A stretch of 64,000 nt of DNA, from NCBI RefSeq assembly GCF_002807665.1, contig NZ_PEAY01000008.1, forward strand, positions 1-64,000. The letters run 5' to 3'. The notes under the pieces were generated by a model that worked only from the letters and a program-made list of their open reading frames with translations, was not told the DNA's origin and did no database searches. Position numbers and translations under genes: made by a program. Source of the DNA: Neoalteromonas facilis (GTDB lineage: Bacteria > Pseudomonadota > Gammaproteobacteria > Enterobacterales > Alteromonadaceae). Positions 1 to 64,000 of this stretch are shown one piece after another; the stretch's first letter is position 1, and each line of letters starts with the position of its first letter.

Positions 1-2
1 AG

Positions 3-257
3 AAAATGAAAATGGTTCAGTCTGATTACAACCTTCGTTTATCTGACTACTACACAGGTGTTTCTTGTGGCGGTAACAGCCTTATCCGTACGGCTATCCT
101 TAACAACGCGGTTGAAGCCGGTGAGTTGTTAGTGAAGAAAATGCCTAAGAGCGCGTTAAACGAGCCAGAAGCTGACGGTAAAACACTTCAGGCGTGGATC
201 ACTGAGCAAGGCCTTGCTGCTAACCCAGTAGCGTCTGTTCTAGCTGAGCGTATCTAA
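3..257 (+). CDS. C-terminal end of an unrecognised protein (5' truncated by window edge)
   Basis: The frame is open back to the window edge, so this is probably the 3' end of a longer gene; the methionines at 6 and 15 have no convincing ribosome site. The visible 83 residues look soluble, with a Cys-Gly-Gly-Asn stretch (GVSCGGNSLIRTA) and an alanine-rich helical tail ending in LAERI. I do not recognise the family. A strong terminator begins about 30 nt after the stop, so this is the last gene of its transcript. Confidence 0.6.
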   Translation, partial: KMKMVQSDYNLRLSDYYTGVSCGGNSLIRTAILNNAVEAGELLVKKMPKSALNEPEADGKTLQAWITEQGLAANPVASVLAERI

Positions 258-285
258 GAACTCATATTGGTGACCTAACGACACC

Positions 286-320
286 AAACAAAAGGGCTCC
301 TTCGGGAGCCCTTTTTTGTT
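286..320 (+). terminator. Rho-independent terminator
   Basis: A perfect 10-bp stem AAAGGGCTCC/GGAGCCCTTT (291-300 and 305-314) closes a TTCG tetraloop and runs into a T-rich tail. It ends the rightward gene at the window start. The A-tract on the other flank means it could also work for the leftward diguanylate cyclase gene that stops at 357. Confidence 0.93.
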
Positions 321-356
321 TCTAATGTCATCGATTCGGCAATCATAAAGACACAT

Positions 357-3300
357 TTATTTCATGCGTTTTTCTATTTTTGCATATCCAAAGACAAGCG
401 TTTGGTCTTGTTGAATTCGCGTTAATACATCGGCATCTGCGTCACGCGTCAACGCGGTAACACCTATCCATGTATCACGATTGTTATTCTTTGCCGCATA
501 TAATGCTGCATCAGCAACACCAATCGTATCTTCCCAATTGAGAGCGAGATAGTCATGCTGCGCCAGTGGATAAGCACTATAGCCGATGGAACACGTTACA
601 CTTTTTACTTCACCACCTTTAATAGGGTAACGTTCGCCTCCAATCGCGTCGATGACACGTTCAGCAAGGATCGTCGCCTCATGACGAGATGTGTTGTGCA
701 CTACAACAAGAAACTCTTCTCCGCCCCAGCGAATAAGATAGTCAATTTCTCTAAACACTCGTCTCAAGCGGTTGCTGGTTTCTATGAGAACTTGATCACC
801 AATTTGATGCCCATAGGTGTCATTGATGGACTTAAAGTGATCGATGTCGATTAAGAAAAATAATATATCGGCACTGTTATCAGGCTGAATATCATTCTTT
901 GTACAATCCGCATAGTAACGATCTAACTTAGCGATATCTCGCTCAATATGTTGTGATAAAAAGCGGCGATTGTGTAACCCCGTCAATGCATCCGTCAAAC
1001 TCGCCTCTCGCAATGCTTCAGCCTGTTGGTTCAGGGTTTTATTGGCTTTTACCAATTCAGCAGTACGATCAGCGACACGCTGCTCGAGTATCAACTGACG
1101 TTGTCTTAGCTGTTTGACCAAGAACCTATGCACAAACAAAGCAGCCATGATGATTAGAATAAGCCCAATGCCCTTAGCCAACCATGTTTGATGCCATGCA
1201 GGCGGTATCATTAATCGTCTTTCAAGCCCGTTTTCCTGCCAAGTTAAGCCATCATCGGAATACTGAACTTCAAATGTATAGGCACCCGGTGATAATTGCG
1301 TAAAGGTTGCTACCCGATGCTCTGCATCTGTTATTGACCAGTTGTTATCAAAGCCTTTCAGTCGGTAGCGATATTTCAACTTTTTGGGGGACAAATAATC
1401 CAGCGCTGTAAACTCAATTGATACGCGTTTAACTAAAGCCGGTAAGGGGATGCCTTGGATTAGTAATGATAGTGACTGGTGTGCTTGTTCATCTGTGCTG
1501 ATATTCACATTGGTCAGTATGATTGGCACTGCTGCAGGCGCCATCGCAAGACTATCTGCATCAATTAGCGTGAGGCCATTTGCGCCACCAAATACCATCA
1601 CCCCTTCTAGCGTTTTCGTCCCAGCGCCTCGGCGGAATGGTCGATTGATGGCACTAGCCTCATCAACGACATATTCGACATCTAGCGTGTCTATGTTAAC
1701 CGCGATAATGTTCTTAGACGTACTGGCAAATACATAACCCTGGGTTTCACCCGCTATCGCTTCCACCCTGCCACCCGATTGGTCAACGCTGACATCGATA
1801 TGTTGCCAACCTTGGGCACCACGATAAACGAATAAACCAGCGTCACTCGTACCTACCCATACTTGAGACTGGCTGTCGATAAACAAGGTTGCGACAAATT
1901 GCTCGTTCAATAATGCTGGCGCATTGGGGGCTGGCTCGACAACGGTTTTGGCAGTGATTGGAAGTTCAACCGCATATAACCCACGCCAAGTGCCCACCCA
2001 CAATCTATCGTCAGTCGCCAACAACGATGCAACCCGCCTTTCATGAGGTGCCGTCGAAAGTAGGTTTCTAGCCGTTTGGCTTGTCGTATTAAACGCCCAT
2101 AAACCATCGGTCCCCCCCACCCAAACCGTATCACCCGTTTGCGCAAATGCACTTGAATATTTGGCGACAGGGCGACCTGGAATTTCTACCGGCCGATGTT
2201 CGCCAGAGTCTGTGTTAACCATTACAGAGCTAAAATTACTAGACGCAAACACGCTAGCGTCACCTGATGCGACTAGGGTTTCGATAGGATCACTGCCATC
2301 ATCCCATAATTGAACGCTCTGACCCGTTGTCGGTAACAATCGCTCTACACCACTACTGCCAGTTCCAACAATTAAATTACTACCTATTGCCCGCACAGAA
2401 TTGACTTGACGCTTCGCCAGACCAGTATCAGTTCCTAACCCGCCTAAAATGCGTTTAATACCTTTATTCCTGATGTCGTACAACTGCAATGCCGTATTAA
2501 CGCCCATCCATACCAAACCGCGAGAATCGGTCATCAATGCCCATACATTGTCGTGCGCCAAACCAGACGGATGTAGTGCATTAAAGCGCGACTGTCTGAA
2601 TGATTTTGTATTCAAATCAAGCTTAATCAAGCCTTTGCCAAATGTGCCAAGCAGAACTGTTGAACTATCCACTTGAGTGATGGAATAAATCCACGGCTGC
2701 GAGCCGCTCGCCAAACTAATGTGCTCAAAGCTGCCTCGCTTGGTTTGCTCAAAGAGCCCCTGACTTGCCGTACCTACCAATAAAGATTGAGGATCGCTTG
2801 AGGTAATAGCGCTGATCCGAACATTTGGCGGGAATCCTTCAGCTGCAACTAACGCTGCGCTAGAGGTTGTAACATCGAGTTGCAGCAGCCCTTTCCCTGT
2901 ACCAACCCAAAGTGTGCCATCCTTGACAAAAAGCGCATGGATCCTCGCATCAAAAGGCAACACTAATGCCTGCAGTGAGTTTTGCTCATGCGAGTATTGA
3001 TAGAGCTCACGGTCTGTAGCAATGAACACGGTTTGCTCTGTCGTCGAAATTTCCTGCACAGATAAGTGCGACGAGGTACCGTCGATCACGGGTATCAATT
3101 GACGAGTTCCGGCCTTAAGCGTATACAACCCCCTACTCGTGCCAACCCACAATTGCCCTTGATGATCAGCATGAACGCGTTGTATCTGTGGGCTTGGGTT
3201 TTCATCGGCATCCGCATCGAATGACGCGCGAACCGCTGTGTGCGAATCCCACCGCCACAGGCCATTGTCTGAGACAAACCAGATAAACCCTTGGCCATCT

Positions 3301-3461
3301 TCTGCAAGCGACACGATATCTCCATCGACGCCTACCGTATTTTTGAGCGGAGAATGATAAATAGGGTGTTCAAATAGTGAAGAGGCGTGAACAGTATTAT
3401 CTAGGAATAAACCGTTTAGCGTAAAACACACTAGGAGTGTGAATAGCGATAAGATCCTCAT
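357..3461 (-). CDS. Periplasmic-propeller diguanylate cyclase (Reg_prop / Y_Y_Y / GGDEF)
   Basis: Probable transmembrane sensor that makes cyclic di-GMP. Order along 1,034 residues: signal peptide (about 1-26), many two-component-regulator-propeller repeats (recurring W-x-G-T-x-x-G-L units such as LWVGTSRGLYTL) filling most of the first 690 residues, a Y_Y_Y domain (YRYRLKGFDNNW), one membrane helix near 790-812, a coiled coil, then GGDEF. The active site reads GGEEF (about residue 915). REID sits five residues before it, the expected RxxD product-inhibition site. The start has an AGAAGAG ribosome site. The ligand sensed by the propellers is unknown. A second sensor with the same extracellular plan but a kinase output lies at 18223-21501. 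Confidence 0.93.
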   Translation of the reverse strand: MRILSLFTLLVCFTLNGLFLDNTVHASSLFEHPIYHSPLKNTVGVDGDIVSLAEDGQGFIWFVSDNGLWRWDSHTAVRASFDADADENPSPQIQRVHADHQGQLWVGTSRGLYTLKAGTRQLIPVIDGTSSHLSVQEISTTEQTVFIATDRELYQYSHEQNSLQALVLPFDARIHALFVKDGTLWVGTGKGLLQLDVTTSSAALVAAEGFPPNVRISAITSSDPQSLLVGTASQGLFEQTKRGSFEHISLASGSQPWIYSITQVDSSTVLLGTFGKGLIKLDLNTKSFRQSRFNALHPSGLAHDNVWALMTDSRGLVWMGVNTALQLYDIRNKGIKRILGGLGTDTGLAKRQVNSVRAIGSNLIVGTGSSGVERLLPTTGQSVQLWDDGSDPIETLVASGDASVFASSNFSSVMVNTDSGEHRPVEIPGRPVAKYSSAFAQTGDTVWVGGTDGLWAFNTTSQTARNLLSTAPHERRVASLLATDDRLWVGTWRGLYAVELPITAKTVVEPAPNAPALLNEQFVATLFIDSQSQVWVGTSDAGLFVYRGAQGWQHIDVSVDQSGGRVEAIAGETQGYVFASTSKNIIAVNIDTLDVEYVVDEASAINRPFRRGAGTKTLEGVMVFGGANGLTLIDADSLAMAPAAVPIILTNVNISTDEQAHQSLSLLIQGIPLPALVKRVSIEFTALDYLSPKKLKYRYRLKGFDNNWSITDAEHRVATFTQLSPGAYTFEVQYSDDGLTWQENGLERRLMIPPAWHQTWLAKGIGLILIIMAALFVHRFLVKQLRQRQLILEQRVADRTAELVKANKTLNQQAEALREASLTDALTGLHNRRFLSQHIERDIAKLDRYYADCTKNDIQPDNSADILFFLIDIDHFKSINDTYGHQIGDQVLIETSNRLRRVFREIDYLIRWGGEEFLVVVHNTSRHEATILAERVIDAIGGERYPIKGGEVKSVTCSIGYSAYPLAQHDYLALNWEDTIGVADAALYAAKNNNRDTWIGVTALTRDADADVLTRIQQDQTLVFGYAKIEKRMK

Positions 3462-3652
3462 GCTCTTCTCATAGTTAAAGTGTTCTTAATCGGGTCGAAC
3501 GCCGATAACAATTAGGGAGCGTAGAGTATAGTTTTGCGCCGATTGATGCAATCTAAATGGCCTTTTGAGGGTCACTCCAAATGAGTGGACCCACAATGTG
3601 AAAGGCTAATTGATCAAGGGGTTTTCACGCCGTTATGCTAGTGATTCGGTGA

Positions 3653-4996
3653 TTAATCACTACTTCGCGCATTCTGACTATACCTTCCATCATCGGAAAC
3701 CCCTTGAATAGCGACCACTTTGCCATTTTCAGTGATTATTTTAATGCGGAAATCATCCTTTCCTTCAAGCCCAAACAACTGTTCATTGATAGGGAACAAT
3801 GGATATTTTTTATTCCCATTGCGCTGATAGTATAGTTCGCCACTCTCATAAGTAAGTGTTCTTACACCATACTGCCCAGCGTATTGCTGCAGCAAATTTT
3901 CAGCAATCGCCGGTCTTTTAGATTTCGCTTTTATTAAGCCTAAATACCACTCGTTTATAGCGTTATCGCCTCTACCTTGAGCTATTTGCGCTTCTAAAGC
4001 CATGATATGTGCGGTCTGAAGTGCTGTATCAGCATCCTGCTCTATATGCGGCTTAACACCTACCGCCTCCCAATTACTTCCCGTAATCGGGTTTATAGAA
4101 CGGGCCGTAGGGACCCAAACCAAAAATCTATCGTTCGCGATTTCCCGGCCGCCAGGGTGGGCTCCACCACCTGTAGTTTCACCAATGATGGTTGCACGCT
4201 GTAAATGCTTGAGGGTGTATGCGAAGTCTTCAGCTGCGGAAAACGAACTTCTGCTGGTTAGTACGAAGACGTCAATATCTGGCCGTCTTTTTCCAGGCAC
4301 CATGGGCAAACTCCAATACTGCTTAATAGAGTCTAATTCCCGTTTATAGATATCGTTCAAGTGAACCGGCTCCTCATCCAACAAGTAGCTTATTAGAAAC
4401 TGGACCATCGAAGGTGAGCCGCCACCATTGTTTCGCACATCAAAAATAAGACTGTCAGTGTTTTCAACAAATGACATTGCTGCTATGGCTGCACTTTTAG
4501 CATCTTCGGGGAAATCAAAACGCCGAAGATCAATGTAACCAACATTTCCATCTAAGATTGAGACTTGCCTGAAACCATGGTTTTTAGCACGTCTATTTAA
4601 CTTTTCTTTCTTTTCTAATTCAGGGTCAATGATTTGAAACTCCTGCGCCCTGAGTTGTTCGACGCGTTGAGGATCAAAATAGACTCTAAGATGGCGGTCA
4701 TGACTTACGGACTGAATATCATGCGTAAATTGCTGTGCTAATTCTTTCGCGTTGTCGAACCTATTGTATGCCCCTTCTTGCAGTTTAGTGGTTAGAACGT
4801 TGCGGATTTGTTTCGATACATCAGGAAATACATACTTTGCTTCCAATAGCTCACTGACCGCATCGACAAGCAAAGCAGGCTCATTTTCTTGCAGATTTTC
4901 GTCATAAACAGAAGCCCTACTTTCTGTACTCGAAGTTAATAGAAAGCCTATTAATAATAAACACTTAAGAATGTTGACTGGTGAATGCATTGTCAC
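3653..4996 (-). CDS. Secreted S41-family serine peptidase
   Basis: Tail-specific-protease fold (S41, interphotoreceptor-retinoid-binding-protein-like subgroup). An N-terminal hydrophobic stretch (about residues 10-28) suggests export to the periplasm. The S41 core includes VRNNGGGSPSM and the nucleophile region SRSSFSAAEDFAYTL, where the Ser before AAEDF is the expected catalytic serine, followed by IGETTGGGAHPGG. No PDZ domain is apparent, unlike CtpA/Prc. The roughly 100 residues at the C-terminus resemble the small beta domain often appended to these enzymes. GTG at 4996 is preferred over ATG at 4990 because an AAGGA lies eight bases upstream of the GTG. It appears to be a single-gene unit; the substrate cannot be inferred. 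Confidence 0.88.
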   Translation of the reverse strand: MTMHSPVNILKCLLLIGFLLTSSTESRASVYDENLQENEPALLVDAVSELLEAKYVFPDVSKQIRNVLTTKLQEGAYNRFDNAKELAQQFTHDIQSVSHDRHLRVYFDPQRVEQLRAQEFQIIDPELEKKEKLNRRAKNHGFRQVSILDGNVGYIDLRRFDFPEDAKSAAIAAMSFVENTDSLIFDVRNNGGGSPSMVQFLISYLLDEEPVHLNDIYKRELDSIKQYWSLPMVPGKRRPDIDVFVLTSRSSFSAAEDFAYTLKHLQRATIIGETTGGGAHPGGREIANDRFLVWVPTARSINPITGSNWEAVGVKPHIEQDADTALQTAHIMALEAQIAQGRGDNAINEWYLGLIKAKSKRPAIAENLLQQYAGQYGVRTLTYESGELYYQRNGNKKYPLFPINEQLFGLEGKDDFRIKIITENGKVVAIQGVSDDGRYSQNARSSD

Positions 4997-5194
4997 GTTG
5001 TCTTTCCTTTTGCGACTTTTATAGTGGAGGTTTTAGGGTTCGATATTGCCTATTCAAACAGGTTTTGCGTGTAGCCTTTTGGGCTTGGCATGGAGCTAGA
5101 GCCTGTTGTGCGATAAACGCATCATAATCCATCATTTGTGAAGCTGATGTCGTCACCAGTACAGGCTAGGTTACTCTCACCAAAGCAAACTATT

Positions 5195-6322
5195 TCAATT
5201 GCTATTGCGTTTGAAGTGATCAGCAAGAGATTGCACCAAGTTTTGACCGAGCTCACGGCACGCGTGGTGATCCCAAGCTTCGCCTTGCGGTCTATTCTGT
5301 AGTGGCTTGAATGACGCTTCTAACAACAAAGACACCGCATCAAACGCTTGCGCAACATAAGTAGTGGCGGTTTTACCTTGGCTACAGCTAGATGTACCAC
5401 AGCCACTTGTGCATGAATTGGCGTAGGTCGCATAGTCATACGCCAACTGAAAGTGAGGTTCGAGCTTGGCCAAGCGCTGTTTAAAGACCTCGCCCTCATC
5501 ACCTGAACCAAACGACATAATGAAGTTATACGGTATTGATTCGTCTCCATGAATATCAACGAAGAAATCTACTCCATATTCGCTCATCGCTTGTTGGACA
5601 GCAAATACTTCGGGACACGACTCAACAGAGGGCTCTGACCAACACCGATTTAGGTTCTTACCTAGCGCGTTGGTTCTATGATTGCCTATTTGGCTCCCAT
5701 CGGGGTTCATGTTCATGACCACGAACACATTCGCAACGTCGAAGAGTGACGCAAATTGCCCCTTGTTGCTCAGAGCATGTGTAATTCCCTCCGATATCCA
5801 CTGTGCCATCGACTCGCCTGGATGCTGCCGCGCGATTAACCACACATTCTTTTTGTGCGGTGCAATGTCTCCAATAGTAAGCAAATTAAGGTTATTGCCA
5901 CTGGCAGTAGTAACCAAACTATTCATATGGATATGCGATTGCTCTAACAATCGCTTTTCCTGCTGCGCCTGGCGATTCAGTGGATAAGGAACAAAATACG
6001 CGTAATAAGTCGTCGTTGATGTTGCATCGTGCTCAATGGAAAGTGACTCACCATCGAACCTAGTAGCTACAGTGAACCAATGTTCATTGTCGTAGGAGAC
6101 GAATACCTCATAACCATCCCAAGCATTCTGAAAACTCACTTGCCCTGCATTCAGGAGCGCAATATGGTGAGCTGTTGGTTGGCTGGTTTCTAATGAGAAA
6201 TAAAACCATTGCCGAGTACACGATTGATTGTCTTTAGGGATCTTCAGCTTAATATTGCTGGCGATCTCTGCTTGCACCACCTCAATAGCACCACCACAAA
6301 ATTCACTATTAATTCTCATCAT
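5195..6322 (-). CDS. M14-family zinc carboxypeptidase (cytosolic carboxypeptidase-like)
   Basis: Zinc metallopeptidase of family M14 with an N-terminal beta domain, as in the bacterial cytosolic-carboxypeptidase subgroup. Zinc ligands are visible in ARQHPGESMAQW (HxxE) and in FFVDIHGDES. Substrate-binding residues are in MNMNPDGSQIGNHRTNALGKNLNR. No signal peptide is seen, so a cytoplasmic role is likely. A Cys-rich patch (SCTSGCGTSSCSQG) lies near residues 315-330. ATG at 6322 is chosen because GGGGA sits just upstream; an extended frame to 6346 would run into the permease gene. It starts 7 nt after the permease stop, so it is probably the third gene of the arsR operon. Targets are unknown; members have been linked to peptidoglycan peptides or C-terminal processing. 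Confidence 0.86.
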   Translation of the reverse strand: MMRINSEFCGGAIEVVQAEIASNIKLKIPKDNQSCTRQWFYFSLETSQPTAHHIALLNAGQVSFQNAWDGYEVFVSYDNEHWFTVATRFDGESLSIEHDATSTTTYYAYFVPYPLNRQAQQEKRLLEQSHIHMNSLVTTASGNNLNLLTIGDIAPHKKNVWLIARQHPGESMAQWISEGITHALSNKGQFASLFDVANVFVVMNMNPDGSQIGNHRTNALGKNLNRCWSEPSVESCPEVFAVQQAMSEYGVDFFVDIHGDESIPYNFIMSFGSGDEGEVFKQRLAKLEPHFQLAYDYATYANSCTSGCGTSSCSQGKTATTYVAQAFDAVSLLLEASFKPLQNRPQGEAWDHHACRELGQNLVQSLADHFKRNSN

Positions 6323-6329
6323 TATTCCC

Positions 6330-7289
6330 CTAGACCAGAAGCTCAATCACAAAGCCACTGATACATGCAGTTGCGAAAACGGTAAAAACAAAAGCACCGA
6401 GTAACTGCCAGTGGAATAGCCGCTTTAACATGATCATTTCGGGTAAGCTCGCTCCCGCGCCGGCAATAGTAAGCGACATGACTGACCCCAAACTCATGCC
6501 TTTACCGACCAAAGAAGCAGCTATCGGTAACATCGTCGACGCTCTGACATAGAGAAAAACGCCAATCAGTGCAGACAGTGGGATAAGGACAACAACACTG
6601 AAGGTTGTTAGAGCGGAGAAAAACGCCGTTGGGACAAACCCATGTAAGGCTGCACCTACAGCCACACCTAGGATCATGTAAGGCAACATGGACCTTAACT
6701 GAGTAAAGGTTTCCATACTGAGTTGCTTGAATACCCTAGCTTTGTTTTTGCTTGGCGTTGGAGTACAGCAAGATGACGGCTGAATATTCGCCTCTTCTTT
6801 TTTCACCACATCACCACAAGAAGCTCCTTGGCACGTGTCGGCATTATCAAATAGCTCCTGTTTTACATACTTATCGAAACGAAGATGCTGTAACACATTG
6901 CCGGCCAGCGCGGCCATGCCGATGGCAAAAAAGGAATAAATTAGAGTAACTTTTATGCCAAAGGTCACCCAAAACAAACTCACAATAAATGGATTTATCA
7001 ACGGTGAAGTAAACAAAAAGGCCATCACAGGTCCAAATTGAGCTTTTGCTTTTAACAGTCCAATAAGCATTGGAATTGTCGAGCAGCTACAAAACGGCGT
7101 GACCGCTCCGAGCGAAATTGCAGTTGTATAGCCTTTATTGCCAGACAATAACTGCTTAACCTTTTGAGCCGGTAAAAAGTAATTGACGATGCTGACAACA
7201 AAACTGATCAGCACAAATAAAACTGCCAGCTCGGCTAAGGTACTTATGAAGAAGCTCAACGCTTCCTCGAATTGGTTTGACACATTCAT
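6330..7289 (-). CDS. ArsP-like permease (DUF318 / UPF0718 family)
   Basis: Polytopic inner-membrane protein with about eight helices in two repeats of four. The family signature is clear: AVTPFCSCSTIPMLIGLL with the conserved Cys-Ser-Cys, then FLFTSPLINPF, echoed in the second half. A central cytoplasmic loop (near residues 145-185) is Cys-rich (CQGASC and SSCCTPTPS), as in metal- or metalloid-handling members. ArsP proteins export trivalent organoarsenicals; other members of this family have no known substrate. The regulator directly upstream is ArsR-type, which supports a metalloid or thiol-reactive substrate. ATG at 7289 is preferred; earlier in-frame ATGs at 7310 and 7355 would add a non-membrane extension overlapping arsR. 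Confidence 0.87.
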   Translation of the reverse strand: MNVSNQFEEALSFFISTLAELAVLFVLISFVVSIVNYFLPAQKVKQLLSGNKGYTTAISLGAVTPFCSCSTIPMLIGLLKAKAQFGPVMAFLFTSPLINPFIVSLFWVTFGIKVTLIYSFFAIGMAALAGNVLQHLRFDKYVKQELFDNADTCQGASCGDVVKKEEANIQPSSCCTPTPSKNKARVFKQLSMETFTQLRSMLPYMILGVAVGAALHGFVPTAFFSALTTFSVVVLIPLSALIGVFLYVRASTMLPIAASLVGKGMSLGSVMSLTIAGAGASLPEMIMLKRLFHWQLLGAFVFTVFATACISGFVIELLV

Positions 7290-7347
7290 AAAACCACCAT
7301 TTAAAACCATAATTCTAGATATATCGAAATATAAAATCCAAAAAAAA

Positions 7348-7638
7348 CTAATCACCTTCTTTGCAGCATTCTTCCGTAAGAAAAGCGACTAGATTATCTA
7401 ATTCCTTATATTGTGCGTTACAACGAAGCACTCGACCCTCTCTGGTCTGTGTTAATAGGCCCACTCTCACCAACCGAGATATGTGGTGGGAAAGTGTGGA
7501 AGCAGGCACTGACAACTTCTCTTGAATAGCGGACACAGGCAAACCAGCACTACCGGCCTTGACTAAGGTACGATAGATTTCCAATCGAGTAACATGTCCT
7601 AACTCAGCGAGCTGAGCTGCTGCTTTATCTATTTTCAT
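7348..7638 (-). CDS. ArsR-family winged-helix repressor
   Basis: A 96-residue helix-turn-helix protein of the ArsR/SmtB class: ELGHVTRLEIYRTLV, then the recognition helix in VPASTLSHHISRLVRVGLL and a beta wing (TREGRVLRC). The classical ELCVCDL arsenic site is absent. The only cysteines are in the wing (LRCN) and a C-terminal pair (EECC), so inducer binding probably uses that pair. It precedes the permease and the M14 peptidase on the same strand. Its promoter carries a dyad between the -35 and -10 elements, consistent with autorepression. The start codon lies only about nine bases past the -10, so the message may be leaderless. Confidence 0.9.
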   Translation of the reverse strand: MKIDKAAAQLAELGHVTRLEIYRTLVKAGSAGLPVSAIQEKLSVPASTLSHHISRLVRVGLLTQTREGRVLRCNAQYKELDNLVAFLTEECCKEGD

Positions 7639-7675
7639 AGTGCGGCACTATATGCGGAAGAATACGCACTGTCAA
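7639..7675 (-). promoter_or_regulatory. arsR-operon promoter with internal operator
   Basis: On the minus strand TTGACA (7675-7670) and TATAGT (7652-7647) are separated by exactly 17 bases. The spacer holds the dyad TGCG-N8-CGCA (7668-7653), and a second dyad AGTGC-C-GCACT (7649-7639) covers the expected transcription start. Only eight bases separate the -10 from the arsR ATG, so the transcript would begin at or within a base or two of the start codon. A repressor bound here would block polymerase directly. Confidence 0.8.
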
Positions 7676-7866
7676 CAATATTTCTAGAATCATGGAATTG
7701 TTTTACACTCTAAGCAAAAACGTCGAGTCTTACAGTGGAGCGCGCATTTGCCATAACCAGATCGTTTCGACTGTACTTGCGTGGTTTAAACCGAATCCAT
7801 TTATAGCAACGGCTACTAGAGATTCGGCACAGAACCTCTAGAAACTAGCTGTTGAACGCAAGCAAT

Positions 7867-8889
7867 TCAAAACACATTCAAACCAAAAACATCTTTAACA
7901 TTAAGCAGTACTTGCGCTGTCTTTTCTCTTGAGATTTGGCTTCCCTTGATCAAAACATCCACTAGCTGAGCTTTATCATTGAGAAACTCTGCTCTCTTCT
8001 CTCTTATTGGTCGAAGCATGTCCTGCAAACACTCTTCCAGCACTTTTTTCGTTGTACCGTCACCAAGACCTCCACGCTGATAATGCTCTTTTAATTGACG
8101 GATATAGCCATCATCAGGATGAAAAGCATCAAGATAGGTAAAGACAACATTTCCTTCGATTTTACCGGGGTCGTCAACCCTCAGGTGATTTGGATCGGTA
8201 TACATTGATTTTACCGCAGCAGAGATCTCCTTTTCAGTCGCTCCTAGGTTAATGGTGTTGCCCATTGACTTAGACATCTTACTTTTTCCATCCGTACTCG
8301 GAAGCCGCGATGCATTACTCAGCATCGGCCTGCACTCATTCAGAACTGTACGTCCTGCTAACGAGTTGACCTTTCTTACTATCTCATTGGTTTGTTCAAG
8401 CATCGGGAACTGGTCTTCCCCAACAGGCACCAGAGAAGCATTAAAGCCTGTAATATCAGCAGCTTGAGATATGGGGTATGTTAAAAAGCCGGCGGGGATG
8501 GATCGTTCCAATCCTTTGTTTTGGATTTCACTTTTAACCGTCGGGTTGCGTTCTAACCGACTGATGGTAACCAGATTACTGTAATACATCGTCAACTCTG
8601 CAAGGGCGGGAAGTTGTGATTGAAGGCAAATCGTTGTTTCCGATGGATCGATACCAACAGCAAGGTAATCAGCAACAACATTTAAAATGTTGGATGATAC
8701 CTTTTTCGGATTGTGAGCATTATCGGTAAGCCCCTGCATATCAGCGACAAGAACGGTCTGCTCGTGAATTGTTTGTAAAGCTACGCGTTGCTTCAAAGAA
8801 CCAACATAATGACCGAGATGTAATGGGCCTGTTGCCCTATCGCCGGTCAAAATAACCTCTGCTTTTTCAGCATTTTGCTTTGTGTTCAT
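7867..8889 (-). CDS. trpS: Tryptophanyl-tRNA synthetase
   Basis: Class Ic aminoacyl-tRNA synthetase charging tRNA-Trp. The HIGH box reads HLGH (residues 24-27, in GDRATGPLHLGHYVGSL) and the KMSKS box is intact (SKMSKSMGNTI). The length of 340 residues is normal. It is monocistronic and not embedded in the dam/rpe/gph group as in E. coli. The upstream 160 bases hold a leader peptide with adjacent Trp codons, a terminator and a hairpin over the ribosome site, so expression is probably controlled by charged tRNA-Trp. Such control would suit a conditional or second trpS copy; whether the genome has another copy cannot be seen here. Confidence 0.95.
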   Translation of the reverse strand: MNTKQNAEKAEVILTGDRATGPLHLGHYVGSLKQRVALQTIHEQTVLVADMQGLTDNAHNPKKVSSNILNVVADYLAVGIDPSETTICLQSQLPALAELTMYYSNLVTISRLERNPTVKSEIQNKGLERSIPAGFLTYPISQAADITGFNASLVPVGEDQFPMLEQTNEIVRKVNSLAGRTVLNECRPMLSNASRLPSTDGKSKMSKSMGNTINLGATEKEISAAVKSMYTDPNHLRVDDPGKIEGNVVFTYLDAFHPDDGYIRQLKEHYQRGGLGDGTTKKVLEECLQDMLRPIREKRAEFLNDKAQLVDVLIKGSQISREKTAQVLLNVKDVFGLNVF

Positions 8890-8893
8890 GGGT

Positions 8894-8930
8894 GTATCTC
8901 CTAGTTAAAATAGATCGCTACTGGAGATAC
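8894..8930 (-). promoter_or_regulatory. Hairpin that can sequester the trpS ribosome-binding site
   Basis: A perfect 8-bp inverted repeat, GTATCTCC (8930-8923) and GGAGATAC (8901-8894), has a 21-base loop. The right arm contains the AGGAG ribosome site of trpS, whose ATG follows eight bases after it. Folding would hide the site. The left arm overlaps TCCAGTAGC (8925-8917), which can alternatively pair with GCTGCTGGA (8966-8958) in the attenuator, so the two structures may be linked. Confidence 0.6.
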
Positions 8931-8978
8931 AAAAAGAAATTACAGTCTTAGCTACCGTCCAGCAGCTTAAGAATGTAA
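8931..8978 (-). terminator. Trp attenuator terminator upstream of trpS
   Basis: On the minus strand TTACA-T-TCTT-A-AGCTGC (8978-8962) pairs with GTAGCT-AAGA-C-TGTAA (8955-8940) around a TGGACG loop: about 15 pairs with one mismatch, one bulged A and one G-U. It is followed immediately by TTTCTTTTT. GCTGCT in its left arm (8966-8961) can instead pair with AGCGGC (8993-8988), which lies just after the leader stop. That is the classical antiterminator arrangement. Confidence 0.78.
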
Positions 8979-8993
8979 GAATTCCGTGCCGCT

Positions 8994-9047
8994 CTAAACA
9001 GAGCGCCACCAGAAGAATGATGATGTAGGCGTTGAAATGTATTTCAT
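8994..9047 (-). CDS. trpS leader peptide with tandem tryptophan codons
   Basis: A 17-codon frame, MKYISTPTSSFFWWRSV, ends in TAG about 105 bases upstream of trpS. Two consecutive TGG codons (9011-9006) sit four codons before the stop, the hallmark of a Trp-responsive attenuator. The ribosome site is weak (AGG is about 21 bases upstream). Directly after the stop come competing RNA structures and an intrinsic terminator. The peptide itself probably has no function beyond positioning the ribosome. Confidence 0.83.
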   Translation of the reverse strand: MKYISTPTSSFFWWRSV

Positions 9048-9313
9048 GCGGGTAATCTAACGATAATCCTTTAGAAACTCAACTCTCAACAACGGATTAC
9101 CACTAGAAAATCTTTTGTAAAACATGGCTGTTAGACGACTGAGTGAACAATCAAGCAAGGTGCTAAACACCAAAACGCCGAATCAGTGATTTAAATCCAC
9201 CGATTGAACTGACAGTCATACGTCGCTTATCGACTCCTTGAGTTAGGAAGCTGAGCAATAGCCTTTAAGAAGTCAGAACACTATTGCTCAGAACGCTTTT
9301 TGAGCTTCAGGCG
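9048..9313. other. Gene-free interval between the trpS leader and arcB
   Basis: No protein gene is seen. It should hold the trpS promoter; TTGAGA-like -35 and TTATCG-like -10 candidates are too weak to call. An 11-bp perfect inverted repeat CTGAGCAATAG/CTATTGCTCAG (9251-9261 and 9281-9291, 19-base spacer) lies just downstream of the arcB stop and may end or stabilise that transcript, although no T-run follows it in the arcB direction. Confidence 0.5.
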
Positions 9314-11662
9314 TTAATCCTCGATCGTCTGCTCGTTCAGCCAATCAGTAAGCATCACCATATCTTTCTGCACGGCTTCCTGTAATTCTTCAACCCAGTC
9401 CTGAACATTCTGCCACCATGCTGGATGGTCGCCTTGTTGGATTTGATTGGCAATGCGCTGAACGCGCGCTAAACCAACAGAACCTGCAGCGCCTTTGATT
9501 TTGTGAGCTTGCGCACACACTTCAGACTTTTCGTCCGCACTCAAACTTAATTGCAAAATTTCCATGTACTCAGGCATTTTCTCCTGAAAGACTTTCACAC
9601 TGGTTCTAACCATGTCTTCACCAATGGTATCAACCAACATTTGCAACAAGTCGAGATCCAATACGTTGCCCAGATCTTTGCTGGGTTTGGCTGGCGCTGA
9701 TTCTTTTTGTGGAGCCGACGGTGAATAGTCAAACAGCGCATTAAAGACTTCAATAACCCGGCTTTTCTTCAATGGCTTGGCAATGATGTCGTCCATGCCG
9801 TTTTCCAGATATTCTTCACGCTTTTTAATCACGTTTGCGGTTAACGCTACGATGGGCGTTTGCATCACCAAATCTTCATCATGCAGGGTTTTAGCGACTT
9901 CAAAACCATTCATATCAGGCAATTGAATATCCAACAATATAAGGTCATAAGTATTCGCGCGCGCTTTATCTATCGCTTCTTGCCCGGTCATCGCAACATC
10001 CACATGCTGACCTAACTTTTCAAGTAAGGCTTTGGCGACCATAACATTCAACTCGATGTCTTCAACCAGCAGGATTTTGAGGTTATTTACTTTTAACGAT
10101 TCTAATTGCACAGGACGCGTGGAGATTGCCACTGGCAACTCAACTTCAAAGCGAGAGCCCTTACCTACTTCTGAGCTAACAGTGATTTTACCTTTCATTA
10201 AATCAACCATTTGCTTACAAATGGCTAAGCCAATACCGGTTCCTGTTGCGGTTTGGTGATCGGGGTGGTCAACTTGATAATACATCGCAAAGATCTTATC
10301 GAGCTCTTCTTGCGGTATTCCGACGCCCGTATCTTTCACCACAAATTTAACTAGTGACACACCTTCTTCTGGTCGTGTGGCAGATACCGTTAAGCTGACC
10401 TGTCCACGAGGGGTGAATTTTACTGCGTTGAACATGATGTTCCATAATACTTGCCTTAACCGCGTGCCATCCACTTCAATAAGCGAAGGCAAAGGTTCCA
10501 CGATATCCCACACAAAATCTAAACCTTTATCAGCGGCGAGTAACCGAATGATACTGCCTAACTCATCAGTGAATTCATGCAGCGAAACCGTCTTTAGCGA
10601 CAGTTCAAGTTTATCGCGGTCTAATCTGTCGAGATCAATAATGTCGTTAAAAATATTGCCTAACGTAATGGCGCTGGCGTAGATAGTACTGACCCAGTTG
10701 AACTGCTCTTTACTCAATTCAGTGTCACGCAACATGCGACTCAAACCCACAATCCCGTTCAATGGTGTACGCAGTTCATGGCTGATTGTCGCGATAAAAC
10801 GTGTTTTATCCTTACTGGCTTTCGCCGCCTTGCTCTCGGCTTGTTTACGCTCGGTCATGTCGCGACCAAATGCCAGCAGGCCCAAACGGTTGCCGTCGTT
10901 ATCGAAAAACGGCACTTTACGCATTTCGAAATAGCGATGGCGACCATCGGCGAAACGCAGCCACAGTTCTTCGGTAATACTCGCATTACTCTCAAGTACT
11001 TCATGATCACTGGCGACAACCTGTCGTGCGAGATCTTCTTCGTAAACATCGTGAGGCGTTAAGCCAAGCAATTCATCTTGGGTTTTGCCGGTGAGTTGTT
11101 CTGCAACTCGGTTACAGCCAGCAAAACGTCCCTCTTCGTTGCGGTAGTAAATCAAATCCGGCGACGCATCTATAATAGAGCGCAATAGCGTAGATAAGCG
11201 GCGAGCTTGTAATTCTTGCTCTGACTTATCTTTGATCTCTTTTTCCAATTCTACGAATACACTTTCACGTTCTAACTGAGCTGCTTTGCGTTGCTCAATT
11301 TCGTGATTCAATTTGCGGATATTGTGTTGCAGCTCGCGATTAAGAAATACATCTTCTTCGCGTAACTTTTCCATTTGCTCTACTAACTCTTTCAAGTGGG
11401 TTCTGGAATGCTCTAAGTGTTTAACCAACTCGCTGAAGAAATAGAGCACCCACGGCGCACTTAACATGGTAAGAATAATGGCACTAATAAAGTCATCTGG
11501 CTCTATTGAACTATTTAAGCTCACGCGAATGATATACGAGCCGCCGAGAGTAAAAGCGAGGCTGGCTAAGACGAAAAGTACACTTAATTTAATGGTGCCA
11601 ATACGCTCTACAAATTGGGCAAAACGAATGGCCCAGGCATCTTTTGGTGATTCTTCTTGCAT
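9314..11662 (-). CDS. arcB: Hybrid histidine kinase ArcB (anoxic redox control sensor)
   Basis: Closely follows E. coli ArcB throughout at the same length (782 residues). Two membrane helices (about 25-45 and 57-77) are separated by a minimal periplasmic loop. Then come a coiled-coil linker, a PAS domain (ASPDLIYYRNEEGRFAGCN), HisKA with phospho-acceptor His295 (ISHELRTPLNG), HATPase (DTGVGIPQEELDKIF and GTGIGLAICKQM), a receiver domain with Asp578 (ILLDIQLPDMNG), and an HPt domain with His720 (AHKIKGAAGS). It senses the quinone pool redox state and phosphorylates ArcA, which is not in this window. It is divergent from gltB; in E. coli arcB also lies near gltBD. In E. coli the redox switch uses PAS cysteines, and a PAS Cys is present here (FAGCN). 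Confidence 0.96.
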   Translation of the reverse strand: MQEESPKDAWAIRFAQFVERIGTIKLSVLFVLASLAFTLGGSYIIRVSLNSSIEPDDFISAIILTMLSAPWVLYFFSELVKHLEHSRTHLKELVEQMEKLREEDVFLNRELQHNIRKLNHEIEQRKAAQLERESVFVELEKEIKDKSEQELQARRLSTLLRSIIDASPDLIYYRNEEGRFAGCNRVAEQLTGKTQDELLGLTPHDVYEEDLARQVVASDHEVLESNASITEELWLRFADGRHRYFEMRKVPFFDNDGNRLGLLAFGRDMTERKQAESKAAKASKDKTRFIATISHELRTPLNGIVGLSRMLRDTELSKEQFNWVSTIYASAITLGNIFNDIIDLDRLDRDKLELSLKTVSLHEFTDELGSIIRLLAADKGLDFVWDIVEPLPSLIEVDGTRLRQVLWNIMFNAVKFTPRGQVSLTVSATRPEEGVSLVKFVVKDTGVGIPQEELDKIFAMYYQVDHPDHQTATGTGIGLAICKQMVDLMKGKITVSSEVGKGSRFEVELPVAISTRPVQLESLKVNNLKILLVEDIELNVMVAKALLEKLGQHVDVAMTGQEAIDKARANTYDLILLDIQLPDMNGFEVAKTLHDEDLVMQTPIVALTANVIKKREEYLENGMDDIIAKPLKKSRVIEVFNALFDYSPSAPQKESAPAKPSKDLGNVLDLDLLQMLVDTIGEDMVRTSVKVFQEKMPEYMEILQLSLSADEKSEVCAQAHKIKGAAGSVGLARVQRIANQIQQGDHPAWWQNVQDWVEELQEAVQKDMVMLTDWLNEQTIED

Positions 11663-12304
11663 GTCGGTTAATGTTGCCGATTAACGATGCACGCATATTA
11701 GCAGTTTGATCGCTAAGTTGTGCAATATTCGTCTGTGAATTGTTGTTTTTACCGTCATGCTGGAAATATTTGCGCAGTAGAAAGGCGTGGTCATAGTGAG
11801 TGACAACAGCGCTGTTGACCAAAAGAATAAATATTTGAATAAACCTACCCAAAGTGAATATTTATTCACAATTAAAAACAAATTTGAAATTCACCACAAG
11901 TTTGTAAACAGTTTGTTAATAGAGATTTTACCGGTCTAAATTTTCACCAATTCAAGCTAAATTAGTTGCAGTAGCAACTGTTTAAAAATAGCAATAACCC
12001 ATTGTTATTAATAATGATTAATAAACAAAACAGACTATAAGCCGTGTATTTGAGAATCTCCAATTGATTTTCATGGCTGACACGGGTATTTTGTTTCGTC
12101 CGCAAATAATAAAAATGAATAAAAATGCGGATCGGTAGGGCCTGTATCCTCATAAGAACAACGACAGTTACGAAATAATAAGCACGCAGTTGAGCCTCAG
12201 CCACTATATTTGGAGTAGTGTCCAATAGTGTGCTGTGGTGTTTCGCTGTATCTGCCACCTTGCATTGCCTGATATACGCAAGGAACAGCAATAGGAGTTT
12301 AGGA
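11663..12304. other. Divergent arcB-gltB control region
   Basis: About 640 AT-rich bases without a convincing gene; the short frames in it have no family features. It must contain the divergent promoters. A dyad TTGGA-N6-TCCAA (12210-12225), extendable to CACTAT/ATAGTG with a three-base bulge (12202-12230), lies about 80 bases before the gltB start and may be an operator or a leader hairpin. I cannot assign a regulator. Confidence 0.5.
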
Positions 12305-15300
12305 ATGAGTTTATATAATCCTGCTGACTCACGGGATAACTGTGGTTTTGGCCTTATCGCTCACGTTGAAGGTGAAGCCAGTCATCGCTTAATAACCACG
12401 GCCATTGAAGGTCTTGATCGCATGCAACACCGCGGCGGTATCGCTGCGGATGGGAAAACGGGAGACGGTTGCGGCCTTTTATTACAGAAGCCTGACTCCT
12501 TTTTCCAAGCTATCGCGAAAGACAATGATTGGCGACTAAGCAAAAAATACGGTGTTGGCACTATCTTCTTCAGCCAAGATGCCGACAAGCAAGCAAAAGC
12601 CCGTAGCGTTATTGAACAAGAACTGATTAAAGAAACGCTGGCCGTTGTCGGCTGGCGAGTTGTGCCAGTTGATCACAGTGTACTAGGTGATCTGGCGAAA
12701 ACCGGTGTGCCACATATTGAGCAAGTATTTGTGAATGCTCCTCCGGGCTGGCGTAAGCGTGATTTAGAAAGACGCTTATTTATGGTGCGCCGTCGCGTTG
12801 AAAAACAACTTGTCGATGATCCCGATTTTTACGTCGCCTGTTTATCTGCATTGGTTACCATCTATAAAGGCTTGGTTATGCCGTGTGATTTGCCAAAGTT
12901 CTATTTGGATTTGGCCGATCCGCGTATGGAAAGTGCAATTTGCGTTTTCCACCAGCGTTTTTCAACCAATACCCTGCCAAAGTGGCCACTTGCTCAACCA
13001 TTTCGCTTCCTCGCTCACAACGGTGAAATCAATACCATTAAGGGTAACCGTGACTGGGCCAGAGCGCGTACGGCCAAATTTGCTACTCCACTCATTCCAG
13101 ACTTAAATGATGCTGCGCCTTTCGTTAATACAGAGGGCTCAGACTCAAGTTCATTGGATAACATGCTTGAACTGTTTCTTGCGGGCGGGATGGATTTATT
13201 CCGTGCCATGCGCTTGTTGGTGCCGCCGGCCTATCAAAACAACAAAACCATGGATCCAGAGCTGCGCGCTTTTTACGAGTTTAACTCAATGCATATGGAG
13301 CCTTGGGATGGTCCTGCGGGCATCGTATTAACCAACGGGCGTCACGTTGCCTGTAATCTTGATAGAAACGGTTTACGCCCTGCACGCTATGTCATCACTG
13401 ATGATGGTTTTATTACGCTTGCCTCTGAAGTCGGTATTTGGGATTACGCCCCAGAGTCGGTGTTAGAGAAAGGCCGTGTAGGTCCCGGCGAAATGCTCGC
13501 GGTCGATACTTATACCGGCAAGATCATGCGCTCAAATGAAATCGATGAAGACCTTAAAGGCCGTCATCCTTATCAAGAATGGCTTAACAAACATATTCGC
13601 CGCTTAACCCCCATTGAACAAATGGATTCAGGGCTAATCGGTAAGCGTGTTTTTGATGATGAAGCGATTGCGACCTATCACAAACTGTTCAATTACAGTT
13701 ATGAAGAAATCCAGCAGGTTATTAAGGTTCTCGCGAAAGATGGTCAAGAAGCCGTAGGCTCGATGGGAGATGACACGCCAATGGCCGTCATGTCTTCCAA
13801 ACACCGCACGTTATATGACTATTTCCGGCAACAATTTGCGCAAGTCACGAACCCACCGATTGATTCGTTACGTGAAAACCACGTTATGTCATTGGCGACC
13901 TGTATTGGCCGAGAGCAAAACGTGTTCAGCGAAACCAGCGGTTATGCTGATCGGGTTCTGTTTGAATCACCGGTACTGATGTATACGGATTTAAAACAGC
14001 TACGGGAATTTAACCCAGAGCACTATTACTCTGAAATTGTCGACCTTAACTACGCTCCTGAAGAAGGCTTAAGACAAGCGATAGAACGCGTTTGCGGCGA
14101 AGTCGAATACCTTGTAAAACAGAAACATGCGGCGTTTGTGATCTTGTCCGACAGACACATTAAGCCAAACCGTATTCCTATCCCTGCAGCCATGGCTGTA
14201 GGCGCGGTGCACCAGCGTCTCGTTGCAAAGCAATTACGTTGTGATGCGAATATCGTCGTTGAAACCGCCAGTGCACGCGACCCCCACCATTTTGCCGTGC
14301 TGATTGGATTGGGTGCCACAGCCATTTATCCGTTCCTTGCCTATGAGACCATTGAGCAAATGGCGGAGTTTGAGGAATTCAATATACCGGTGCTAGAAGC
14401 CGTATTGAATTACCGCAAAGGGATCAATAAAGGCCTCTATAAGATCATGTCGAAAATGGGCATCAGCACTGTCGCCAGCTACCGAAGCTCCAAGTTGTTT
14501 GAAGCGGTGGGTATCAATCGTAATGTTATGGACATGTGCTTTAAAGGCGTGACCAGCCGTATTCAAGGCGCAAGTTTTGAAGACTTTGAGCAAGACACGC
14601 TCAACTTAAGTCGTATTGCATGGCTTAAACGTAAGAAGCTGTCTCATGGCGGTTTGCTCAAATATGTTCATGATGGCGAATACCATGCCTACAACCCGGA
14701 CGTTGTGCAGTCTCTACAAAAAGCGGTTAAAACCGGCAGTTATGAAGACTATAAGGTGTATTCTGGCCTAGTAAATGAGAGAGCGCCGGCGCATTTGCGC
14801 GATCTACTTGGGTTAACCAGCGACCTTCCTCCTGTTGATATTGACACCGTAGAACCAGCCGAAAACCTTTACCCTCGCTTTGACTCAGCGGCGATGTCTA
14901 TTGGGGCATTAAGCCCTGAAGCACATGAAGCACTCGCGATTGCAATGAACCGCTTGGGCGGCAATTCAAACTCGGGCGAAGGCGGTGAAGATCCCGCACG
15001 TTTCAACACCGAACGAAACTCAAGAATAAAACAGGTCGCTTCAGGTCGCTTTGGCGTTACCCCCCATTACTTGGTAAATGCCAGCGTTATCCAAATCAAA
15101 GTTGCACAAGGGGCAAAACCGGGAGAAGGCGGCCAATTGCCTGGAGATAAAGTCAATCAATACATCGCAGAGCTAAGATACTCCGTGCCGGGTGTGACGC
15201 TTATTTCGCCACCACCCCATCATGACATTTACTCTATTGAGGATTTAGCGCAGCTTATTTTTGACTTAAAACAGGTCAATCCAGACGCGTTAATATCCGT

Positions 15301-16771
15301 TAAGTTGGTATCTGAACCAGGAGTAGGCACTATTGCCACTGGCGTAGCAAAGGCGTACGCAGATCTGATCACAATATCAGGCTATGACGGCGGTACAGGC
15401 GCAAGCCCACTGACTTCGGTTAAGTACGCTGGCAGTCCTTTTGAATTGGGCTTGTCTGAGTCGCAGCAAGCACTCGTCGAGAATGGCTTACGGCATAAAG
15501 TGCGTGTGCAAACTGACGGCGGTTTGAAAACCGGATTAGACGTTGTCAAAGGGGCTATTTTAGGTGCTGAAAGTTTCGGTTTCGGCACTGGTCCTATGGT
15601 CGCGTTAGGGTGCAAGTACCTGCGTATATGTCACCTAAACAATTGTGCGACCGGTGTTGCGACGCAAGATGAAAAGTTACGTGACAACTATTTCATCGGC
15701 TTGCCTGAGATGGTGATGAATTACTTTAAATTTGTCGCTCAAGAAGTACGTGAGATCCTTGCTCAACTGGGGGTCACTAAACTCGATGATGTGATCGGGC
15801 GTACCGAATTCTTAAAAGTTCTTGATGGCCATACTGCCAAGCAGAATAAGCTCGATTTACAGCCCCTGTTGGCCAAGCCATCGGCAGGTGAACATACGCG
15901 CCTATTTTGTTCTGAAACAACCAATGCGCCATTAGATAAAGGACTGCTCAATCAACAAATATTGAGCGATTGCCAAAAAGCGATCGAAACACGCTCCGGC
16001 GTGAATCTAGAATACGCTATTCGCAATACCGACCGCAGTGTGGGCGCAACCCTATCGGGTGCGATTGCGCGCGTTTATGGCAACGACGGACTATCGGATT
16101 CCCCCATAAAAATAACCTTACGCGGCACCAGTGGCCAAAGCTTTGGTGTGTGGAATGCGGGAGGCGTGCATATGCACCTGATTGGTGACGCCAATGACTA
16201 TGTCGGTAAAGGTATGGCCGGCGGTAAGCTGGTGATCAATCCTCCTCGCGGTATCAAATTCAATCCATTTGAAAGTGCCATTATGGGAAATACCTGCTTA
16301 TACGGTGCGACCGGCGGTAAGCTTTTCGCAGCGGGTCGTGCAGGCGAACGTTTTGGCGTGCGAAATTCAGGCGCGATAGCGGTTGTGGAAGGTATTGGTG
16401 ACAACGGTTGTGAATATATGACCGGCGGGATTGTTGCTGTATTAGGTAGTATTGGTGTTAACTTTGGCGCCGGTATGACCGGTGGGTTTGCCTACTTATA
16501 TGATGCTCATAACGATATTAATGCGCGTCTTAACAGCGAACTAGTTGAAGCACTTCCGGTCGAGCAAAAAGGGATCCTAACTGAACACTTGCGTGGTCTT
16601 ATCGATCAACACTATGAGGAAACAGGCAGTGAACATGCACTTCACCTGTTAACCAACTTCAGCGAAGAAGTGGCTAAGTTCCGCCTTGTTAAACCGAAAA
16701 CCAGTGATGTGAAGAATCTACTCGGGCACATAAGCCGCTCGACGTCAGAACTTCAATTGCAAGCGCAGTAG
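12305..16771 (+). CDS. gltB: Glutamate synthase (NADPH) large subunit
   Basis: Converts glutamine plus 2-oxoglutarate to two glutamates as the alpha subunit of GOGAT, with GltD supplying electrons. ATG at 12305 has AGGAG-type ribosome sites and gives a short propeptide before Cys13 (DNCGFGLIAH), the N-terminal nucleophile of the glutaminase domain after processing. The FMN synthase domain includes SGYDGGTGASPLTS. The [3Fe-4S] ligands are Cys1103, Cys1109 and Cys1114 (CKYLRICHLNNC). A C-terminal beta-helix (GGXXXXG-type repeats) follows. Its 1,488 residues match the family. gltD follows after 18 bases, so the two form an operon. Confidence 0.97.
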   Translation: MSLYNPADSRDNCGFGLIAHVEGEASHRLITTAIEGLDRMQHRGGIAADGKTGDGCGLLLQKPDSFFQAIAKDNDWRLSKKYGVGTIFFSQDADKQAKARSVIEQELIKETLAVVGWRVVPVDHSVLGDLAKTGVPHIEQVFVNAPPGWRKRDLERRLFMVRRRVEKQLVDDPDFYVACLSALVTIYKGLVMPCDLPKFYLDLADPRMESAICVFHQRFSTNTLPKWPLAQPFRFLAHNGEINTIKGNRDWARARTAKFATPLIPDLNDAAPFVNTEGSDSSSLDNMLELFLAGGMDLFRAMRLLVPPAYQNNKTMDPELRAFYEFNSMHMEPWDGPAGIVLTNGRHVACNLDRNGLRPARYVITDDGFITLASEVGIWDYAPESVLEKGRVGPGEMLAVDTYTGKIMRSNEIDEDLKGRHPYQEWLNKHIRRLTPIEQMDSGLIGKRVFDDEAIATYHKLFNYSYEEIQQVIKVLAKDGQEAVGSMGDDTPMAVMSSKHRTLYDYFRQQFAQVTNPPIDSLRENHVMSLATCIGREQNVFSETSGYADRVLFESPVLMYTDLKQLREFNPEHYYSEIVDLNYAPEEGLRQAIERVCGEVEYLVKQKHAAFVILSDRHIKPNRIPIPAAMAVGAVHQRLVAKQLRCDANIVVETASARDPHHFAVLIGLGATAIYPFLAYETIEQMAEFEEFNIPVLEAVLNYRKGINKGLYKIMSKMGISTVASYRSSKLFEAVGINRNVMDMCFKGVTSRIQGASFEDFEQDTLNLSRIAWLKRKKLSHGGLLKYVHDGEYHAYNPDVVQSLQKAVKTGSYEDYKVYSGLVNERAPAHLRDLLGLTSDLPPVDIDTVEPAENLYPRFDSAAMSIGALSPEAHEALAIAMNRLGGNSNSGEGGEDPARFNTERNSRIKQVASGRFGVTPHYLVNASVIQIKVAQGAKPGEGGQLPGDKVNQYIAELRYSVPGVTLISPPPHHDIYSIEDLAQLIFDLKQVNPDALISVKLVSEPGVGTIATGVAKAYADLITISGYDGGTGASPLTSVKYAGSPFELGLSESQQALVENGLRHKVRVQTDGGLKTGLDVVKGAILGAESFGFGTGPMVALGCKYLRICHLNNCATGVATQDEKLRDNYFIGLPEMVMNYFKFVAQEVREILAQLGVTKLDDVIGRTEFLKVLDGHTAKQNKLDLQPLLAKPSAGEHTRLFCSETTNAPLDKGLLNQQILSDCQKAIETRSGVNLEYAIRNTDRSVGATLSGAIARVYGNDGLSDSPIKITLRGTSGQSFGVWNAGGVHMHLIGDANDYVGKGMAGGKLVINPPRGIKFNPFESAIMGNTCLYGATGGKLFAAGRAGERFGVRNSGAIAVVEGIGDNGCEYMTGGIVAVLGSIGVNFGAGMTGGFAYLYDAHNDINARLNSELVEALPVEQKGILTEHLRGLIDQHYEETGSEHALHLLTNFSEEVAKFRLVKPKTSDVKNLLGHISRSTSELQLQAQ

Positions 16772-18205
<1,434 letters not shown>

Positions 18206-18213
18206 TAGTCGAC

Positions 18214-18237
18214 GAGGCGCCTCTAGCGGGGCGCCTC
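18214..18237. terminator. GC-rich hairpin between convergent gltD and the propeller kinase
   Basis: GAGGCGCC (18214-18221) and GGCGCCTC (18230-18237) form an 8-bp perfect stem with an 8-base loop. It lies just after the gltD stop and overlaps the last codons of the converging kinase gene. No long T-run follows, so efficiency is uncertain. Confidence 0.5.
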
Positions 18238-21200
18238 TTCATCAATATTGGCGGCAAATTCACACACGAATAATGTTCCCCTCGGGCGGTTATCCAGTAT
18301 TTGAATACTCCCCCCAAGACGAATTGTGACAACATTCGCCACAATCTGTAAACCAAGCCCTATATTTCCAGCTTGCCGACGCGTAGTGAAGAATGGTTTA
18401 AAAACTTTTTCTTTCATTTCATCACTTACGCCAATGCCATTGTCACTAAATTGCAATTGCACCGTGTTCCCTTGCGTTAGCACTTCAATCGCAACCTCAG
18501 GTGATGCTATACCATCAAATGCATGCTCTATGGCGTTGAGCGCAAACTGGGTAATTAACTGGGCGATCGCCCCGGGGTAGGTTGTCACTAACAAAGATTT
18601 ATCACAACGAATAGACCACTTCACACCCGCTCGTTCCAGAGTTGGGGCTAAATTGATCATCACTTCATGCAAGTAGTTTGACAAATTGATAGCGCGTTTG
18701 GTTTGTGAAATTTGATCGGTTGATAAGTTCTTAAAGCTGTTAATCAAATTACCGGCTTTTTCCAAATTGGTCGATATCAGAGAAGCCCCTTCAACGATGC
18801 TTCTGAGTGTCCGCTCAAAATGCGTACGGGTGATGCTGTTTTGCTGAAATTGTCGAATTAACGCTTCGCTGTCATCATGGATCAAAGACGACGCTGTAAC
18901 CGCTATACCAACCGGCGTATTGATCTCATGCGCCACGCCCACAACAAGTGACGTTAGAGACGCATTCTTCTCAGACTCAATTAGCTTTGTTTCCGCATTA
19001 ATCAGCGCCTCACTGCGCCGCTTAACTTCTTGCTCAAGTAATTCATTGCTAGCTTGTAGTGCCGCTAACCGCCATCGACTCCACGCGCCAAAAAGAGCGA
19101 CCATTACCAACACATAGCTCACAAGGGCGGTCACACTGAGCCACCAAGGTCGCTCGATAGTAAACGCAAAGGAGGCAACGTTTTCGCCGCTAATGCCTTT
19201 CCCCACACTCATAACCTGAAACTCATAATCCCCCGGCGATAAACCAGAGTAACTGACGCGAGATTGTTCAGAAGGCTCGAACCAGTTGTCCTTATGGCCT
19301 AGTAGTCGATATGAGTATTCCGCGTTAATGTTTGAGAGTAAATTTAGGTCGGCAAACTGGAAGGTAATATCCTTGACTGAATGCGGATAAATATAATCAC
19401 TTTGTTCTGCATTTGATGAAAATAATATGTCATCTTCATCAATGGTCACATGACTTATCATAATTTTTGATTCGACTTGGGTATCTGATAAGGCCGATGT
19501 TCTTATGCGAGAGAATCCGCTAATACCACCAAAATACAGATCGCCATCGTTCCCGGAAAAACCAGACTTCATTACAAACTGAGCGCCGTGCAAGCCATGC
19601 TTGGTTGTATAATGTTCAAGCGCAGTGCGTTGGACATTGAGCTGATAGATACCGTTTGCCGTGCTAAACCATATATTATTATTTTTGTCAGCCAGCACAC
19701 GCTTCACAGCGAGATTAGCGAGTCGCTCATCTTGGGGGAAATAGCGAAATGTATTAGAAATATCGTCCAGTTCATTCAGCTTATTATCTGTTGCGACCCA
19801 AAGTGTACTGTCATTGTCCAACGTGATATCAACAATATTGCTACTGTTGAGATCGCCGTCACCACCTGCCCGGTAATGCAAATGCTTTTCACTGTCTAAA
19901 CGAAACCGGACAACCCCAACGCCCATCACCCCAATGGTGACAAAGTTATGCTGATCTTCTGCAATAGCTGAAACAGCGGATTCAGGCAATTGTGGCACAT
20001 GCTCTTCCAGATAGACGGGCTGTGTCGTTCTGCCATCAAACACAAAAAGCCCATTGTGCGATGTCCCAATCCATATGTAGCCATCGGTGCTTTGGTACAG
20101 GGATTCAACCAAGTAACGTTGCTCCGAAGGAAACGTGCTTTGCATATCTTCAAACGAGTTGGAATACAGCGGCCGTCGGAACAACCCTTTATTACTGGCT
20201 ACCCATAAGTGTCCCCCCTTGTCTTCAATCATGGCGATAACTAAGCCAATATCAGGATCAACCATTTTGGGCCTACTATCGTCGGGTGCCATTTTTAACA
20301 ACCCCTGCGTCGACCCTATCCATAGATTTCGTTTGGAATCCTCAAGAAGCGCATGGACTCGCCCAATCGGCTGCGCCACATCATCAGGATGCCCAAACTC
20401 TTTGAACCCTGTAATGGATTCACCGATAAAAGAAATTTTGATGAGCCCTGATGGACGGGAGGCAACCCAAAGCACACCATTTTCGTCAAAGAGAATATCG
20501 CGAATGTCATCATGTGGCAGCAATGCGGTGCGACCGCCATTCACAAGGGGCACAAACTCCCGCTTCACCACATCAAATAGATACAGTCCTGATAGAGTGC
20601 CTATCCACAATTGATCGTTATGCCCTCTCACCAAGCTCGTAACGCGCGTATCGGTTTGATTGGTGGTGTTAAAGCTCTCTACCATTTCGCATCGCTCACG
20701 CGATTGTGTGAATTCACAGATACCACTTTCCGTACCAACCCAGAATTCGCCTCTAGGTGTAACTAACAACCGCCTGACGCGCTGTTGATACAATAAACTA
20801 TCGCGCGGGAGGATCGTGTTATATCGAGTAACCTCAACGTCATTGTTAACCCTAATTCGGTCCAAACCAAACCCAGTCGCCAACCAAATGCTGCCATCGG
20901 TTTCCTCGGCGAAATGCCAGACACGATTATGACTAATTGTGGCCTTATCACTTGCACTGTGAACAAAGGTTGTGATCTGCTGGGAGACAGGATCGAACAT
21001 CGATGCCCCGCCACCATTGGTGCCAATCCAAACTCTCCCTGAACTATCCTCAAAGAAAACTTGTACCATGTCACTATTAATTCGCTGGCTAGGCTCTGAT
21101 GTTGTTGCAAAATGATGTTCTAGACGGAGCTGATTGTCGTAAACATAAACACCAAAACCCCAAGTTCCAACCCAGATCCGTTGTCGGCTATCAATGAAGA

Positions 21201-21501
21201 TATTGCTGTTGTTGCGCGTCGCAACTTCTGTTCCTTGCGGGTCGCGGTCGGAAAAGTTATCGAAAATAATGCCATTAAAACGGGATAAACCATTTGGCGT
21301 ACCCAACCATAGATAGCCTTGCTGATCTCTAGCAATGCTAAACACGGTGCTATCAGGCAGACCTGATTTTATGGAGTAACGCTCGACATCAAAGAAAAAG
21401 GGATTGGCAAGTACTAATGATGGCTTAATGACAATTGCTGTGCACAGCAGTAGAAAGCGCCACGCCTTGTTAAGCGTATTGTACAAACAACTGGCTGCCA
21501 T
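18223..21501 (-). CDS. Periplasmic-propeller sensor histidine kinase
   Basis: One-piece sensor kinase of 1,092 residues. Signal peptide (about 5-32), propeller repeats to about residue 680 (units such as LWLGTPNGLSRF and VWIGTNGGGASM), a Y_Y_Y domain (YSYRLLGHKDNWFEPSE), one membrane helix near 775-797, a coiled coil, and a kinase core with H-box VGVAHEINTPVG and HATPase motifs DNGIGVSDEMKEKVF and GLGLQIV. It ends after the ATPase; no receiver or HPt follows, and no response regulator is adjacent, so the partner is elsewhere. ATG at 21501 is chosen over GTG at 21513 because GAGGTGG sits eight bases before it. Signal unknown; such propellers often accompany polysaccharide sensing. Confidence 0.92.
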   Translation of the reverse strand: MAASCLYNTLNKAWRFLLLCTAIVIKPSLVLANPFFFDVERYSIKSGLPDSTVFSIARDQQGYLWLGTPNGLSRFNGIIFDNFSDRDPQGTEVATRNNSNIFIDSRQRIWVGTWGFGVYVYDNQLRLEHHFATTSEPSQRINSDMVQVFFEDSSGRVWIGTNGGGASMFDPVSQQITTFVHSASDKATISHNRVWHFAEETDGSIWLATGFGLDRIRVNNDVEVTRYNTILPRDSLLYQQRVRRLLVTPRGEFWVGTESGICEFTQSRERCEMVESFNTTNQTDTRVTSLVRGHNDQLWIGTLSGLYLFDVVKREFVPLVNGGRTALLPHDDIRDILFDENGVLWVASRPSGLIKISFIGESITGFKEFGHPDDVAQPIGRVHALLEDSKRNLWIGSTQGLLKMAPDDSRPKMVDPDIGLVIAMIEDKGGHLWVASNKGLFRRPLYSNSFEDMQSTFPSEQRYLVESLYQSTDGYIWIGTSHNGLFVFDGRTTQPVYLEEHVPQLPESAVSAIAEDQHNFVTIGVMGVGVVRFRLDSEKHLHYRAGGDGDLNSSNIVDITLDNDSTLWVATDNKLNELDDISNTFRYFPQDERLANLAVKRVLADKNNNIWFSTANGIYQLNVQRTALEHYTTKHGLHGAQFVMKSGFSGNDGDLYFGGISGFSRIRTSALSDTQVESKIMISHVTIDEDDILFSSNAEQSDYIYPHSVKDITFQFADLNLLSNINAEYSYRLLGHKDNWFEPSEQSRVSYSGLSPGDYEFQVMSVGKGISGENVASFAFTIERPWWLSVTALVSYVLVMVALFGAWSRWRLAALQASNELLEQEVKRRSEALINAETKLIESEKNASLTSLVVGVAHEINTPVGIAVTASSLIHDDSEALIRQFQQNSITRTHFERTLRSIVEGASLISTNLEKAGNLINSFKNLSTDQISQTKRAINLSNYLHEVMINLAPTLERAGVKWSIRCDKSLLVTTYPGAIAQLITQFALNAIEHAFDGIASPEVAIEVLTQGNTVQLQFSDNGIGVSDEMKEKVFKPFFTTRRQAGNIGLGLQIVANVVTIRLGGSIQILDNRPRGTLFVCEFAANIDEEAPR

Positions 21502-21669
21502 GAAATGAACCACCTCACGCGTTATTTAGTTAAAGCTAAAAACTGAATAAGTGCACTAGTAGTTCCGTTGAGAGTGCCGCGAACGTCTCCGGTCTCTTGT
21601 TTAGGATAGATCAACTATGGGAATTTGAATAGTAATTCCAATTACATAGGTTAATGCGCGAAAAAAATA

Positions 21670-21945
21670 TTACTCTTGCTCATTAAACTTACCATCGATG
21701 AGATCTTTAATGGCAACAAAAGCGGCTTCCGCATCTTCGCCTTCACACACGATTGTGACCGTTTCGCCTTGATGACTCTCTAACATCATCAGTCCGAGTA
21801 CGCTGTTTGCATCAGCACTTTTATCATCTTTGTGTAACGTTATTGAGGCGTCAAATTGATTGGCTAAGGTGACTAGCTGCGTCGCTGCTCTAGCATGCAG
21901 TCCTAGTTTATTCACAATCGTGACTTGTTGCTCTACTCTCGCCAT
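21670..21945 (-). CDS. ptsO: Nitrogen-PTS phosphocarrier NPr
   Basis: HPr-like protein of 91 residues that relays phosphate from EI-Ntr to PtsN. The phosphorylation site is His17 in NKLGLHARAATQL, and the second family block is NSVLGLMMLESHQG. It is nine bases after rapZ and is the last gene of the rpoN cluster, the usual proteobacterial order. Confidence 0.95.
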   Translation of the reverse strand: MARVEQQVTIVNKLGLHARAATQLVTLANQFDASITLHKDDKSADANSVLGLMMLESHQGETVTIVCEGEDAEAAFVAIKDLIDGKFNEQE

Positions 21946-21954
21946 GTCGATTCC

Positions 21955-22800
21955 TTAGCGATTTAATTCACGGTGGCGAATTTGCACATCGGGATGAATA
22001 TCTTGGAAGGTTTTAGCCAAACATTCAGTGACATAAACCGAACGATGCTGCCCGCCGGTACAGCCAATGGCTACGGTTACATAACTGCGATTATTTCGCT
22101 CTAAATGCGGTAACCAAGTAGATATCAAATTTTGAATCTGCCAGACAAACTTTGTCACGATTGGCTGTGAACCTAAAAACTGCTCTACTGCTGAATCTAA
22201 CCCTGTTAGATGTTTAAGGTCTGGCTCCCAATGCGGATTCGGTAAGAAGCGTGCATCAAAAACATAATCAGCATCCTTGGGGATACCATACTTAAAACCA
22301 AAGCTTTCAAACACCAAAACCAAACGAGAACTCTTTTTACCCAGCACTCGCTCTCTGATTAATTCCGCCAATTGGTGCACTGATAATTTATCGGTGTCTA
22401 GATATAAGTCTGCGCGCTCAGCAACAGGTGCTAATAGTTGTTTCTCAGCCGTGATGGCATCGGCTAGCGAGCGATTTTCTTTTGACAAGGGGTGCAATCT
22501 ACGCGTTTCACTGAAACGTTTTATGAGTTCATCATCACTGGCATCGAGATAAATGATGTTCATGTCCCATGCATCGGGCAAGTAATTTAATATTTCGACC
22601 AATTCAGTCGGATCTTTGGGCAGGTTACGCACATCAATGCTGACGGCAACCAGATCATAATCGTCGACGACAGCATGTGTAAGCGTAGGCAAAAGATTAA
22701 CGGGTATGTTGTCTACGCAGTAATATCCCAAATCTTCCAAAGCGCGAAGCGCAATCGATTTACCTGAACCGCTGCGTCCACTGACGATTATCAATTTCAT
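21955..22800 (-). CDS. rapZ: RNase adapter / nucleotide-binding protein RapZ
   Basis: Homologue of E. coli YhbJ/RapZ, which in enterobacteria directs RNase E to GlmZ sRNA in response to glucosamine-6-phosphate. A Walker A motif sits at the N-terminus ([19 protein letters not shown]) and the conserved C-terminal [12 protein letters not shown] loop is present. Length (281) is normal. Whether the GlmY/GlmZ pathway exists in this organism cannot be judged here. Confidence 0.95.
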
Positions 22801-22842
22801 ACGAGTTGTCTTGTTTTTGAGCTTGGTCGAGTGATATCCATT

Positions 22843-23286
22843 CTAGGACAATGCCTGAAGAATCTCATCACTTGTTTGTGCTTTTCTAATAAGCTTCACA
22901 CGATCTTTATCCGCCAGCTTGCCGGCAACACTCGCTAATGTCTGTAGGTGCCCTTCAGCTTGCTCTTCCGGTACCAGTAGTGCGAAGAAAATATCAACCG
23001 GCTTGTCATCAATGGCATCAAAGTCAATTGCCGGTTCGCTGGTAACAACGATCGCCATGACCTTATGCAAACCTGCAAGTCTGCCATGTGGGATAGCAAT
23101 GCCGTTGCCAATACCTGTGCTGCCCATACGCTCTCTCTGCATCAGAGCCGCCAGCACCGTATCTTGTTTAATGTCGGGAATATTATCAGCAGCCAATTGA
23201 CTGATGATTTCTAAAATTCGCTTTTTGCTATTGCACTGAACCGCACATTGCGTGCGGTTCGTGCTCAGAATTGTTTCAAGATTCAT
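22843..23286 (-). CDS. ptsN: Nitrogen-PTS EIIA component
   Basis: EIIA-Ntr, the terminal phosphate acceptor of the nitrogen PTS; its phosphorylation state influences potassium transport and sigma-54-related physiology in model species. The active-site His67 lies in GNGIAIPHGRL. 147 residues. It is located between hpf and rapZ as in E. coli. Confidence 0.95.
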   Translation of the reverse strand: MNLETILSTNRTQCAVQCNSKKRILEIISQLAADNIPDIKQDTVLAALMQRERMGSTGIGNGIAIPHGRLAGLHKVMAIVVTSEPAIDFDAIDDKPVDIFFALLVPEEQAEGHLQTLASVAGKLADKDRVKLIRKAQTSDEILQALS

Positions 23287-23329
23287 AGAATACTAAATAC
23301 CTATTTGCTCCTTAGGAGCGGTACGTCAT

Positions 23330-23617
23330 TTAGTGCTTTTTAAGCTTTTCCTTGTGACGTATAACCTGACGATCAAGCTTATCAATCATGCTGTCAATCG
23401 CTGCATACATATCTGTATCTTCAGAAGAAGCAAAGATCTCGGCACCACTGAGATGAACCGTGGCTTCTGCTTTCTGATTCAGTTTTTCGACATTTAAGAT
23501 AACGTGTACATTGGAAATATGATCAAAGTGCCTTTCTAACTTTGAAAACTTGGTATCAACATAATTACGCAAAGAATCAGTGATATCGACGTGATGACCA
23601 GTTAAGTTAATTTGCAT
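23330..23617 (-). CDS. hpf: Short ribosome hibernation-promoting factor
   Basis: A 95-residue HPF/YfiA-type protein with the beta-alpha-beta fold that occupies the 30S mRNA/tRNA channel in stationary phase: MQINLTGHHVDITDSLRNYV, HISNVHVILNVEK, a basic helix IDKLDRQVIRHKEKLKKH. The long-HPF C-terminal dimer domain is absent, as in E. coli. It lies 26 bases after rpoN. Confidence 0.95.
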   Translation of the reverse strand: MQINLTGHHVDITDSLRNYVDTKFSKLERHFDHISNVHVILNVEKLNQKAEATVHLSGAEIFASSEDTDMYAAIDSMIDKLDRQVIRHKEKLKKH

Positions 23618-23643
23618 ATATCGTCTTCCTTCTTGTTAGAGCT

Positions 23644-25128
23644 CTACAATAAACTCTTACGTTGATTTGACGGGGGAATCGCTAGCGATTCACGGTATTT
23701 TGCTATTGTCCGACGGGCCACTTGTATACCTTGGTCCGCCAACAATTGAGCAATCTTGCTATCACTCAGTGGTTTGCTGGGTTTCTCAGCCGCCACGAGT
23801 TTTTTAATCAGTGCTCGAATGGCCGTTGACGAGCACTCACCACCACCATCGGTGGCTACGTGACTGGAGAAAAAGTATTTCAATTCAAAAATCCCTCTAG
23901 GGGTATGCATATACTTCTGTGTTGTCACGCGAGAAATTGTCGATTCGTGCATGTCTACCATTTCAGCAACATCATTCAACACCATTGGCTTCATCATTTC
24001 AGGGCCATGCTCAAAAAAACCAATCTGTTGTTGCACAATACAGTTTGCCACTTTCAGCAAGGTGTCGTTACGACTTTCCAAACTTTTAATAAACCACTTC
24101 GCTTCTTGCATGTGAGAACGAATAAACTGCGAATCACTGCTGTTTCGGGCATTTCGACTCATCGCTGCATACTGCTGATTAATACTTAGTTTGGGCAAAC
24201 TGTCAGGATTCAACTCCACATGCCAGCGTCCATTCTTTTTCGCCACCGAAACATCGGGAATAACGTACTCTGGTTCCTTCGTGATCAGAGCACTACCTGG
24301 GCGCGGATTTAATGTTTGCAACAAACGTAATGCTTCACGCAGTTCGTCTTCTTTTAGTCTGCTTTTGCGCATTAAAGTTCGGTAATCTTTACTGCTAATC
24401 AGATCAGAAAATTCGATTAATATCTGTTTCGCTTCTTCAATCCAAGGCGTCTCTGGCGCAAACTGGTTTAATTGCACAAGTAAACATTCTTGCGGCGTTC
24501 TGGAGCCTGAACCGATGGGATCGAACATTTGTATGCGCTTAAGCACACATAGCACTTCATCTTCTTCGATTTGCTCTTCACTGATATCGTCGTCATTAAC
24601 ACTGGCGAGAATATCTTCGATAGTACAGGTCAGATAGCCCGATTCATCGATCGAATCAATAATGGCAATCGCTATCGCCCTATCTACCTCACTGAAAGGT
24701 GTCAGGTCCATCTGCCACAGCAAATGGTCTTGGATATTGTCGGTTGTCTCACCTTGAAAAACTTGGTCATCATCGTTACTCGATGACATAGGAGCAGGTG
24801 CAGACGATGCACTGTAGTATTCATCCCAAGTGCTGTCGATCGGCAGTTCATCGGGCAGGTCATTCTTTTCTAGCGCATCACCACTTTCGATAGAGTCATC
24901 GCTGGTTAAGCTGGATAATTCATCTTTTTCTTTTGTATTGGTTTGAAGATCGCTGTTGCTATCCGGTTCATGGCCTTCTTCAAGTTCCAACAGAGGGTTT
25001 GAATCTAACGCTTCTTGAATTTCAGTTTGCAGATCTAAGGTCGACAGTTGCAACAACTTAATTGCCTGCTGCAATTGAGGTGTCATTGTAAGTTGTTGAC
25101 TGAATTTAAGCTGTAACGAGGGCTTCAT
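23644..25128 (-). CDS. rpoN: RNA polymerase sigma-54 factor
   Basis: Sigma-54 for -24/-12 promoters. The Gln/Leu-rich activator-interaction region I opens the protein ([25 protein letters not shown]), an acidic region II follows (about residues 50-125), then the core-binding domain and HTH ([26 protein letters not shown]), with the RpoN box ([15 protein letters not shown]) at the end. 494 residues, usual size. lptB is immediately upstream. Confidence 0.97.
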
Positions 25129-25203
25129 TTATTGCTCTTTACTTCCCGCATCTATTTTTATTGTTTAACGCTTCGTTAATGACAGTGGTGACCTTTAGTT
25201 TAA

Positions 25204-25929
25204 CTATAGCCTGAATTGCTCACCGAGGTATACATCTCTCACTTTTTGATTCGACAAAACTTCATCTGCTGTACCAGAAGCAATCAGCTCTCCATGGCTC
25301 ACTATGTAAGCTTTTTCACATACATCAAGGGTTTCACGCACGTTGTGATCAGTGATCAATACGCCTATTCCGCGCTCGCACAAATGCTGAATAATTTTCT
25401 TTATATCATTCACAGAAATCGGATCGACGCCGGCAAAAGGCTCATCCAGTAAGATAAATTGAGGGTTTGCTGCCAACGCTCGCGCTATCTCGACGCGCCT
25501 ACGTTCACCACCAGAGAGACTCATGCCTAAACTATTACGGATATGATTAATGTTAAACTCATCCAACAGCGCATCAGCTTCTTGTTCACGCTGTAAGGTC
25601 GACAATTCTTTACGCGTTTGCAAGATCGCCATGATATTTTCGAGCACCGTCAGCTTTCGGAAAATAGACGCTTCTTGCGGCAAGTAGCCAATGCCTTGTC
25701 GCGCTCTTTCATGCATAGGTAGCAAGGTCAGTTCGGACTGATCGATAAAGATCCGGCCATGGTCAAGCGGTACTAATCCAACGATCATGTAAAATGTAGT
25801 TGTTTTTCCTGCACCATTTGGGCCCAATAGACCAACGATTTGCCCGCTGTCTACCGTTAAACTAACGTCTCTAACGACCTGTCTTGATTTATATGACTTA
25901 GCTAAATGCTGCGCTGTCAAAGTAGCCAT
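25204..25929 (-). CDS. lptB: LPS export ABC transporter ATPase LptB
   Basis: Cytoplasmic ATPase powering LptFG extraction of LPS. Walker [16 protein letters not shown] signature [15 protein letters not shown], Walker [14 protein letters not shown] and the switch His in LITDHNVRE are all present. 241 residues. Its ATG overlaps the lptA stop by one base (TAATG), indicating translational coupling. Its membrane partners LptF and LptG are at 44124-46294. Confidence 0.97.
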
Positions 25930-26531
25930 TAACGCGGTTCATCCTGTTCTTGTTGCTCTGATTCGTCTGATGAATCGTCCTGTAAATCCTTAAAGGCCTC
26001 TGGTCGGAAAACCGTTGTTACGCGACGCTCTTCGTCACCCTCATTGCTCTGCGCTAACAACTGCTCTTTCTCCATATCAAATTGGATAAGATCACCTTGC
26101 ACCATACTACTATCTCTTATCAGTTGAGCGTCACCGTCAAGGGTAATCGCGCGTGATATCACAGCATATGTAATCGTATTGGCACGAGCGGTTACGCGGC
26201 TACCATCATCCATACTTTGTGAATAAACTGCTGGCGTGCCGCGCGCAATAAAGACTTCTCGCCCCTCACCGTCGGTTGCAATCACTTCGACTTCCTGCGC
26301 ATGAATTTCCATCGAGCCTTGTGTGATGTGCACATCTTCTTTAAAAATTGAGGTCTTGTTTTTTCCATCGACAAACTGTGACTTCGCATCTACGGTGATG
26401 GGCTGATTAAAGTCAGATTCACCTGCCAACACAGCCCCACTGCTAAGCAACATTACGCACACGCCGATTTGCTTTAAGTAGGTCTTAATAGAATGCCCAG
26501 CAAGGCTATAAAATAGATGTTTACACGGCAT
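25929..26531 (-). CDS. lptA: LPS transport periplasmic protein LptA
   Basis: Periplasmic bridge of the Lpt machine (OstA fold). ATG at 26531 gives a signal peptide ending near VLAGESDF, then the beta-jellyroll ([36 protein letters not shown]) and an acidic Ser/Glu/Gln tail. A longer in-frame start at 26588 would lie inside lptC and is not needed. It begins one base after the lptC stop. Confidence 0.93.
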
Positions 26532-26532
26532 G

Positions 26533-27105
26533 TTAGTTAGCCTTATTCGATGGAGAGTAAATAGTTTGCACATGTTGCTGCAATTCATAGGTCTTTAAGT
26601 TCAGGTCAGCTTCGAGACCATCACTTTCTATTTGATAGTCTTCGCCGACAATAGTGACCGCCTGATCGGATGTCATTATTTTAGTCTCTAAGTTTATTTG
26701 AAGGAACTCTGTCGAGATTGTTTTTACAAACTCTTCCTGACTCAGACTTTGAATTATCACGTTTCGTTCCAGCTGAATACGATTATCATCATACAAGGTG
26801 CCTTCATCAGCCGTTACACGCCATGGTGTCTGATCATCTTCCATGTAAATGGTATATTGCGGCTGCTTGAAATAGACAAACCCAAGCTGTTCATAGTGTT
26901 CCATTTCTTGTGCGAATATTCTGTGGCTCAGCTGACCATCATTGTCATATAACGCACTGCGTAAATTTTTAGCTTGATAGGTGGGTTGGTAAATATCTTC
27001 TTCAGACCCCACGGTTTCCGGTGACTCATCTTTAAGCCAAGTTGGAATATACGTCGCTAACGCAAGAATAAATAGGGCCGATATGCTGTACCCCAGTCGA
27101 TTCAT
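26533..27105 (-). CDS. lptC: LPS export protein LptC
   Basis: Bitopic inner-membrane protein with one N-terminal helix (about residues 5-23) and a periplasmic OstA-like domain that receives LPS from LptBFG and passes it to LptA. 190 residues. Its ATG overlaps the kdsC stop by four bases. Confidence 0.93.
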   Translation of the reverse strand: MNRLGYSISALFILALATYIPTWLKDESPETVGSEEDIYQPTYQAKNLRSALYDNDGQLSHRIFAQEMEHYEQLGFVYFKQPQYTIYMEDDQTPWRVTADEGTLYDDNRIQLERNVIIQSLSQEEFVKTISTEFLQINLETKIMTSDQAVTIVGEDYQIESDGLEADLNLKTYELQQHVQTIYSPSNKAN

Positions 27106-27647
27106 ATGCTGGCCCCAGCAATATTGTCCAGCGCATCATGCACTTGCAAGAACACATCACACACTTCTCTTACAGCACCAAACCCACCCCGTTGGGTTGT
27201 TATCCAATCCGCCTTTTGTAAGACGAGTGGATGAGCATCTTGTACGGCAATAGAAGTACCCGCTAACGAGAACATACCCAAATCAGGTACATCATCACCT
27301 ATCGTGGCGACAGATTCGGGTGCTAGATTGATTTCATCCAGCAATGCGGATAGTGCGCTGTACTTATCTTCTTTACCTTGCAGAATATAATTGGTCTTTA
27401 GCGCCGTCATGCGATCCTGAACAATAGCCGAGTTGCGCCCCGTTATTACTGCCGTTTGGAGCCCTATTGATTGAAGGGCCTTAAACCCAAATCCATCACG
27501 CGTATGAAATGCTTTTAGTTCTTCCCCTGCGTTACCGAGATAAATACGCCCATCAGAAAAAACACCGTCTATATCACACACCAATAGTTTGATTTTACTT
27601 AACGCAGTATAGAGTGATTCCGGCATATCGCCGTAAAGTGTTTGCAT
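27102..27647 (-). CDS. kdsC: KDO-8-phosphate phosphatase
   Basis: HAD-family phosphatase of the C0 (capless) type that dephosphorylates KDO-8-P. Motif I is VCDIDGVFSDG, motif II is VITGRNS, and motif III/IV are around GKEDK and IGDDVPDLGM. 181 residues. The ATG overlaps the kdsD stop by one base. Confidence 0.95.
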   Translation of the reverse strand: MQTLYGDMPESLYTALSKIKLLVCDIDGVFSDGRIYLGNAGEELKAFHTRDGFGFKALQSIGLQTAVITGRNSAIVQDRMTALKTNYILQGKEDKYSALSALLDEINLAPESVATIGDDVPDLGMFSLAGTSIAVQDAHPLVLQKADWITTQRGGFGAVREVCDVFLQVHDALDNIAGASI

Positions 27648-28612
27648 TACAGCACTCCTGCAAGCAGAAGCATGTGCATGTTAAATGCTCCCACCGGTTT
27701 ACGCGCTTCATCCACCACAAACATAGCGCTTATCTTGTGCTGTTCCATGAGGTTCAAAGCGTTCACCGCCAATGTATGGGGTGACACCGTGATGCTGTCT
27801 TTGGTCATCACCTCACCCACATGAGTGCTGTGAATATCAATACGTGCATCTAAAATACGCCGTAAGTCACCGTCGGTAAAAATACCAATAAGCGCGCCGC
27901 TTTCATCCTGAACACCCGTCATGCCCAACCCCTTTTGCGATATTTCAAGTAAAGCAGCTGAAATACTTTGTTGAGGATCAACCAACGGCAATTGAGACGC
28001 TGTGGCCATAATATCACTGACACCCAACAGCAATTTTCTGCCTAAACTGCCGCCGGGATGTGATAGAGCGAAATCATCTGAAGTAAAACCTTTAGCATCG
28101 AGCAAGGCAACCGCCAACGCGTCGCCCATCACCAATGTTACGGTTGTACTCGTTGTGGGGGCTAAACCGAGTGAACATGCTTCTTCACTAACACTGATAT
28201 CCAACACTACATCTGCGTGTTTGGCTAACGTACTTTCACGATTATTTGTCATTGCAATAATCGGAATCTGAAGACGCTTAACGACCGGCAAAATACTGAT
28301 CAGCTCGGTCGATTCACCGGAATTCGAAATGGCCAATAACACATCGTTTTTAGCCAACATCCCCAAGTCGCCATGATTCGCTTCGCCCGGGTGCATAAAA
28401 AATGATGGTGTACCTGTACTTGACAACGTCGCGGCGATCTTGTGGCCTATATGGCCGGATTTACCCATGCCGCTTACCACAACTTTGCCTGTACACGCCA
28501 TGCATAACTCACACGCTTGCACAAATTCCTGATCAATGCGCTGACTTAAAGCACTCATCTCTCGTTGTTCAATCGCGACGACCCGTTTTCCGGATCCAAT
28601 AAAATCAGCCAT
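27647..28612 (-). CDS. kdsD: D-arabinose-5-phosphate isomerase
   Basis: Makes arabinose-5-phosphate for KDO synthesis. The N-terminal SIS sugar-isomerase domain (VVSGMGKSGHIGHKIAATLS, HPGEANHGDLGML) is followed by two CBS domains (about 205-320). ATG at 28612 is preferred, two bases after the yrbG stop; the frame extends to 28633 inside yrbG. 321 residues. Confidence 0.95.
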   Translation of the reverse strand: MADFIGSGKRVVAIEQREMSALSQRIDQEFVQACELCMACTGKVVVSGMGKSGHIGHKIAATLSSTGTPSFFMHPGEANHGDLGMLAKNDVLLAISNSGESTELISILPVVKRLQIPIIAMTNNRESTLAKHADVVLDISVSEEACSLGLAPTTSTTVTLVMGDALAVALLDAKGFTSDDFALSHPGGSLGRKLLLGVSDIMATASQLPLVDPQQSISAALLEISQKGLGMTGVQDESGALIGIFTDGDLRRILDARIDIHSTHVGEVMTKDSITVSPHTLAVNALNLMEQHKISAMFVVDEARKPVGAFNMHMLLLAGVL

Positions 28613-28614
28613 GT

Positions 28615-29571
28615 TTATCCAAATAACACCCATTGATAGGCAAAGAAAGCAGCAACAAACGATAAGGCTTCTAATCGATTAATGCGGCGTCGCCCGAGTA
28701 AATCAAAACTGTACACGATCAGTAAAACCGTCAATCCGAGCATGACATATATGTCTCGATTCGCTGCTGCAGGATCCAACATACCGGGTGCAAGTAAACC
28801 TGGCATTGCCAACACGCCAAGTAAGTTAAATATGTTTGAACCAACGATGTTGCCCATTGCCAAGTCATGTTCATTTTTCATCACGCCGGCCACGCTAGCC
28901 GCAAGTTCAGGCAAACTAGTACCAAGCGCTATAACCGTCAAACCAATAACCAATTGACTGACCCCAAGGTACTCCGCAATGCTGGTTGCTGACGCGATAA
29001 TAAAGTGTGCACTGGCTGGTAACAAGGCCATGCCGAGAATAATCCACAGCCAAGCAACTAAATTAGGTACCCCCTTGGGAATTTCATCCTCTGTTTCGTG
29101 ATGAATAGGGTCGCTCTTTTTGGTCATGAGCGATAGATAGGCCATGCCAAGTAACACGATGACTAAACCGATCGAAAGGCTTATCCCTTCTACCCGAGTC
29201 AGTTCTCCGTCATATATGAACCATGACGCGAGCAAGCATATTGCCAATAATATCGGCATTTCACGTTTTACGGTCAGAGAACTTACGATAATTGGCTTGA
29301 TCAACGCTGTAACCCCTAACACCAAGGCGATGTTAGTGATATTTGAACCTAACGCATTGCCTACTGCTGTATCTCGGTTGCCACTTAGCGATGCAATAAC
29401 AGACACAACGATTTCAGGTGCAGATGAGCCCATCGCGACAATCGTTAGACCAATCATCATAGGCGAAACCCCACTATTTCTTGCTAATGCTGATGCTCCG
29501 TAGACAAAACGGTCTGCAGCCCAGCTTAAAACAGCAATACCAATGATAAAAATAACGACGTTGGTTAACAT
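28615..29571 (-). CDS. yrbG: Calcium/sodium antiporter YrbG
   Basis: Inner-membrane cation/Ca2+ exchanger with about ten helices in two inverted repeats. The alpha-repeat motifs are GSSAPEIVVSVIASL-GNALGSNITN and GTSLPELAASVAG-GNIVGSNIFN. First gene of the KDO/Lpt/rpoN run and divergent from mlaF, as in E. coli. Physiological role is uncertain even in E. coli. Confidence 0.94.
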   Translation of the reverse strand: MLTNVVIFIIGIAVLSWAADRFVYGASALARNSGVSPMMIGLTIVAMGSSAPEIVVSVIASLSGNRDTAVGNALGSNITNIALVLGVTALIKPIIVSSLTVKREMPILLAICLLASWFIYDGELTRVEGISLSIGLVIVLLGMAYLSLMTKKSDPIHHETEDEIPKGVPNLVAWLWIILGMALLPASAHFIIASATSIAEYLGVSQLVIGLTVIALGTSLPELAASVAGVMKNEHDLAMGNIVGSNIFNLLGVLAMPGLLAPGMLDPAAANRDIYVMLGLTVLLIVYSFDLLGRRRINRLEALSFVAAFFAYQWVLFG

Positions 29572-29893
29572 TAATGCCCAATGCGGTCTTTAAGAATACC
29601 GCACATGATCGCAAAAATTTAACGGGCTGCCTAGACCGTGTTGATTAAGACCAATTATTTTTTCGATAAAACGCAACTCTTTTCAGTTTTCTGCGGTCAG
29701 TATGGGTATAATGCATCCCAGACTTAGTCTGGCTTAAAAGGAATCGCCAGCACTATTGATACAGTTCGAATTTTTTGGATATAAGTTGTTACTTTTTAAC
29801 TTTGCGCTGACAACTTGAAAATCGGTAAAATATCACAACATTGTCGAATCACCTTTTTCACAGAACGACAATCGCAACACAATAGCCATTCAA
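29572..29893. other. Divergent yrbG-mlaF promoter region
   Basis: About 320 bases with no gene. A rightward -10 (TATAAT, 29707-29712) is preceded by a poor -35. Immediately after it lies the dyad CCAGAC-TTA-GTCTGG (29718-29732), placed where transcription should start, so it could be an operator or a 5' mRNA hairpin. The remaining 160 bases before mlaF are AT-rich without recognised signals. Confidence 0.5.
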
Positions 29894-30709
29894 ATGACCA
29901 AGGCGGATATGGAAAATTTAGTCTCGATCGACAATATGACATTCAAACGTGGTGATAGAACCATTTATGATGGCATAACGTTGCAAGTGCCTCGTGGTAA
30001 AATAACTGCTGTCATGGGGCCCAGCGGGATCGGTAAAACCACATTATTAAAACTGATAGGCGGACAACTGACGCCTGCGTCAGGTACCGTTGAGTTCGAC
30101 GGTAAGAACGTACACGCATTATCGCGCAGTAAACTGTTCGAGTTACGCCGTGATATGAGTATGTTGTTTCAAAGCGGCGCATTGTTCACCAATATTTCGG
30201 TATTCGACAATGTGGCATTTCCGTTGCGAGAACATACCCATCTGTCTGAATCAGTAATCGAAACACTCGTCGCACTCAAATTACAGGCGGTAGGATTGCG
30301 CGGTGCCGCGCATTTAATGCCAGCTGAATTATCTGGCGGAATGGCGCGCAGAGCTGCATTAGCAAGAGCTATTGCACTGGATCCCAAATTAATCATGTTC
30401 GACGAACCGTTCGCAGGACAAGATCCGATATCCATGGGCGTTTTGGTTAAGTTGATCCGCGCATTGAATGACTCGTTAGGTGTCACCAGTATCGTTGTTA
30501 CACACGATGTTACTGAAGTGCTTACCATTGCTGACTATGTCTACATTCTTGCGGAACAACGCATCATAGGTGAAGGCACTCCCGAACAAATCCGTCAGAG
30601 TGATTCTGATTTAGTACAACAGTTTTTGCAGGGTAAAGCTGACGGACCTGTACCGTTTCACTTTAAGGCGCAAAGTTTGGAAGAACAATTATTCGGAGGC
30701 CACGCGTGA
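29894..30709 (+). CDS. mlaF: Phospholipid-transport ABC ATPase MlaF
   Basis: ATPase of the MlaFEDB complex that moves phospholipids between the membranes. Walker [13 protein letters not shown], signature [15 protein letters not shown], Walker [14 protein letters not shown], and a C-terminal extension including [10 protein letters not shown] as in E. coli. The methionine at 29909 has a better ribosome site (AAGGCGG) than the one at 29894, so the true start may be five codons later. Confidence 0.95.
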
Positions 30710-31485
30710 TCAACTGGATCGCCGGCGTTGGCGGCAACACGATTTCAAAGGCGGCTGCAATTGGTCGCGCTGGATTGATGTTATTTGGTGCGATTGTCGC
30801 CCTACCTCAATTCAAAAATATTCGTCTGACCATCCAGCAAATATACGTTGTGGGTGTTCAGTCTTTGTTAATTATTATTGTGTCAGGATTATTTATCGGC
30901 ATGGTAATGGCGCTGCAAGGTTATACCATTTTGGTTGATTATGGTGCCGAAGGTAGTTTAGGACCCATGGTCGCGCTTTCACTACTGCGTGAACTTGGGC
31001 CTGTCGTAACAGCGCTCTTGTTTGCTGGACGAGCGGGTTCGGCTTTAACAGCCGAAATCGGCCTGATGAAAGCTACCGAACAGCTCAGTAGCTTAGAGAT
31101 GATGGCGGTAGATCCATTGCGACGCGTCGTAGCACCTCGATTCTGGGCGGGTATTATTTCCATGCCGATGCTGGCGCTGATTTTCAGTGCTGTTGGCATT
31201 TTGGGCGGGCATGCTGTCGGGGTCGATTGGTTAGGTGTGGATGCAGGCAGTTATTGGTCAATTATGCAATCGACCGTTGAATGGGGCGAAGATGTTGTAA
31301 ACGGCATCATCAAGAGTCTGGTATTTGCATTGGTTGTGACGTGGATTGCAATCTTTAAAGGTTACGATGCAGTTCCGACGTCAGAAGGAATTAGTAAGGC
31401 AACAACAGAAACGGTCGTTTTTAGTTCGTTGGCCGTATTAGGTTTAGATTTTGTGCTAACTGCACTGATGTTTGGCATTGAGTAG
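30706..31485 (+). CDS. mlaE: Phospholipid-transport permease MlaE
   Basis: Inner-membrane permease of the Mla complex with about five or six helices and the family core [24 protein letters not shown] (residues about 95-120, quoted here in part as [16 protein letters not shown]). GTG start overlapping the mlaF stop by four bases. 259 residues. Confidence 0.95.
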
Positions 31486-31493
31486 GAGAAAAA

Positions 31494-31961
31494 ATGACAA
31501 CGCGCAAAACAGAAATACTTGTTGGACTGTTTGTATTGTTGACTATTGCAGCATTGTTGTTGTTGGGGTTAAAAGTCGCCAATCAGGGCATGCAAGCCAG
31601 TGGTGAAACGTACGTATTAAAAGCTAAATTTGATAATATTGGTGGCTTGAAAGAGCGTTCAGCCGTCAAGGTGGGAGGCGTCACTATTGGTCGTGTCGAA
31701 TCGATTAATTTAGATTCCGAAGACTTCACCCCAGTGGTAACGCTGACCATTAGTAAAGATTACAGCAACTTCCCTGAAACCAGCTCAGTAGCGATTCTGA
31801 CGTCGGGGCTTTTAGGTGAACAATATGTTGGTTTGCAGCCAGGCTTTTCGTTTGGCGATATTGAAAACCTTGAAGACGGTGACTTTATTGAAGACACCAA
31901 GTCAGCACTGGTACTCGAAGACCTTATCGGACAATTTTTATTCAGTCGAGACAGTGAATAG
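31494..31961 (+). CDS. mlaD: Phospholipid-transport MCE protein MlaD
   Basis: Single N-terminal helix (about 7-26) plus one MCE domain (VLKAKFDNIGGLKERSAVKV, VGGVTIGRVESI, LGEQYVGLQPG) that forms the periplasmic hexameric ring. 155 residues. It begins eight bases after mlaE. Confidence 0.95.
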   Translation: MTTRKTEILVGLFVLLTIAALLLLGLKVANQGMQASGETYVLKAKFDNIGGLKERSAVKVGGVTIGRVESINLDSEDFTPVVTLTISKDYSNFPETSSVAILTSGLLGEQYVGLQPGFSFGDIENLEDGDFIEDTKSALVLEDLIGQFLFSRDSE

Positions 31962-31985
31962 TCATTTAAATTAGGAGAAATTATT

Positions 31986-32624
31986 GTGAGAAATTGGTTA
32001 TTGGGACTATTCGCCGCTAGCCTACTTTGTGTATCAACCGCGCGTGCTGAGATTGAGTCTACAGACCCTTACGTCATGGTTCAAAGTGTAGCGGTAAAAA
32101 CTTTTGACCGCATCAAGCGCGAGCAAAGTGAAATAGAGCAAGAGCCTGAGAAGCTGCGCGTGATCATGAAAGAAGAGTTGGTGCCTTACATCGATTACAA
32201 ATATGCAGCGTTTATGGTGTTAGGCAAGCATTTCCGCTCAGTACCGAAAGAGAAGCTAAATGAATACGTTTCAGTGTTTAGAGAGTATTTGATCACCAGC
32301 TACGCCATTGCAATGGGCTATTACGACAATCAAGAAGTGATTTTTGAACCGTCAAGCGATTGGAAAGACAAAAAGACGGTAACGGTAAGAGCTGTTATTA
32401 AAGATGACGTGCGTCCAGATATCAATGTTGCATTTAAAGTTACCAAGAACAAAAACACTAACGAATGGCGAGCATACGATATGATCGCAGAGGGTATCAG
32501 TGTGGTTGACAGCAAACGCAGCGAATTTGAAGGCATTTTACGTCAAGACGGCATCGATAAAGTGATTGAGATCATGCGCAATTCCATCGATAAACCGATT
32601 GTTTTACAAACAAAAGAAAGTTAA
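31986..32624 (+). CDS. mlaC: Periplasmic phospholipid carrier MlaC
   Basis: Soluble lipid shuttle between MlaD and the outer-membrane MlaA-porin complex (mlaA is not in the window). A signal peptide ends near STARAEIES, followed by the Ttg2 fold (LVPYIDYKYAAFMVLGKHF). GTG start with a good AGGAGA site. Confidence 0.94.
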   Translation: MRNWLLGLFAASLLCVSTARAEIESTDPYVMVQSVAVKTFDRIKREQSEIEQEPEKLRVIMKEELVPYIDYKYAAFMVLGKHFRSVPKEKLNEYVSVFREYLITSYAIAMGYYDNQEVIFEPSSDWKDKKTVTVRAVIKDDVRPDINVAFKVTKNKNTNEWRAYDMIAEGISVVDSKRSEFEGILRQDGIDKVIEIMRNSIDKPIVLQTKES

Positions 32625-32627
32625 TTA

Positions 32628-32942
32628 ATGACGCCTTTTAGCACTTCTCTTAATGATAGTGGCAGCATGAATGTGACGGGTGACTTGACCATGTACACCA
32701 TTGAAAAAGATTGGTGGAAAAGCGCCAGCCGTCACGACCTTGATGCATTGAAAAAACAGTCAAATTTAACTATTTGCTTATCCGATATAGCGCGCATAGA
32801 CAGCGCAGGCCTTGCTTGGCTTCTTAATCTCATTCGAGATGCCAAGCGTGCAGGTTTGTCGATTAAATTGCAAAATCCTCCCAAAGAATTGCTAAATCTG
32901 GCAAAAATCAGCGACGCATCATCGCTTTTGCCGTTAGAATAG
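32628..32942 (+). CDS. mlaB: STAS-domain protein MlaB
   Basis: Cytoplasmic STAS-domain subunit that stabilises and activates MlaF. 104 residues with the typical ARIDSAGLAWLLNLI segment. Located three bases after mlaC. Confidence 0.92.
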   Translation: MTPFSTSLNDSGSMNVTGDLTMYTIEKDWWKSASRHDLDALKKQSNLTICLSDIARIDSAGLAWLLNLIRDAKRAGLSIKLQNPPKELLNLAKISDASSLLPLE

Positions 32943-32971
32943 CGTTACTGAAAATCGTGCACTGAGATCGA

Positions 32972-33229
32972 ATGACAAACGAACAAATCGAACTTTTACT
33001 GAAATCAGCACTCAACCTTTCTGAAGTACATGTGCAAAGCGATGGATCTCACGTGAGAGTTATTGCTGTCAGCGATGTATTCGACGATATGTCGAGGGTA
33101 AAGAAACAACAATATGTTTATGCCCCATTGAAAGATATGATTGCTGACGGTAGCCTTCACGCGGTAACAATTAAAACATTCAATACGGAACAGTGGCGAC
33201 GCGAGCGTATGCTCCATATGCCCGGCTAA
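32972..33229 (+). CDS. ibaG: BolA-family protein IbaG
   Basis: 85-residue BolA-like protein: HVQSDGSHVRVIAVSDVF, KKQQYVYAPL, HAVTIKTFNTEQW. It carries the invariant His in the HAVTIKT segment. IbaG proteins bind [2Fe-2S] together with monothiol glutaredoxins. Location between mlaB and murA matches E. coli yrbA. Confidence 0.93.
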   Translation: MTNEQIELLLKSALNLSEVHVQSDGSHVRVIAVSDVFDDMSRVKKQQYVYAPLKDMIADGSLHAVTIKTFNTEQWRRERMLHMPG

Positions 33230-34504
<1,275 letters not shown>

Positions 34505-34514
34505 CGCGCAACCA

Positions 34515-35648
34515 TTATTTAGTCAGTAGCGCTGTCATCGCCTGGTTGAAGATGCGCAACCATTTAACGCTAAATTGCCCTTTTGCCTGACGATTAATTT
34601 CTATCACGGCTTCCTTTTTTGACAAATGATCCGTGCCGTTGTGCGCACGGGAGTGGGTCATCGCATCATAAGTGTCAAGGATTGCGAGTAACTTGGCACC
34701 ATCGCACATATCCGCTTCTTTGATGCCCAGAGGGTAACCACTGCCATCCACCCGCTCGTGATGCTGCATAACAATTTTACGCGCACCATCCCACAATTCT
34801 AAATGTTCGAGCAAACGTGAGCTCTTGTAGACGTGAGAGCGCATTAAATTAAATTCTATATCGCTATATTTCTCGGTTTTATGCAGCAACTTCAGCGGCA
34901 TAAAAGCCATGCCGAAATCATGTACATAGCAGGCTACCGCTAACTGTTCAGGATCTATTTGATTACCCGATGACTGATTGACATAGCTAGCAAGCTTGGC
35001 GATCCGGTCTCCACGGCCTTCCCAATAATCGGAACGGCGTTCAATAGCCTTCATTAGATCACGAAAGAATAAAATGTCTTGTTGTTTCTCTGTACTGAGG
35101 TCTTTGGGAATACCCGTGTTGAGAATGCTACCAGTGACCTTTTCAGCGATAGGCTTGCCTGAATCGCTAACCGCAATATCTAGATTCGGATTGAGCAGCA
35201 AAACCGCTTTGGTTAGCAATGCTTCATGTTGATTCTTATTCTCAGGCTCAATTTGACCAATTGCGTCGACTAATTGAGTATGCAATTCCTCATCATACTC
35301 TGCTCGACCTTTTTCCATACAGCCTTCAACAAAGGTCTTAACCATATCCATGGTAATAAGTACCAAATCACTCATGGTGCTGGTGTAATCAATTTGGCCC
35401 TTGCGCAAATAATCTAGTAAATCTTCAACATGCTGCAACAGCGGGATCATGGGAGAGAAACTCACCAAACCGAGATCACCTTTAATGGTATGTACCGAGC
35501 GAAACAACGCGCGTTGAAGTTCGTTATCAGTGGGTCGCAATTCAAGCTCTATTAGCGTCTGTTCACTCGCTTCATAGAGTTCTTGAATTTCTTCCATTAA
35601 ATCGCCAAGAATTTCATCATCCAGTTCTTCAGGCGTAAATACTTGCAT
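34515..35648 (-). CDS. HPt and HD-GYP domain protein
   Basis: Predicted cyclic-di-GMP phosphodiesterase controlled by phosphotransfer. The N-terminal HPt domain carries FRSVHTIKGDLGLVSF (phospho-acceptor His near residue 54) and a C-terminal HD-GYP domain follows (AVACYVHDFGMAFMP, IVMQHHERVDGSGYPLGI, LAILDTYDAMT). There is no receiver or membrane segment, so it is cytosolic. ATG at 35648 is preferred to GTG at 35666. It converges on murA with ten bases between the stops and is not part of the murA operon. Joining HPt directly to HD-GYP is less common than REC-HD-GYP. It could counter one of the GGDEF proteins in the window (inference). Confidence 0.87.
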   Translation of the reverse strand: MQVFTPEELDDEILGDLMEEIQELYEASEQTLIELELRPTDNELQRALFRSVHTIKGDLGLVSFSPMIPLLQHVEDLLDYLRKGQIDYTSTMSDLVLITMDMVKTFVEGCMEKGRAEYDEELHTQLVDAIGQIEPENKNQHEALLTKAVLLLNPNLDIAVSDSGKPIAEKVTGSILNTGIPKDLSTEKQQDILFFRDLMKAIERRSDYWEGRGDRIAKLASYVNQSSGNQIDPEQLAVACYVHDFGMAFMPLKLLHKTEKYSDIEFNLMRSHVYKSSRLLEHLELWDGARKIVMQHHERVDGSGYPLGIKEADMCDGAKLLAILDTYDAMTHSRAHNGTDHLSKKEAVIEINRQAKGQFSVKWLRIFNQAMTALLTK

Positions 35649-35824
35649 TGTCGAGATTTTCCTCACGCAGTGATCGGTATCACATCAATATCGACCGGTA
35701 CAATTTAACACTTTAGCACAGGATCAGAATGAAGGAGCAAATGGAGGTATGAGGAGTAACAATTTCACTTTAGATTTTGCCAAAGTTGCGTATACTTCCG
35801 CGCAAAAACAATTTGAGCGTACAC

Positions 35825-36550
35825 GTGTTAGCTGTTTTTAGATGTTTGATCATTTTTGTCTATTTTATCCTGATCAATATTTTCCTTATTCTTGCCTGTT
35901 TAGTTAGGCCTTTTCATCGCAATAATGTGCACCTTGCCGGGCAAGTGTATAGCACCATGTCTCGATTAGTTGGCGTTAAGGTTGTGGTACGCGTATCACC
36001 TGACATAAAACAGGACCAACCGTATATATTCATCGCAAATCATCAAAATAGTTATGACTTGCTTACCATCTGTAAAGCGGCATTGCCGGGTGTCGTCACC
36101 GTCGGTAAAAAGAGCCTTAAGTGGATACCTATTTTCGGTCAACTCTATTGGCTGACTGGAAATATCATGATTGATCGTAAAAACTCAGGAAGAGCACGTG
36201 ACACCTTGACACAGACGGCCGAAAAAATCCGTGAACGCCGTTTGTCAGTTTGGTTCTTTCCCGAGGGTACTCGTTCTTACGGTCGAGGGTTGCTTCCGTT
36301 TAAAACTGGTGCATTTCGCTTAGCGCTCGATACACACACGCCAATTTCTTTGGTCTGTGCTAGCAATACACACAAATCCATTAAGCTCAACCGTTGGAAC
36401 AACGGCACTGTGCTGATTGATATCCTAGCCCCTATCGAACTCGACTCATCTAAAAGTGCAAAAGAGTGGGCAGAGGTTTGCCATGCCCAAATGCAAGCCC
36501 ATCTGGAAAAGTTGACGGATGAGGTCGCGTTGCTGGACGCAAAGGAGTAA
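35825..36550 (+). CDS. plsC: 1-acyl-sn-glycerol-3-phosphate acyltransferase
   Basis: Acylates lysophosphatidate to phosphatidate at the inner membrane. The acyltransferase blocks are FIANHQNSYDLLTI (NHxxxxD), IMIDRKNSGRA, VWFFPEGTRSYGRG and a conserved Pro in HTPISLVC. GTG at 35825 is chosen because the product then aligns with E. coli PlsC from its first residue (VLAVFRCLIIFVYFI); a TTG at 35777 would add 16 residues. 241 residues with an N-terminal membrane helix. Confidence 0.92.
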   Translation: MLAVFRCLIIFVYFILINIFLILACLVRPFHRNNVHLAGQVYSTMSRLVGVKVVVRVSPDIKQDQPYIFIANHQNSYDLLTICKAALPGVVTVGKKSLKWIPIFGQLYWLTGNIMIDRKNSGRARDTLTQTAEKIRERRLSVWFFPEGTRSYGRGLLPFKTGAFRLALDTHTPISLVCASNTHKSIKLNRWNNGTVLIDILAPIELDSSKSAKEWAEVCHAQMQAHLEKLTDEVALLDAKE

Positions 36551-36584
36551 ACTAAGGGTATTCCTAATCGCGGTGAAATTAAGC

Positions 36585-36971
36585 ATGGATTTAGAACAAG
36601 AACGTCAAGAGTGGTACGCATTTAATCAAGAGACTATCGACGCCCTGCGTGAAGATGGCAGTCAAATGGATGCGACCTACACTGTTGAACATCATTTTGC
36701 TTGTGCTGATTTTGATAAACTTGAAAAAGCTGCTGTAGATGTTTTTAAGGCTGAGTTTGAAGTGTCAGATGCTGAAGAACTGGTGTTAGATGATGGCGGT
36801 ACTATCTTCTGTTTTGACGCTGTAATTGAACGTAAGCTTGAGCGTCCTATTCTAGACAAAGACACCGACACTCTTTTGGGTATCGCTGAAAAACACGGTG
36901 TTCATTATGACGGTTGGGGTACCTACTACATAGGTGAAGACGGCGAGGAAAACCCAACTCTAAACGACTAG
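36585..36971 (+). CDS. rraB: Regulator of RNase E activity B
   Basis: Small acidic protein (128 residues) that binds and inhibits RNase E in enterobacteria. Matching features are the N-terminal EERQEWYAF-like segment (LEQERQEWYAFNQETID), GTIFCFDAV, and the C-terminal HYDGWGTYYIG. ATG at 36585 has a GGTGA ribosome site. It follows plsC by 34 bases and may be cotranscribed. Confidence 0.9.
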   Translation: MDLEQERQEWYAFNQETIDALREDGSQMDATYTVEHHFACADFDKLEKAAVDVFKAEFEVSDAEELVLDDGGTIFCFDAVIERKLERPILDKDTDTLLGIAEKHGVHYDGWGTYYIGEDGEENPTLND

Positions 36972-37130
36972 CTAAAAGACTAGCCAATAGTTTAGTTACC
37001 GCGCCTAGACAACGCTTTGCTAATTGTCGCTCACAGCGGTTAAGTTAATTCAGATAGCTTTCAGTTTTGGTTCAGCTTAATTGCGGCACACTCTGTACTG
37101 TAAACAATAATCAGTGCAGGGAGAACCGCG

Positions 37131-37904
37131 ATGATGAACCACATCAATACGGCTTTAAAGATAGCCGCAATATTTTTTCCATTTGCGACAGTAAGTGCAC
37201 AGGCAGAAACTCCCATCCCCGTTGTTAAAAGCGCCGAGTTTCAGTTTGGCCAACCTTTTGCGTCACCTCAAAGAGTTGTTGCCAGCAATAAAATGGCAAC
37301 CCTCGACGGTAGCAATCTACCCGTACCATTGACGGTTAAAAATACACAGCTTGCGGAAAAAAAGTGGCCTTCGAAAAATAGAGAGTCACAGGGGTTTATC
37401 GACGCCAATAGTGACTTTTGGATCTACGATAGCTGGACCACTCTCTCGCATGACTACGATTATGACGGCTACTACTCTAAATTAACGGTTGAGTTTGACG
37501 CTGACACAGTCTTCAGCCGAGCTTATGTTTACGCTGTTATTTACTTGGGCATCGACGGCGTTTTTGATGCCATTCATACCACATCAGTATTTGCCATTGA
37601 TGGCGATTCAAGCAACGACAGTTTTGTTGTAGAAAGCGAACTAGTGAGTGGCTTTCCGAGCAACGACTATGAAGTACTGATTGAGCTGTATGACGCAGAC
37701 TACGACGAATTTATTGCCTTCTCAGACGGTCTAGATGATGAGGACCTCGCGTTTACGCCATTGGAAAGTGAAGAGTATGAGGTTGTAACAGAAACTCGCG
37801 TCGTTATTGTCGATGAACATGGAGGCAGTACATCGCTGCTCAGCGTCATTATATTGTTGGCTTTAACTTTTACGCGCGCTCTGCTCAAGCGGGAAACACA
37901 CTAA
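37131..37904 (+). CDS. Surface protein of the choice-of-anchor-H type with GlyGly-CTERM-like tail
   Basis: Secreted protein of 257 residues: signal peptide (about 1-24), a middle domain rich in Asp, Tyr and Trp (FWIYDSWTTLSHDYDYDGYY), an acidic linker, then Gly-Gly-Ser followed by one hydrophobic helix and basic residues (SVIILLALTFTRALLKR). That tail resembles GlyGly-CTERM signals cut by rhombosortase. The middle region resembles families labelled choice-of-anchor H in Shewanella and Alteromonas; no function is known. A GGGAGA ribosome site lies upstream. It is flanked on the right by a bidirectional terminator. Confidence 0.75.
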   Translation: MMNHINTALKIAAIFFPFATVSAQAETPIPVVKSAEFQFGQPFASPQRVVASNKMATLDGSNLPVPLTVKNTQLAEKKWPSKNRESQGFIDANSDFWIYDSWTTLSHDYDYDGYYSKLTVEFDADTVFSRAYVYAVIYLGIDGVFDAIHTTSVFAIDGDSSNDSFVVESELVSGFPSNDYEVLIELYDADYDEFIAFSDGLDDEDLAFTPLESEEYEVVTETRVVIVDEHGGSTSLLSVIILLALTFTRALLKRETH

Positions 37905-37916
37905 AGCAGAGCCGCT

Positions 37917-37940
37917 AGGAGTGAGTTATCTCACTCCTTT
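37917..37940. terminator. Hairpin terminator between convergent genes
   Basis: AGGAGTGAG (37917-37925) and CTCACTCCT (37930-37938) form a perfect 9-bp stem with a TTAT loop and a short T-run on the right. It sits between the anchored surface protein (+) and the RHH gene (-), whose stop is inside the right arm region, and probably serves both. Confidence 0.65.
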
Positions 37941-38139
37941 AGGCCGAGTCAGATGAGTCTGACTCTTCGATATCTATCGTAACCCGTTCGACAAGTTTGA
38001 CTCGGCCATTTTTCACCAACGCATCTCTTAGTACGAATTCAATTTGAGCGTTTAGACTGCGCAAATCGTCATCAGCCCATCGCTGCATAGCAGCCAATAC
38101 TTTTTCGTTAATGCGTAGCGGAAAAGCTTTTTTACTCAT
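37939..38139 (-). CDS. Arc-like ribbon-helix-helix protein
   Basis: A 66-residue protein resembling the Arc/MetJ ribbon-helix-helix group: a short strand [12 protein letters not shown], then helix [10 protein letters not shown], then [17 protein letters not shown] and an acidic tail. Expected to be a DNA-binding dimer. It overlaps the SPFH gene upstream by four bases, so the pair is translationally coupled. The target is unknown; autoregulation is a simple guess. No toxin-like partner is present. Confidence 0.75.
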
Positions 38140-39008
38140 GAATACAAAGAACCTGTATTAATAACCGGTTGGGTATTTTTATCACCGCATAGTACGACCA
38201 TTAAATTGCTTACCATAGCCGCTTTACGCTCTTCATCCAGTTCTACAACCTGCTTTTCACTGAGCTTTTCTAGCGCCATTTCGACCATACTGACAGCCCC
38301 TTCAACGATACGACCTCGAGCGGCTATGATAGCGGCTGCTTGTTGGCGCTGCAGCATTGCACTGGCAATTTCTTGAGCGTAGGCTAAGTGACTGATGCGT
38401 GCTTCATGTACCGTTATCCCAGCCCGTCCAAGACGATCTTGTATTTCAGCTGATAAACGGTTGGCAATTTCAATCGGGTGGCTGCGCAATGCAATTTCAG
38501 CTTCGTCATCATCACGTGGATCATAAGGGTAACTGCTGGCTAAATTACGCAATGCAGACTCACTTTGAATCGTTACATAGCTTTCATAGTCATCCACTTC
38601 GAACACAGCTTCTGCGGTATCCGTAACGGACCAAACAACAACTGTAGCAATCTCAATGGGATTACCCTGATTGTCATTGACCTTTATTTTAGCACTCTCA
38701 AAATTACGTATACGCAAGGAAATGGCTTTGCGCATAAATAGTGGAATCGTCCAACGCAAACCTGAGCGCTTCTCTGTGCCGACATACGCGCCAAACAACG
38801 TGAGTACTTTACCTTGATTCGGTTGCACCATAAAAAAACCACCCCAGCACGCAAGCACTAAAACGAGCAACAGGATCTTACTAAACTCTGTTACATCCAA
38901 CGGTACTGTGTTGCTTTGCACCCATAACGCTAACACAACGGTTAACCCTGCTAATACTAAAGCACTGATATAACCATTAAACGATAATGCCTTTTTCTCG
39001 ACGATCAT
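38136..39008 (-). CDS. SPFH/prohibitin-domain membrane protein
   Basis: 290 residues with two N-terminal membrane segments (about 12-30 and 43-62), then a Band 7/SPFH domain ([19 protein letters not shown]-like region, [21 protein letters not shown]) and a helical C-terminus with the usual [16 protein letters not shown]. Likely a membrane-microdomain scaffold. It differs from the HflK/HflC pair in the island at 60574-62675. It is paired with the RHH gene; no NfeD or protease neighbour is present. Confidence 0.85.
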
Positions 39009-39136
39009 AAATACCTCCTTTTGATATCACTTTGATATCAATTTAGTTTGAAGTTAGATAAAAGTCAAAGCAATTTTTCAAGGAAATCGAAGCTTGAAAA
39101 GATAAATACCAACGAATAAACGACACGGTGAAAACA

Positions 39137-39171
39137 AAAAAGCCTCTGAGTTTTTACATCAGAGGCTTTTT
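39137..39171 (-). terminator. Rho-independent terminator of the pepA-holC-valS operon
   Basis: AAAAAGCCTCTGA (39137-39149) and TCAGAGGCTTTTT (39159-39171) form a perfect 13-bp stem that reads as a hairpin with a T-tail on either strand. It lies 20 bases beyond the valS stop. Confidence 0.9.
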
Positions 39172-39190
39172 AATGAAGGTGTGAGCAACA

Positions 39191-41971
39191 TTAAAGTGCT
39201 TCAATCGTCCTTTGTTGTTCTTGAAGCTTTTCTAATTGCTGAGTCGCCTCAGCTAATTTTTGCTTTTCTTTCTCTATTACCGCCTCAGGCGCTTTGCTGA
39301 CAAACTTTTCATTCGATAGCTTACCTTGCGTCCGCGCTGCGTCTTTTTCGATTTTGTCGATGGCTTTTGCGATGCGCGCTAGCTCAGCATCTTTATCGAT
39401 TAACCCTGCCATTGGAATAAGCACTTCCATTTCGCCCACAATAGCACTGGCAGAAGCAGGAGCTTCTTCCCCTTTCGCCAAGACTTTAATGGACTCTAGT
39501 TTAGCCATACGGGTTAAATACAAATCCATTGACTTGGCACGTAGCAGATCTTGCTCACTGGCATTTCTCAACATCACAGATAATGGTTTGTTCGGTGAAA
39601 TATCCATTTCTCCGCGAATGTTACGAATACCTACGATAACTTTCTTCAGCCATTCAACATCATTGAGTACATCCTCATCAACGCCTTGTTGAGGCATCTG
39701 AGGGAATGCTTGCACCATAATGCTCGCGTTACCGCTATCTAAGACATCGGTTAATGGCGCTACGCGCTGCCATATCGTTTCCGTGATAAATGGCATCATC
39801 GGGTGTAGCAGACGCATTAACTGTTCAAGTACATTGACCAAAGTGTAACGCGTACCGCGTTTTTGCGCTTCACTGCTTTCATCACTGTTTAATACCGGTT
39901 TGGTCAACTCTAGATACCAGTCACAGAACTGATTCCAGGTAAATTCATACAATGCTTGAGCGGCTATATCAAAACGATATTGTTCGAGCGCCTGCTCAAA
40001 GTCAGCTACTGTTTGATAAAAGCGAGCCCAAATCCAACGATCAGCCATACTCAGTTCCATCTGCTCACTGCTAACACCTTTCCCTGTATCTTCAGTCTCA
40101 GTGTTCATCAAAACGAAACGAGAGGCATTCCAAATCTTGTTGCAGAAGTTTCGATAACCTTCCACACGCCCCATATCAAAATTGATATCACGGCTGGTTG
40201 ACGCCATTGCGGCAAACGTGAAGCGAAGTGCATCAGTCCCGTAACCGGCAATCCCTTCAGGGAATTGTTGGCGAGTACGTTTAGCAATTTTTTCGGCCTT
40301 CTGCGGTTGCATCATGCCACCGGTACGTTTCTCTACCAGTGCATCGAGGCTTATGCCATCAATCAAATCGATAGGATCTAGCACGTTCCCTTTCGACTTA
40401 GACATCTTGTCACCTTGCTCATCGCGAATGAGACCAGTGATATAAATATCTTTAAACGGGATTTTGCCCGTGAACTTTTTCGTCATCATGATCATTCTGG
40501 CAACCCAGAAGAAAATGATATCGAACCCTGTCACTAGCACGGAGCTAGGTACAAACGTTTCTAATTCAGGGGTCTTTTGTGGCCAGCCCATCGTCGCAAA
40601 TGGCCACAACGCAGAAGAGAACCAGGTATCCAAAACATCATCGTCTTGACGTAATGCTACGCTGTCGCTTAAACCGTTTTCAGCACGTACTGTTTCTTCA
40701 TTTTCACCAACGTAGAAGTTCCCCTCTTCGTCATACCATGCTGGGATGCGGTGCCCCCACCATAATTGACGTGAAATACACCAATCTTGAATATTGTGCA
40801 TCCACTGGTAGTAAGTCTTGTTCCAATTCTCAGGAACAAAACGAATCTCACCTGATTCAACCGCCTCAATTGCTGGCTTGGCAAGAGACTCAACGGCAAC
40901 ATACCATTGGTCCGTGAGGTAAGGTTCGATCACCGCACCAGAACGGTCTCCACGTGGTACTTTCAATGTGTGAGGTTCAATCTTAACCAATACGCCGCTG
41001 GCTTCTAAGTCTGCAACAATTTGTTTACGCGCATCAAAGCGGTCTAAGCCACGGTAGGCCTCTGGCACGTCTTCGTTTAGCTTGGCGTCATCAGTTAAAA
41101 TGTTGATCATCGGCAACGAGTGGCGCTTACCCATGTCGTAGTCATTAAAATCGTGTGCTGGCGTAATTTTAACGCAGCCCGTACCAAACTCTTGATCAAC
41201 GTAATCATCAGCAATGACCGGGATCAATCGACCCGTAATCGGCAATTTGATTTCCTTGCCAATAAATGACTGATAACGCTCATCATCAGGGTGAACCGCA
41301 ACAGCTGTGTCACCCAGCATGGTTTCAGGACGTGTTGTTGCAACGACTAACTCACCACTACCGTCGGCCAATGGATAACGCATATGCCACATATGGCCAG
41401 CTTCTTCTTCATTGAGCACTTCCAGATCAGACACTGCAGTGTGTAAGACAGGATCCCAATTTACCAAGCGCTTACCACGGTAAATGAGGCCTTCTTTGTA
41501 CAAATCGACAAAGACTTTGCTCACGGCCTTGGATAAATTTTCATCCATGGTGAACACTTCACGATCCCAATCAGTTGAGGTGCCAAGACGGCGCATTTGC
41601 TGACTGATAGTACCGCCAGATTCTGCTTTCCACTCCCAGACCTTCTCAATAAATGCTTCTCGGCCTAGATCGTGACGGCTTAAACCTTTTGCATCCAGTT
41701 GGCGCTCTACTACCATTTGTGTCGCGATGCCTGCATGGTCAGTACCGCACTGCCATAAGGTATTGTCACCTTTCATTCGATGATATCGCGTTAAGGTATC
41801 CATAATCGTATGCTGAAACGCGTGCCCCATATGCAGGCTGCCGGTTACATTTGGTGGTGGTAATAAAATACAGTAAGGGTCGCCAGAACCCGACGGTTTG
41901 AAATAACCATTTTCTTCCCATTCTGCGTAACAACTTTGTTCGATCGCACTGGGGTTAAAGGTTTTATCCAT
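39191..41971 (-). CDS. valS: Valyl-tRNA synthetase
   Basis: Class Ia synthetase of 926 residues. HIGH box [19 protein letters not shown] box [14 protein letters not shown], the editing domain ([20 protein letters not shown]), and the C-terminal coiled-coil arm ([19 protein letters not shown]) are present. It overlaps holC by eight bases and forms the usual pepA-holC-valS unit. Confidence 0.97.
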
Positions 41972-42401
41972 TATTTATCTCTTTTGAAAATTGCTTAAAT
42001 TGCATTGTGCAGCCTGCTTGTTGATACTGCTTGTAGCGTTCTCTTGCCGCTTGCTTACCGCTATCGTCAGTGGGAACAAAATCGATCACCTGCTTAAGAG
42101 GTCGTTGAAGAGGCAATACGTCCCCAGCGAGGTTAATCGCAACAGCTTTTGTTTCACTCACGGGTGGCCAGGTAATCGTCACTGGTGTGCCATTGGCAGG
42201 CCCTTCACCGCGCAAATTATGCGGTATAAACGCATCGTTAGGCTGTCGCCACAAATGTTCGTCCCACGCTTCTGCTGATGCCTTGTCTTTACATATCAAA
42301 ACCAAGGGTTGACGCGCACGGTAACACTCAACAACAAGTGGCGTTACCGCTTCGAATAAATCGTCGCTATCAAGCTGATAGAAGGTTGCACTTACATTCA
42401 T
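41964..42401 (-). CDS. holC: DNA polymerase III chi subunit
   Basis: Clamp-loader accessory subunit that contacts SSB. 145 residues with the family pattern [19 protein letters not shown] and [18 protein letters not shown]. Positioned three bases after pepA and overlapping valS. Confidence 0.93.
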
Positions 42402-42404
42402 CGA

Positions 42405-43910
42405 TTAGTCTTCTGTCTTAATGCCTGCACGATTAAGTAAGAACTGAGTCAACATCGGCACTGGACGCCCACTTGCGCCTTTATCTTTACCAGAAGACCA
42501 GGCTGTACCTGCGATATCCAAGTGTGCCCAATTATATTTCTTGGTAAAACGAGACAAGAAACAAGCCGCAGTGATAGTTCCGGCTGGACGCCCGCCTAAA
42601 TTCGACATATCCGCAAAGGGGCTTTCAATTTGCTCTTGGTATTCATCCCACAATGGCAAGCGCCATGCTCGGTCAGCACTTTGCTCCGACGCATTGACTA
42701 ACTCGTGCGCCAATGGGTTGTGCGGACTCATCACGCCGGTGGCATGCTTACCAAGCGCAATGACACAGGCGCCAGTGAGAGTCGCCACATCGATAACGGT
42801 TTCAGGTGAAAAACGCTCTACGTAGGTTAGGGCATCACATAATACCAAGCGCCCTTCAGCGTCAGTATTCAATACTTCAACCGTCTGACCTGACATTGTA
42901 GTTAAAATATCGCCTGGGCGATAAGAGCGGCCGTCAGGCATATTTTCACAGCCAGCTAAAACCCCAATGATATTCAGAGGTAAGTTTAATTCCGCGACCG
43001 TGTGCATAACACCAAATACTGACGCAGCACCACACATGTCGTATTTCATTTCATCCATACCATCACCTGGTTTCAATGAAATACCACCACTATCAAAGGT
43101 CAGGCCTTTACCGACTAGCACGATAGGCGCAGCATCTTTATCGCCACCTTGGTGGTGCAAGATGCTCATCATAGATTCGTTTTCGGAACCTCGCCCAACG
43201 GCCAAGTAAGTATGCATACCAAGCGCTTCCATTTGCGCTTCGTCAACTTTTTCCGCCGTTAGCGACTCGTACTTTTCAGCCATTGCTTCTGCTTGCTGCC
43301 ACAAATAACCTGGATTACAGATATTGGGAGGCATATTAGCAACGTCTCGTGCACTGCTAGACCCTGTTGCAATCGCGAGTCCATGCTCTAATGCGCGTTC
43401 GCCGATGGGTAACTCTTTACGTGTTGGTACGTTGAATACGATTTTACGTAACGGACGGCGCAGCTCACCTTTTTTGGTTTTTAATTGCAAGAAGGTGTAC
43501 AGGGAGTCCTGAGTTGCTTCGACTGCTTGACGCACTTTCCAATAGACATCACGACCTTTGACGTGAAGATCTGACAGATAGCAAACAGCTTCCATCGAAC
43601 CGGTTTCGTTCAATGTACGAATGGTCTTGGCAATGATTTGCTTATATTGGCGCTCATCTAATTCACGCTCTTTACCACAACCTACCAATAGCACACGTTC
43701 GCTTAACACGTTTGGTACATGATGTAAGAGCAGCATCTGGCCGGCCTTTCCTTCCAGATCTCCGCGTCGCAGTAAGCTGCTAATGTAGCCTTCGCTGATT
43801 TCATCCAACTGTTCGGCGACAGGGCTTAATCGTCTTGGTTCATATACACCCACAACGATACATGCACTTCTCTGCTTTTCCGGGCTACCACTTTTTACAC
43901 TAAATTCCAT
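42405..43910 (-). CDS. pepA: Leucyl aminopeptidase / DNA-binding PepA
   Basis: M17 dizinc aminopeptidase. ATG at 43910 makes the product begin [20 protein letters not shown], the same opening as E. coli PepA. Catalytic and metal motifs are [25 protein letters not shown] and [16 protein letters not shown]. 501 residues. In E. coli PepA also binds DNA at carAB and at ColE1 cer sites. Divergent from lptF, as in E. coli. Confidence 0.96.
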
Positions 43911-44123
43911 AATAATCTCTCGTTCAACAAACCGGTTATTTAGGGCCAAACTGTCAATTTTATTTAATTTGAATTAACCTTTGTCTGTTGCTTGTGATTT
44001 AATACGCGGGCAATTGAATGCGTAATCGTTTGACCGCTGGTCGACAAAACTTGTCAAAACACTGAGTTTACTGAAATCTGTGACTGCTTTCACTAAAAAT
44101 CCAAGTTTACGTGTATCTAACTG

Positions 44124-45233
44124 ATGCTTATTTTCCGTTATTTACTTAAAGAAAGTCTTAAATCCCAACTGGCTATTTTCTTCGTGTTAATGGCAATTTT
44201 TATTACCTTGCGCTTCGTCCGCGTATTGGGTGATGCATCTGATGGCGACATCCCAGCCAGTCTAGTGGTCGGTTTCCTTGCGCTGTATAGCCCAGTACTG
44301 GCGTCTTTAGTCCTCCCCATTAGTGTATTTCTGGGCATCATGCTGGCGTATGGGCGATTGTACGTCGACAGTGAGATGACTGTGATGAAAGCCTGTGGGA
44401 TCAGTGAATGGTACGTCACGCGCGTAATGTTAGTCTTGTCGATATTGATGATGGTGATCACCGCCGTCATCACCCTATGGCTTGCCCCACTGTCCGCTGA
44501 AAGTGAGTACCAACTTCGCGACAAAGCTGCCACAGAAGGCGGTATTGCAGCCCTAATCCCTGGTAGATTTCAGCAGACAGGAAACGACAAAGCCGTCATA
44601 TTTGTGCATGAAATAGATTCAGAGAATGAAAAACCACTGCAACGCATATTCCTGGCACAACACAAACAAGCGCCTGAAGGAAAGCCTCAGGTACACGTTG
44701 TATATGCTGATGCTGGCAGTATTAACGTTTCTCCGAATGGTGCGCAAAACTTGATCTTAAACGAAGGTAATCAATACGAGGGTAGTGTTGAAAGTAACAA
44801 CTATCGTATTGTTTCATTTGATGAATACCAAATTCAAATCAGTGAAAAAGCGCCTACGGAGTCGAGTCGAAAAATGGTCGCAGTACCTACGCTTGATTTA
44901 CTGCAGGATGGTTCTATTGAGGCCATTGCTGAATTCCAATGGCGAATTGCAATACCGCTATCACTGCCTTTTTTAGTGCTTATCGCCGTTCCGCTATCAT
45001 CGGTTGACCCACGACAGGGCCGTTTCGGCAAAATGTTTCCCGCTATTCTGCTGTATCTTGGCTATTTCTTGCTGCTGCTCGCCAGCCGACGAGTGTTAGA
45101 GGATGGCAAGATCCCTGTACAAATTGGCTTGTGGTGGGTTCATGCGGTTATGTTGGTCATCGGGATTGCGTTGATCGCCCGTGATAGAAAATCAGGCACA
45201 TGGTTACGCTCCTTATTGTGGAGGCGCAGCTGA
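44124..45233 (+). CDS. lptF: LPS export permease LptF
   Basis: YjgP/YjgQ-family inner-membrane subunit that extracts LPS with LptG and LptB. Six helices, three on each side of a periplasmic beta-jellyroll (about 135-265). 369 residues. Its TGA stop overlaps the lptG ATG (TGATG). Confidence 0.95.
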   Translation: MLIFRYLLKESLKSQLAIFFVLMAIFITLRFVRVLGDASDGDIPASLVVGFLALYSPVLASLVLPISVFLGIMLAYGRLYVDSEMTVMKACGISEWYVTRVMLVLSILMMVITAVITLWLAPLSAESEYQLRDKAATEGGIAALIPGRFQQTGNDKAVIFVHEIDSENEKPLQRIFLAQHKQAPEGKPQVHVVYADAGSINVSPNGAQNLILNEGNQYEGSVESNNYRIVSFDEYQIQISEKAPTESSRKMVAVPTLDLLQDGSIEAIAEFQWRIAIPLSLPFLVLIAVPLSSVDPRQGRFGKMFPAILLYLGYFLLLLASRRVLEDGKIPVQIGLWWVHAVMLVIGIALIARDRKSGTWLRSLLWRRS

Positions 45234-46294
45234 TGTTTAAGATCCTCGATTGGTATATTGCCAGAACACTCCTTGGTACTGTGTCTATTACCTTGTCAGT
45301 CTTGTTGGGGTTAAGTGCCCTAATAAAATTTGTTGAACAATTGCGTAAGATTGGTGAGGGTGAATATGACATGACCATTGCCCTCGTCTACGTTTTACTG
45401 AGCCTGCCTAGAGATTTAGAGCAATTTTTCCCGATGGCAACACTGCTTGGTGGGTTAATAGGCATGGGATTGTTGGCCAGCAATTCCGAATTAGTGGTGA
45501 TGCAAGCAGCAGGGCAAAGCCGGTGGAATATCATCAGTTCAGCGATGAAATCTTGTGTGCTGATGATCATTGTGGTGATGTCAGTAGGTGAATTTGTAAC
45601 GCCTGCAAGTGAAGCCAAAGCAAAAGAAATCAGAACAGAAGCGATATCCGGGGGTAGCCTTTTTTCCTCAGATCAATTGGTTTGGGCAAAAGACGGGGAT
45701 AATTTCGTCAGTATTGGCCAGGTAGTGTCGCGCGACTTACTGAGAGATGTTGTGATTTATTGGTTCGATGGCTCGGCCAATTTACGCCAACTGACCTATG
45801 CTAAAGAAGCCACTTACGATGAAGAACGCTGGCAACTGATTAATGTTAACCACACATATTTTAGTGAACAAAATATTCGTCAGGATAGTGCCCCCGTATT
45901 GGATTGGTCTTCAACCTTAACACCAGACAAACTCGGCGTTGTTGCTGTTAAGCCAGAAGCACTATCAATCAGAGGTTTAGTGGATTATGTCACTTATCTA
46001 ACCAATAACGACCAAGATCCCGCTCGTTATGAACTAGCGCTTTGGCGTAAAATAATGCAACCCGTTTCAGTGTCAGTAATGTTGCTGATGGCCCTAAGCT
46101 TTATTTTCGGGCCATTGCGCAGCGTTACCATGGGTGCACGCATCATTATGGGTGTATTAACTGGCTTTGCCTTTTTTATTACCAACGAAGTGTTTGGGCC
46201 GCTTAGTTTAGTGTACCAACTCCCACCTATATTGGGGGCATTGTTGCCTAGCTGCGTTTTCGTCGGCATGGCGGCATTTATGCTACGGCGCTAG
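45233..46294 (+). CDS. lptG: LPS export permease LptG
   Basis: Partner of LptF with the same six-helix plus jellyroll plan, beginning MFKILDWYIARTLLG. 353 residues. The frame is open upstream to 45200, but that part lies within lptF. Converges on the RDD gene with five bases between stops. Confidence 0.95.
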   Translation: MFKILDWYIARTLLGTVSITLSVLLGLSALIKFVEQLRKIGEGEYDMTIALVYVLLSLPRDLEQFFPMATLLGGLIGMGLLASNSELVVMQAAGQSRWNIISSAMKSCVLMIIVVMSVGEFVTPASEAKAKEIRTEAISGGSLFSSDQLVWAKDGDNFVSIGQVVSRDLLRDVVIYWFDGSANLRQLTYAKEATYDEERWQLINVNHTYFSEQNIRQDSAPVLDWSSTLTPDKLGVVAVKPEALSIRGLVDYVTYLTNNDQDPARYELALWRKIMQPVSVSVMLLMALSFIFGPLRSVTMGARIIMGVLTGFAFFITNEVFGPLSLVYQLPPILGALLPSCVFVGMAAFMLRR

Positions 46295-46299
46295 TGACG

Positions 46300-46806
46300 C
46301 TACCAAGACTTATGATCGTTTTGTGTTTTGCTTAACTGGATCACTTCTATATTGGACAGTCTATCTTGCAACGCTAGCTTGTTTTTAAAGTCTAAGAGTA
46401 CCAAGATTGTTCCCAACCCACCTAACGACGTTAGCAAGCGAATAATGAGTCGGCCATACCCAACCGGCTTGTCGTCCATGGCAAATAAGCGTAAACGCCA
46501 CGCACGCATGCCTAAGGTTTGTCCACCGTGTTTCCAAAACCACAAGAAAAACGCAATCACCCAAATTCCCACCCAGCACTGAACAATGCTCTTGTACAGT
46601 AAAGACTGTTGCATGAAAGCGTTAAACTGCATATCTGCAGGCCCTTGAATAACGCCATTTTGATATAGCACAAGAAGCAGAATAATGATGATAAGTGCTG
46701 CACACATTCCCACTGCAACGGCCACTAATCCGTCGTAAACGATTGCGGCTAGACGCTTAAAGAATCCCGCTCGTTTCATGTTTTTTGAAACTTCTGTTTC
46801 TGTCAT
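46300..46806 (-). CDS. RDD-family membrane protein
   Basis: 168 residues with an RDD domain: GFFKRLAAIVYDGLVAVAVG at the N-terminus (Arg and Asp of the RDD signature), about three membrane helices, and HGGQTLGMRAWRLRLF. Function of most RDD proteins is unknown; some are linked to ion exchange. Such a gene commonly follows lptFG convergently in related bacteria. Confidence 0.86.
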   Translation of the reverse strand: MTETEVSKNMKRAGFFKRLAAIVYDGLVAVAVGMCAALIIIILLLVLYQNGVIQGPADMQFNAFMQQSLLYKSIVQCWVGIWVIAFFLWFWKHGGQTLGMRAWRLRLFAMDDKPVGYGRLIIRLLTSLGGLGTILVLLDFKNKLALQDRLSNIEVIQLSKTQNDHKSW

Positions 46807-47017
46807 TTAACTACTCTGTTTCCTTGAAAACTCGCAGGGCCTGCTCCGCGCAAAAAATGAGGTCTGTTGATTGAAATCACAAAATCAATCAAGACGCATT
46901 TCTATTTTGCGCTAAACTTAATACATTCTGGCGATTAGGTCGACGATTAATGGTTCTTGGAAACCAGTACTTCATTAACCTTCCAGTAGTTGATTGGCTT
47001 ACACGGGATCCCTATTG

Positions 47018-47794
47018 ATGTCTCAACGTTTGTATTCGTTTGGATTCATACTGCTATTAATGATTGCGCTTAGCCCGTTAAAGCAAGCCTTTGCTGATGA
47101 CGATCCAAAAGTCTATCTTGTCGGTATTGAGGATGTAGATTACCTGCCTTTTTTCACTCAGTCGGCGGAACACAGTAAACATACCTTCATCACTGATGTA
47201 CTCAATTTATTCGCCGAAGAACAAGGGATTAAATTCGAATTCGTCTATTTGCCCATCTCCCGTTTTCCTGATTGGTACGACAGTGCAAACATAGACTTTC
47301 GTGTACCCGATAATGCGCTCTGGTCCACCCGTCATTCAGACCTCGTGTACAGTGACAGTATTGTCAACCTTCACATCGACTTAGTTGTTTTGCCTGATAA
47401 TCAAGCCAAGCAGTTTGGTGAATTTGAACGAGTAGGCAGTGTAAATGGGTTTACTCCAAGCCCTCAGTGGAAAAAGCGCCTTGAGCAAAATAGTGCAAAC
47501 TTTGTCTATGACAATTCAGTCAAAATCCTCGTTCAACTTTTACAACGAGGTTTAGTGGATTGCCTCGATATCAATCTTGCCGTCGCCAGATATTATGGAA
47601 AACAGCTAGGCTATCCCGATCAAGCATTTGTCGTTGCTAACGATACGCCGGATGAAAGTTTCAGTTATCACCTTTCAACCAGAAAGCATGGCGACAAAAT
47701 AAAGCTATTCAATCAGTTCTTAAAAGATGAGAAAAGCAAGATTGACTCAATAAAACGCGAATATGGCATATCTGATCATGTCGCAATGAAATAG
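47018..47794 (+). CDS. Periplasmic solute-binding-like protein (SBP_bac_3 type)
   Basis: 258 residues with a signal peptide (cleavage near AFADDD). The mature part resembles family-3 extracellular solute-binding domains: a VYLVGIEDVDYLPF opening, KHTFITDVLNLFAEEQGIKFEF and an interdomain LVDCLDINLAVARYYGK region. No ABC permease or ATPase is adjacent, so it may act as a stand-alone sensor or scavenging protein, as many Alteromonadales orphans of this type may do (inference). ATG at 47018 is chosen; a TTG at 46994 would only add residues before the signal peptide. Confidence 0.75.
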   Translation: MSQRLYSFGFILLLMIALSPLKQAFADDDPKVYLVGIEDVDYLPFFTQSAEHSKHTFITDVLNLFAEEQGIKFEFVYLPISRFPDWYDSANIDFRVPDNALWSTRHSDLVYSDSIVNLHIDLVVLPDNQAKQFGEFERVGSVNGFTPSPQWKKRLEQNSANFVYDNSVKILVQLLQRGLVDCLDINLAVARYYGKQLGYPDQAFVVANDTPDESFSYHLSTRKHGDKIKLFNQFLKDEKSKIDSIKREYGISDHVAMK

Positions 47795-47854
47795 TGCTTT
47801 TGCCCAGCTTGTTTAACTTTTGTTCAGCTGATTCAACAAAGTGTCATAAAAATC

Positions 47855-47882
47855 TTGCACCGAGATTTAAGCTGGTTATAAT
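47855..47882 (+). promoter_or_regulatory. tRNA-Leu promoter
   Basis: TTGCAC (47855-47860) and TATAAT (47877-47882) with a 16-base spacer, followed by a G/C-rich discriminator (GCGCAACC). The GC-rich start region is typical of stringently controlled stable-RNA promoters. The tRNA begins 48 bases after the -10. Confidence 0.85.
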
Positions 47883-47930
47883 GCGCAACCTGACTCGGCA
47901 ATACGCCGGTTCAGCGGTATGGTTACCAAT

Positions 47931-48017
47931 GCCAGAGTGGCGGAATTGGTAGACGCAGCGGATTCAAAATCCGCCGCCCGAGAGGGTGTGCCGGTTCAAG
48001 TCCGGCCTCTGGTACCA
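47931..48017 (+). tRNA. tRNA-Leu (anticodon CAA)
   Basis: 87-nt gene with encoded CCA. Acceptor stem GCCAGAG/CTCTGGT (one G-U at the base), anticodon loop TTCAAAA giving CAA, a long class II variable arm CGCCC-GAGA-GGGTG, and a T-loop GTTCAAGTC. The last 55 nt are duplicated at 63677-63731, so the 3' part probably came in with the inserted island, leaving a chimeric but fully folded tRNA. Confidence 0.96.
47963..48017 (+). repeat. Left attachment-site-like direct repeat (within tRNA-Leu)
   Basis: Runs from TTCAAAATCCGCCGCC through the T-arm to CCA. 50 of 55 positions match the right copy; all differences are in six bases of the variable-arm loop (CGAGAG here). Confidence 0.88.
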
Positions 48018-48028
48018 AACCATAAAAC

Positions 48029-48050
48029 AACCGACGAAAGTCGGTTTTTT
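48029..48050 (+). terminator. Terminator after tRNA-Leu
   Basis: AACCGAC-GAAA-GTCGGTT (48029-48046) followed by T residues: a short, strong hairpin 11 bases after the tRNA. A near copy (loop GTAA) follows the right tRNA fragment at 63764. Confidence 0.9.
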
Positions 48051-48852
48051 GTGCACGTAAATAATCAGACTCCACCCCATACACGGCGCTTCGGCATTCG
48101 TGTATTTTTCATTAAAACACGCTCCCCTTGGACAATCGTTAGCTCAATTTCCTTTGTATCTTTAAAAAAGCGAATAATTATCAACTTATGTTTGCTATCG
48201 AACACACACTAACAATCAGTTGAGGCAGACTGTCAACACACTAATACCTTCAGGGGGTTGCCGTAATGGCAAATACCTATGATAAACATCAACAATACCT
48301 ACACAATACAGAACGAAACTCATAGTGAGATAATCAGCATTTTAACGCCGCTTGCTAGCCCCTACTGGCCAAAAGCTCTGGCAAACCCTAGTGAAAAAGC
48401 TGATCTATTGGGATTTTTACCTTTACCCTTAGCCCTTCGTCATGACAAACACTATAGCTACCAGCAAAATGAGTCGGGAAACCAACATCGCAGCGTTAAT
48501 CTGCATTGGCCCAAAGCATCAGTTTTTTTTACGTAAGTAACCACCACAGCAAATAGCTTGTACTTTGTAGTCGTTTTAATTTTTGGCAATGTCAGATTAA
48601 TGCATTACGCAATGAGTTTTCGCGAATCCAAACTGCGTTTCCTCTCGCCGCGAACAACGTTCGCGACACATCTGCGATACTGACGGAATTGTATGATCGG
48701 ACTTTTATATAAAGTATAAATTTAGGATTTATCGCACTACGAAAACTATCTCTCACGCTATGTTATTACAAAGGGCAAAAATACTAAGTGCTTCTTATCG
48801 CTAAAATTTATTGTTTTTTCAATGATAGACTTGTCTCAGGAGACTGATACTG
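48051..48852. other. Gene-poor left end of the island
   Basis: About 800 bases with one weak 85-codon frame (48279-48536) and no recognisable gene. A 7-bp palindromic dyad CGCGAAC-AAC-GTTCGCG (48649-48665) lies about 190 bases before nhaA and may be an operator. The absence of an integrase gene at this end, where tRNA-inserted elements often keep theirs, is notable. Confidence 0.5.
48279..48536 (+). CDS. Possible small protein, unrecognised
   Basis: An 85-codon frame with no clear ribosome site and no recognisable family. The composition (LASPYWPKALANPSEKADLL) is protein-like rather than random, so it could be a real small protein or a remnant of a larger gene. Included only as a possibility. 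Confidence 0.2.
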   Translation: MININNTYTIQNETHSEIISILTPLASPYWPKALANPSEKADLLGFLPLPLALRHDKHYSYQQNESGNQHRSVNLHWPKASVFFT

Positions 48853-50229
48853 ATGAAGATAAAAGCGCTTGCTAAACTACTACTTGAAGAAAACAGAGGA
48901 AATGCAGAGCAATTACCTAAATCTCTCATAGACTGGCTCACTCAACCACTCGGCCGTTTCTTTAAAATAGAGGCAGTTGCAGGGATAATGCTACTCACAT
49001 TTACTCTGCTAGCGCTGTATTTGGCTAATTCGGAATTTAGTTCACAATTTGCAGCGCTATGGAAAGTTTCTGTAGGTTTCTCTGTTGGTAACTTCACATT
49101 TACTCGTTCACTGCACGCATGGATAAACGATGCAGGTATGACGTTTTTTTTCTTTCTCATCGCTCTAGAACTAAAGCGTGAACTGGTTTTAGGAGAACTA
49201 CGTAAACCGCGACTTGCATTGCTATCTGTTTCAGCTGCAGCGGGTGGTATGATAATACCGGCAACTATCTATCTTTTCTTGCAGTTCGGGGAAACCGGTC
49301 AGAACGGTTGGGGAACGGTTATGGCAACTGACACAGCTTTCGTTATTGGTTGTTTGGCATTACTAGGTAAACGCATTCCGAAGAGTCTTCGCGTCTTTAT
49401 GTTGTCGTTGGCCATTGTTGACGACCTCGGTGCAATTATCGTTGTTGCGCTGGGATATGGAAACGCCCTCAACTGGTTTTTTTTGGGTTATGCATTAATT
49501 GGCTTTGTCGTCATTAAATTTATGTCTTCACTAGGCGTCCGAAGTCTGCCTTTGTTTTTCGCTGTTGGTTTTATAATCTGGTTGTTGATTGATACTACAG
49601 GTATTCATCCAACCGTCACTGGTGTAATTCTCGGTCTGATGACGCCTACGTCACGATGGGTAAGTGACAGCAAACTACATGATATCGTGAGTGCGATATG
49701 GAGTCCGCTAGCTAAGAAGTATAAGAACAATACACTTTTGCATACCCGACTATTAAAAACTGCCGAGGCCGCTGCTCGTGAAGCCCTGTCACCAGTAGAG
49801 CGATTAGAAATTTTACTCCATCCTTGGGTGGGGTTTGTAGTGATGCCAATGTTTGCATTCGCAAATGCGGGAATTCCATTGAATAATCAGGACATGCCAA
49901 TGTCGATTTTACTGGCTGTATTCTTTAGTTTTATACTCGGTAAACCCGCTGGAATTTGTCTGTTTAGCTGGGTTGCTATACAAACTAAATTGGCAGAACG
50001 ACCTGCAGATTTGACCTGGGGGTTAATTTTTGCAGGCAGCATTTTAGCCGGGATTGGTTTCACAATGGCAATTTTTATTGCAAATCTTGCATATGAATCT
50101 GAGCAAATCAATGCCGCAAAATCAGGCGTTCTTACTGCTTCATTATTTTCCTCTTTTGTGGGTATTGCACTGTTAATCTTTATTACAAGAAAAAATAAAA
50201 CCGCGAGAACTCAGACACGTAGACTTTAA
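48853..50229 (+). CDS. nhaA: Na+/H+ antiporter NhaA
   Basis: Electrogenic sodium/proton antiporter giving sodium and alkaline tolerance. 458 residues, longer than the 388 of E. coli NhaA because of an N-terminal extension and a longer central loop. The key acidic residues are present: Asp160 in MATDTAFVIG (equivalent to E. coli D133) and the Asp190-Asp191 pair in LAIVDDLGAII (equivalent to D163-D164). About 12 membrane helices. First cargo gene of the island, separated from the Crp/Fnr gene by 339 bases, so probably its own transcript. An AGGAGA-type site (CAGGAGACTGATACTG) precedes the ATG. Confidence 0.95.
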   Translation: MKIKALAKLLLEENRGNAEQLPKSLIDWLTQPLGRFFKIEAVAGIMLLTFTLLALYLANSEFSSQFAALWKVSVGFSVGNFTFTRSLHAWINDAGMTFFFFLIALELKRELVLGELRKPRLALLSVSAAAGGMIIPATIYLFLQFGETGQNGWGTVMATDTAFVIGCLALLGKRIPKSLRVFMLSLAIVDDLGAIIVVALGYGNALNWFFLGYALIGFVVIKFMSSLGVRSLPLFFAVGFIIWLLIDTTGIHPTVTGVILGLMTPTSRWVSDSKLHDIVSAIWSPLAKKYKNNTLLHTRLLKTAEAAAREALSPVERLEILLHPWVGFVVMPMFAFANAGIPLNNQDMPMSILLAVFFSFILGKPAGICLFSWVAIQTKLAERPADLTWGLIFAGSILAGIGFTMAIFIANLAYESEQINAAKSGVLTASLFSSFVGIALLIFITRKNKTARTQTRRL

Positions 50230-50568
50230 GTAATCAAACTTCCCTACTCCTGATAACATATTGATTTATCAACATTCATATACAGTACGGATAGTATGGT
50301 CTATCATTTTACTGCTTAAAGATTGGTACTAATTTAGTCGCGATATCACGTTTATTCAAATTTGCACCATTTAATTGTTCTAATGCTGAACCACAGCAAC
50401 ATAAATGCTGCACTTCACTATACTTATCTAAATTAGGTACGTCCTTTGTTCGCTAACGCACAGAAGTAAAGATAATAAATGGCTAGTCTGAACTCAAAAA
50501 TGATACTTTCCTGTAGCATGGCGCAGGTCTTGAAGGCGAAACAGAGAGTTATTAAGGAACGTGTACTC
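50230..50568. other. Interval between nhaA and the Crp/Fnr gene
   Basis: Roughly 340 AT-rich bases. I see no gene, and no terminator or promoter strong enough to call. The frame of the regulator is open back to 50479, but the upstream part lacks features of the family. Confidence 0.45.
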
Positions 50569-51276
50569 ATGATTAAATGCAATAACACCCTCTTGTCAGC
50601 ACTTCTTTCAGTCTTACCTGAACAATGTGAAAGAAAATTAGAGTTGATTCCCCTCAAGCTGGGTCAAGTGTTATACGAATCGGGCGAAGCGCTACAATAT
50701 GTTTACTTCCCAGTTGATGCCATAGTTTCTTTACTTTTCGAAATGTCAGATGGCTCATCTGCTGAGATTTCAGTTGTAGGAAATGAAGGAATTGTAGGCG
50801 TTGCTGTTTTTTTAGGCGGAGGTAGTACACCGAGTCGCGCGATTGTGCAAAGTCAAGGGAAGGCATATCGCGTTTCCGCAAGCTTAATTAAGCAGGTCTT
50901 TAACAATGATGCCACTGCACGTATTCTTCTGCTACGCTATACGCTTTCACTTATTACTCAGATGTCCCAAACTGCGGTGTGTAACCGACATCACTCGATA
51001 GTACAACAGCTCTGCCGCTGGATTTTGCTCTCACTAGACCGTTTGCCCAATAACAATTTAGTCATGACGCAAGAACTCATAGCAAATATGTTAGGCGTTC
51101 GAAGGGAGGGTGTAACGGAAGCGGCGGGCAAACTCCAAAAAGCAGGGGTAATAACCTACAAACGAGGACACATCACAGTTATAGACCGCCCAAAATTAGA
51201 AGACATGTGCTGCGAATGCTACAAAGTGGTAAAGGAGGAATCAGACAGATTAGAAGCCTTCCCCATTAAATGTTAG
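50569..51276 (+). CDS. Crp/Fnr-family transcription regulator
   Basis: 235 residues: an N-terminal cyclic-nucleotide-binding-like beta barrel (GQVLYESGEALQYVYFPVDAIVSLLFEM, seen here from about residue 28) and a C-terminal winged helix (MTQELIANMLGVRREGVTEAAGKLQKAGVI). There is no FNR-type N-terminal Cys cluster, and the cAMP pocket is not conserved, so the effector is unknown. It belongs to the stand-alone Crp/Fnr group found in environmental bacteria beside stress genes; its tail has a CCEC motif. ATG at 50569 has AAGGA ten bases upstream. A likely regulator of the island, including the operon beginning 185 bases downstream. Confidence 0.87.
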   Translation: MIKCNNTLLSALLSVLPEQCERKLELIPLKLGQVLYESGEALQYVYFPVDAIVSLLFEMSDGSSAEISVVGNEGIVGVAVFLGGGSTPSRAIVQSQGKAYRVSASLIKQVFNNDATARILLLRYTLSLITQMSQTAVCNRHHSIVQQLCRWILLSLDRLPNNNLVMTQELIANMLGVRREGVTEAAGKLQKAGVITYKRGHITVIDRPKLEDMCCECYKVVKEESDRLEAFPIKC

Positions 51277-51461
51277 TAGCAAAAAAATTAATTAATAAGA
51301 CTTTTTTCGATGTATGTGCTTAAACGCACAGATAAACACATCATCTAAAGGCTTAATAGTTAGGCAATACACAATGTGCCTAATGCATTTAACGCAGCAG
51401 AAAACAAAGTAACAATGCGTTTTTAGGTATTCCGTGAAATTACCTAAAAGGAAGTATTGTT

Positions 51462-54400
51462 ATGCTGCTCACTTTTCTCCCTACCTCTTCGTCAAATACC
51501 ACGTGGGAAAACATTCCTATTCGCAAATATACTTATAGCACAGAGCGCTTGGGTAATTACGCAGAGGCGTTGGCTAAACATCACAAGATCACTACAAAAC
51601 TAACGTGTGTACCTTCACTTTATAAACGGCTTGAAGATAATGCACTGACACTTGAGCAATTGGTATCGAAAAGCAATTCACATAAACGCGATAGCAAAGA
51701 CTCGCCTAAAGGTATTGACTGGTTGCTGGACAATTATCATGTGGTCGATACACAGATTTGGCAAACCACGTTAGACCTACCAGAACGAACTTACAATAAA
51801 CTGCCTCACCTCGCGGTTGGAAAATTAGCCGGTTATGCCAGAATATTAGCCATAGCATGGCACTATTTAGAGCATACTGACTGCCACTTTACTATGCAAA
51901 GCTTTTGCCACTTTATTTCCTGTTACCAGCACACTGAAATCTTGAATATATCAGAGCTGTGGTCACTTCCTAGCGTGATGAAGATTGTGCTTATTGAAAA
52001 TCTGAGCCGCTTATCCAAAGCTCAAATGGATAATCACTTTTCACATAATAAAGCTAATAGTACGGCAGATAATGTACTAGCAAAACCGGAAAACGCGGCC
52101 ACATCATCGCAATTTACACCGCCGAACCTAAGCAACTATTCACCAAGTGCAAATGTTACTTTTTTAGCACAACTGGCAAGACGCTTACGAGGAAAAGATC
52201 CAGAAAAGTACCCTTTACTTCGTTGGCTTAACCAACAACTGTCCCAAGAAAGTAAGTCTGTTGACACCATCATTCAACAAGTATCTCTTGAACAAAGTGT
52301 AGTAAGCGAAACCATGAGCAATATCATCAACAGCTTGAGACTGTTGGGAGAACTTGATTGGAAAGTCCCTTTCGAGCAGTTAAGCCATGTTGATAATCGG
52401 CTGCGCACCTACTCGGCTTATGCAGACATGGATTTTAGCACGCGCAATCTATATCGCAGCAATATAGAAAGGCTAGCCTCTGGTTCTGAATTAACCGAAT
52501 GTGAAATTGTTGACGCCTCTCTAGCGCGCGCTAAAGCCTTGAGTATTGACCAAACCATCAAGTCTGAAAAACGTCGCATTGCCGATCCTGGCTACCACCT
52601 GTTCGGCGATGGTCACCGCCAGTTTGAAAAAGACATTAATTATAAACCATCGATAATAGAGCGAATACGCTTCGCGTTAGGAGAGTGCGGCACCAAGGTT
52701 TATGTAGGGCTTATCATTTCATTAAGTGTTTTGTTACTCGTTCTTTTTATTCTTTTGCTATTTGTTTTTAATTTCTCGTTTTTGCTTCAAATTATTTTAT
52801 CGCTGCTTGCACTCATCCCCATCGGCGAGGTGTCAGTGCTTTTAATAAATCAAGTTATTATACATTTTGTGCATACTGATCCTTTACCCGGTCTTTCGCT
52901 AAGGACCGGCGTGCCAAACGCCAACAGAACTTTCGTAGTTATACCGTCCCTATTATCTAACAAAGCAGGCGTTGACAAACTTACTTACCAGCTTGAAATG
53001 CACTATTTAACCTGTATCGATGATAACGTTAGCTTTGGGCTTTTATTGGATGGAGTTGATGCCACAAGCCAAGCATTATCGAGCGATAAAATGCATTTAC
53101 TGCGCATTAGTGAACGAATTGCAGCACTCAATAAAAAATACCCAGGCTTTCGAAACCGCAATCGATTTTATCTGTTGTATCGAAAGCGCATGTTCAATCG
53201 TCACGAGCAGACGTGGATGGCCTGGGAACGAAAAAGAGGGAAGTTACACGAACTCAATCGTCTTTTAAGGGGAGCGACAGATACTACTTTTACGCCTGTT
53301 GATTCCGGTCAAATAGACATTCCTGAGTATATTAAATATGTGGTGACCTTAGATGAAGACACGCAGTTAACACGCGGCGTTATTAAAAAATTAATAGGTA
53401 AAATGGCTCACCCGCTTAACACACCGTTACTAGACAGGAGAGAGCGCAGGGTTGTTAAAGGGCATGGCATTTTACAACCTAAAGTTACCCCATTAATGCC
53501 AAGCAATGGTAACGGCTCTTGGTATCAATTCATCTTCTCAAGCCCAGGAGGAATAGACCCATATGTTTCCAGTAGCTCAGATGTGTATCAAGATTTGTAT
53601 GACGAAGGCTCTTACACCGGAAAGGGTATTTACGATATTGATGCATTTGAGAGTGCGCTGAAATCTCGTGTACCTGCTAACAAACTATTGAGTCATGACT
53701 TATTTGAAGGGATATTTGCACGGGCGGGCTTTGCCTGTGATATAGAAGTATTGGAAAGCTACCCCCGCAGTTACCATGCCGATATTAACCGCCTTCACCG
53801 ATGGACAAGAGGTGATTGGCAACTGCTTCCGTGGCTACTGGGCATAATAAATGGCACAGGTAAGATACCTATGCTTGGTCAATGGAAAATTATAGATAAT
53901 TTACGTCGTTCACTGGTACAACCTTGTCTTTTTACAACGCTGATTTTGTCTTTTTTCTTTCCTTTACATCAAGCTTTATTGCTCTGGACACTGGTGTTTA
54001 GCATATTGGCGGCACCTTTTATTATTCACTTGTCACTGCTTTTTGTTTCATATCGAAGAAGCCAAGGCAGAATAGTCACGCACTTAAAAATGTGGCTGTC
54101 AGACGGGTTGCTGTCTTTTATTAACTATTTTTTTATTCTTGCGTTCCTCCCCGATAAAAGCGTTAAAATTCTAGACGCATTAGCAAGAACGTTTATGAGA
54201 ATGGCGTTTACCCAAAACCACCTTTTACAGTGGGTATCGTCAGATGAAATTGAACGCACGCATAAACCCTCTTTAGTGAACTACTACAAGCTCATGAGCA
54301 CAAGTGTTGGCTTGGTGTTGTTTGCTTCAATTTCGACGCTTTTATACTCAGCCACCCACTTTTTCACGACATTACCTTTCGTGCTGCTTTGGTTCCTCGC

Positions 54401-57400
54401 TCCTGCGATGGCGTGGCTGTTGAGCCAGCCAAATGTTCGCCCTTACCTACATCTTAGCGAAAATAGGCAAACTACCCTTCGCCTTATTGCACGCAGAACG
54501 TGGCGATTTTTCGATGAGTTTGTTACGTCTGATGACAATATGCTGCCACCGGACAACTTTCAGCAGCTGCCCGAAGCGAAAACAGCGCACCGAACATCGC
54601 CCACTAATATCGGGCTATATTTACTATCGGTAGCAAGTGCTAAGGATTTTGGCTGGGTAGGACTTGTTGAAGCGACCGAAAAACTTGAAGCAACCTTGGA
54701 AACACTCGGCAAGCTTGAAAAGCACGAAGGACACTTACTGAATTGGTATAACACACAAACACTTCAACCATTACACCCTAAATATGTTTCTTCTGTTGAT
54801 AGTGGTAACTTAGCCGGGCATCTCATTGCGCTGGCGAACACCCTAGAAGCTTGGCGAGAGCAAATTGAACAGCGTGTTGAGCCGAATATTAAACAGGCAC
54901 TTCATGATAATTTAATACTGCTAGACGCAGCTATTATCAACGCTGAGCCAACACAAAAAAATTATCCCCACTGCCGAGTTGAAATACTCAACTTGCTAAA
55001 TTTATTGGAAGATGAAAACAGTAATGCTGCTTATGATTTAATCAGCGTAGAGAAATCCCTTCATGCACTTCTGCCATTACTGACTAGCAACGTAACATCA
55101 ATCGACGCAAATGTTCATTACTGGTTACAAAACACAATTAGTCGTATAGAGGCTTCAAAACAAGACAAGCAGATCCTATCTGTTGGCCAAGCTAATCTTA
55201 AAGCACGGTTTGAGCGCCTAGCTTCTAATGCCCGCTCATTTGCAATGGGCATGAACTTCCACTTCTTATTTAACCAAGAAAAGGTCTTACTAAGCATCGG
55301 GTATTCTGTTGATAATGATACTTTAGATACTGGGTGCTATGACTTGCTAGGTTCTGAAGCGCGTTTGGCTAGCCTGTTTGCCATTGCCAAAAACGACATT
55401 CCTTCAGAGCACTGGTTTCACTTGGGTCGCACAGCATCACCTGTTGGATTCAGCGCAGCGCTGCTATCGTGGTCAGGTTCGATGTTTGAGTACCTCATGC
55501 CATCTTTAATTATACGGGCACCTTTTGGCAGCCTGATTGCCAATACAAACAACATGGCTGTAGTTCAACAACAGCTTTATGGCAAGTACCTTAAGATTCC
55601 CTGGGGTCTTTCTGAGTCGGCATTTAACGCACGAGACTTAGAATTTAACTATCAATACTCAAGTTTTGGTGTGCCTAGCTTAGGGCTTAAACGTGGGCTT
55701 GCCGACAGTATTGTGGTGTCCCCTTATTCAAGCGGTCTTGCCGCGATGGTAGATCCCAACAGCGCAGTAAAAAACTTTAAAAAACTGGAGTCATTAGGGT
55801 GTTTAGGACCATATGGTTTCTTTGAAGCCATCGATTTCACACCCTCAAGACAGCCAAAAAACGCTAAACACACGGTTATCGAAAGCTATATGGCTCATCA
55901 CCAGGGAATGATCATCGTCGCTATCAATAATACATTGAACAATGGCGTTATGCGCAATCGATTTCACAATGAGCCAATGATTGGCGCCTGTGAATCGCTA
56001 CTTCAAGAGCGTATCCCCCGTAATGTATCACTTAAACGTCCTCTAACTCAGGAGGATAGCGTTGTGCAAAATCTCTCACTCTCTAAATCCACATCACGGG
56101 TATTTAGTCCGCATAAAAACGGCCAAAGACAAACAAATATGCTGTCAAACGGCAGATATACTGCAATGGTAACCTCAGCAGGTTGTGGTTATAGCGTGTG
56201 GAAAAATATAGCGATCACACGCTGGAGTGGCGATACCACTACTGACGATGACGGCATGTTTTTCTTTGTTCACGACGTAAAATCGAAACATACCTACTCG
56301 CCGACAATACAACCGTTGCGCGCTGAAAGCAGCGAATATTGTAGCAGATACACGGCCGAATTTGCCGAAGACTATGCCCGCTATGAAGCAACAAGCGATG
56401 AAATGAAAAGCACTATAGACGTAGTTGTTACTAGTGACAGCGATGGTGAGGCTCGTCAGCTTAAAATTATCAACACATCGCTTACCACAAAACCGGTTGT
56501 TGTAACGTCGTTTAATGCGCTAGCGCTGGCGCCAAGGAAAGCTGATAGCGCTCACCCTGCTTTTTCTAAAATGTTTGTACAAACAAGTATGCTTAAAGAG
56601 CGCAACGCACTCATTGCAACAAGACGGAAACGTGCGCCTGAAGAACTTGAAATATGGGTTGCTAATTTCGCTGTCGTGAGCGACCAAGTAGTTAATGAGT
56701 TCGAGTTTGATACGAGTAGGCTGACCTTTATTGGCAGAGGTAAGACGGTACACAATGCAAATGGAAATAAAGTTTTACACAAAGGTCTCAACAGGCTTGG
56801 CAGTTCGCTCGGCGCGGTTATCGACCCGGTATTTGTATTAAGACATCACATTGATATTCCTGCAGGAAAACAAGTAACGATAACCTACTGGCTATTAGTC
56901 GCATCTTCTCGTAAAAGTTTACTGTCTCTTATCGACCAACACGCCGATACATATTCATTTGACCGTGCTAAAACCATGGCGTGGACACAATCTCAAGTCT
57001 TACTAAGCCACCTTGGTATAGATAATGATGAAACTGCAACCTTCCAAAAAATCGCAACACAGTTGCTTTACATAGACACCAGACCCTCGCATCAAAAGGA
57101 CTTGCCCTTGCCGGTAAAAAATATCAAACATTTGTTGTGGCAAGAGGGCATATCTGGCGACCTACCTATTGTGGTAATGCGAATATGTGACAGTAGTGAT
57201 ATCAAACATGTAGAGCAATTATTGCGTGCACACGAGTATTGGAAATTAAAAATGCTGTATGTGGATATAGTGATCATCAATGAACAGCGTTCGACCTATT
57301 TTCACAGCTTACAAGACGCTATTGAAACCGCGGTGCGCTGCAGTCAATCGCCTGTTTATCACTCAGAAGAACACACCGGCCCTGCACACTGCTATGTACA

Positions 57401-60095
57401 TGTACTGCGTTATGATCAAATCTCAACTGATTTGCTTAATACCGTAACGCATGCGGCCAGACTGGTGATCAACGCGCGCAATGGAGATTTAGCAACACAA
57501 TGTCATCACCTTGTTGAGACAGACCTTATAGGTAAAACACACGCTAAAGAAAACGTTCAAAAACAATCGCGATATATGACGCCATCAACGTTAAATAAAA
57601 CAGATGTTTCCAGTCTTTCTTTTTTCAATGGTACAGGTGGATTTGATACCAAGAACAACGAATACGTTATTCAATTAAGCGGCGGTCGCACTCCTCCTGC
57701 GCCTTGGATAAACATTATCGCCAATGAAAATTTCGGTTTTCAAATTGGTGAGGATGGAAACGGTTACACATGGGCTCAAAACAGCCGAGATAATCAGTTA
57801 ACCCCTTGGTACAATGACCCAGTTTGTAATCCATGTGTAGACAATTTGTATGTGAGAGATGAGGATACACTCGCGTTAAGCAGTGCCTCAAACCAACCTA
57901 TTCAAGATGGCGGAGAATACGAAGTGAGCCATGGTTGGGGTTATAGTGTATTTTCACACCATGCCGATCACCTTTACATGGAATCAACCCATACCGTAGT
58001 ACAAAACGCTCCAGTAAAAATGGTCCGCCTGTCGATTAAAAACACGGGCAAACATGAACGCAAGGTATCGATTACCAGTTATATTGAGTGGGTACTAGGT
58101 AACGATAAATATGAAAGCGGGCCCTTTTTAACCACCACCTTTGAGCAATACTTTCAGGCAATAACATTGTCCAATCCATTTTCGACTGAATTTTCTGAAA
58201 GTGAGGCATTTGTGATGCTTCAAAGTGAACTGGATGAATGGACCACAGACCGCACAGAATTCCTTGGGCAATATGGGAGTCCAAGTCACCCCGCTGCTTT
58301 AGCACATAATCAGCCGATGAAAAAGCGTTTGGGGCAATGTTTTGATATCTGTTCGGCCATGCAAACTAAGCTCACTATTCAGCCTAATGCGTCACAAGAT
58401 GTCGTGCTGGTTTTTGGCTACGCAAGCAACCATGACCACGCTCTAAGTTTAATCAAACGCTATAAACACGCCACTTTTGACGTTGTACTACAACAGAATA
58501 AAGCATATTGGCTACGTCTGCTCACACATGTTCAGGTAGATACCCCTGACAAAGCGACTAACCTGTTATTAAACGGCTGGTTAAACTATCAAACAATGAG
58601 TAGCCGAATTTTAGCGCGTTGCGGATTTTATCAGGCCAGCGGCGCATTTGGATTTCGCGACCAATTGCAAGATGGTATGTCGATGCTATGGCACAGTCCC
58701 AAACGCGTGCGAGAACACATTTTGCACGCTGCGTCCCGGCAGTTTAAAGAGGGGGATGTTCAACATTGGTGGCTTCCACTTTCAGGGCGAGGAGTAAGAA
58801 CTCATATTTCTGATGACAGAATATGGTTAGTCGTAGCAGCTACGCATTACGCAAAGAACACACAAGACCAAGACATTTGGCAAGTACAAATACCTTTCCT
58901 AGAAGGACCACTTTTAGATTCATCAACACATGATGCTTTTTTCATGCCAAATAGCAGCGATGATACTGCCAGCCTGTTAGAGCATTGTATCTTGTCGATT
59001 AACGCTACGCTTGCTGCCAGAGGTAAACATGGCTTGCCGCTTATTGGCACCGGTGACTGGAACGACGGCATGAACGGAATTGGTAAGCTGGGCGAAGGAG
59101 AGAGCGTATGGCTAGGCTGGTTTACCCTCTTTGCCATTGACCAGATATTTGCACTTCAATCTTCTTATTGTAAGCAAAAGCTAATACCTTATAAAGAGCG
59201 ATGGCAACAGGCTTCGCGAGAAATATCTCACGCTATCGAACAACATGCCTGGGATGGTGAATGGTACCGCAGAGCCGTATTTGATAATGGTATCTGGCTT
59301 GGCTCTCAGCTTAATGATGAATGCAAAATTGACGCTATTTGTCAGTCGTGGGCAGTACTGTCTAATCACTCGTGCGCCAACAGAGCCGACAAAGCTATGA
59401 CAATGGCGTCTCAGTATCTTGTAAGGAAAGAGTTAGGCTTAGCGCTGCTATTTACTCCTCCTTTCGAGAAAACTATTTTAGAGCCGGGCTATATAAAAGG
59501 CTATCCAGCAGGTTTCCGGGAAAATGGAGGGCAATACACCCACGCGGCCGTCTGGACAGTAATGGCACTGTGTAAACAAGCAAAATCAGATCAGGCATTA
59601 GAGCTCTTTTCCATGCTAAATCCCATCAATCACACACTTAATGAAGCGCATTGCGCCAAATACAAAGTTGAGCCCTACGTTATGGCGGCAGACGTCTACT
59701 CTGTGCCTCCCCACTGCGGAAGAGGTGGTTGGACCTGGTATACAGGCGCCGCAGGTTTAATGTATCAAGCAGGGCTCTCTTCCCTATTAGGAATAGAAAA
59801 GCGGGGCAAATCATTGGAAATAACACCACGGTTACCGTCACAGTGGGATCGCTACAGCGTAACGATAGACATGGATAACGCACACTATGTGATAGAGGTT
59901 ATTAGAAACATACAGAAGGCAAGAAATGTCAATGATGATAAAGCATCTCGCACGCTTGGCGGGCGAGAAACCTCACCAAATTTGAATCAACAGTGGGACG
60001 TTTATATCGACGAAGAGAAGCATAACTTCACCACAAATATCGCGTTCCCAATGTTAGCAGGCAAACATCATGTCAGAATTTTAATAAAAGGCTAG
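51462..60095 (+). CDS. Cyclic beta-1,2-glucan synthase-like protein (GT84 plus GH94)
   Basis: A giant membrane protein of 2,877 residues with the architecture of NdvB/Cgs. N-terminal soluble domain (about 1-400); membrane helices near 413-465; a GT84 glycosyltransferase with the acidic triad VTLDEDTQL (Asp631, Asp633) and HRWTRGDWQLLPWL (Arg780, Trp781); more helices near 820-1010; a glucoamylase-like domain with YMAHHQGMIIVAINNTL near 1470; and a C-terminal GH94 phosphorylase domain with GDWNDGM (Asp2532, Asp2535). In rhizobia and Brucella such proteins build periplasmic cyclic glucans that matter for osmotic adaptation and host contact. Here it is on a horizontally acquired island. Start at 51462 has AAGGAAG upstream. 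Confidence 0.93.
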   Translation: MLLTFLPTSSSNTTWENIPIRKYTYSTERLGNYAEALAKHHKITTKLTCVPSLYKRLEDNALTLEQLVSKSNSHKRDSKDSPKGIDWLLDNYHVVDTQIWQTTLDLPERTYNKLPHLAVGKLAGYARILAIAWHYLEHTDCHFTMQSFCHFISCYQHTEILNISELWSLPSVMKIVLIENLSRLSKAQMDNHFSHNKANSTADNVLAKPENAATSSQFTPPNLSNYSPSANVTFLAQLARRLRGKDPEKYPLLRWLNQQLSQESKSVDTIIQQVSLEQSVVSETMSNIINSLRLLGELDWKVPFEQLSHVDNRLRTYSAYADMDFSTRNLYRSNIERLASGSELTECEIVDASLARAKALSIDQTIKSEKRRIADPGYHLFGDGHRQFEKDINYKPSIIERIRFALGECGTKVYVGLIISLSVLLLVLFILLLFVFNFSFLLQIILSLLALIPIGEVSVLLINQVIIHFVHTDPLPGLSLRTGVPNANRTFVVIPSLLSNKAGVDKLTYQLEMHYLTCIDDNVSFGLLLDGVDATSQALSSDKMHLLRISERIAALNKKYPGFRNRNRFYLLYRKRMFNRHEQTWMAWERKRGKLHELNRLLRGATDTTFTPVDSGQIDIPEYIKYVVTLDEDTQLTRGVIKKLIGKMAHPLNTPLLDRRERRVVKGHGILQPKVTPLMPSNGNGSWYQFIFSSPGGIDPYVSSSSDVYQDLYDEGSYTGKGIYDIDAFESALKSRVPANKLLSHDLFEGIFARAGFACDIEVLESYPRSYHADINRLHRWTRGDWQLLPWLLGIINGTGKIPMLGQWKIIDNLRRSLVQPCLFTTLILSFFFPLHQALLLWTLVFSILAAPFIIHLSLLFVSYRRSQGRIVTHLKMWLSDGLLSFINYFFILAFLPDKSVKILDALARTFMRMAFTQNHLLQWVSSDEIERTHKPSLVNYYKLMSTSVGLVLFASISTLLYSATHFFTTLPFVLLWFLAPAMAWLLSQPNVRPYLHLSENRQTTLRLIARRTWRFFDEFVTSDDNMLPPDNFQQLPEAKTAHRTSPTNIGLYLLSVASAKDFGWVGLVEATEKLEATLETLGKLEKHEGHLLNWYNTQTLQPLHPKYVSSVDSGNLAGHLIALANTLEAWREQIEQRVEPNIKQALHDNLILLDAAIINAEPTQKNYPHCRVEILNLLNLLEDENSNAAYDLISVEKSLHALLPLLTSNVTSIDANVHYWLQNTISRIEASKQDKQILSVGQANLKARFERLASNARSFAMGMNFHFLFNQEKVLLSIGYSVDNDTLDTGCYDLLGSEARLASLFAIAKNDIPSEHWFHLGRTASPVGFSAALLSWSGSMFEYLMPSLIIRAPFGSLIANTNNMAVVQQQLYGKYLKIPWGLSESAFNARDLEFNYQYSSFGVPSLGLKRGLADSIVVSPYSSGLAAMVDPNSAVKNFKKLESLGCLGPYGFFEAIDFTPSRQPKNAKHTVIESYMAHHQGMIIVAINNTLNNGVMRNRFHNEPMIGACESLLQERIPRNVSLKRPLTQEDSVVQNLSLSKSTSRVFSPHKNGQRQTNMLSNGRYTAMVTSAGCGYSVWKNIAITRWSGDTTTDDDGMFFFVHDVKSKHTYSPTIQPLRAESSEYCSRYTAEFAEDYARYEATSDEMKSTIDVVVTSDSDGEARQLKIINTSLTTKPVVVTSFNALALAPRKADSAHPAFSKMFVQTSMLKERNALIATRRKRAPEELEIWVANFAVVSDQVVNEFEFDTSRLTFIGRGKTVHNANGNKVLHKGLNRLGSSLGAVIDPVFVLRHHIDIPAGKQVTITYWLLVASSRKSLLSLIDQHADTYSFDRAKTMAWTQSQVLLSHLGIDNDETATFQKIATQLLYIDTRPSHQKDLPLPVKNIKHLLWQEGISGDLPIVVMRICDSSDIKHVEQLLRAHEYWKLKMLYVDIVIINEQRSTYFHSLQDAIETAVRCSQSPVYHSEEHTGPAHCYVHVLRYDQISTDLLNTVTHAARLVINARNGDLATQCHHLVETDLIGKTHAKENVQKQSRYMTPSTLNKTDVSSLSFFNGTGGFDTKNNEYVIQLSGGRTPPAPWINIIANENFGFQIGEDGNGYTWAQNSRDNQLTPWYNDPVCNPCVDNLYVRDEDTLALSSASNQPIQDGGEYEVSHGWGYSVFSHHADHLYMESTHTVVQNAPVKMVRLSIKNTGKHERKVSITSYIEWVLGNDKYESGPFLTTTFEQYFQAITLSNPFSTEFSESEAFVMLQSELDEWTTDRTEFLGQYGSPSHPAALAHNQPMKKRLGQCFDICSAMQTKLTIQPNASQDVVLVFGYASNHDHALSLIKRYKHATFDVVLQQNKAYWLRLLTHVQVDTPDKATNLLLNGWLNYQTMSSRILARCGFYQASGAFGFRDQLQDGMSMLWHSPKRVREHILHAASRQFKEGDVQHWWLPLSGRGVRTHISDDRIWLVVAATHYAKNTQDQDIWQVQIPFLEGPLLDSSTHDAFFMPNSSDDTASLLEHCILSINATLAARGKHGLPLIGTGDWNDGMNGIGKLGEGESVWLGWFTLFAIDQIFALQSSYCKQKLIPYKERWQQASREISHAIEQHAWDGEWYRRAVFDNGIWLGSQLNDECKIDAICQSWAVLSNHSCANRADKAMTMASQYLVRKELGLALLFTPPFEKTILEPGYIKGYPAGFRENGGQYTHAAVWTVMALCKQAKSDQALELFSMLNPINHTLNEAHCAKYKVEPYVMAADVYSVPPHCGRGGWTWYTGAAGLMYQAGLSSLLGIEKRGKSLEITPRLPSQWDRYSVTIDMDNAHYVIEVIRNIQKARNVNDDKASRTLGGRETSPNLNQQWDVYIDEEKHNFTTNIAFPMLAGKHHVRILIKG

Positions 60096-60172
60096 ATAAT
60101 GTGGTGAAGCGCACAGATGCGCTCAATACAGGGGGTATATTAGTGAAAGGCTTTATATTGAAGGACAAAATA

Positions 60173-60532
60173 ATGACGCGATTTCACGTATTTTTCACCT
60201 CTGTCGTTTTAGCGACACTGCTATCGGGATGCAACAAGCAAGCAAATGATAGCGACAAAGTGCCACCTTCGACTGTGATTGATTTGCCTTTAAAACAAAC
60301 GTCCCCCTCACCTTATAAACTGGAAGATTTGACACAGGAGATTCGCGCGACACTCAACACGTTGGGCATGAGTGTTGCCAATAACATCACCGTAAATACG
60401 GTCAGTAACAATGTGACTCTTGCTGGAACGGTAATGTCTGAAAAGCAAAAACAAATGGTGTTAAATGCTGTTCGAGAAATTGAGGGCATTAATCTCATTA
60501 CCGACGAAATTATGGTGGTTCCGATAGATTAG
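60173..60532 (+). CDS. BON-domain outer-membrane-type lipoprotein
   Basis: 119 residues: signal peptide with lipobox LLSGC (lipidated Cys near residue 22), a linker, then one BON domain (ITVNTVSNNVTLAGTVMSEKQ, VREIEGINLITDEI). BON domains bind phospholipid surfaces in OsmY and DolP. ATG at 60173 is preceded by AAGGA; a frame start at 60101 is less likely. It follows the glucan synthase by 77 bases and precedes the HflK-like gene, so probably in the same operon. Confidence 0.88.
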   Translation: MTRFHVFFTSVVLATLLSGCNKQANDSDKVPPSTVIDLPLKQTSPSPYKLEDLTQEIRATLNTLGMSVANNITVNTVSNNVTLAGTVMSEKQKQMVLNAVREIEGINLITDEIMVVPID

Positions 60533-60573
60533 CACTTCACTTCGAAATCGCCACAATGAACAGGAGAATAAAA

Positions 60574-61656
60574 ATGCAGATTCAGATAAACAGCCCACCA
60601 AACACCCCTTGGGGGAGCGGTCAAACCGGCGGTCCTCCGCCTGATGTGGACAAAGAAGTAAAGCAGTTGTTCGATAAACTTAAAAACTTCTTACCCGGCG
60701 GAAGTCCAAAAGCTTTTATAAGTGTCGTTTTGCTTTTGTTCACTATTTTTATGGTATGGAACCTTTTTTATACCGTGCCAAGCGACTCTATTGCGGTGGT
60801 CCAACGCTTTGGTAAATTGCATGCTCAAAAAGATCCCGGCTTGCATCTAAAGATACCTTTTGGGGTAGACACAGTTCACATCGTACCTGCGAAGCGTCAA
60901 TTAAAACAGGAATTTGGCTTTGCTACCGCAGCCGCTACAAATCCTGACCAAGGCTCGAGAGGTGACTATGCACTTAGGGAAACCCAAATGGTTACGGGCG
61001 ACTTAAATGCTGCGCTTGTAGAATGGGTTGTGCAATACCGTATTGCAACCCCCATTGACTACCTGTTCCAAGTACGCGACCCCAGTGAAACGCTGCGCTA
61101 TATTTCTGAATCTGTCATGCGAGAGGTAGTCGGAGACAGAACAGTGGACGAAGTAATAACAATAGGTAGGCAAGAGATTGAATTTCAATCTTTGGAACGC
61201 CTTAGAGAGATAGCACAAACCTATGCTATGGGTATTGCTATCGACCAAGTACAGCTAAAAAACATCAACCCGCCCTCGCCGGTTCAAGCATCATTTAATG
61301 AAGTGAACCAGGCACAACAAGAAAAAGAGCGACTCATCAACGAAGCCAGAAGGGAATACAACAGAGTGATCCCGCTCGCAGAAGGCGAAAAAGATCAAAG
61401 AATACGTGAAGCAGATGGTTACCGCTTACAGCGCGTTAATGAAGCACAAGGAGATGTGAGCCGCTTTAATGCACTTTTGGTGGAATACCAAATGGCACCC
61501 GAAGTAACTCAGCGCAGGATATACATTGAACACCTTGAACGCCTGCTTCCTAGTATAAAGCATACCTATTTATTAGACGGAGATAAGGGGTCGGTTTTAC
61601 CAATCATGAACCTCAGTTCAGAAAACTCGGTTGTTCTGGGGGAGGAAAGAAAATGA
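60574..61656 (+). CDS. HflK-like SPFH membrane protein
   Basis: 360 residues resembling HflK: a Gly/Pro-rich cytosolic N-terminus (SPPNTPWGSGQTGGPPPD), one membrane helix (about 48-68), then the prohibitin domain (VPSDSIAVVQRFGKLHAQKD, GLHLKIPFGVDTVHIV) and a charged C-terminal coiled region (QAQQEKERLINEARREYNRV). HflK with HflC controls the FtsH protease in E. coli. This island copy is separate from a presumed core hflKC (not seen). ATG at 60574 has AGGAG seven bases upstream. No ftsH is in the island. Confidence 0.88.
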   Translation: MQIQINSPPNTPWGSGQTGGPPPDVDKEVKQLFDKLKNFLPGGSPKAFISVVLLLFTIFMVWNLFYTVPSDSIAVVQRFGKLHAQKDPGLHLKIPFGVDTVHIVPAKRQLKQEFGFATAAATNPDQGSRGDYALRETQMVTGDLNAALVEWVVQYRIATPIDYLFQVRDPSETLRYISESVMREVVGDRTVDEVITIGRQEIEFQSLERLREIAQTYAMGIAIDQVQLKNINPPSPVQASFNEVNQAQQEKERLINEARREYNRVIPLAEGEKDQRIREADGYRLQRVNEAQGDVSRFNALLVEYQMAPEVTQRRIYIEHLERLLPSIKHTYLLDGDKGSVLPIMNLSSENSVVLGEERK

Positions 61657-62675
61657 CTAAAAAACGAATCTCGATTTTGCCTTTTTTGGTTCTGTTTGTC
61701 TTTGCAGGCTGGATTACTAGCCACACATTTTTTACGGTAAGCGAGACCGAGCAAGTCATTATCACGCAATTCGGTAAGCCAATGGGTACGCCCATAACTG
61801 AGGCGGGTCTCAAAGTAAAAATCCCCTTTATCCAAACCGTAAACTCTATTGATAAACGCATATTAGAATGGGATGGTCCTCCTTCCGATATGCCAACCAA
61901 AGATAAGCTTTACATATCGGTTGACTTATTTGCCCGCTGGCGCATTGTCGAGCCTCTGCAGTATTTTTTGCGCTTGAAAGATGAAAGAAGTGCGCAGTCA
62001 CGACTCGACGACATTTTAGGAAGTGAAACGCGTAATGCCGTCGCTAAACACAAACTAATAGAAATTATACGTACAACAAAACTCAGGGTGCCTGAAAGAG
62101 ACGCGCTACTCAATGACGTTGAGAAAAGGCTAAATATGGGTAATTTGGTGCCCATCGTAAAGGGGCGAAAAGTAATTGAGAAAGAAATCTTTGAAGCCGC
62201 AGCGGAAAAAATCAAGGTTTTTGGTATAGAGTTGCTCGACATTCAGTTTAAACGCATTAATTACAACACCAGTGTACGCCCTAAGATTTATGACCGGATG
62301 ATAAGCGAACGACGTCAAATCGCTGAACGCTTTCTTTCTGAAGGCAATGGCGAGTCTGCAAGAATAAGAGGCAATAGAGAACGTGAGTTAAAACGTATTC
62401 GCTCCGAGGCCTATCGACAAGTTGAAGATATAAGGGGGAAAGCAGATGCTCAAGCTGCCAGCATTTACGCTGCGGCCTATAACCAAAGCCCAGCATCGCG
62501 TGACTTCTATGTATTTACCCGAACGCTGTCGGCGTATGAAACGCTACTAAATAAAAACACGACACTGCTTCTTTCCACTGACAGTGAAATATTCCAATTA
62601 TTAAAAGAAGCACCACTTGCAATAAAAACGCAACCTGACTTTACTACGGATACTAGCGGTGAAGACGATCTTTAA
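61653..62675 (+). CDS. HflC-like SPFH membrane protein
   Basis: 340 residues with one N-terminal helix (about 6-24), then the HflC-type prohibitin domain (VSETEQVIITQFGKPMGTPI, GLKVKIPFIQTVNSIDKRI) and a coiled tail (ERFLSEGNGESARIRGNRER). Its ATG overlaps the HflK-like stop by four bases, and a strong GGGGGAGG site precedes it. Forms a pair with the preceding gene. Confidence 0.9.
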   Translation: MTKKRISILPFLVLFVFAGWITSHTFFTVSETEQVIITQFGKPMGTPITEAGLKVKIPFIQTVNSIDKRILEWDGPPSDMPTKDKLYISVDLFARWRIVEPLQYFLRLKDERSAQSRLDDILGSETRNAVAKHKLIEIIRTTKLRVPERDALLNDVEKRLNMGNLVPIVKGRKVIEKEIFEAAAEKIKVFGIELLDIQFKRINYNTSVRPKIYDRMISERRQIAERFLSEGNGESARIRGNRERELKRIRSEAYRQVEDIRGKADAQAASIYAAAYNQSPASRDFYVFTRTLSAYETLLNKNTTLLLSTDSEIFQLLKEAPLAIKTQPDFTTDTSGEDDL

Positions 62676-63510
62676 CATTTTGGAAGAGAAGCATTATGTG
62701 TGGATATGGGTAACCTGTATCACTTTTGTATGTGTTATTTCCGTGGTCAATAATCAATTTCTCACCACTGTTTCGTTAGAGCCTCTTCTTTTGCTACCAG
62801 TGGTGATTGCCAGTTGGTATGGCAACTTAATTACCGGTTTATCTGTGTCATTTATTTCGGCACTTGCTATCATTGTATCTTACGATCGAGCTTCGCTTGC
62901 TATTCCAAGCACTGACGCGGTATGTACGGCCCTAGTTTACTTGTCGGCACTATGTATTTTAAGCATATTAATCAATAACTTTAGTAACGTTTTTAAAGTT
63001 GAAGAGGCAGCCGCCGAGCATGACCACCTAACTGGTTTGTTAAACACTCGCGGGCTGACTTCATTACTAGAAGAAGAGATCGCGCGAACCAGACGTTACA
63101 GACACCCCTTCACAGTTGCTTATATCGATATTGATAACTTTAAGACCATCAATGACACAAAAGGCCATTATGGAGGCGACGTCATACTGTGCAAACTAGC
63201 GAAAATTATAACCAAATCATTTAGAGAAAGTGATTACATTGGCCGGATTGGTGGCGATGAATTTGTGTGTTTATTGCCTGAAACAAAACAGCCAGATGCT
63301 AAAGTTGTATTTGACAAGCTACACAAGAATTTAGACACGGCATTTCGTAACGAAGATATTACCGTTACCTTTAGTATAGGCGTTGTTACGTTCGAATCTG
63401 CCCCTCCAAGTACGCAAACGGCACTGGCATTAGTCGACAGTGTCATGTACCGCGTTAAGAAACTAAACAAGAACGACGCCGCGTTTCAGGTTTACTCTTC
63501 AACGTCTTAA
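62659..63510 (+). CDS. Membrane diguanylate cyclase
   Basis: 283 residues with about four N-terminal helices (residues 14-112, in a pattern recalling the KdpD DUF4118 region) and a GGDEF domain with DHLTGLLNTRG, YIDIDNFKTINDTKGHYGGD and an intact IGGDEF. The RESD motif five residues before the active site fits a product-inhibition site. GTG at 62659 overlaps the end of the HflC-like gene by 17 bases, so it is coupled to it. Likely makes cyclic di-GMP at the membrane in response to an unknown signal. Confidence 0.88.
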   Translation: MKTIFNILEEKHYVWIWVTCITFVCVISVVNNQFLTTVSLEPLLLLPVVIASWYGNLITGLSVSFISALAIIVSYDRASLAIPSTDAVCTALVYLSALCILSILINNFSNVFKVEEAAAEHDHLTGLLNTRGLTSLLEEEIARTRRYRHPFTVAYIDIDNFKTINDTKGHYGGDVILCKLAKIITKSFRESDYIGRIGGDEFVCLLPETKQPDAKVVFDKLHKNLDTAFRNEDITVTFSIGVVTFESAPPSTQTALALVDSVMYRVKKLNKNDAAFQVYSSTS

Positions 63511-63676
63511 TAGAATTTTGTTTATCAATAATTAGGCTTGATACAAAAAAGAATAGCTTGCGAAAGTTATTGTGAGCTTGGCCTGAAGCAGGCATGCGAT
63601 CATGCAAAGAATTTACAAAGGTTCTTTTTATCTCTTTAAATAATTGAGTTTTAAAGATTAAAACATACGCTATCTT
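63511..63676. other. Right end of the island, non-coding
   Basis: An AT-rich tail between the GGDEF gene and the right repeat. No gene or integrase relic is recognised. No clear terminator follows the operon here. Confidence 0.5.
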
Positions 63677-63731
63677 TTCAAAATCCGCCGCCTTTACGGG
63701 TGTGCCGGTTCAAGTCCGGCCTCTGGTACCA
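63677..63731 (+). repeat. Right attachment-site-like repeat: 3' fragment of tRNA-Leu
   Basis: Starts in the anticodon loop (TTCAAAATCCGCCGCC) and runs to the CCA end. It has no 5' half and no promoter, so it is not a functional tRNA. The variable arm reads TTTACG in place of CGAGAG but still pairs. It is probably the original chromosomal 3' end displaced by insertion. Confidence 0.9.
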
Positions 63732-63763
63732 CTTTAGATGATGCAACAACAAACGGCCCAACA

Positions 63764-63787
63764 AACCGACGTAAGTCGGTTTTTTTG
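63764..63787 (+). terminator. Terminator after the tRNA fragment
   Basis: AACCGAC-GTAA-GTCGGTT (63764-63781) plus a T-run, nearly identical to the hairpin after the intact tRNA. Probably the ancestral chromosomal terminator of the tRNA-Leu gene. Confidence 0.88.
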
Positions 63788-63868
63788 TGTCTGAAGCAGA
63801 GACCTAAAGCAGCAATAAAACAAGAAAATTTCTTTGAAGAAAAATAACTTCTTGTGCGCAAGCACCCC

Positions 63869-64000
63869 TTATTTTTCTGCTTTGCAGTTGCTAAACAATT
63901 CATAACCAGCCAATAAATCACTGAGTTCTTCATCGATTGAGTTTTGTCGCAACTGATGAAATTCTTGTCCTAGATTTTGTAGTTGCTCGTCGATATTTTT
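63869..64000 (-). CDS. C-terminal end of an unrecognised protein (5' part outside the window)
   Basis: 43 codons in frame to the right window edge, ending at TAA (63871-63869). The residues are hydrophilic and probably helical (KNIDEQLQNLGQEFHQL) with a Cys near the end (FSNCKAEK). I do not recognise the family. It is the first gene beyond the island and reads towards it. Confidence 0.55.
   Translation of the reverse strand, partial: KNIDEQLQNLGQEFHQLRQNSIDEELSDLLAGYELFSNCKAEK

Follow-up and report, generated by a model that had tools for sequence, protein, structure and literature searches.

The window, i.e., the whole stretch of 64,000 nt analysed here (positions 1 to 64,000 of contig NZ_PEAY01000008.1 of Neoalteromonas facilis), carries a cassette of seven genes on the + strand. 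The first (nt 48853–50229) codes for a NhaA Na+/H+ antiporter (PF06965) reaching the equivalog score (TIGR00773, 345.9 against a cut-off of 254); it contains VDD (within VDDLGAIIV), presumably the functional aspartate pair, and is the only full-length NhaA-family gene retrieved by a search of the genome. A Crp/Fnr-type regulator (PF13545 and PF00027) follows at nt 50569–51276. Its ORF opens at nt 50479, and the start was placed from relatives at ORF residue 31 (nt 50569), which is conserved; the related locus L037 has stops upstream of the equivalent residue. The third gene (nt 51462–60095; PF06165, PF17167 and PF10091) encodes a glucan synthase of 2877 aa, aligning with PDB 8rf0 across residues 84–2815. 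The sequences TLDEDT, SHDLFEG and RLHRW, which we take to be the GT motifs, are retained where the printed alignment shows them, and no Pfam model scored above cut-off on the part that we assume to be GT84. Next come a BON-domain lipoprotein (nt 60101–60532, probable start at ATG 60173; PF04972), with a lipoprotein signal judged by eye, and the accessory SPFH/Band 7 proteins (PF01145) HflK (nt 60556–61656) and HflC (nt 61653–62675). Both align with their respective HflK and HflC chains and pass the equivalog scores (TIGR01933, 258.3 against 159.4; TIGR01932, 239.1 against 134.4); FtsH is absent from the cassette. The last gene (nt 62659–63510; PF00990, TIGR00254) codes for a diguanylate cyclase in which a GGDEF motif and RESD, presumably I-site-like, can be read. 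All seven genes are intact; as the original prediction had described, they are co-oriented, and the last five are packed, with a 5 bp gap, a 23 bp gap, a 4 bp overlap and a 17 bp overlap in gene order. Upstream of nhaA, the ORF list also contains orf85 (nt 48279–48536, + strand), a small protein with YWPKA and HWPKA motifs and no match in Pfam, NCBIfam or PHROGs, relatives of which lie immediately 5' of Crp or HflK at other loci.

The cassette forms the complete cargo of an island of 15.7 kb (island 1) extending from a tRNA-Leu(CAA) gene (nt 47931–48017, + strand; ARAGORN, Rfam RF00005), the integration target and attL-like left junction, to a diverged copy of the 3' half of that tRNA. The right end (nt 63595–63733, + strand) consists of an arm, TGCAAAGAATTTACAAAG (nt 63603–63620), followed after 54 nt by TTTTCAAAATCC and the tRNA-Leu 3' half (nt 63677–63731), which is 91% identical to the tRNA. 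A terminator hairpin follows the tRNA (nt 48029–48046, + strand), and a similar one is found past the right end (nt 63763–63782, + strand). That the repeat at the right might stem from a second tRNA gene in tandem was considered and discarded, since what precedes the repeat is the shared arm instead of the 5' half of a tRNA. Island 1 shows two of the features of a CIME, being flanked by attL/attR-like repeats of its target and containing no integration or transfer genes; relaxase and conjugation families were absent from the Pfam matches of its submitted ORFs of at least 85 aa. The junctions can be read directly, and from them we infer an insertion event in which site-specific recombination in the region of the anticodon loop would have brought the island into tRNA-Leu(CAA), with TTCAAAATCC as candidate crossover segment, leaving an intact tRNA at the left and the arm plus the tRNA 3' half at the right.

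The right-end motif was detected in 21 of 395 genomes drawn from the family, including the one under study, and reversed-pattern controls gave 0. Among 25 distinct right ends, 24 could be aligned, and the arm-to-core distance was 53–55 nt in 22 of these. At nine loci, related islands sharing this right end encode a tyrosine recombinase of 423–430 aa that has no Pfam match and was named by PHROGs. The gene lies within ~30 bp of the right end at four of the nine loci, and at four the closest right end found is 2.6–20 kb away; the link between the two, as judged by position, does not appear uniform. A XerC-like recombinase of ~300 aa is additionally present in six of the nine, and both enzymes may act on this right end. 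Neither integrase family was found in islands 1 and 2 by a six-frame profile search, nor elsewhere in the genome by own-genome searches, and because of this we assume that the recombinase of island 1 was either supplied from outside or lost subsequently.

Island 1 is followed in tandem by island 2, which starts at nt 63734, fills the window up to nt 64000 and continues to contig position ~84047. It carries an N-ATPase operon (from nt 63869), a DnaJ-type chaperone and an IS3-type transposase gene. In short-read assemblies, tandem arrays of such islands seem to interrupt contigs, as in genome G323.

The reading we lean towards, with some confidence, is that the cassette is the cargo of an integrase-less, CIME-like island, inserted site-specifically and bearing a sodium/envelope stress module. 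With a probability approaching an even chance, the island could instead be a plain CIME in the sense of a decayed integrative element that arrived with an integrase of its own, has since lost it and now sits fixed in the chromosome. CIMEs are usually explained by such decay (PMC5704250), relatives with intact integrases exist, and the tRNA copy at the right end has diverged. Moreover, 51 residues of the 423-aa integrase survive as a remnant at the right end of the island of genome G096 (L191), a sign that some islands of this type have indeed decayed. The intervals between tRNA and right end, on the contrary, fit this account less well. An initial view that all 15 further intervals were integrase-less was rejected after rescanning with integrase profiles, as Pfam misses the 423-aa recombinase; the rescan, in which both window islands were included, left 12 of 15 intervals with neither integrase nor remnant, two with an intact integrase and one with a remnant, a count that leaves out right ends without an intact tRNA in the fetched stretch (e.g., L175, L186, L188 and L189) as well as 16.3 kb within the G340 interval. 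Of the 15, seven span only 0.7–5.1 kb, more like cargo units than products of random decay. In addition, island 2 shares 96.7% identity with another genus over 1.69 kb at its right end, so that this end, at least, has moved recently.

The stretch from the Crp-type gene to the GGDEF gene is found complete in two further genomes (loci L037 and L233), with 83% DNA identity over 13.1 kb, both blocks being without NhaA. The lptFG genes beside the site share only 68% identity with those of the L233 genome, against 77% and 72% for the same-genus genomes G002 and G001, in neither of which was the glucan synthase found. Vertical inheritance of the block was thus rejected, and because its identity to another genus exceeds that of the core genes beside the site, the block must have moved horizontally; past mobility is well supported. 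The dN/dS of the six block genes in comparison with L037 and L233 is 0.03–0.27, and these low values show that selection has kept all six working. For Crp against L037, the inclusion of non-coding codons 5' of the gene, stops among them, had inflated the dN/dS to 0.85; counted from the conserved start it is 0.03.

The accessory HflC was detected in 31 of the 395 family genomes. In 20 fetched neighbourhoods, which are the best-scoring ones and leave 11 of the 30 HflC genomes besides our own outside the set, HflK is adjacent in all 20, NhaA is present in 13 and a Crp-type gene in 12; as loci were picked via HflC, its constancy is by design and that of HflK partly so. Among 22 loci, the window included, NhaA occurs in 14, the glucan synthase in four, and BON and the cassette-type GGDEF in three each. 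The hflK-hflC-nhaA set is also found on Vibrio and alphaproteobacterial plasmids, twice alongside a glucan synthase: at least 11 of the 19 plasmid records with HflC, two proteobacterial classes being represented, have NhaA at most 10 kb away from it, and such a NhaA is present on only 100 of 72,556 plasmid records overall. No Crp-type gene (E ≤ 1e-50) was found on those 19 records. Co-occurrence elsewhere had been set beforehand as the test of the original prediction, and the genes do recur together, in L037 and L233, in the reduced core and on plasmids; what recurs is the six-gene block and the HflK-HflC core, and the exact seven-gene set was not found beyond this genome. The claim that the module is transferable likewise agrees with its position between tRNA-Leu(CAA) and the 3'-half copy, with the block identity above that of core genes and with the reduced core elsewhere. 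Recurrence at a different kind of tRNA site was not seen: tRNA genes were present in two of 21 scanned loci, both tRNA-Leu(CAA), and the remaining occurrences are on plasmids or elsewhere in chromosomes. At tRNA-Leu(CAA) of genome G063 lies a separate island, 12 kb long, with Crp-HflK-HflC-NhaA, the same right end and no integrase.

A broader and rather doubtful proposal, which we offer tentatively, is that marine Alteromonadaceae harbour at tRNA-Leu(CAA) a mobile system made of two parts, in which islands with one or two tyrosine recombinase genes coexist with many small cargo-only islands, often one operon each, that have in common just a right end of ~130 bp and are inserted and stacked in tandem in trans, similarly to integron cassettes but with whole operons. 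The sodium/envelope stress module of the window would be a unit of this kind, and its hflK-hflC-nhaA core a stress-tolerance kit, widespread though unnamed, that Vibrio and alphaproteobacterial plasmids have as well.

Relatives of the glucan synthase were retrieved from at least 593 GTDB stretches and from 172 plasmid records. Within the best 80 of those at least 593 loci, a Crp type lies nearby in nine, HflK/HflC in three and NhaA in four, counts that include L037 and weak or partial matches, and the other five block genes are all present in a single one (L037). The synthase was consequently dropped as a module marker, few of the 80 loci having the other genes close by. Its likeness to the 8rf0 enzyme lies in the alignment and retained GT motifs described above; it differs from that system in belonging to a mobile cassette and in that no ChvA/NdvA glucan exporter scores above cut-off in its genome (best 280 of 585 bits). 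In pKLC102 of Pseudomonas aeruginosa, a glucan synthase (43.8% identity) and a Crp-type gene (70.5%), divergently oriented, lie ~1.3 kb apart; this is a conjugative element of another type, and none of HflK, HflC and NhaA is present in the 18 kb displayed.

As to what the cargo of the integrase-less island would do, we infer a sodium and envelope stress kit. NhaA would export Na+, the 2877-aa enzyme would make cyclic beta-1,2-glucan, the BON lipoprotein and the second HflK/HflC pair may form an envelope/membrane quality-control layer, likely built around the FtsH of the host, and the GGDEF protein would make c-di-GMP. The co-encoded diguanylate cyclase could also point to a surface-polymer or lifestyle module, namely a c-di-GMP-controlled cyclic glucan for biofilm or for association with an algal or animal host, with NhaA and HflKC as passengers. 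We regard this as unlikely, as in the loci chosen via HflC NhaA is far more constant than either the glucan synthase or the GGDEF gene, and the tandem neighbour, with its N-ATPase and DnaJ-type chaperone, again carries ion and stress functions. Still less probable is a chance pile-up of functionally uncoupled cargo at a hotspot, to which the rarity of the exact composition (one of the 80 best glucan-synthase loci), the absence of NhaA from the L037 and L233 blocks and the presence of BON and cassette-type GGDEF in only three of 22 loci would be congenial, but which agrees poorly with overlapping reading frames, low dN/dS, HflK-HflC recurring with NhaA and/or the Crp type amid different neighbours, and the enrichment of NhaA beside HflC on plasmids.

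That no named system has this composition, as originally suggested, is in line with our literature searches, which gave no paper on the gene set. Tycheposons are tRNA-bounded elements with their own tyrosine recombinase, and islands 1 and 2 are without a recombinase of the two families. Hallmarks of tLST/LHR are the sHsp20, ClpK/ClpG, YfdX, HdeD, KefB, FtsH and DegP genes, none of which is among the Pfam/NCBIfam matches of the cassette. The cassette resembles tLST in its transferable nature, in duplicating quality-control factors, in having a cation/proton antiporter (KefB in tLST) and, as regards variants of tLST, in encoding a diguanylate cyclase; it is not a member, and "HflK", "NhaA" and "glucan" are absent from the main text of the tLST review. 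The ssrA islands of Dehalococcoides, according to PMC3146451, are likewise tandem CIMEs with repeats of the target-gene 3' end and accessory cargo, the integration module being present in some only. They differ in having ssrA and not tRNA-Leu(CAA) as target and serine instead of tyrosine recombinases; the conserved arm ~54 nt from the core sets the present islands apart. A Leu-tRNA island of Alteromonas australica, according to PMC4119200, differs in its cargo, a PQQ-dependent methanol/ethanol dehydrogenase.

What emerges is a recurring set to which our searches could attach no name, a second HflK/HflC pair plus NhaA, joined in the family often by the Crp type and sometimes by the glucan synthase, that is tied to defined mobile carriers. 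The locus also supplies a defined recombination end, with which one can test if integrase-less islands are relics or move in trans. Should its genes act together, the set would form a sodium-side counterpart of tLST, and through it tolerance of salt and envelope stress would pass from one marine bacterium to another.

Regarding local control, two palindromes 5' of the glucan synthase are candidate operators: TTAGGCA-N10-TGCCTAA (nt 51360–51383), conserved in L037 and L233, and TTAGGTA-N11-TACCTAA (nt 51423–51447), conserved in L233 and with one change in L037. Sites of this kind number two on the 112 kb contig, against a mean of 0.02 in 200 mononucleotide shuffles, and a scan of the other 19 HflC loci gave no instance of the exact pattern. 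Through these sites the Crp-type protein may regulate the glucan synthase. The original prediction had placed all the genes under one local regulator; what speaks for this is confined to the two conserved palindromes 5' of the synthase. Promoter scanning returned 24 sites, fewer than the 33.8 in shuffled sequences, and terminator scanning 24, against 15.2 in shuffles.

ORF calling retrieved all the genes originally named in the cassette, full-length and on the plus strand, and family searches assigned them to NhaA, a Crp/Fnr-type regulator, a glycoamylase-like and GH94 protein (the 2877-aa glucan synthase), BON, HflK, HflC and GGDEF. The start of the Crp gene was corrected to 50569 from its relatives, and that of the BON gene, read by eye, is probably at 60173. 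In a PDB search the cassette HflK and HflC matched HflK and HflC chains, respectively, from what we take to be FtsH complexes of E. coli. A housekeeping HflK/HflC pair, 27–39% identical to the cassette pair, is present elsewhere in the genome, and a search of the same genome found no second full-length NhaA-family gene, just a fragment in the downstream island described below. All six genes from Crp to GGDEF (the block) are under purifying selection, with dN/dS of 0.05–0.27 against locus L233 (genome G323) and 0.03–0.20 against locus L037 (Alteromonas sp. IB21).

The cassette and a small gene, orf85 (48279–48536), fill the space between tRNA-Leu(CAA) (47931–48017), the left border of island 1, and a copy of the 3' half of this tRNA (63677–63731, 91% identity), its right border, and a similar terminator follows both. 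The original reading of the cassette as a transferable module is thus backed, and sharpened to a tRNA-bounded island whose block is closer to another genus than the core genes are. Indeed, DNA identity of the block was 83.2% with Alteromonas sp. IB21 (13,112 aligned positions) and 82.7% with G323 (13,183 aligned positions), whereas lptFG, core genes beside the site, showed 68% identity with G323 against 77% and 72% with the same-genus genomes G002 and G001, in a comparison of these three genomes. No glucan synthase was found in G001 and G002. In both L037 and L233 NhaA is missing from the block. Identity between these two loci is 85.6% over a stretch that starts 82 bp past a right end in L037, takes in a P-type ATPase gene and closes with the GGDEF gene. 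At the start of the L233 contig a matching tRNA-like stretch was recognised by eye only (profile E 0.34). In G323, contig C53 ends in a tRNA-Leu-like 5' half (33 nt, 88%), C54 carries the 423-aa integrase described below and C56 begins with a lipase gene. The counterpart of this lipase gene comes directly after the cassette in L037, and in the window's contig it is found at 94.5 kb. We infer that these G323 contigs are neighbours in the genome.

Island 2 lies in tandem, from 63734 to contig position ~84047, where it ends at another tRNA copy. It holds an N-ATPase operon (TIGR03324 and TIGR03305 over cut-off), HlyD, cytochrome b561, a DnaJ-type chaperone, DUF1840, a PEP synthase-like gene, an IS3-type transposase (rve, HTH_21) and the 5' fragment of a second nhaA (158-aa frame, contig 79766–80242). 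The PEP synthase-like gene is split into two overlapping ORFs (L009 11456–13902) and is perhaps disrupted. The last 1.69 kb up to the right-end core (contig 82303–83990; L010 2303–3990) are 96.7% identical to a locus of another genus (L187, G059), an identity which indicates that this segment is recently shared with that genus. In G001 (C2), G002 (C12) and G003 (C12), tRNA-Leu is followed by short repeats of its own 3' end, one to three in tandem and some with the terminator, which are perhaps scars of past integrations.

The right ends of both islands consist of TGCAAAGAATTT(A/G)CAAAG, 54 nt and the anticodon-loop core TTTTCAAAATCC. With a gap of 45–65, this pattern was found in 21 of the 395 family genomes drawn, the genome of the window counted, and a reversed control pattern gave no match in the same 395. 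Among 24 of the 25 distinct ends (one being removed by a length filter), arm and core were 53–55 nt apart in 22, with weak conservation only between them, e.g., TTGAT; the resulting profile detected further ends in G063 and L037. The cargo is quite different in further islands that share this right end (L174, L181, L182, L185): a transglutaminase; SelO and a UvrA-like protein; a TonB receptor and an AraC regulator; a NACHT/trypsin/ECF protein. In five integrase-bearing loci (G059, G291, G374, G343, G137) an arm-like motif lies upstream of an intact tRNA-Leu, preceded in four by a tRNA 5'-half fragment; the G374 stretch begins too near to tell.

Two recombinase families were found in loci with these ends. 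A XerC-like recombinase of ~300 aa lies between the tRNA and a right end in six of these genomes (G374, G340, G291, G343, G059 and G137; the G340 interval was partially covered). A tyrosine recombinase of 423–430 aa (e.g., L184 1078–2346 and L190 1148–2416) was found in nine fetched loci, all of these six included, one copy having a stop. Two members gave clear PHROGs matches and no Pfam match at E 0.001, so that searches with PF00589 only can overlook this family. Its gene lies ~30 bp from a right end in four of the nine loci (L184, L190, L183, L189), ~150 bp in L173 and 2.6–20 kb in the remaining four. When 15 further intervals (12 tRNA-to-end, three end-to-end) were searched with the two profiles in all six reading frames, the 423-aa gene was intact in two and left as a 51-residue remnant in one; neither family was detected in the other 12, including islands 1 and 2 and the G063 island. 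At whole-genome level the 423-aa family was found in 7 of 19 selected genomes (two previously known carriers, one with a remnant only) and not in that of the window, G001, G002, G003 or G063. Identity to the ~300-aa family does not exceed 34% for any of the other tyrosine recombinases that PF00589 retrieved from the genome of the window.

Accessory HflC was found in 31 of 395 family genomes (E ≤ 1e-60) and 19 of 369 class genomes (E ≤ 1e-100) drawn, the window's counted in each. In 20 neighbourhoods, drawn from the 19 best-scoring of the remaining 30 family genomes, HflK adjoined HflC in all, with NhaA in 13 and a Crp-type gene in 12; adding the window and L037 (22 loci), the counts were HflK 22, NhaA 14, Crp-type 14 and glucan synthase 4, besides fumarase-like (8), PRC-barrel-like (7) and aconitase-like (5) genes named by eye. 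The core lies downstream of tRNA-Leu(CAA) in G063, where NhaA is followed by the right end, and in G001, with no right end within the stretch searched. In the neighbourhood search originally proposed with the glucan synthase, the other five block genes did recur in L037, but in only 1 of the best 80 GTDB loci, and the synthase alone is therefore a poor marker. Cassette-type HflC was present on 19 of 72,556 plasmid records, at least 11 with an NhaA relative within 10 kb (one a truncated NhaA near an IS3 element). hflK, hflC and nhaA overlap on two Vibrio plasmids viewed, and Paracoccus zhejiangensis pPZ02 and a Roseibium aggregatum plasmid carry hflK, hflC, nhaA, an annotated Crp/Fnr gene and glucan synthase in ~21 kb. 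Close relatives of the cassette Crp (E ≤ 1e-50) occur on 44 plasmid records, none among these 19, thus the Crp/Fnr genes annotated on the Paracoccus and Roseibium plasmids must belong to a different or less closely related type.

The closest functional analogue of the cassette is tLST, a transferable stress-tolerance island that holds an FtsH copy, although the cassette is without the tLST hallmark genes. According to PMC8290217, tLST encodes the antiporter KefB, and some of its variants also have a diguanylate cyclase. No match to the HflK-HflC-NhaA-Crp-glucan set was retrieved in the literature searched for this combination. In type, the islands are those of CIMEs (integrase-less, cis-mobilizable elements) and of the Dehalococcoides ssrA islands, among which 15 are reported to lack integration modules (PMC3146451, PMC5704250). 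For Alteromonas australica, PMC4119200 describes a Leu-tRNA island that has a 52-nt repeat.

Beyond the sequence facts, we infer the following roles and Crp control. NhaA would export Na+ and the glucan synthase would produce cyclic beta-1,2-glucan, elsewhere an osmoregulated periplasmic glucan; no ChvA/NdvA exporter was found over cut-off in the window's genome. The cassette HflK/HflC might form a second SPFH compartment able to take the host's FtsH, and the BON lipoprotein and GGDEF protein would serve envelope and c-di-GMP functions, respectively. Two palindromes, TTAGGCA-N10-TGCCTAA and TTAGGTA-N11-TACCTAA, lie upstream of the glucan synthase, are kept in two relatives save one change and are the only two in the whole contig (mean of 0.02 in shuffles); the exact pattern was not found in the other 19 HflC loci. 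Our guess is that these candidate operators are bound by the Crp-type protein.

As for orf85, no family match was obtained for the window's protein. It and similar proteins encoded upstream of Crp or HflK in L234, L235, L237, L238 and L244 are 72–102 aa long and have two spaced (H/Y)WP(K/S/T)-type motifs, and the differences at third codon positions among their genes suggest that these small proteins are translated.
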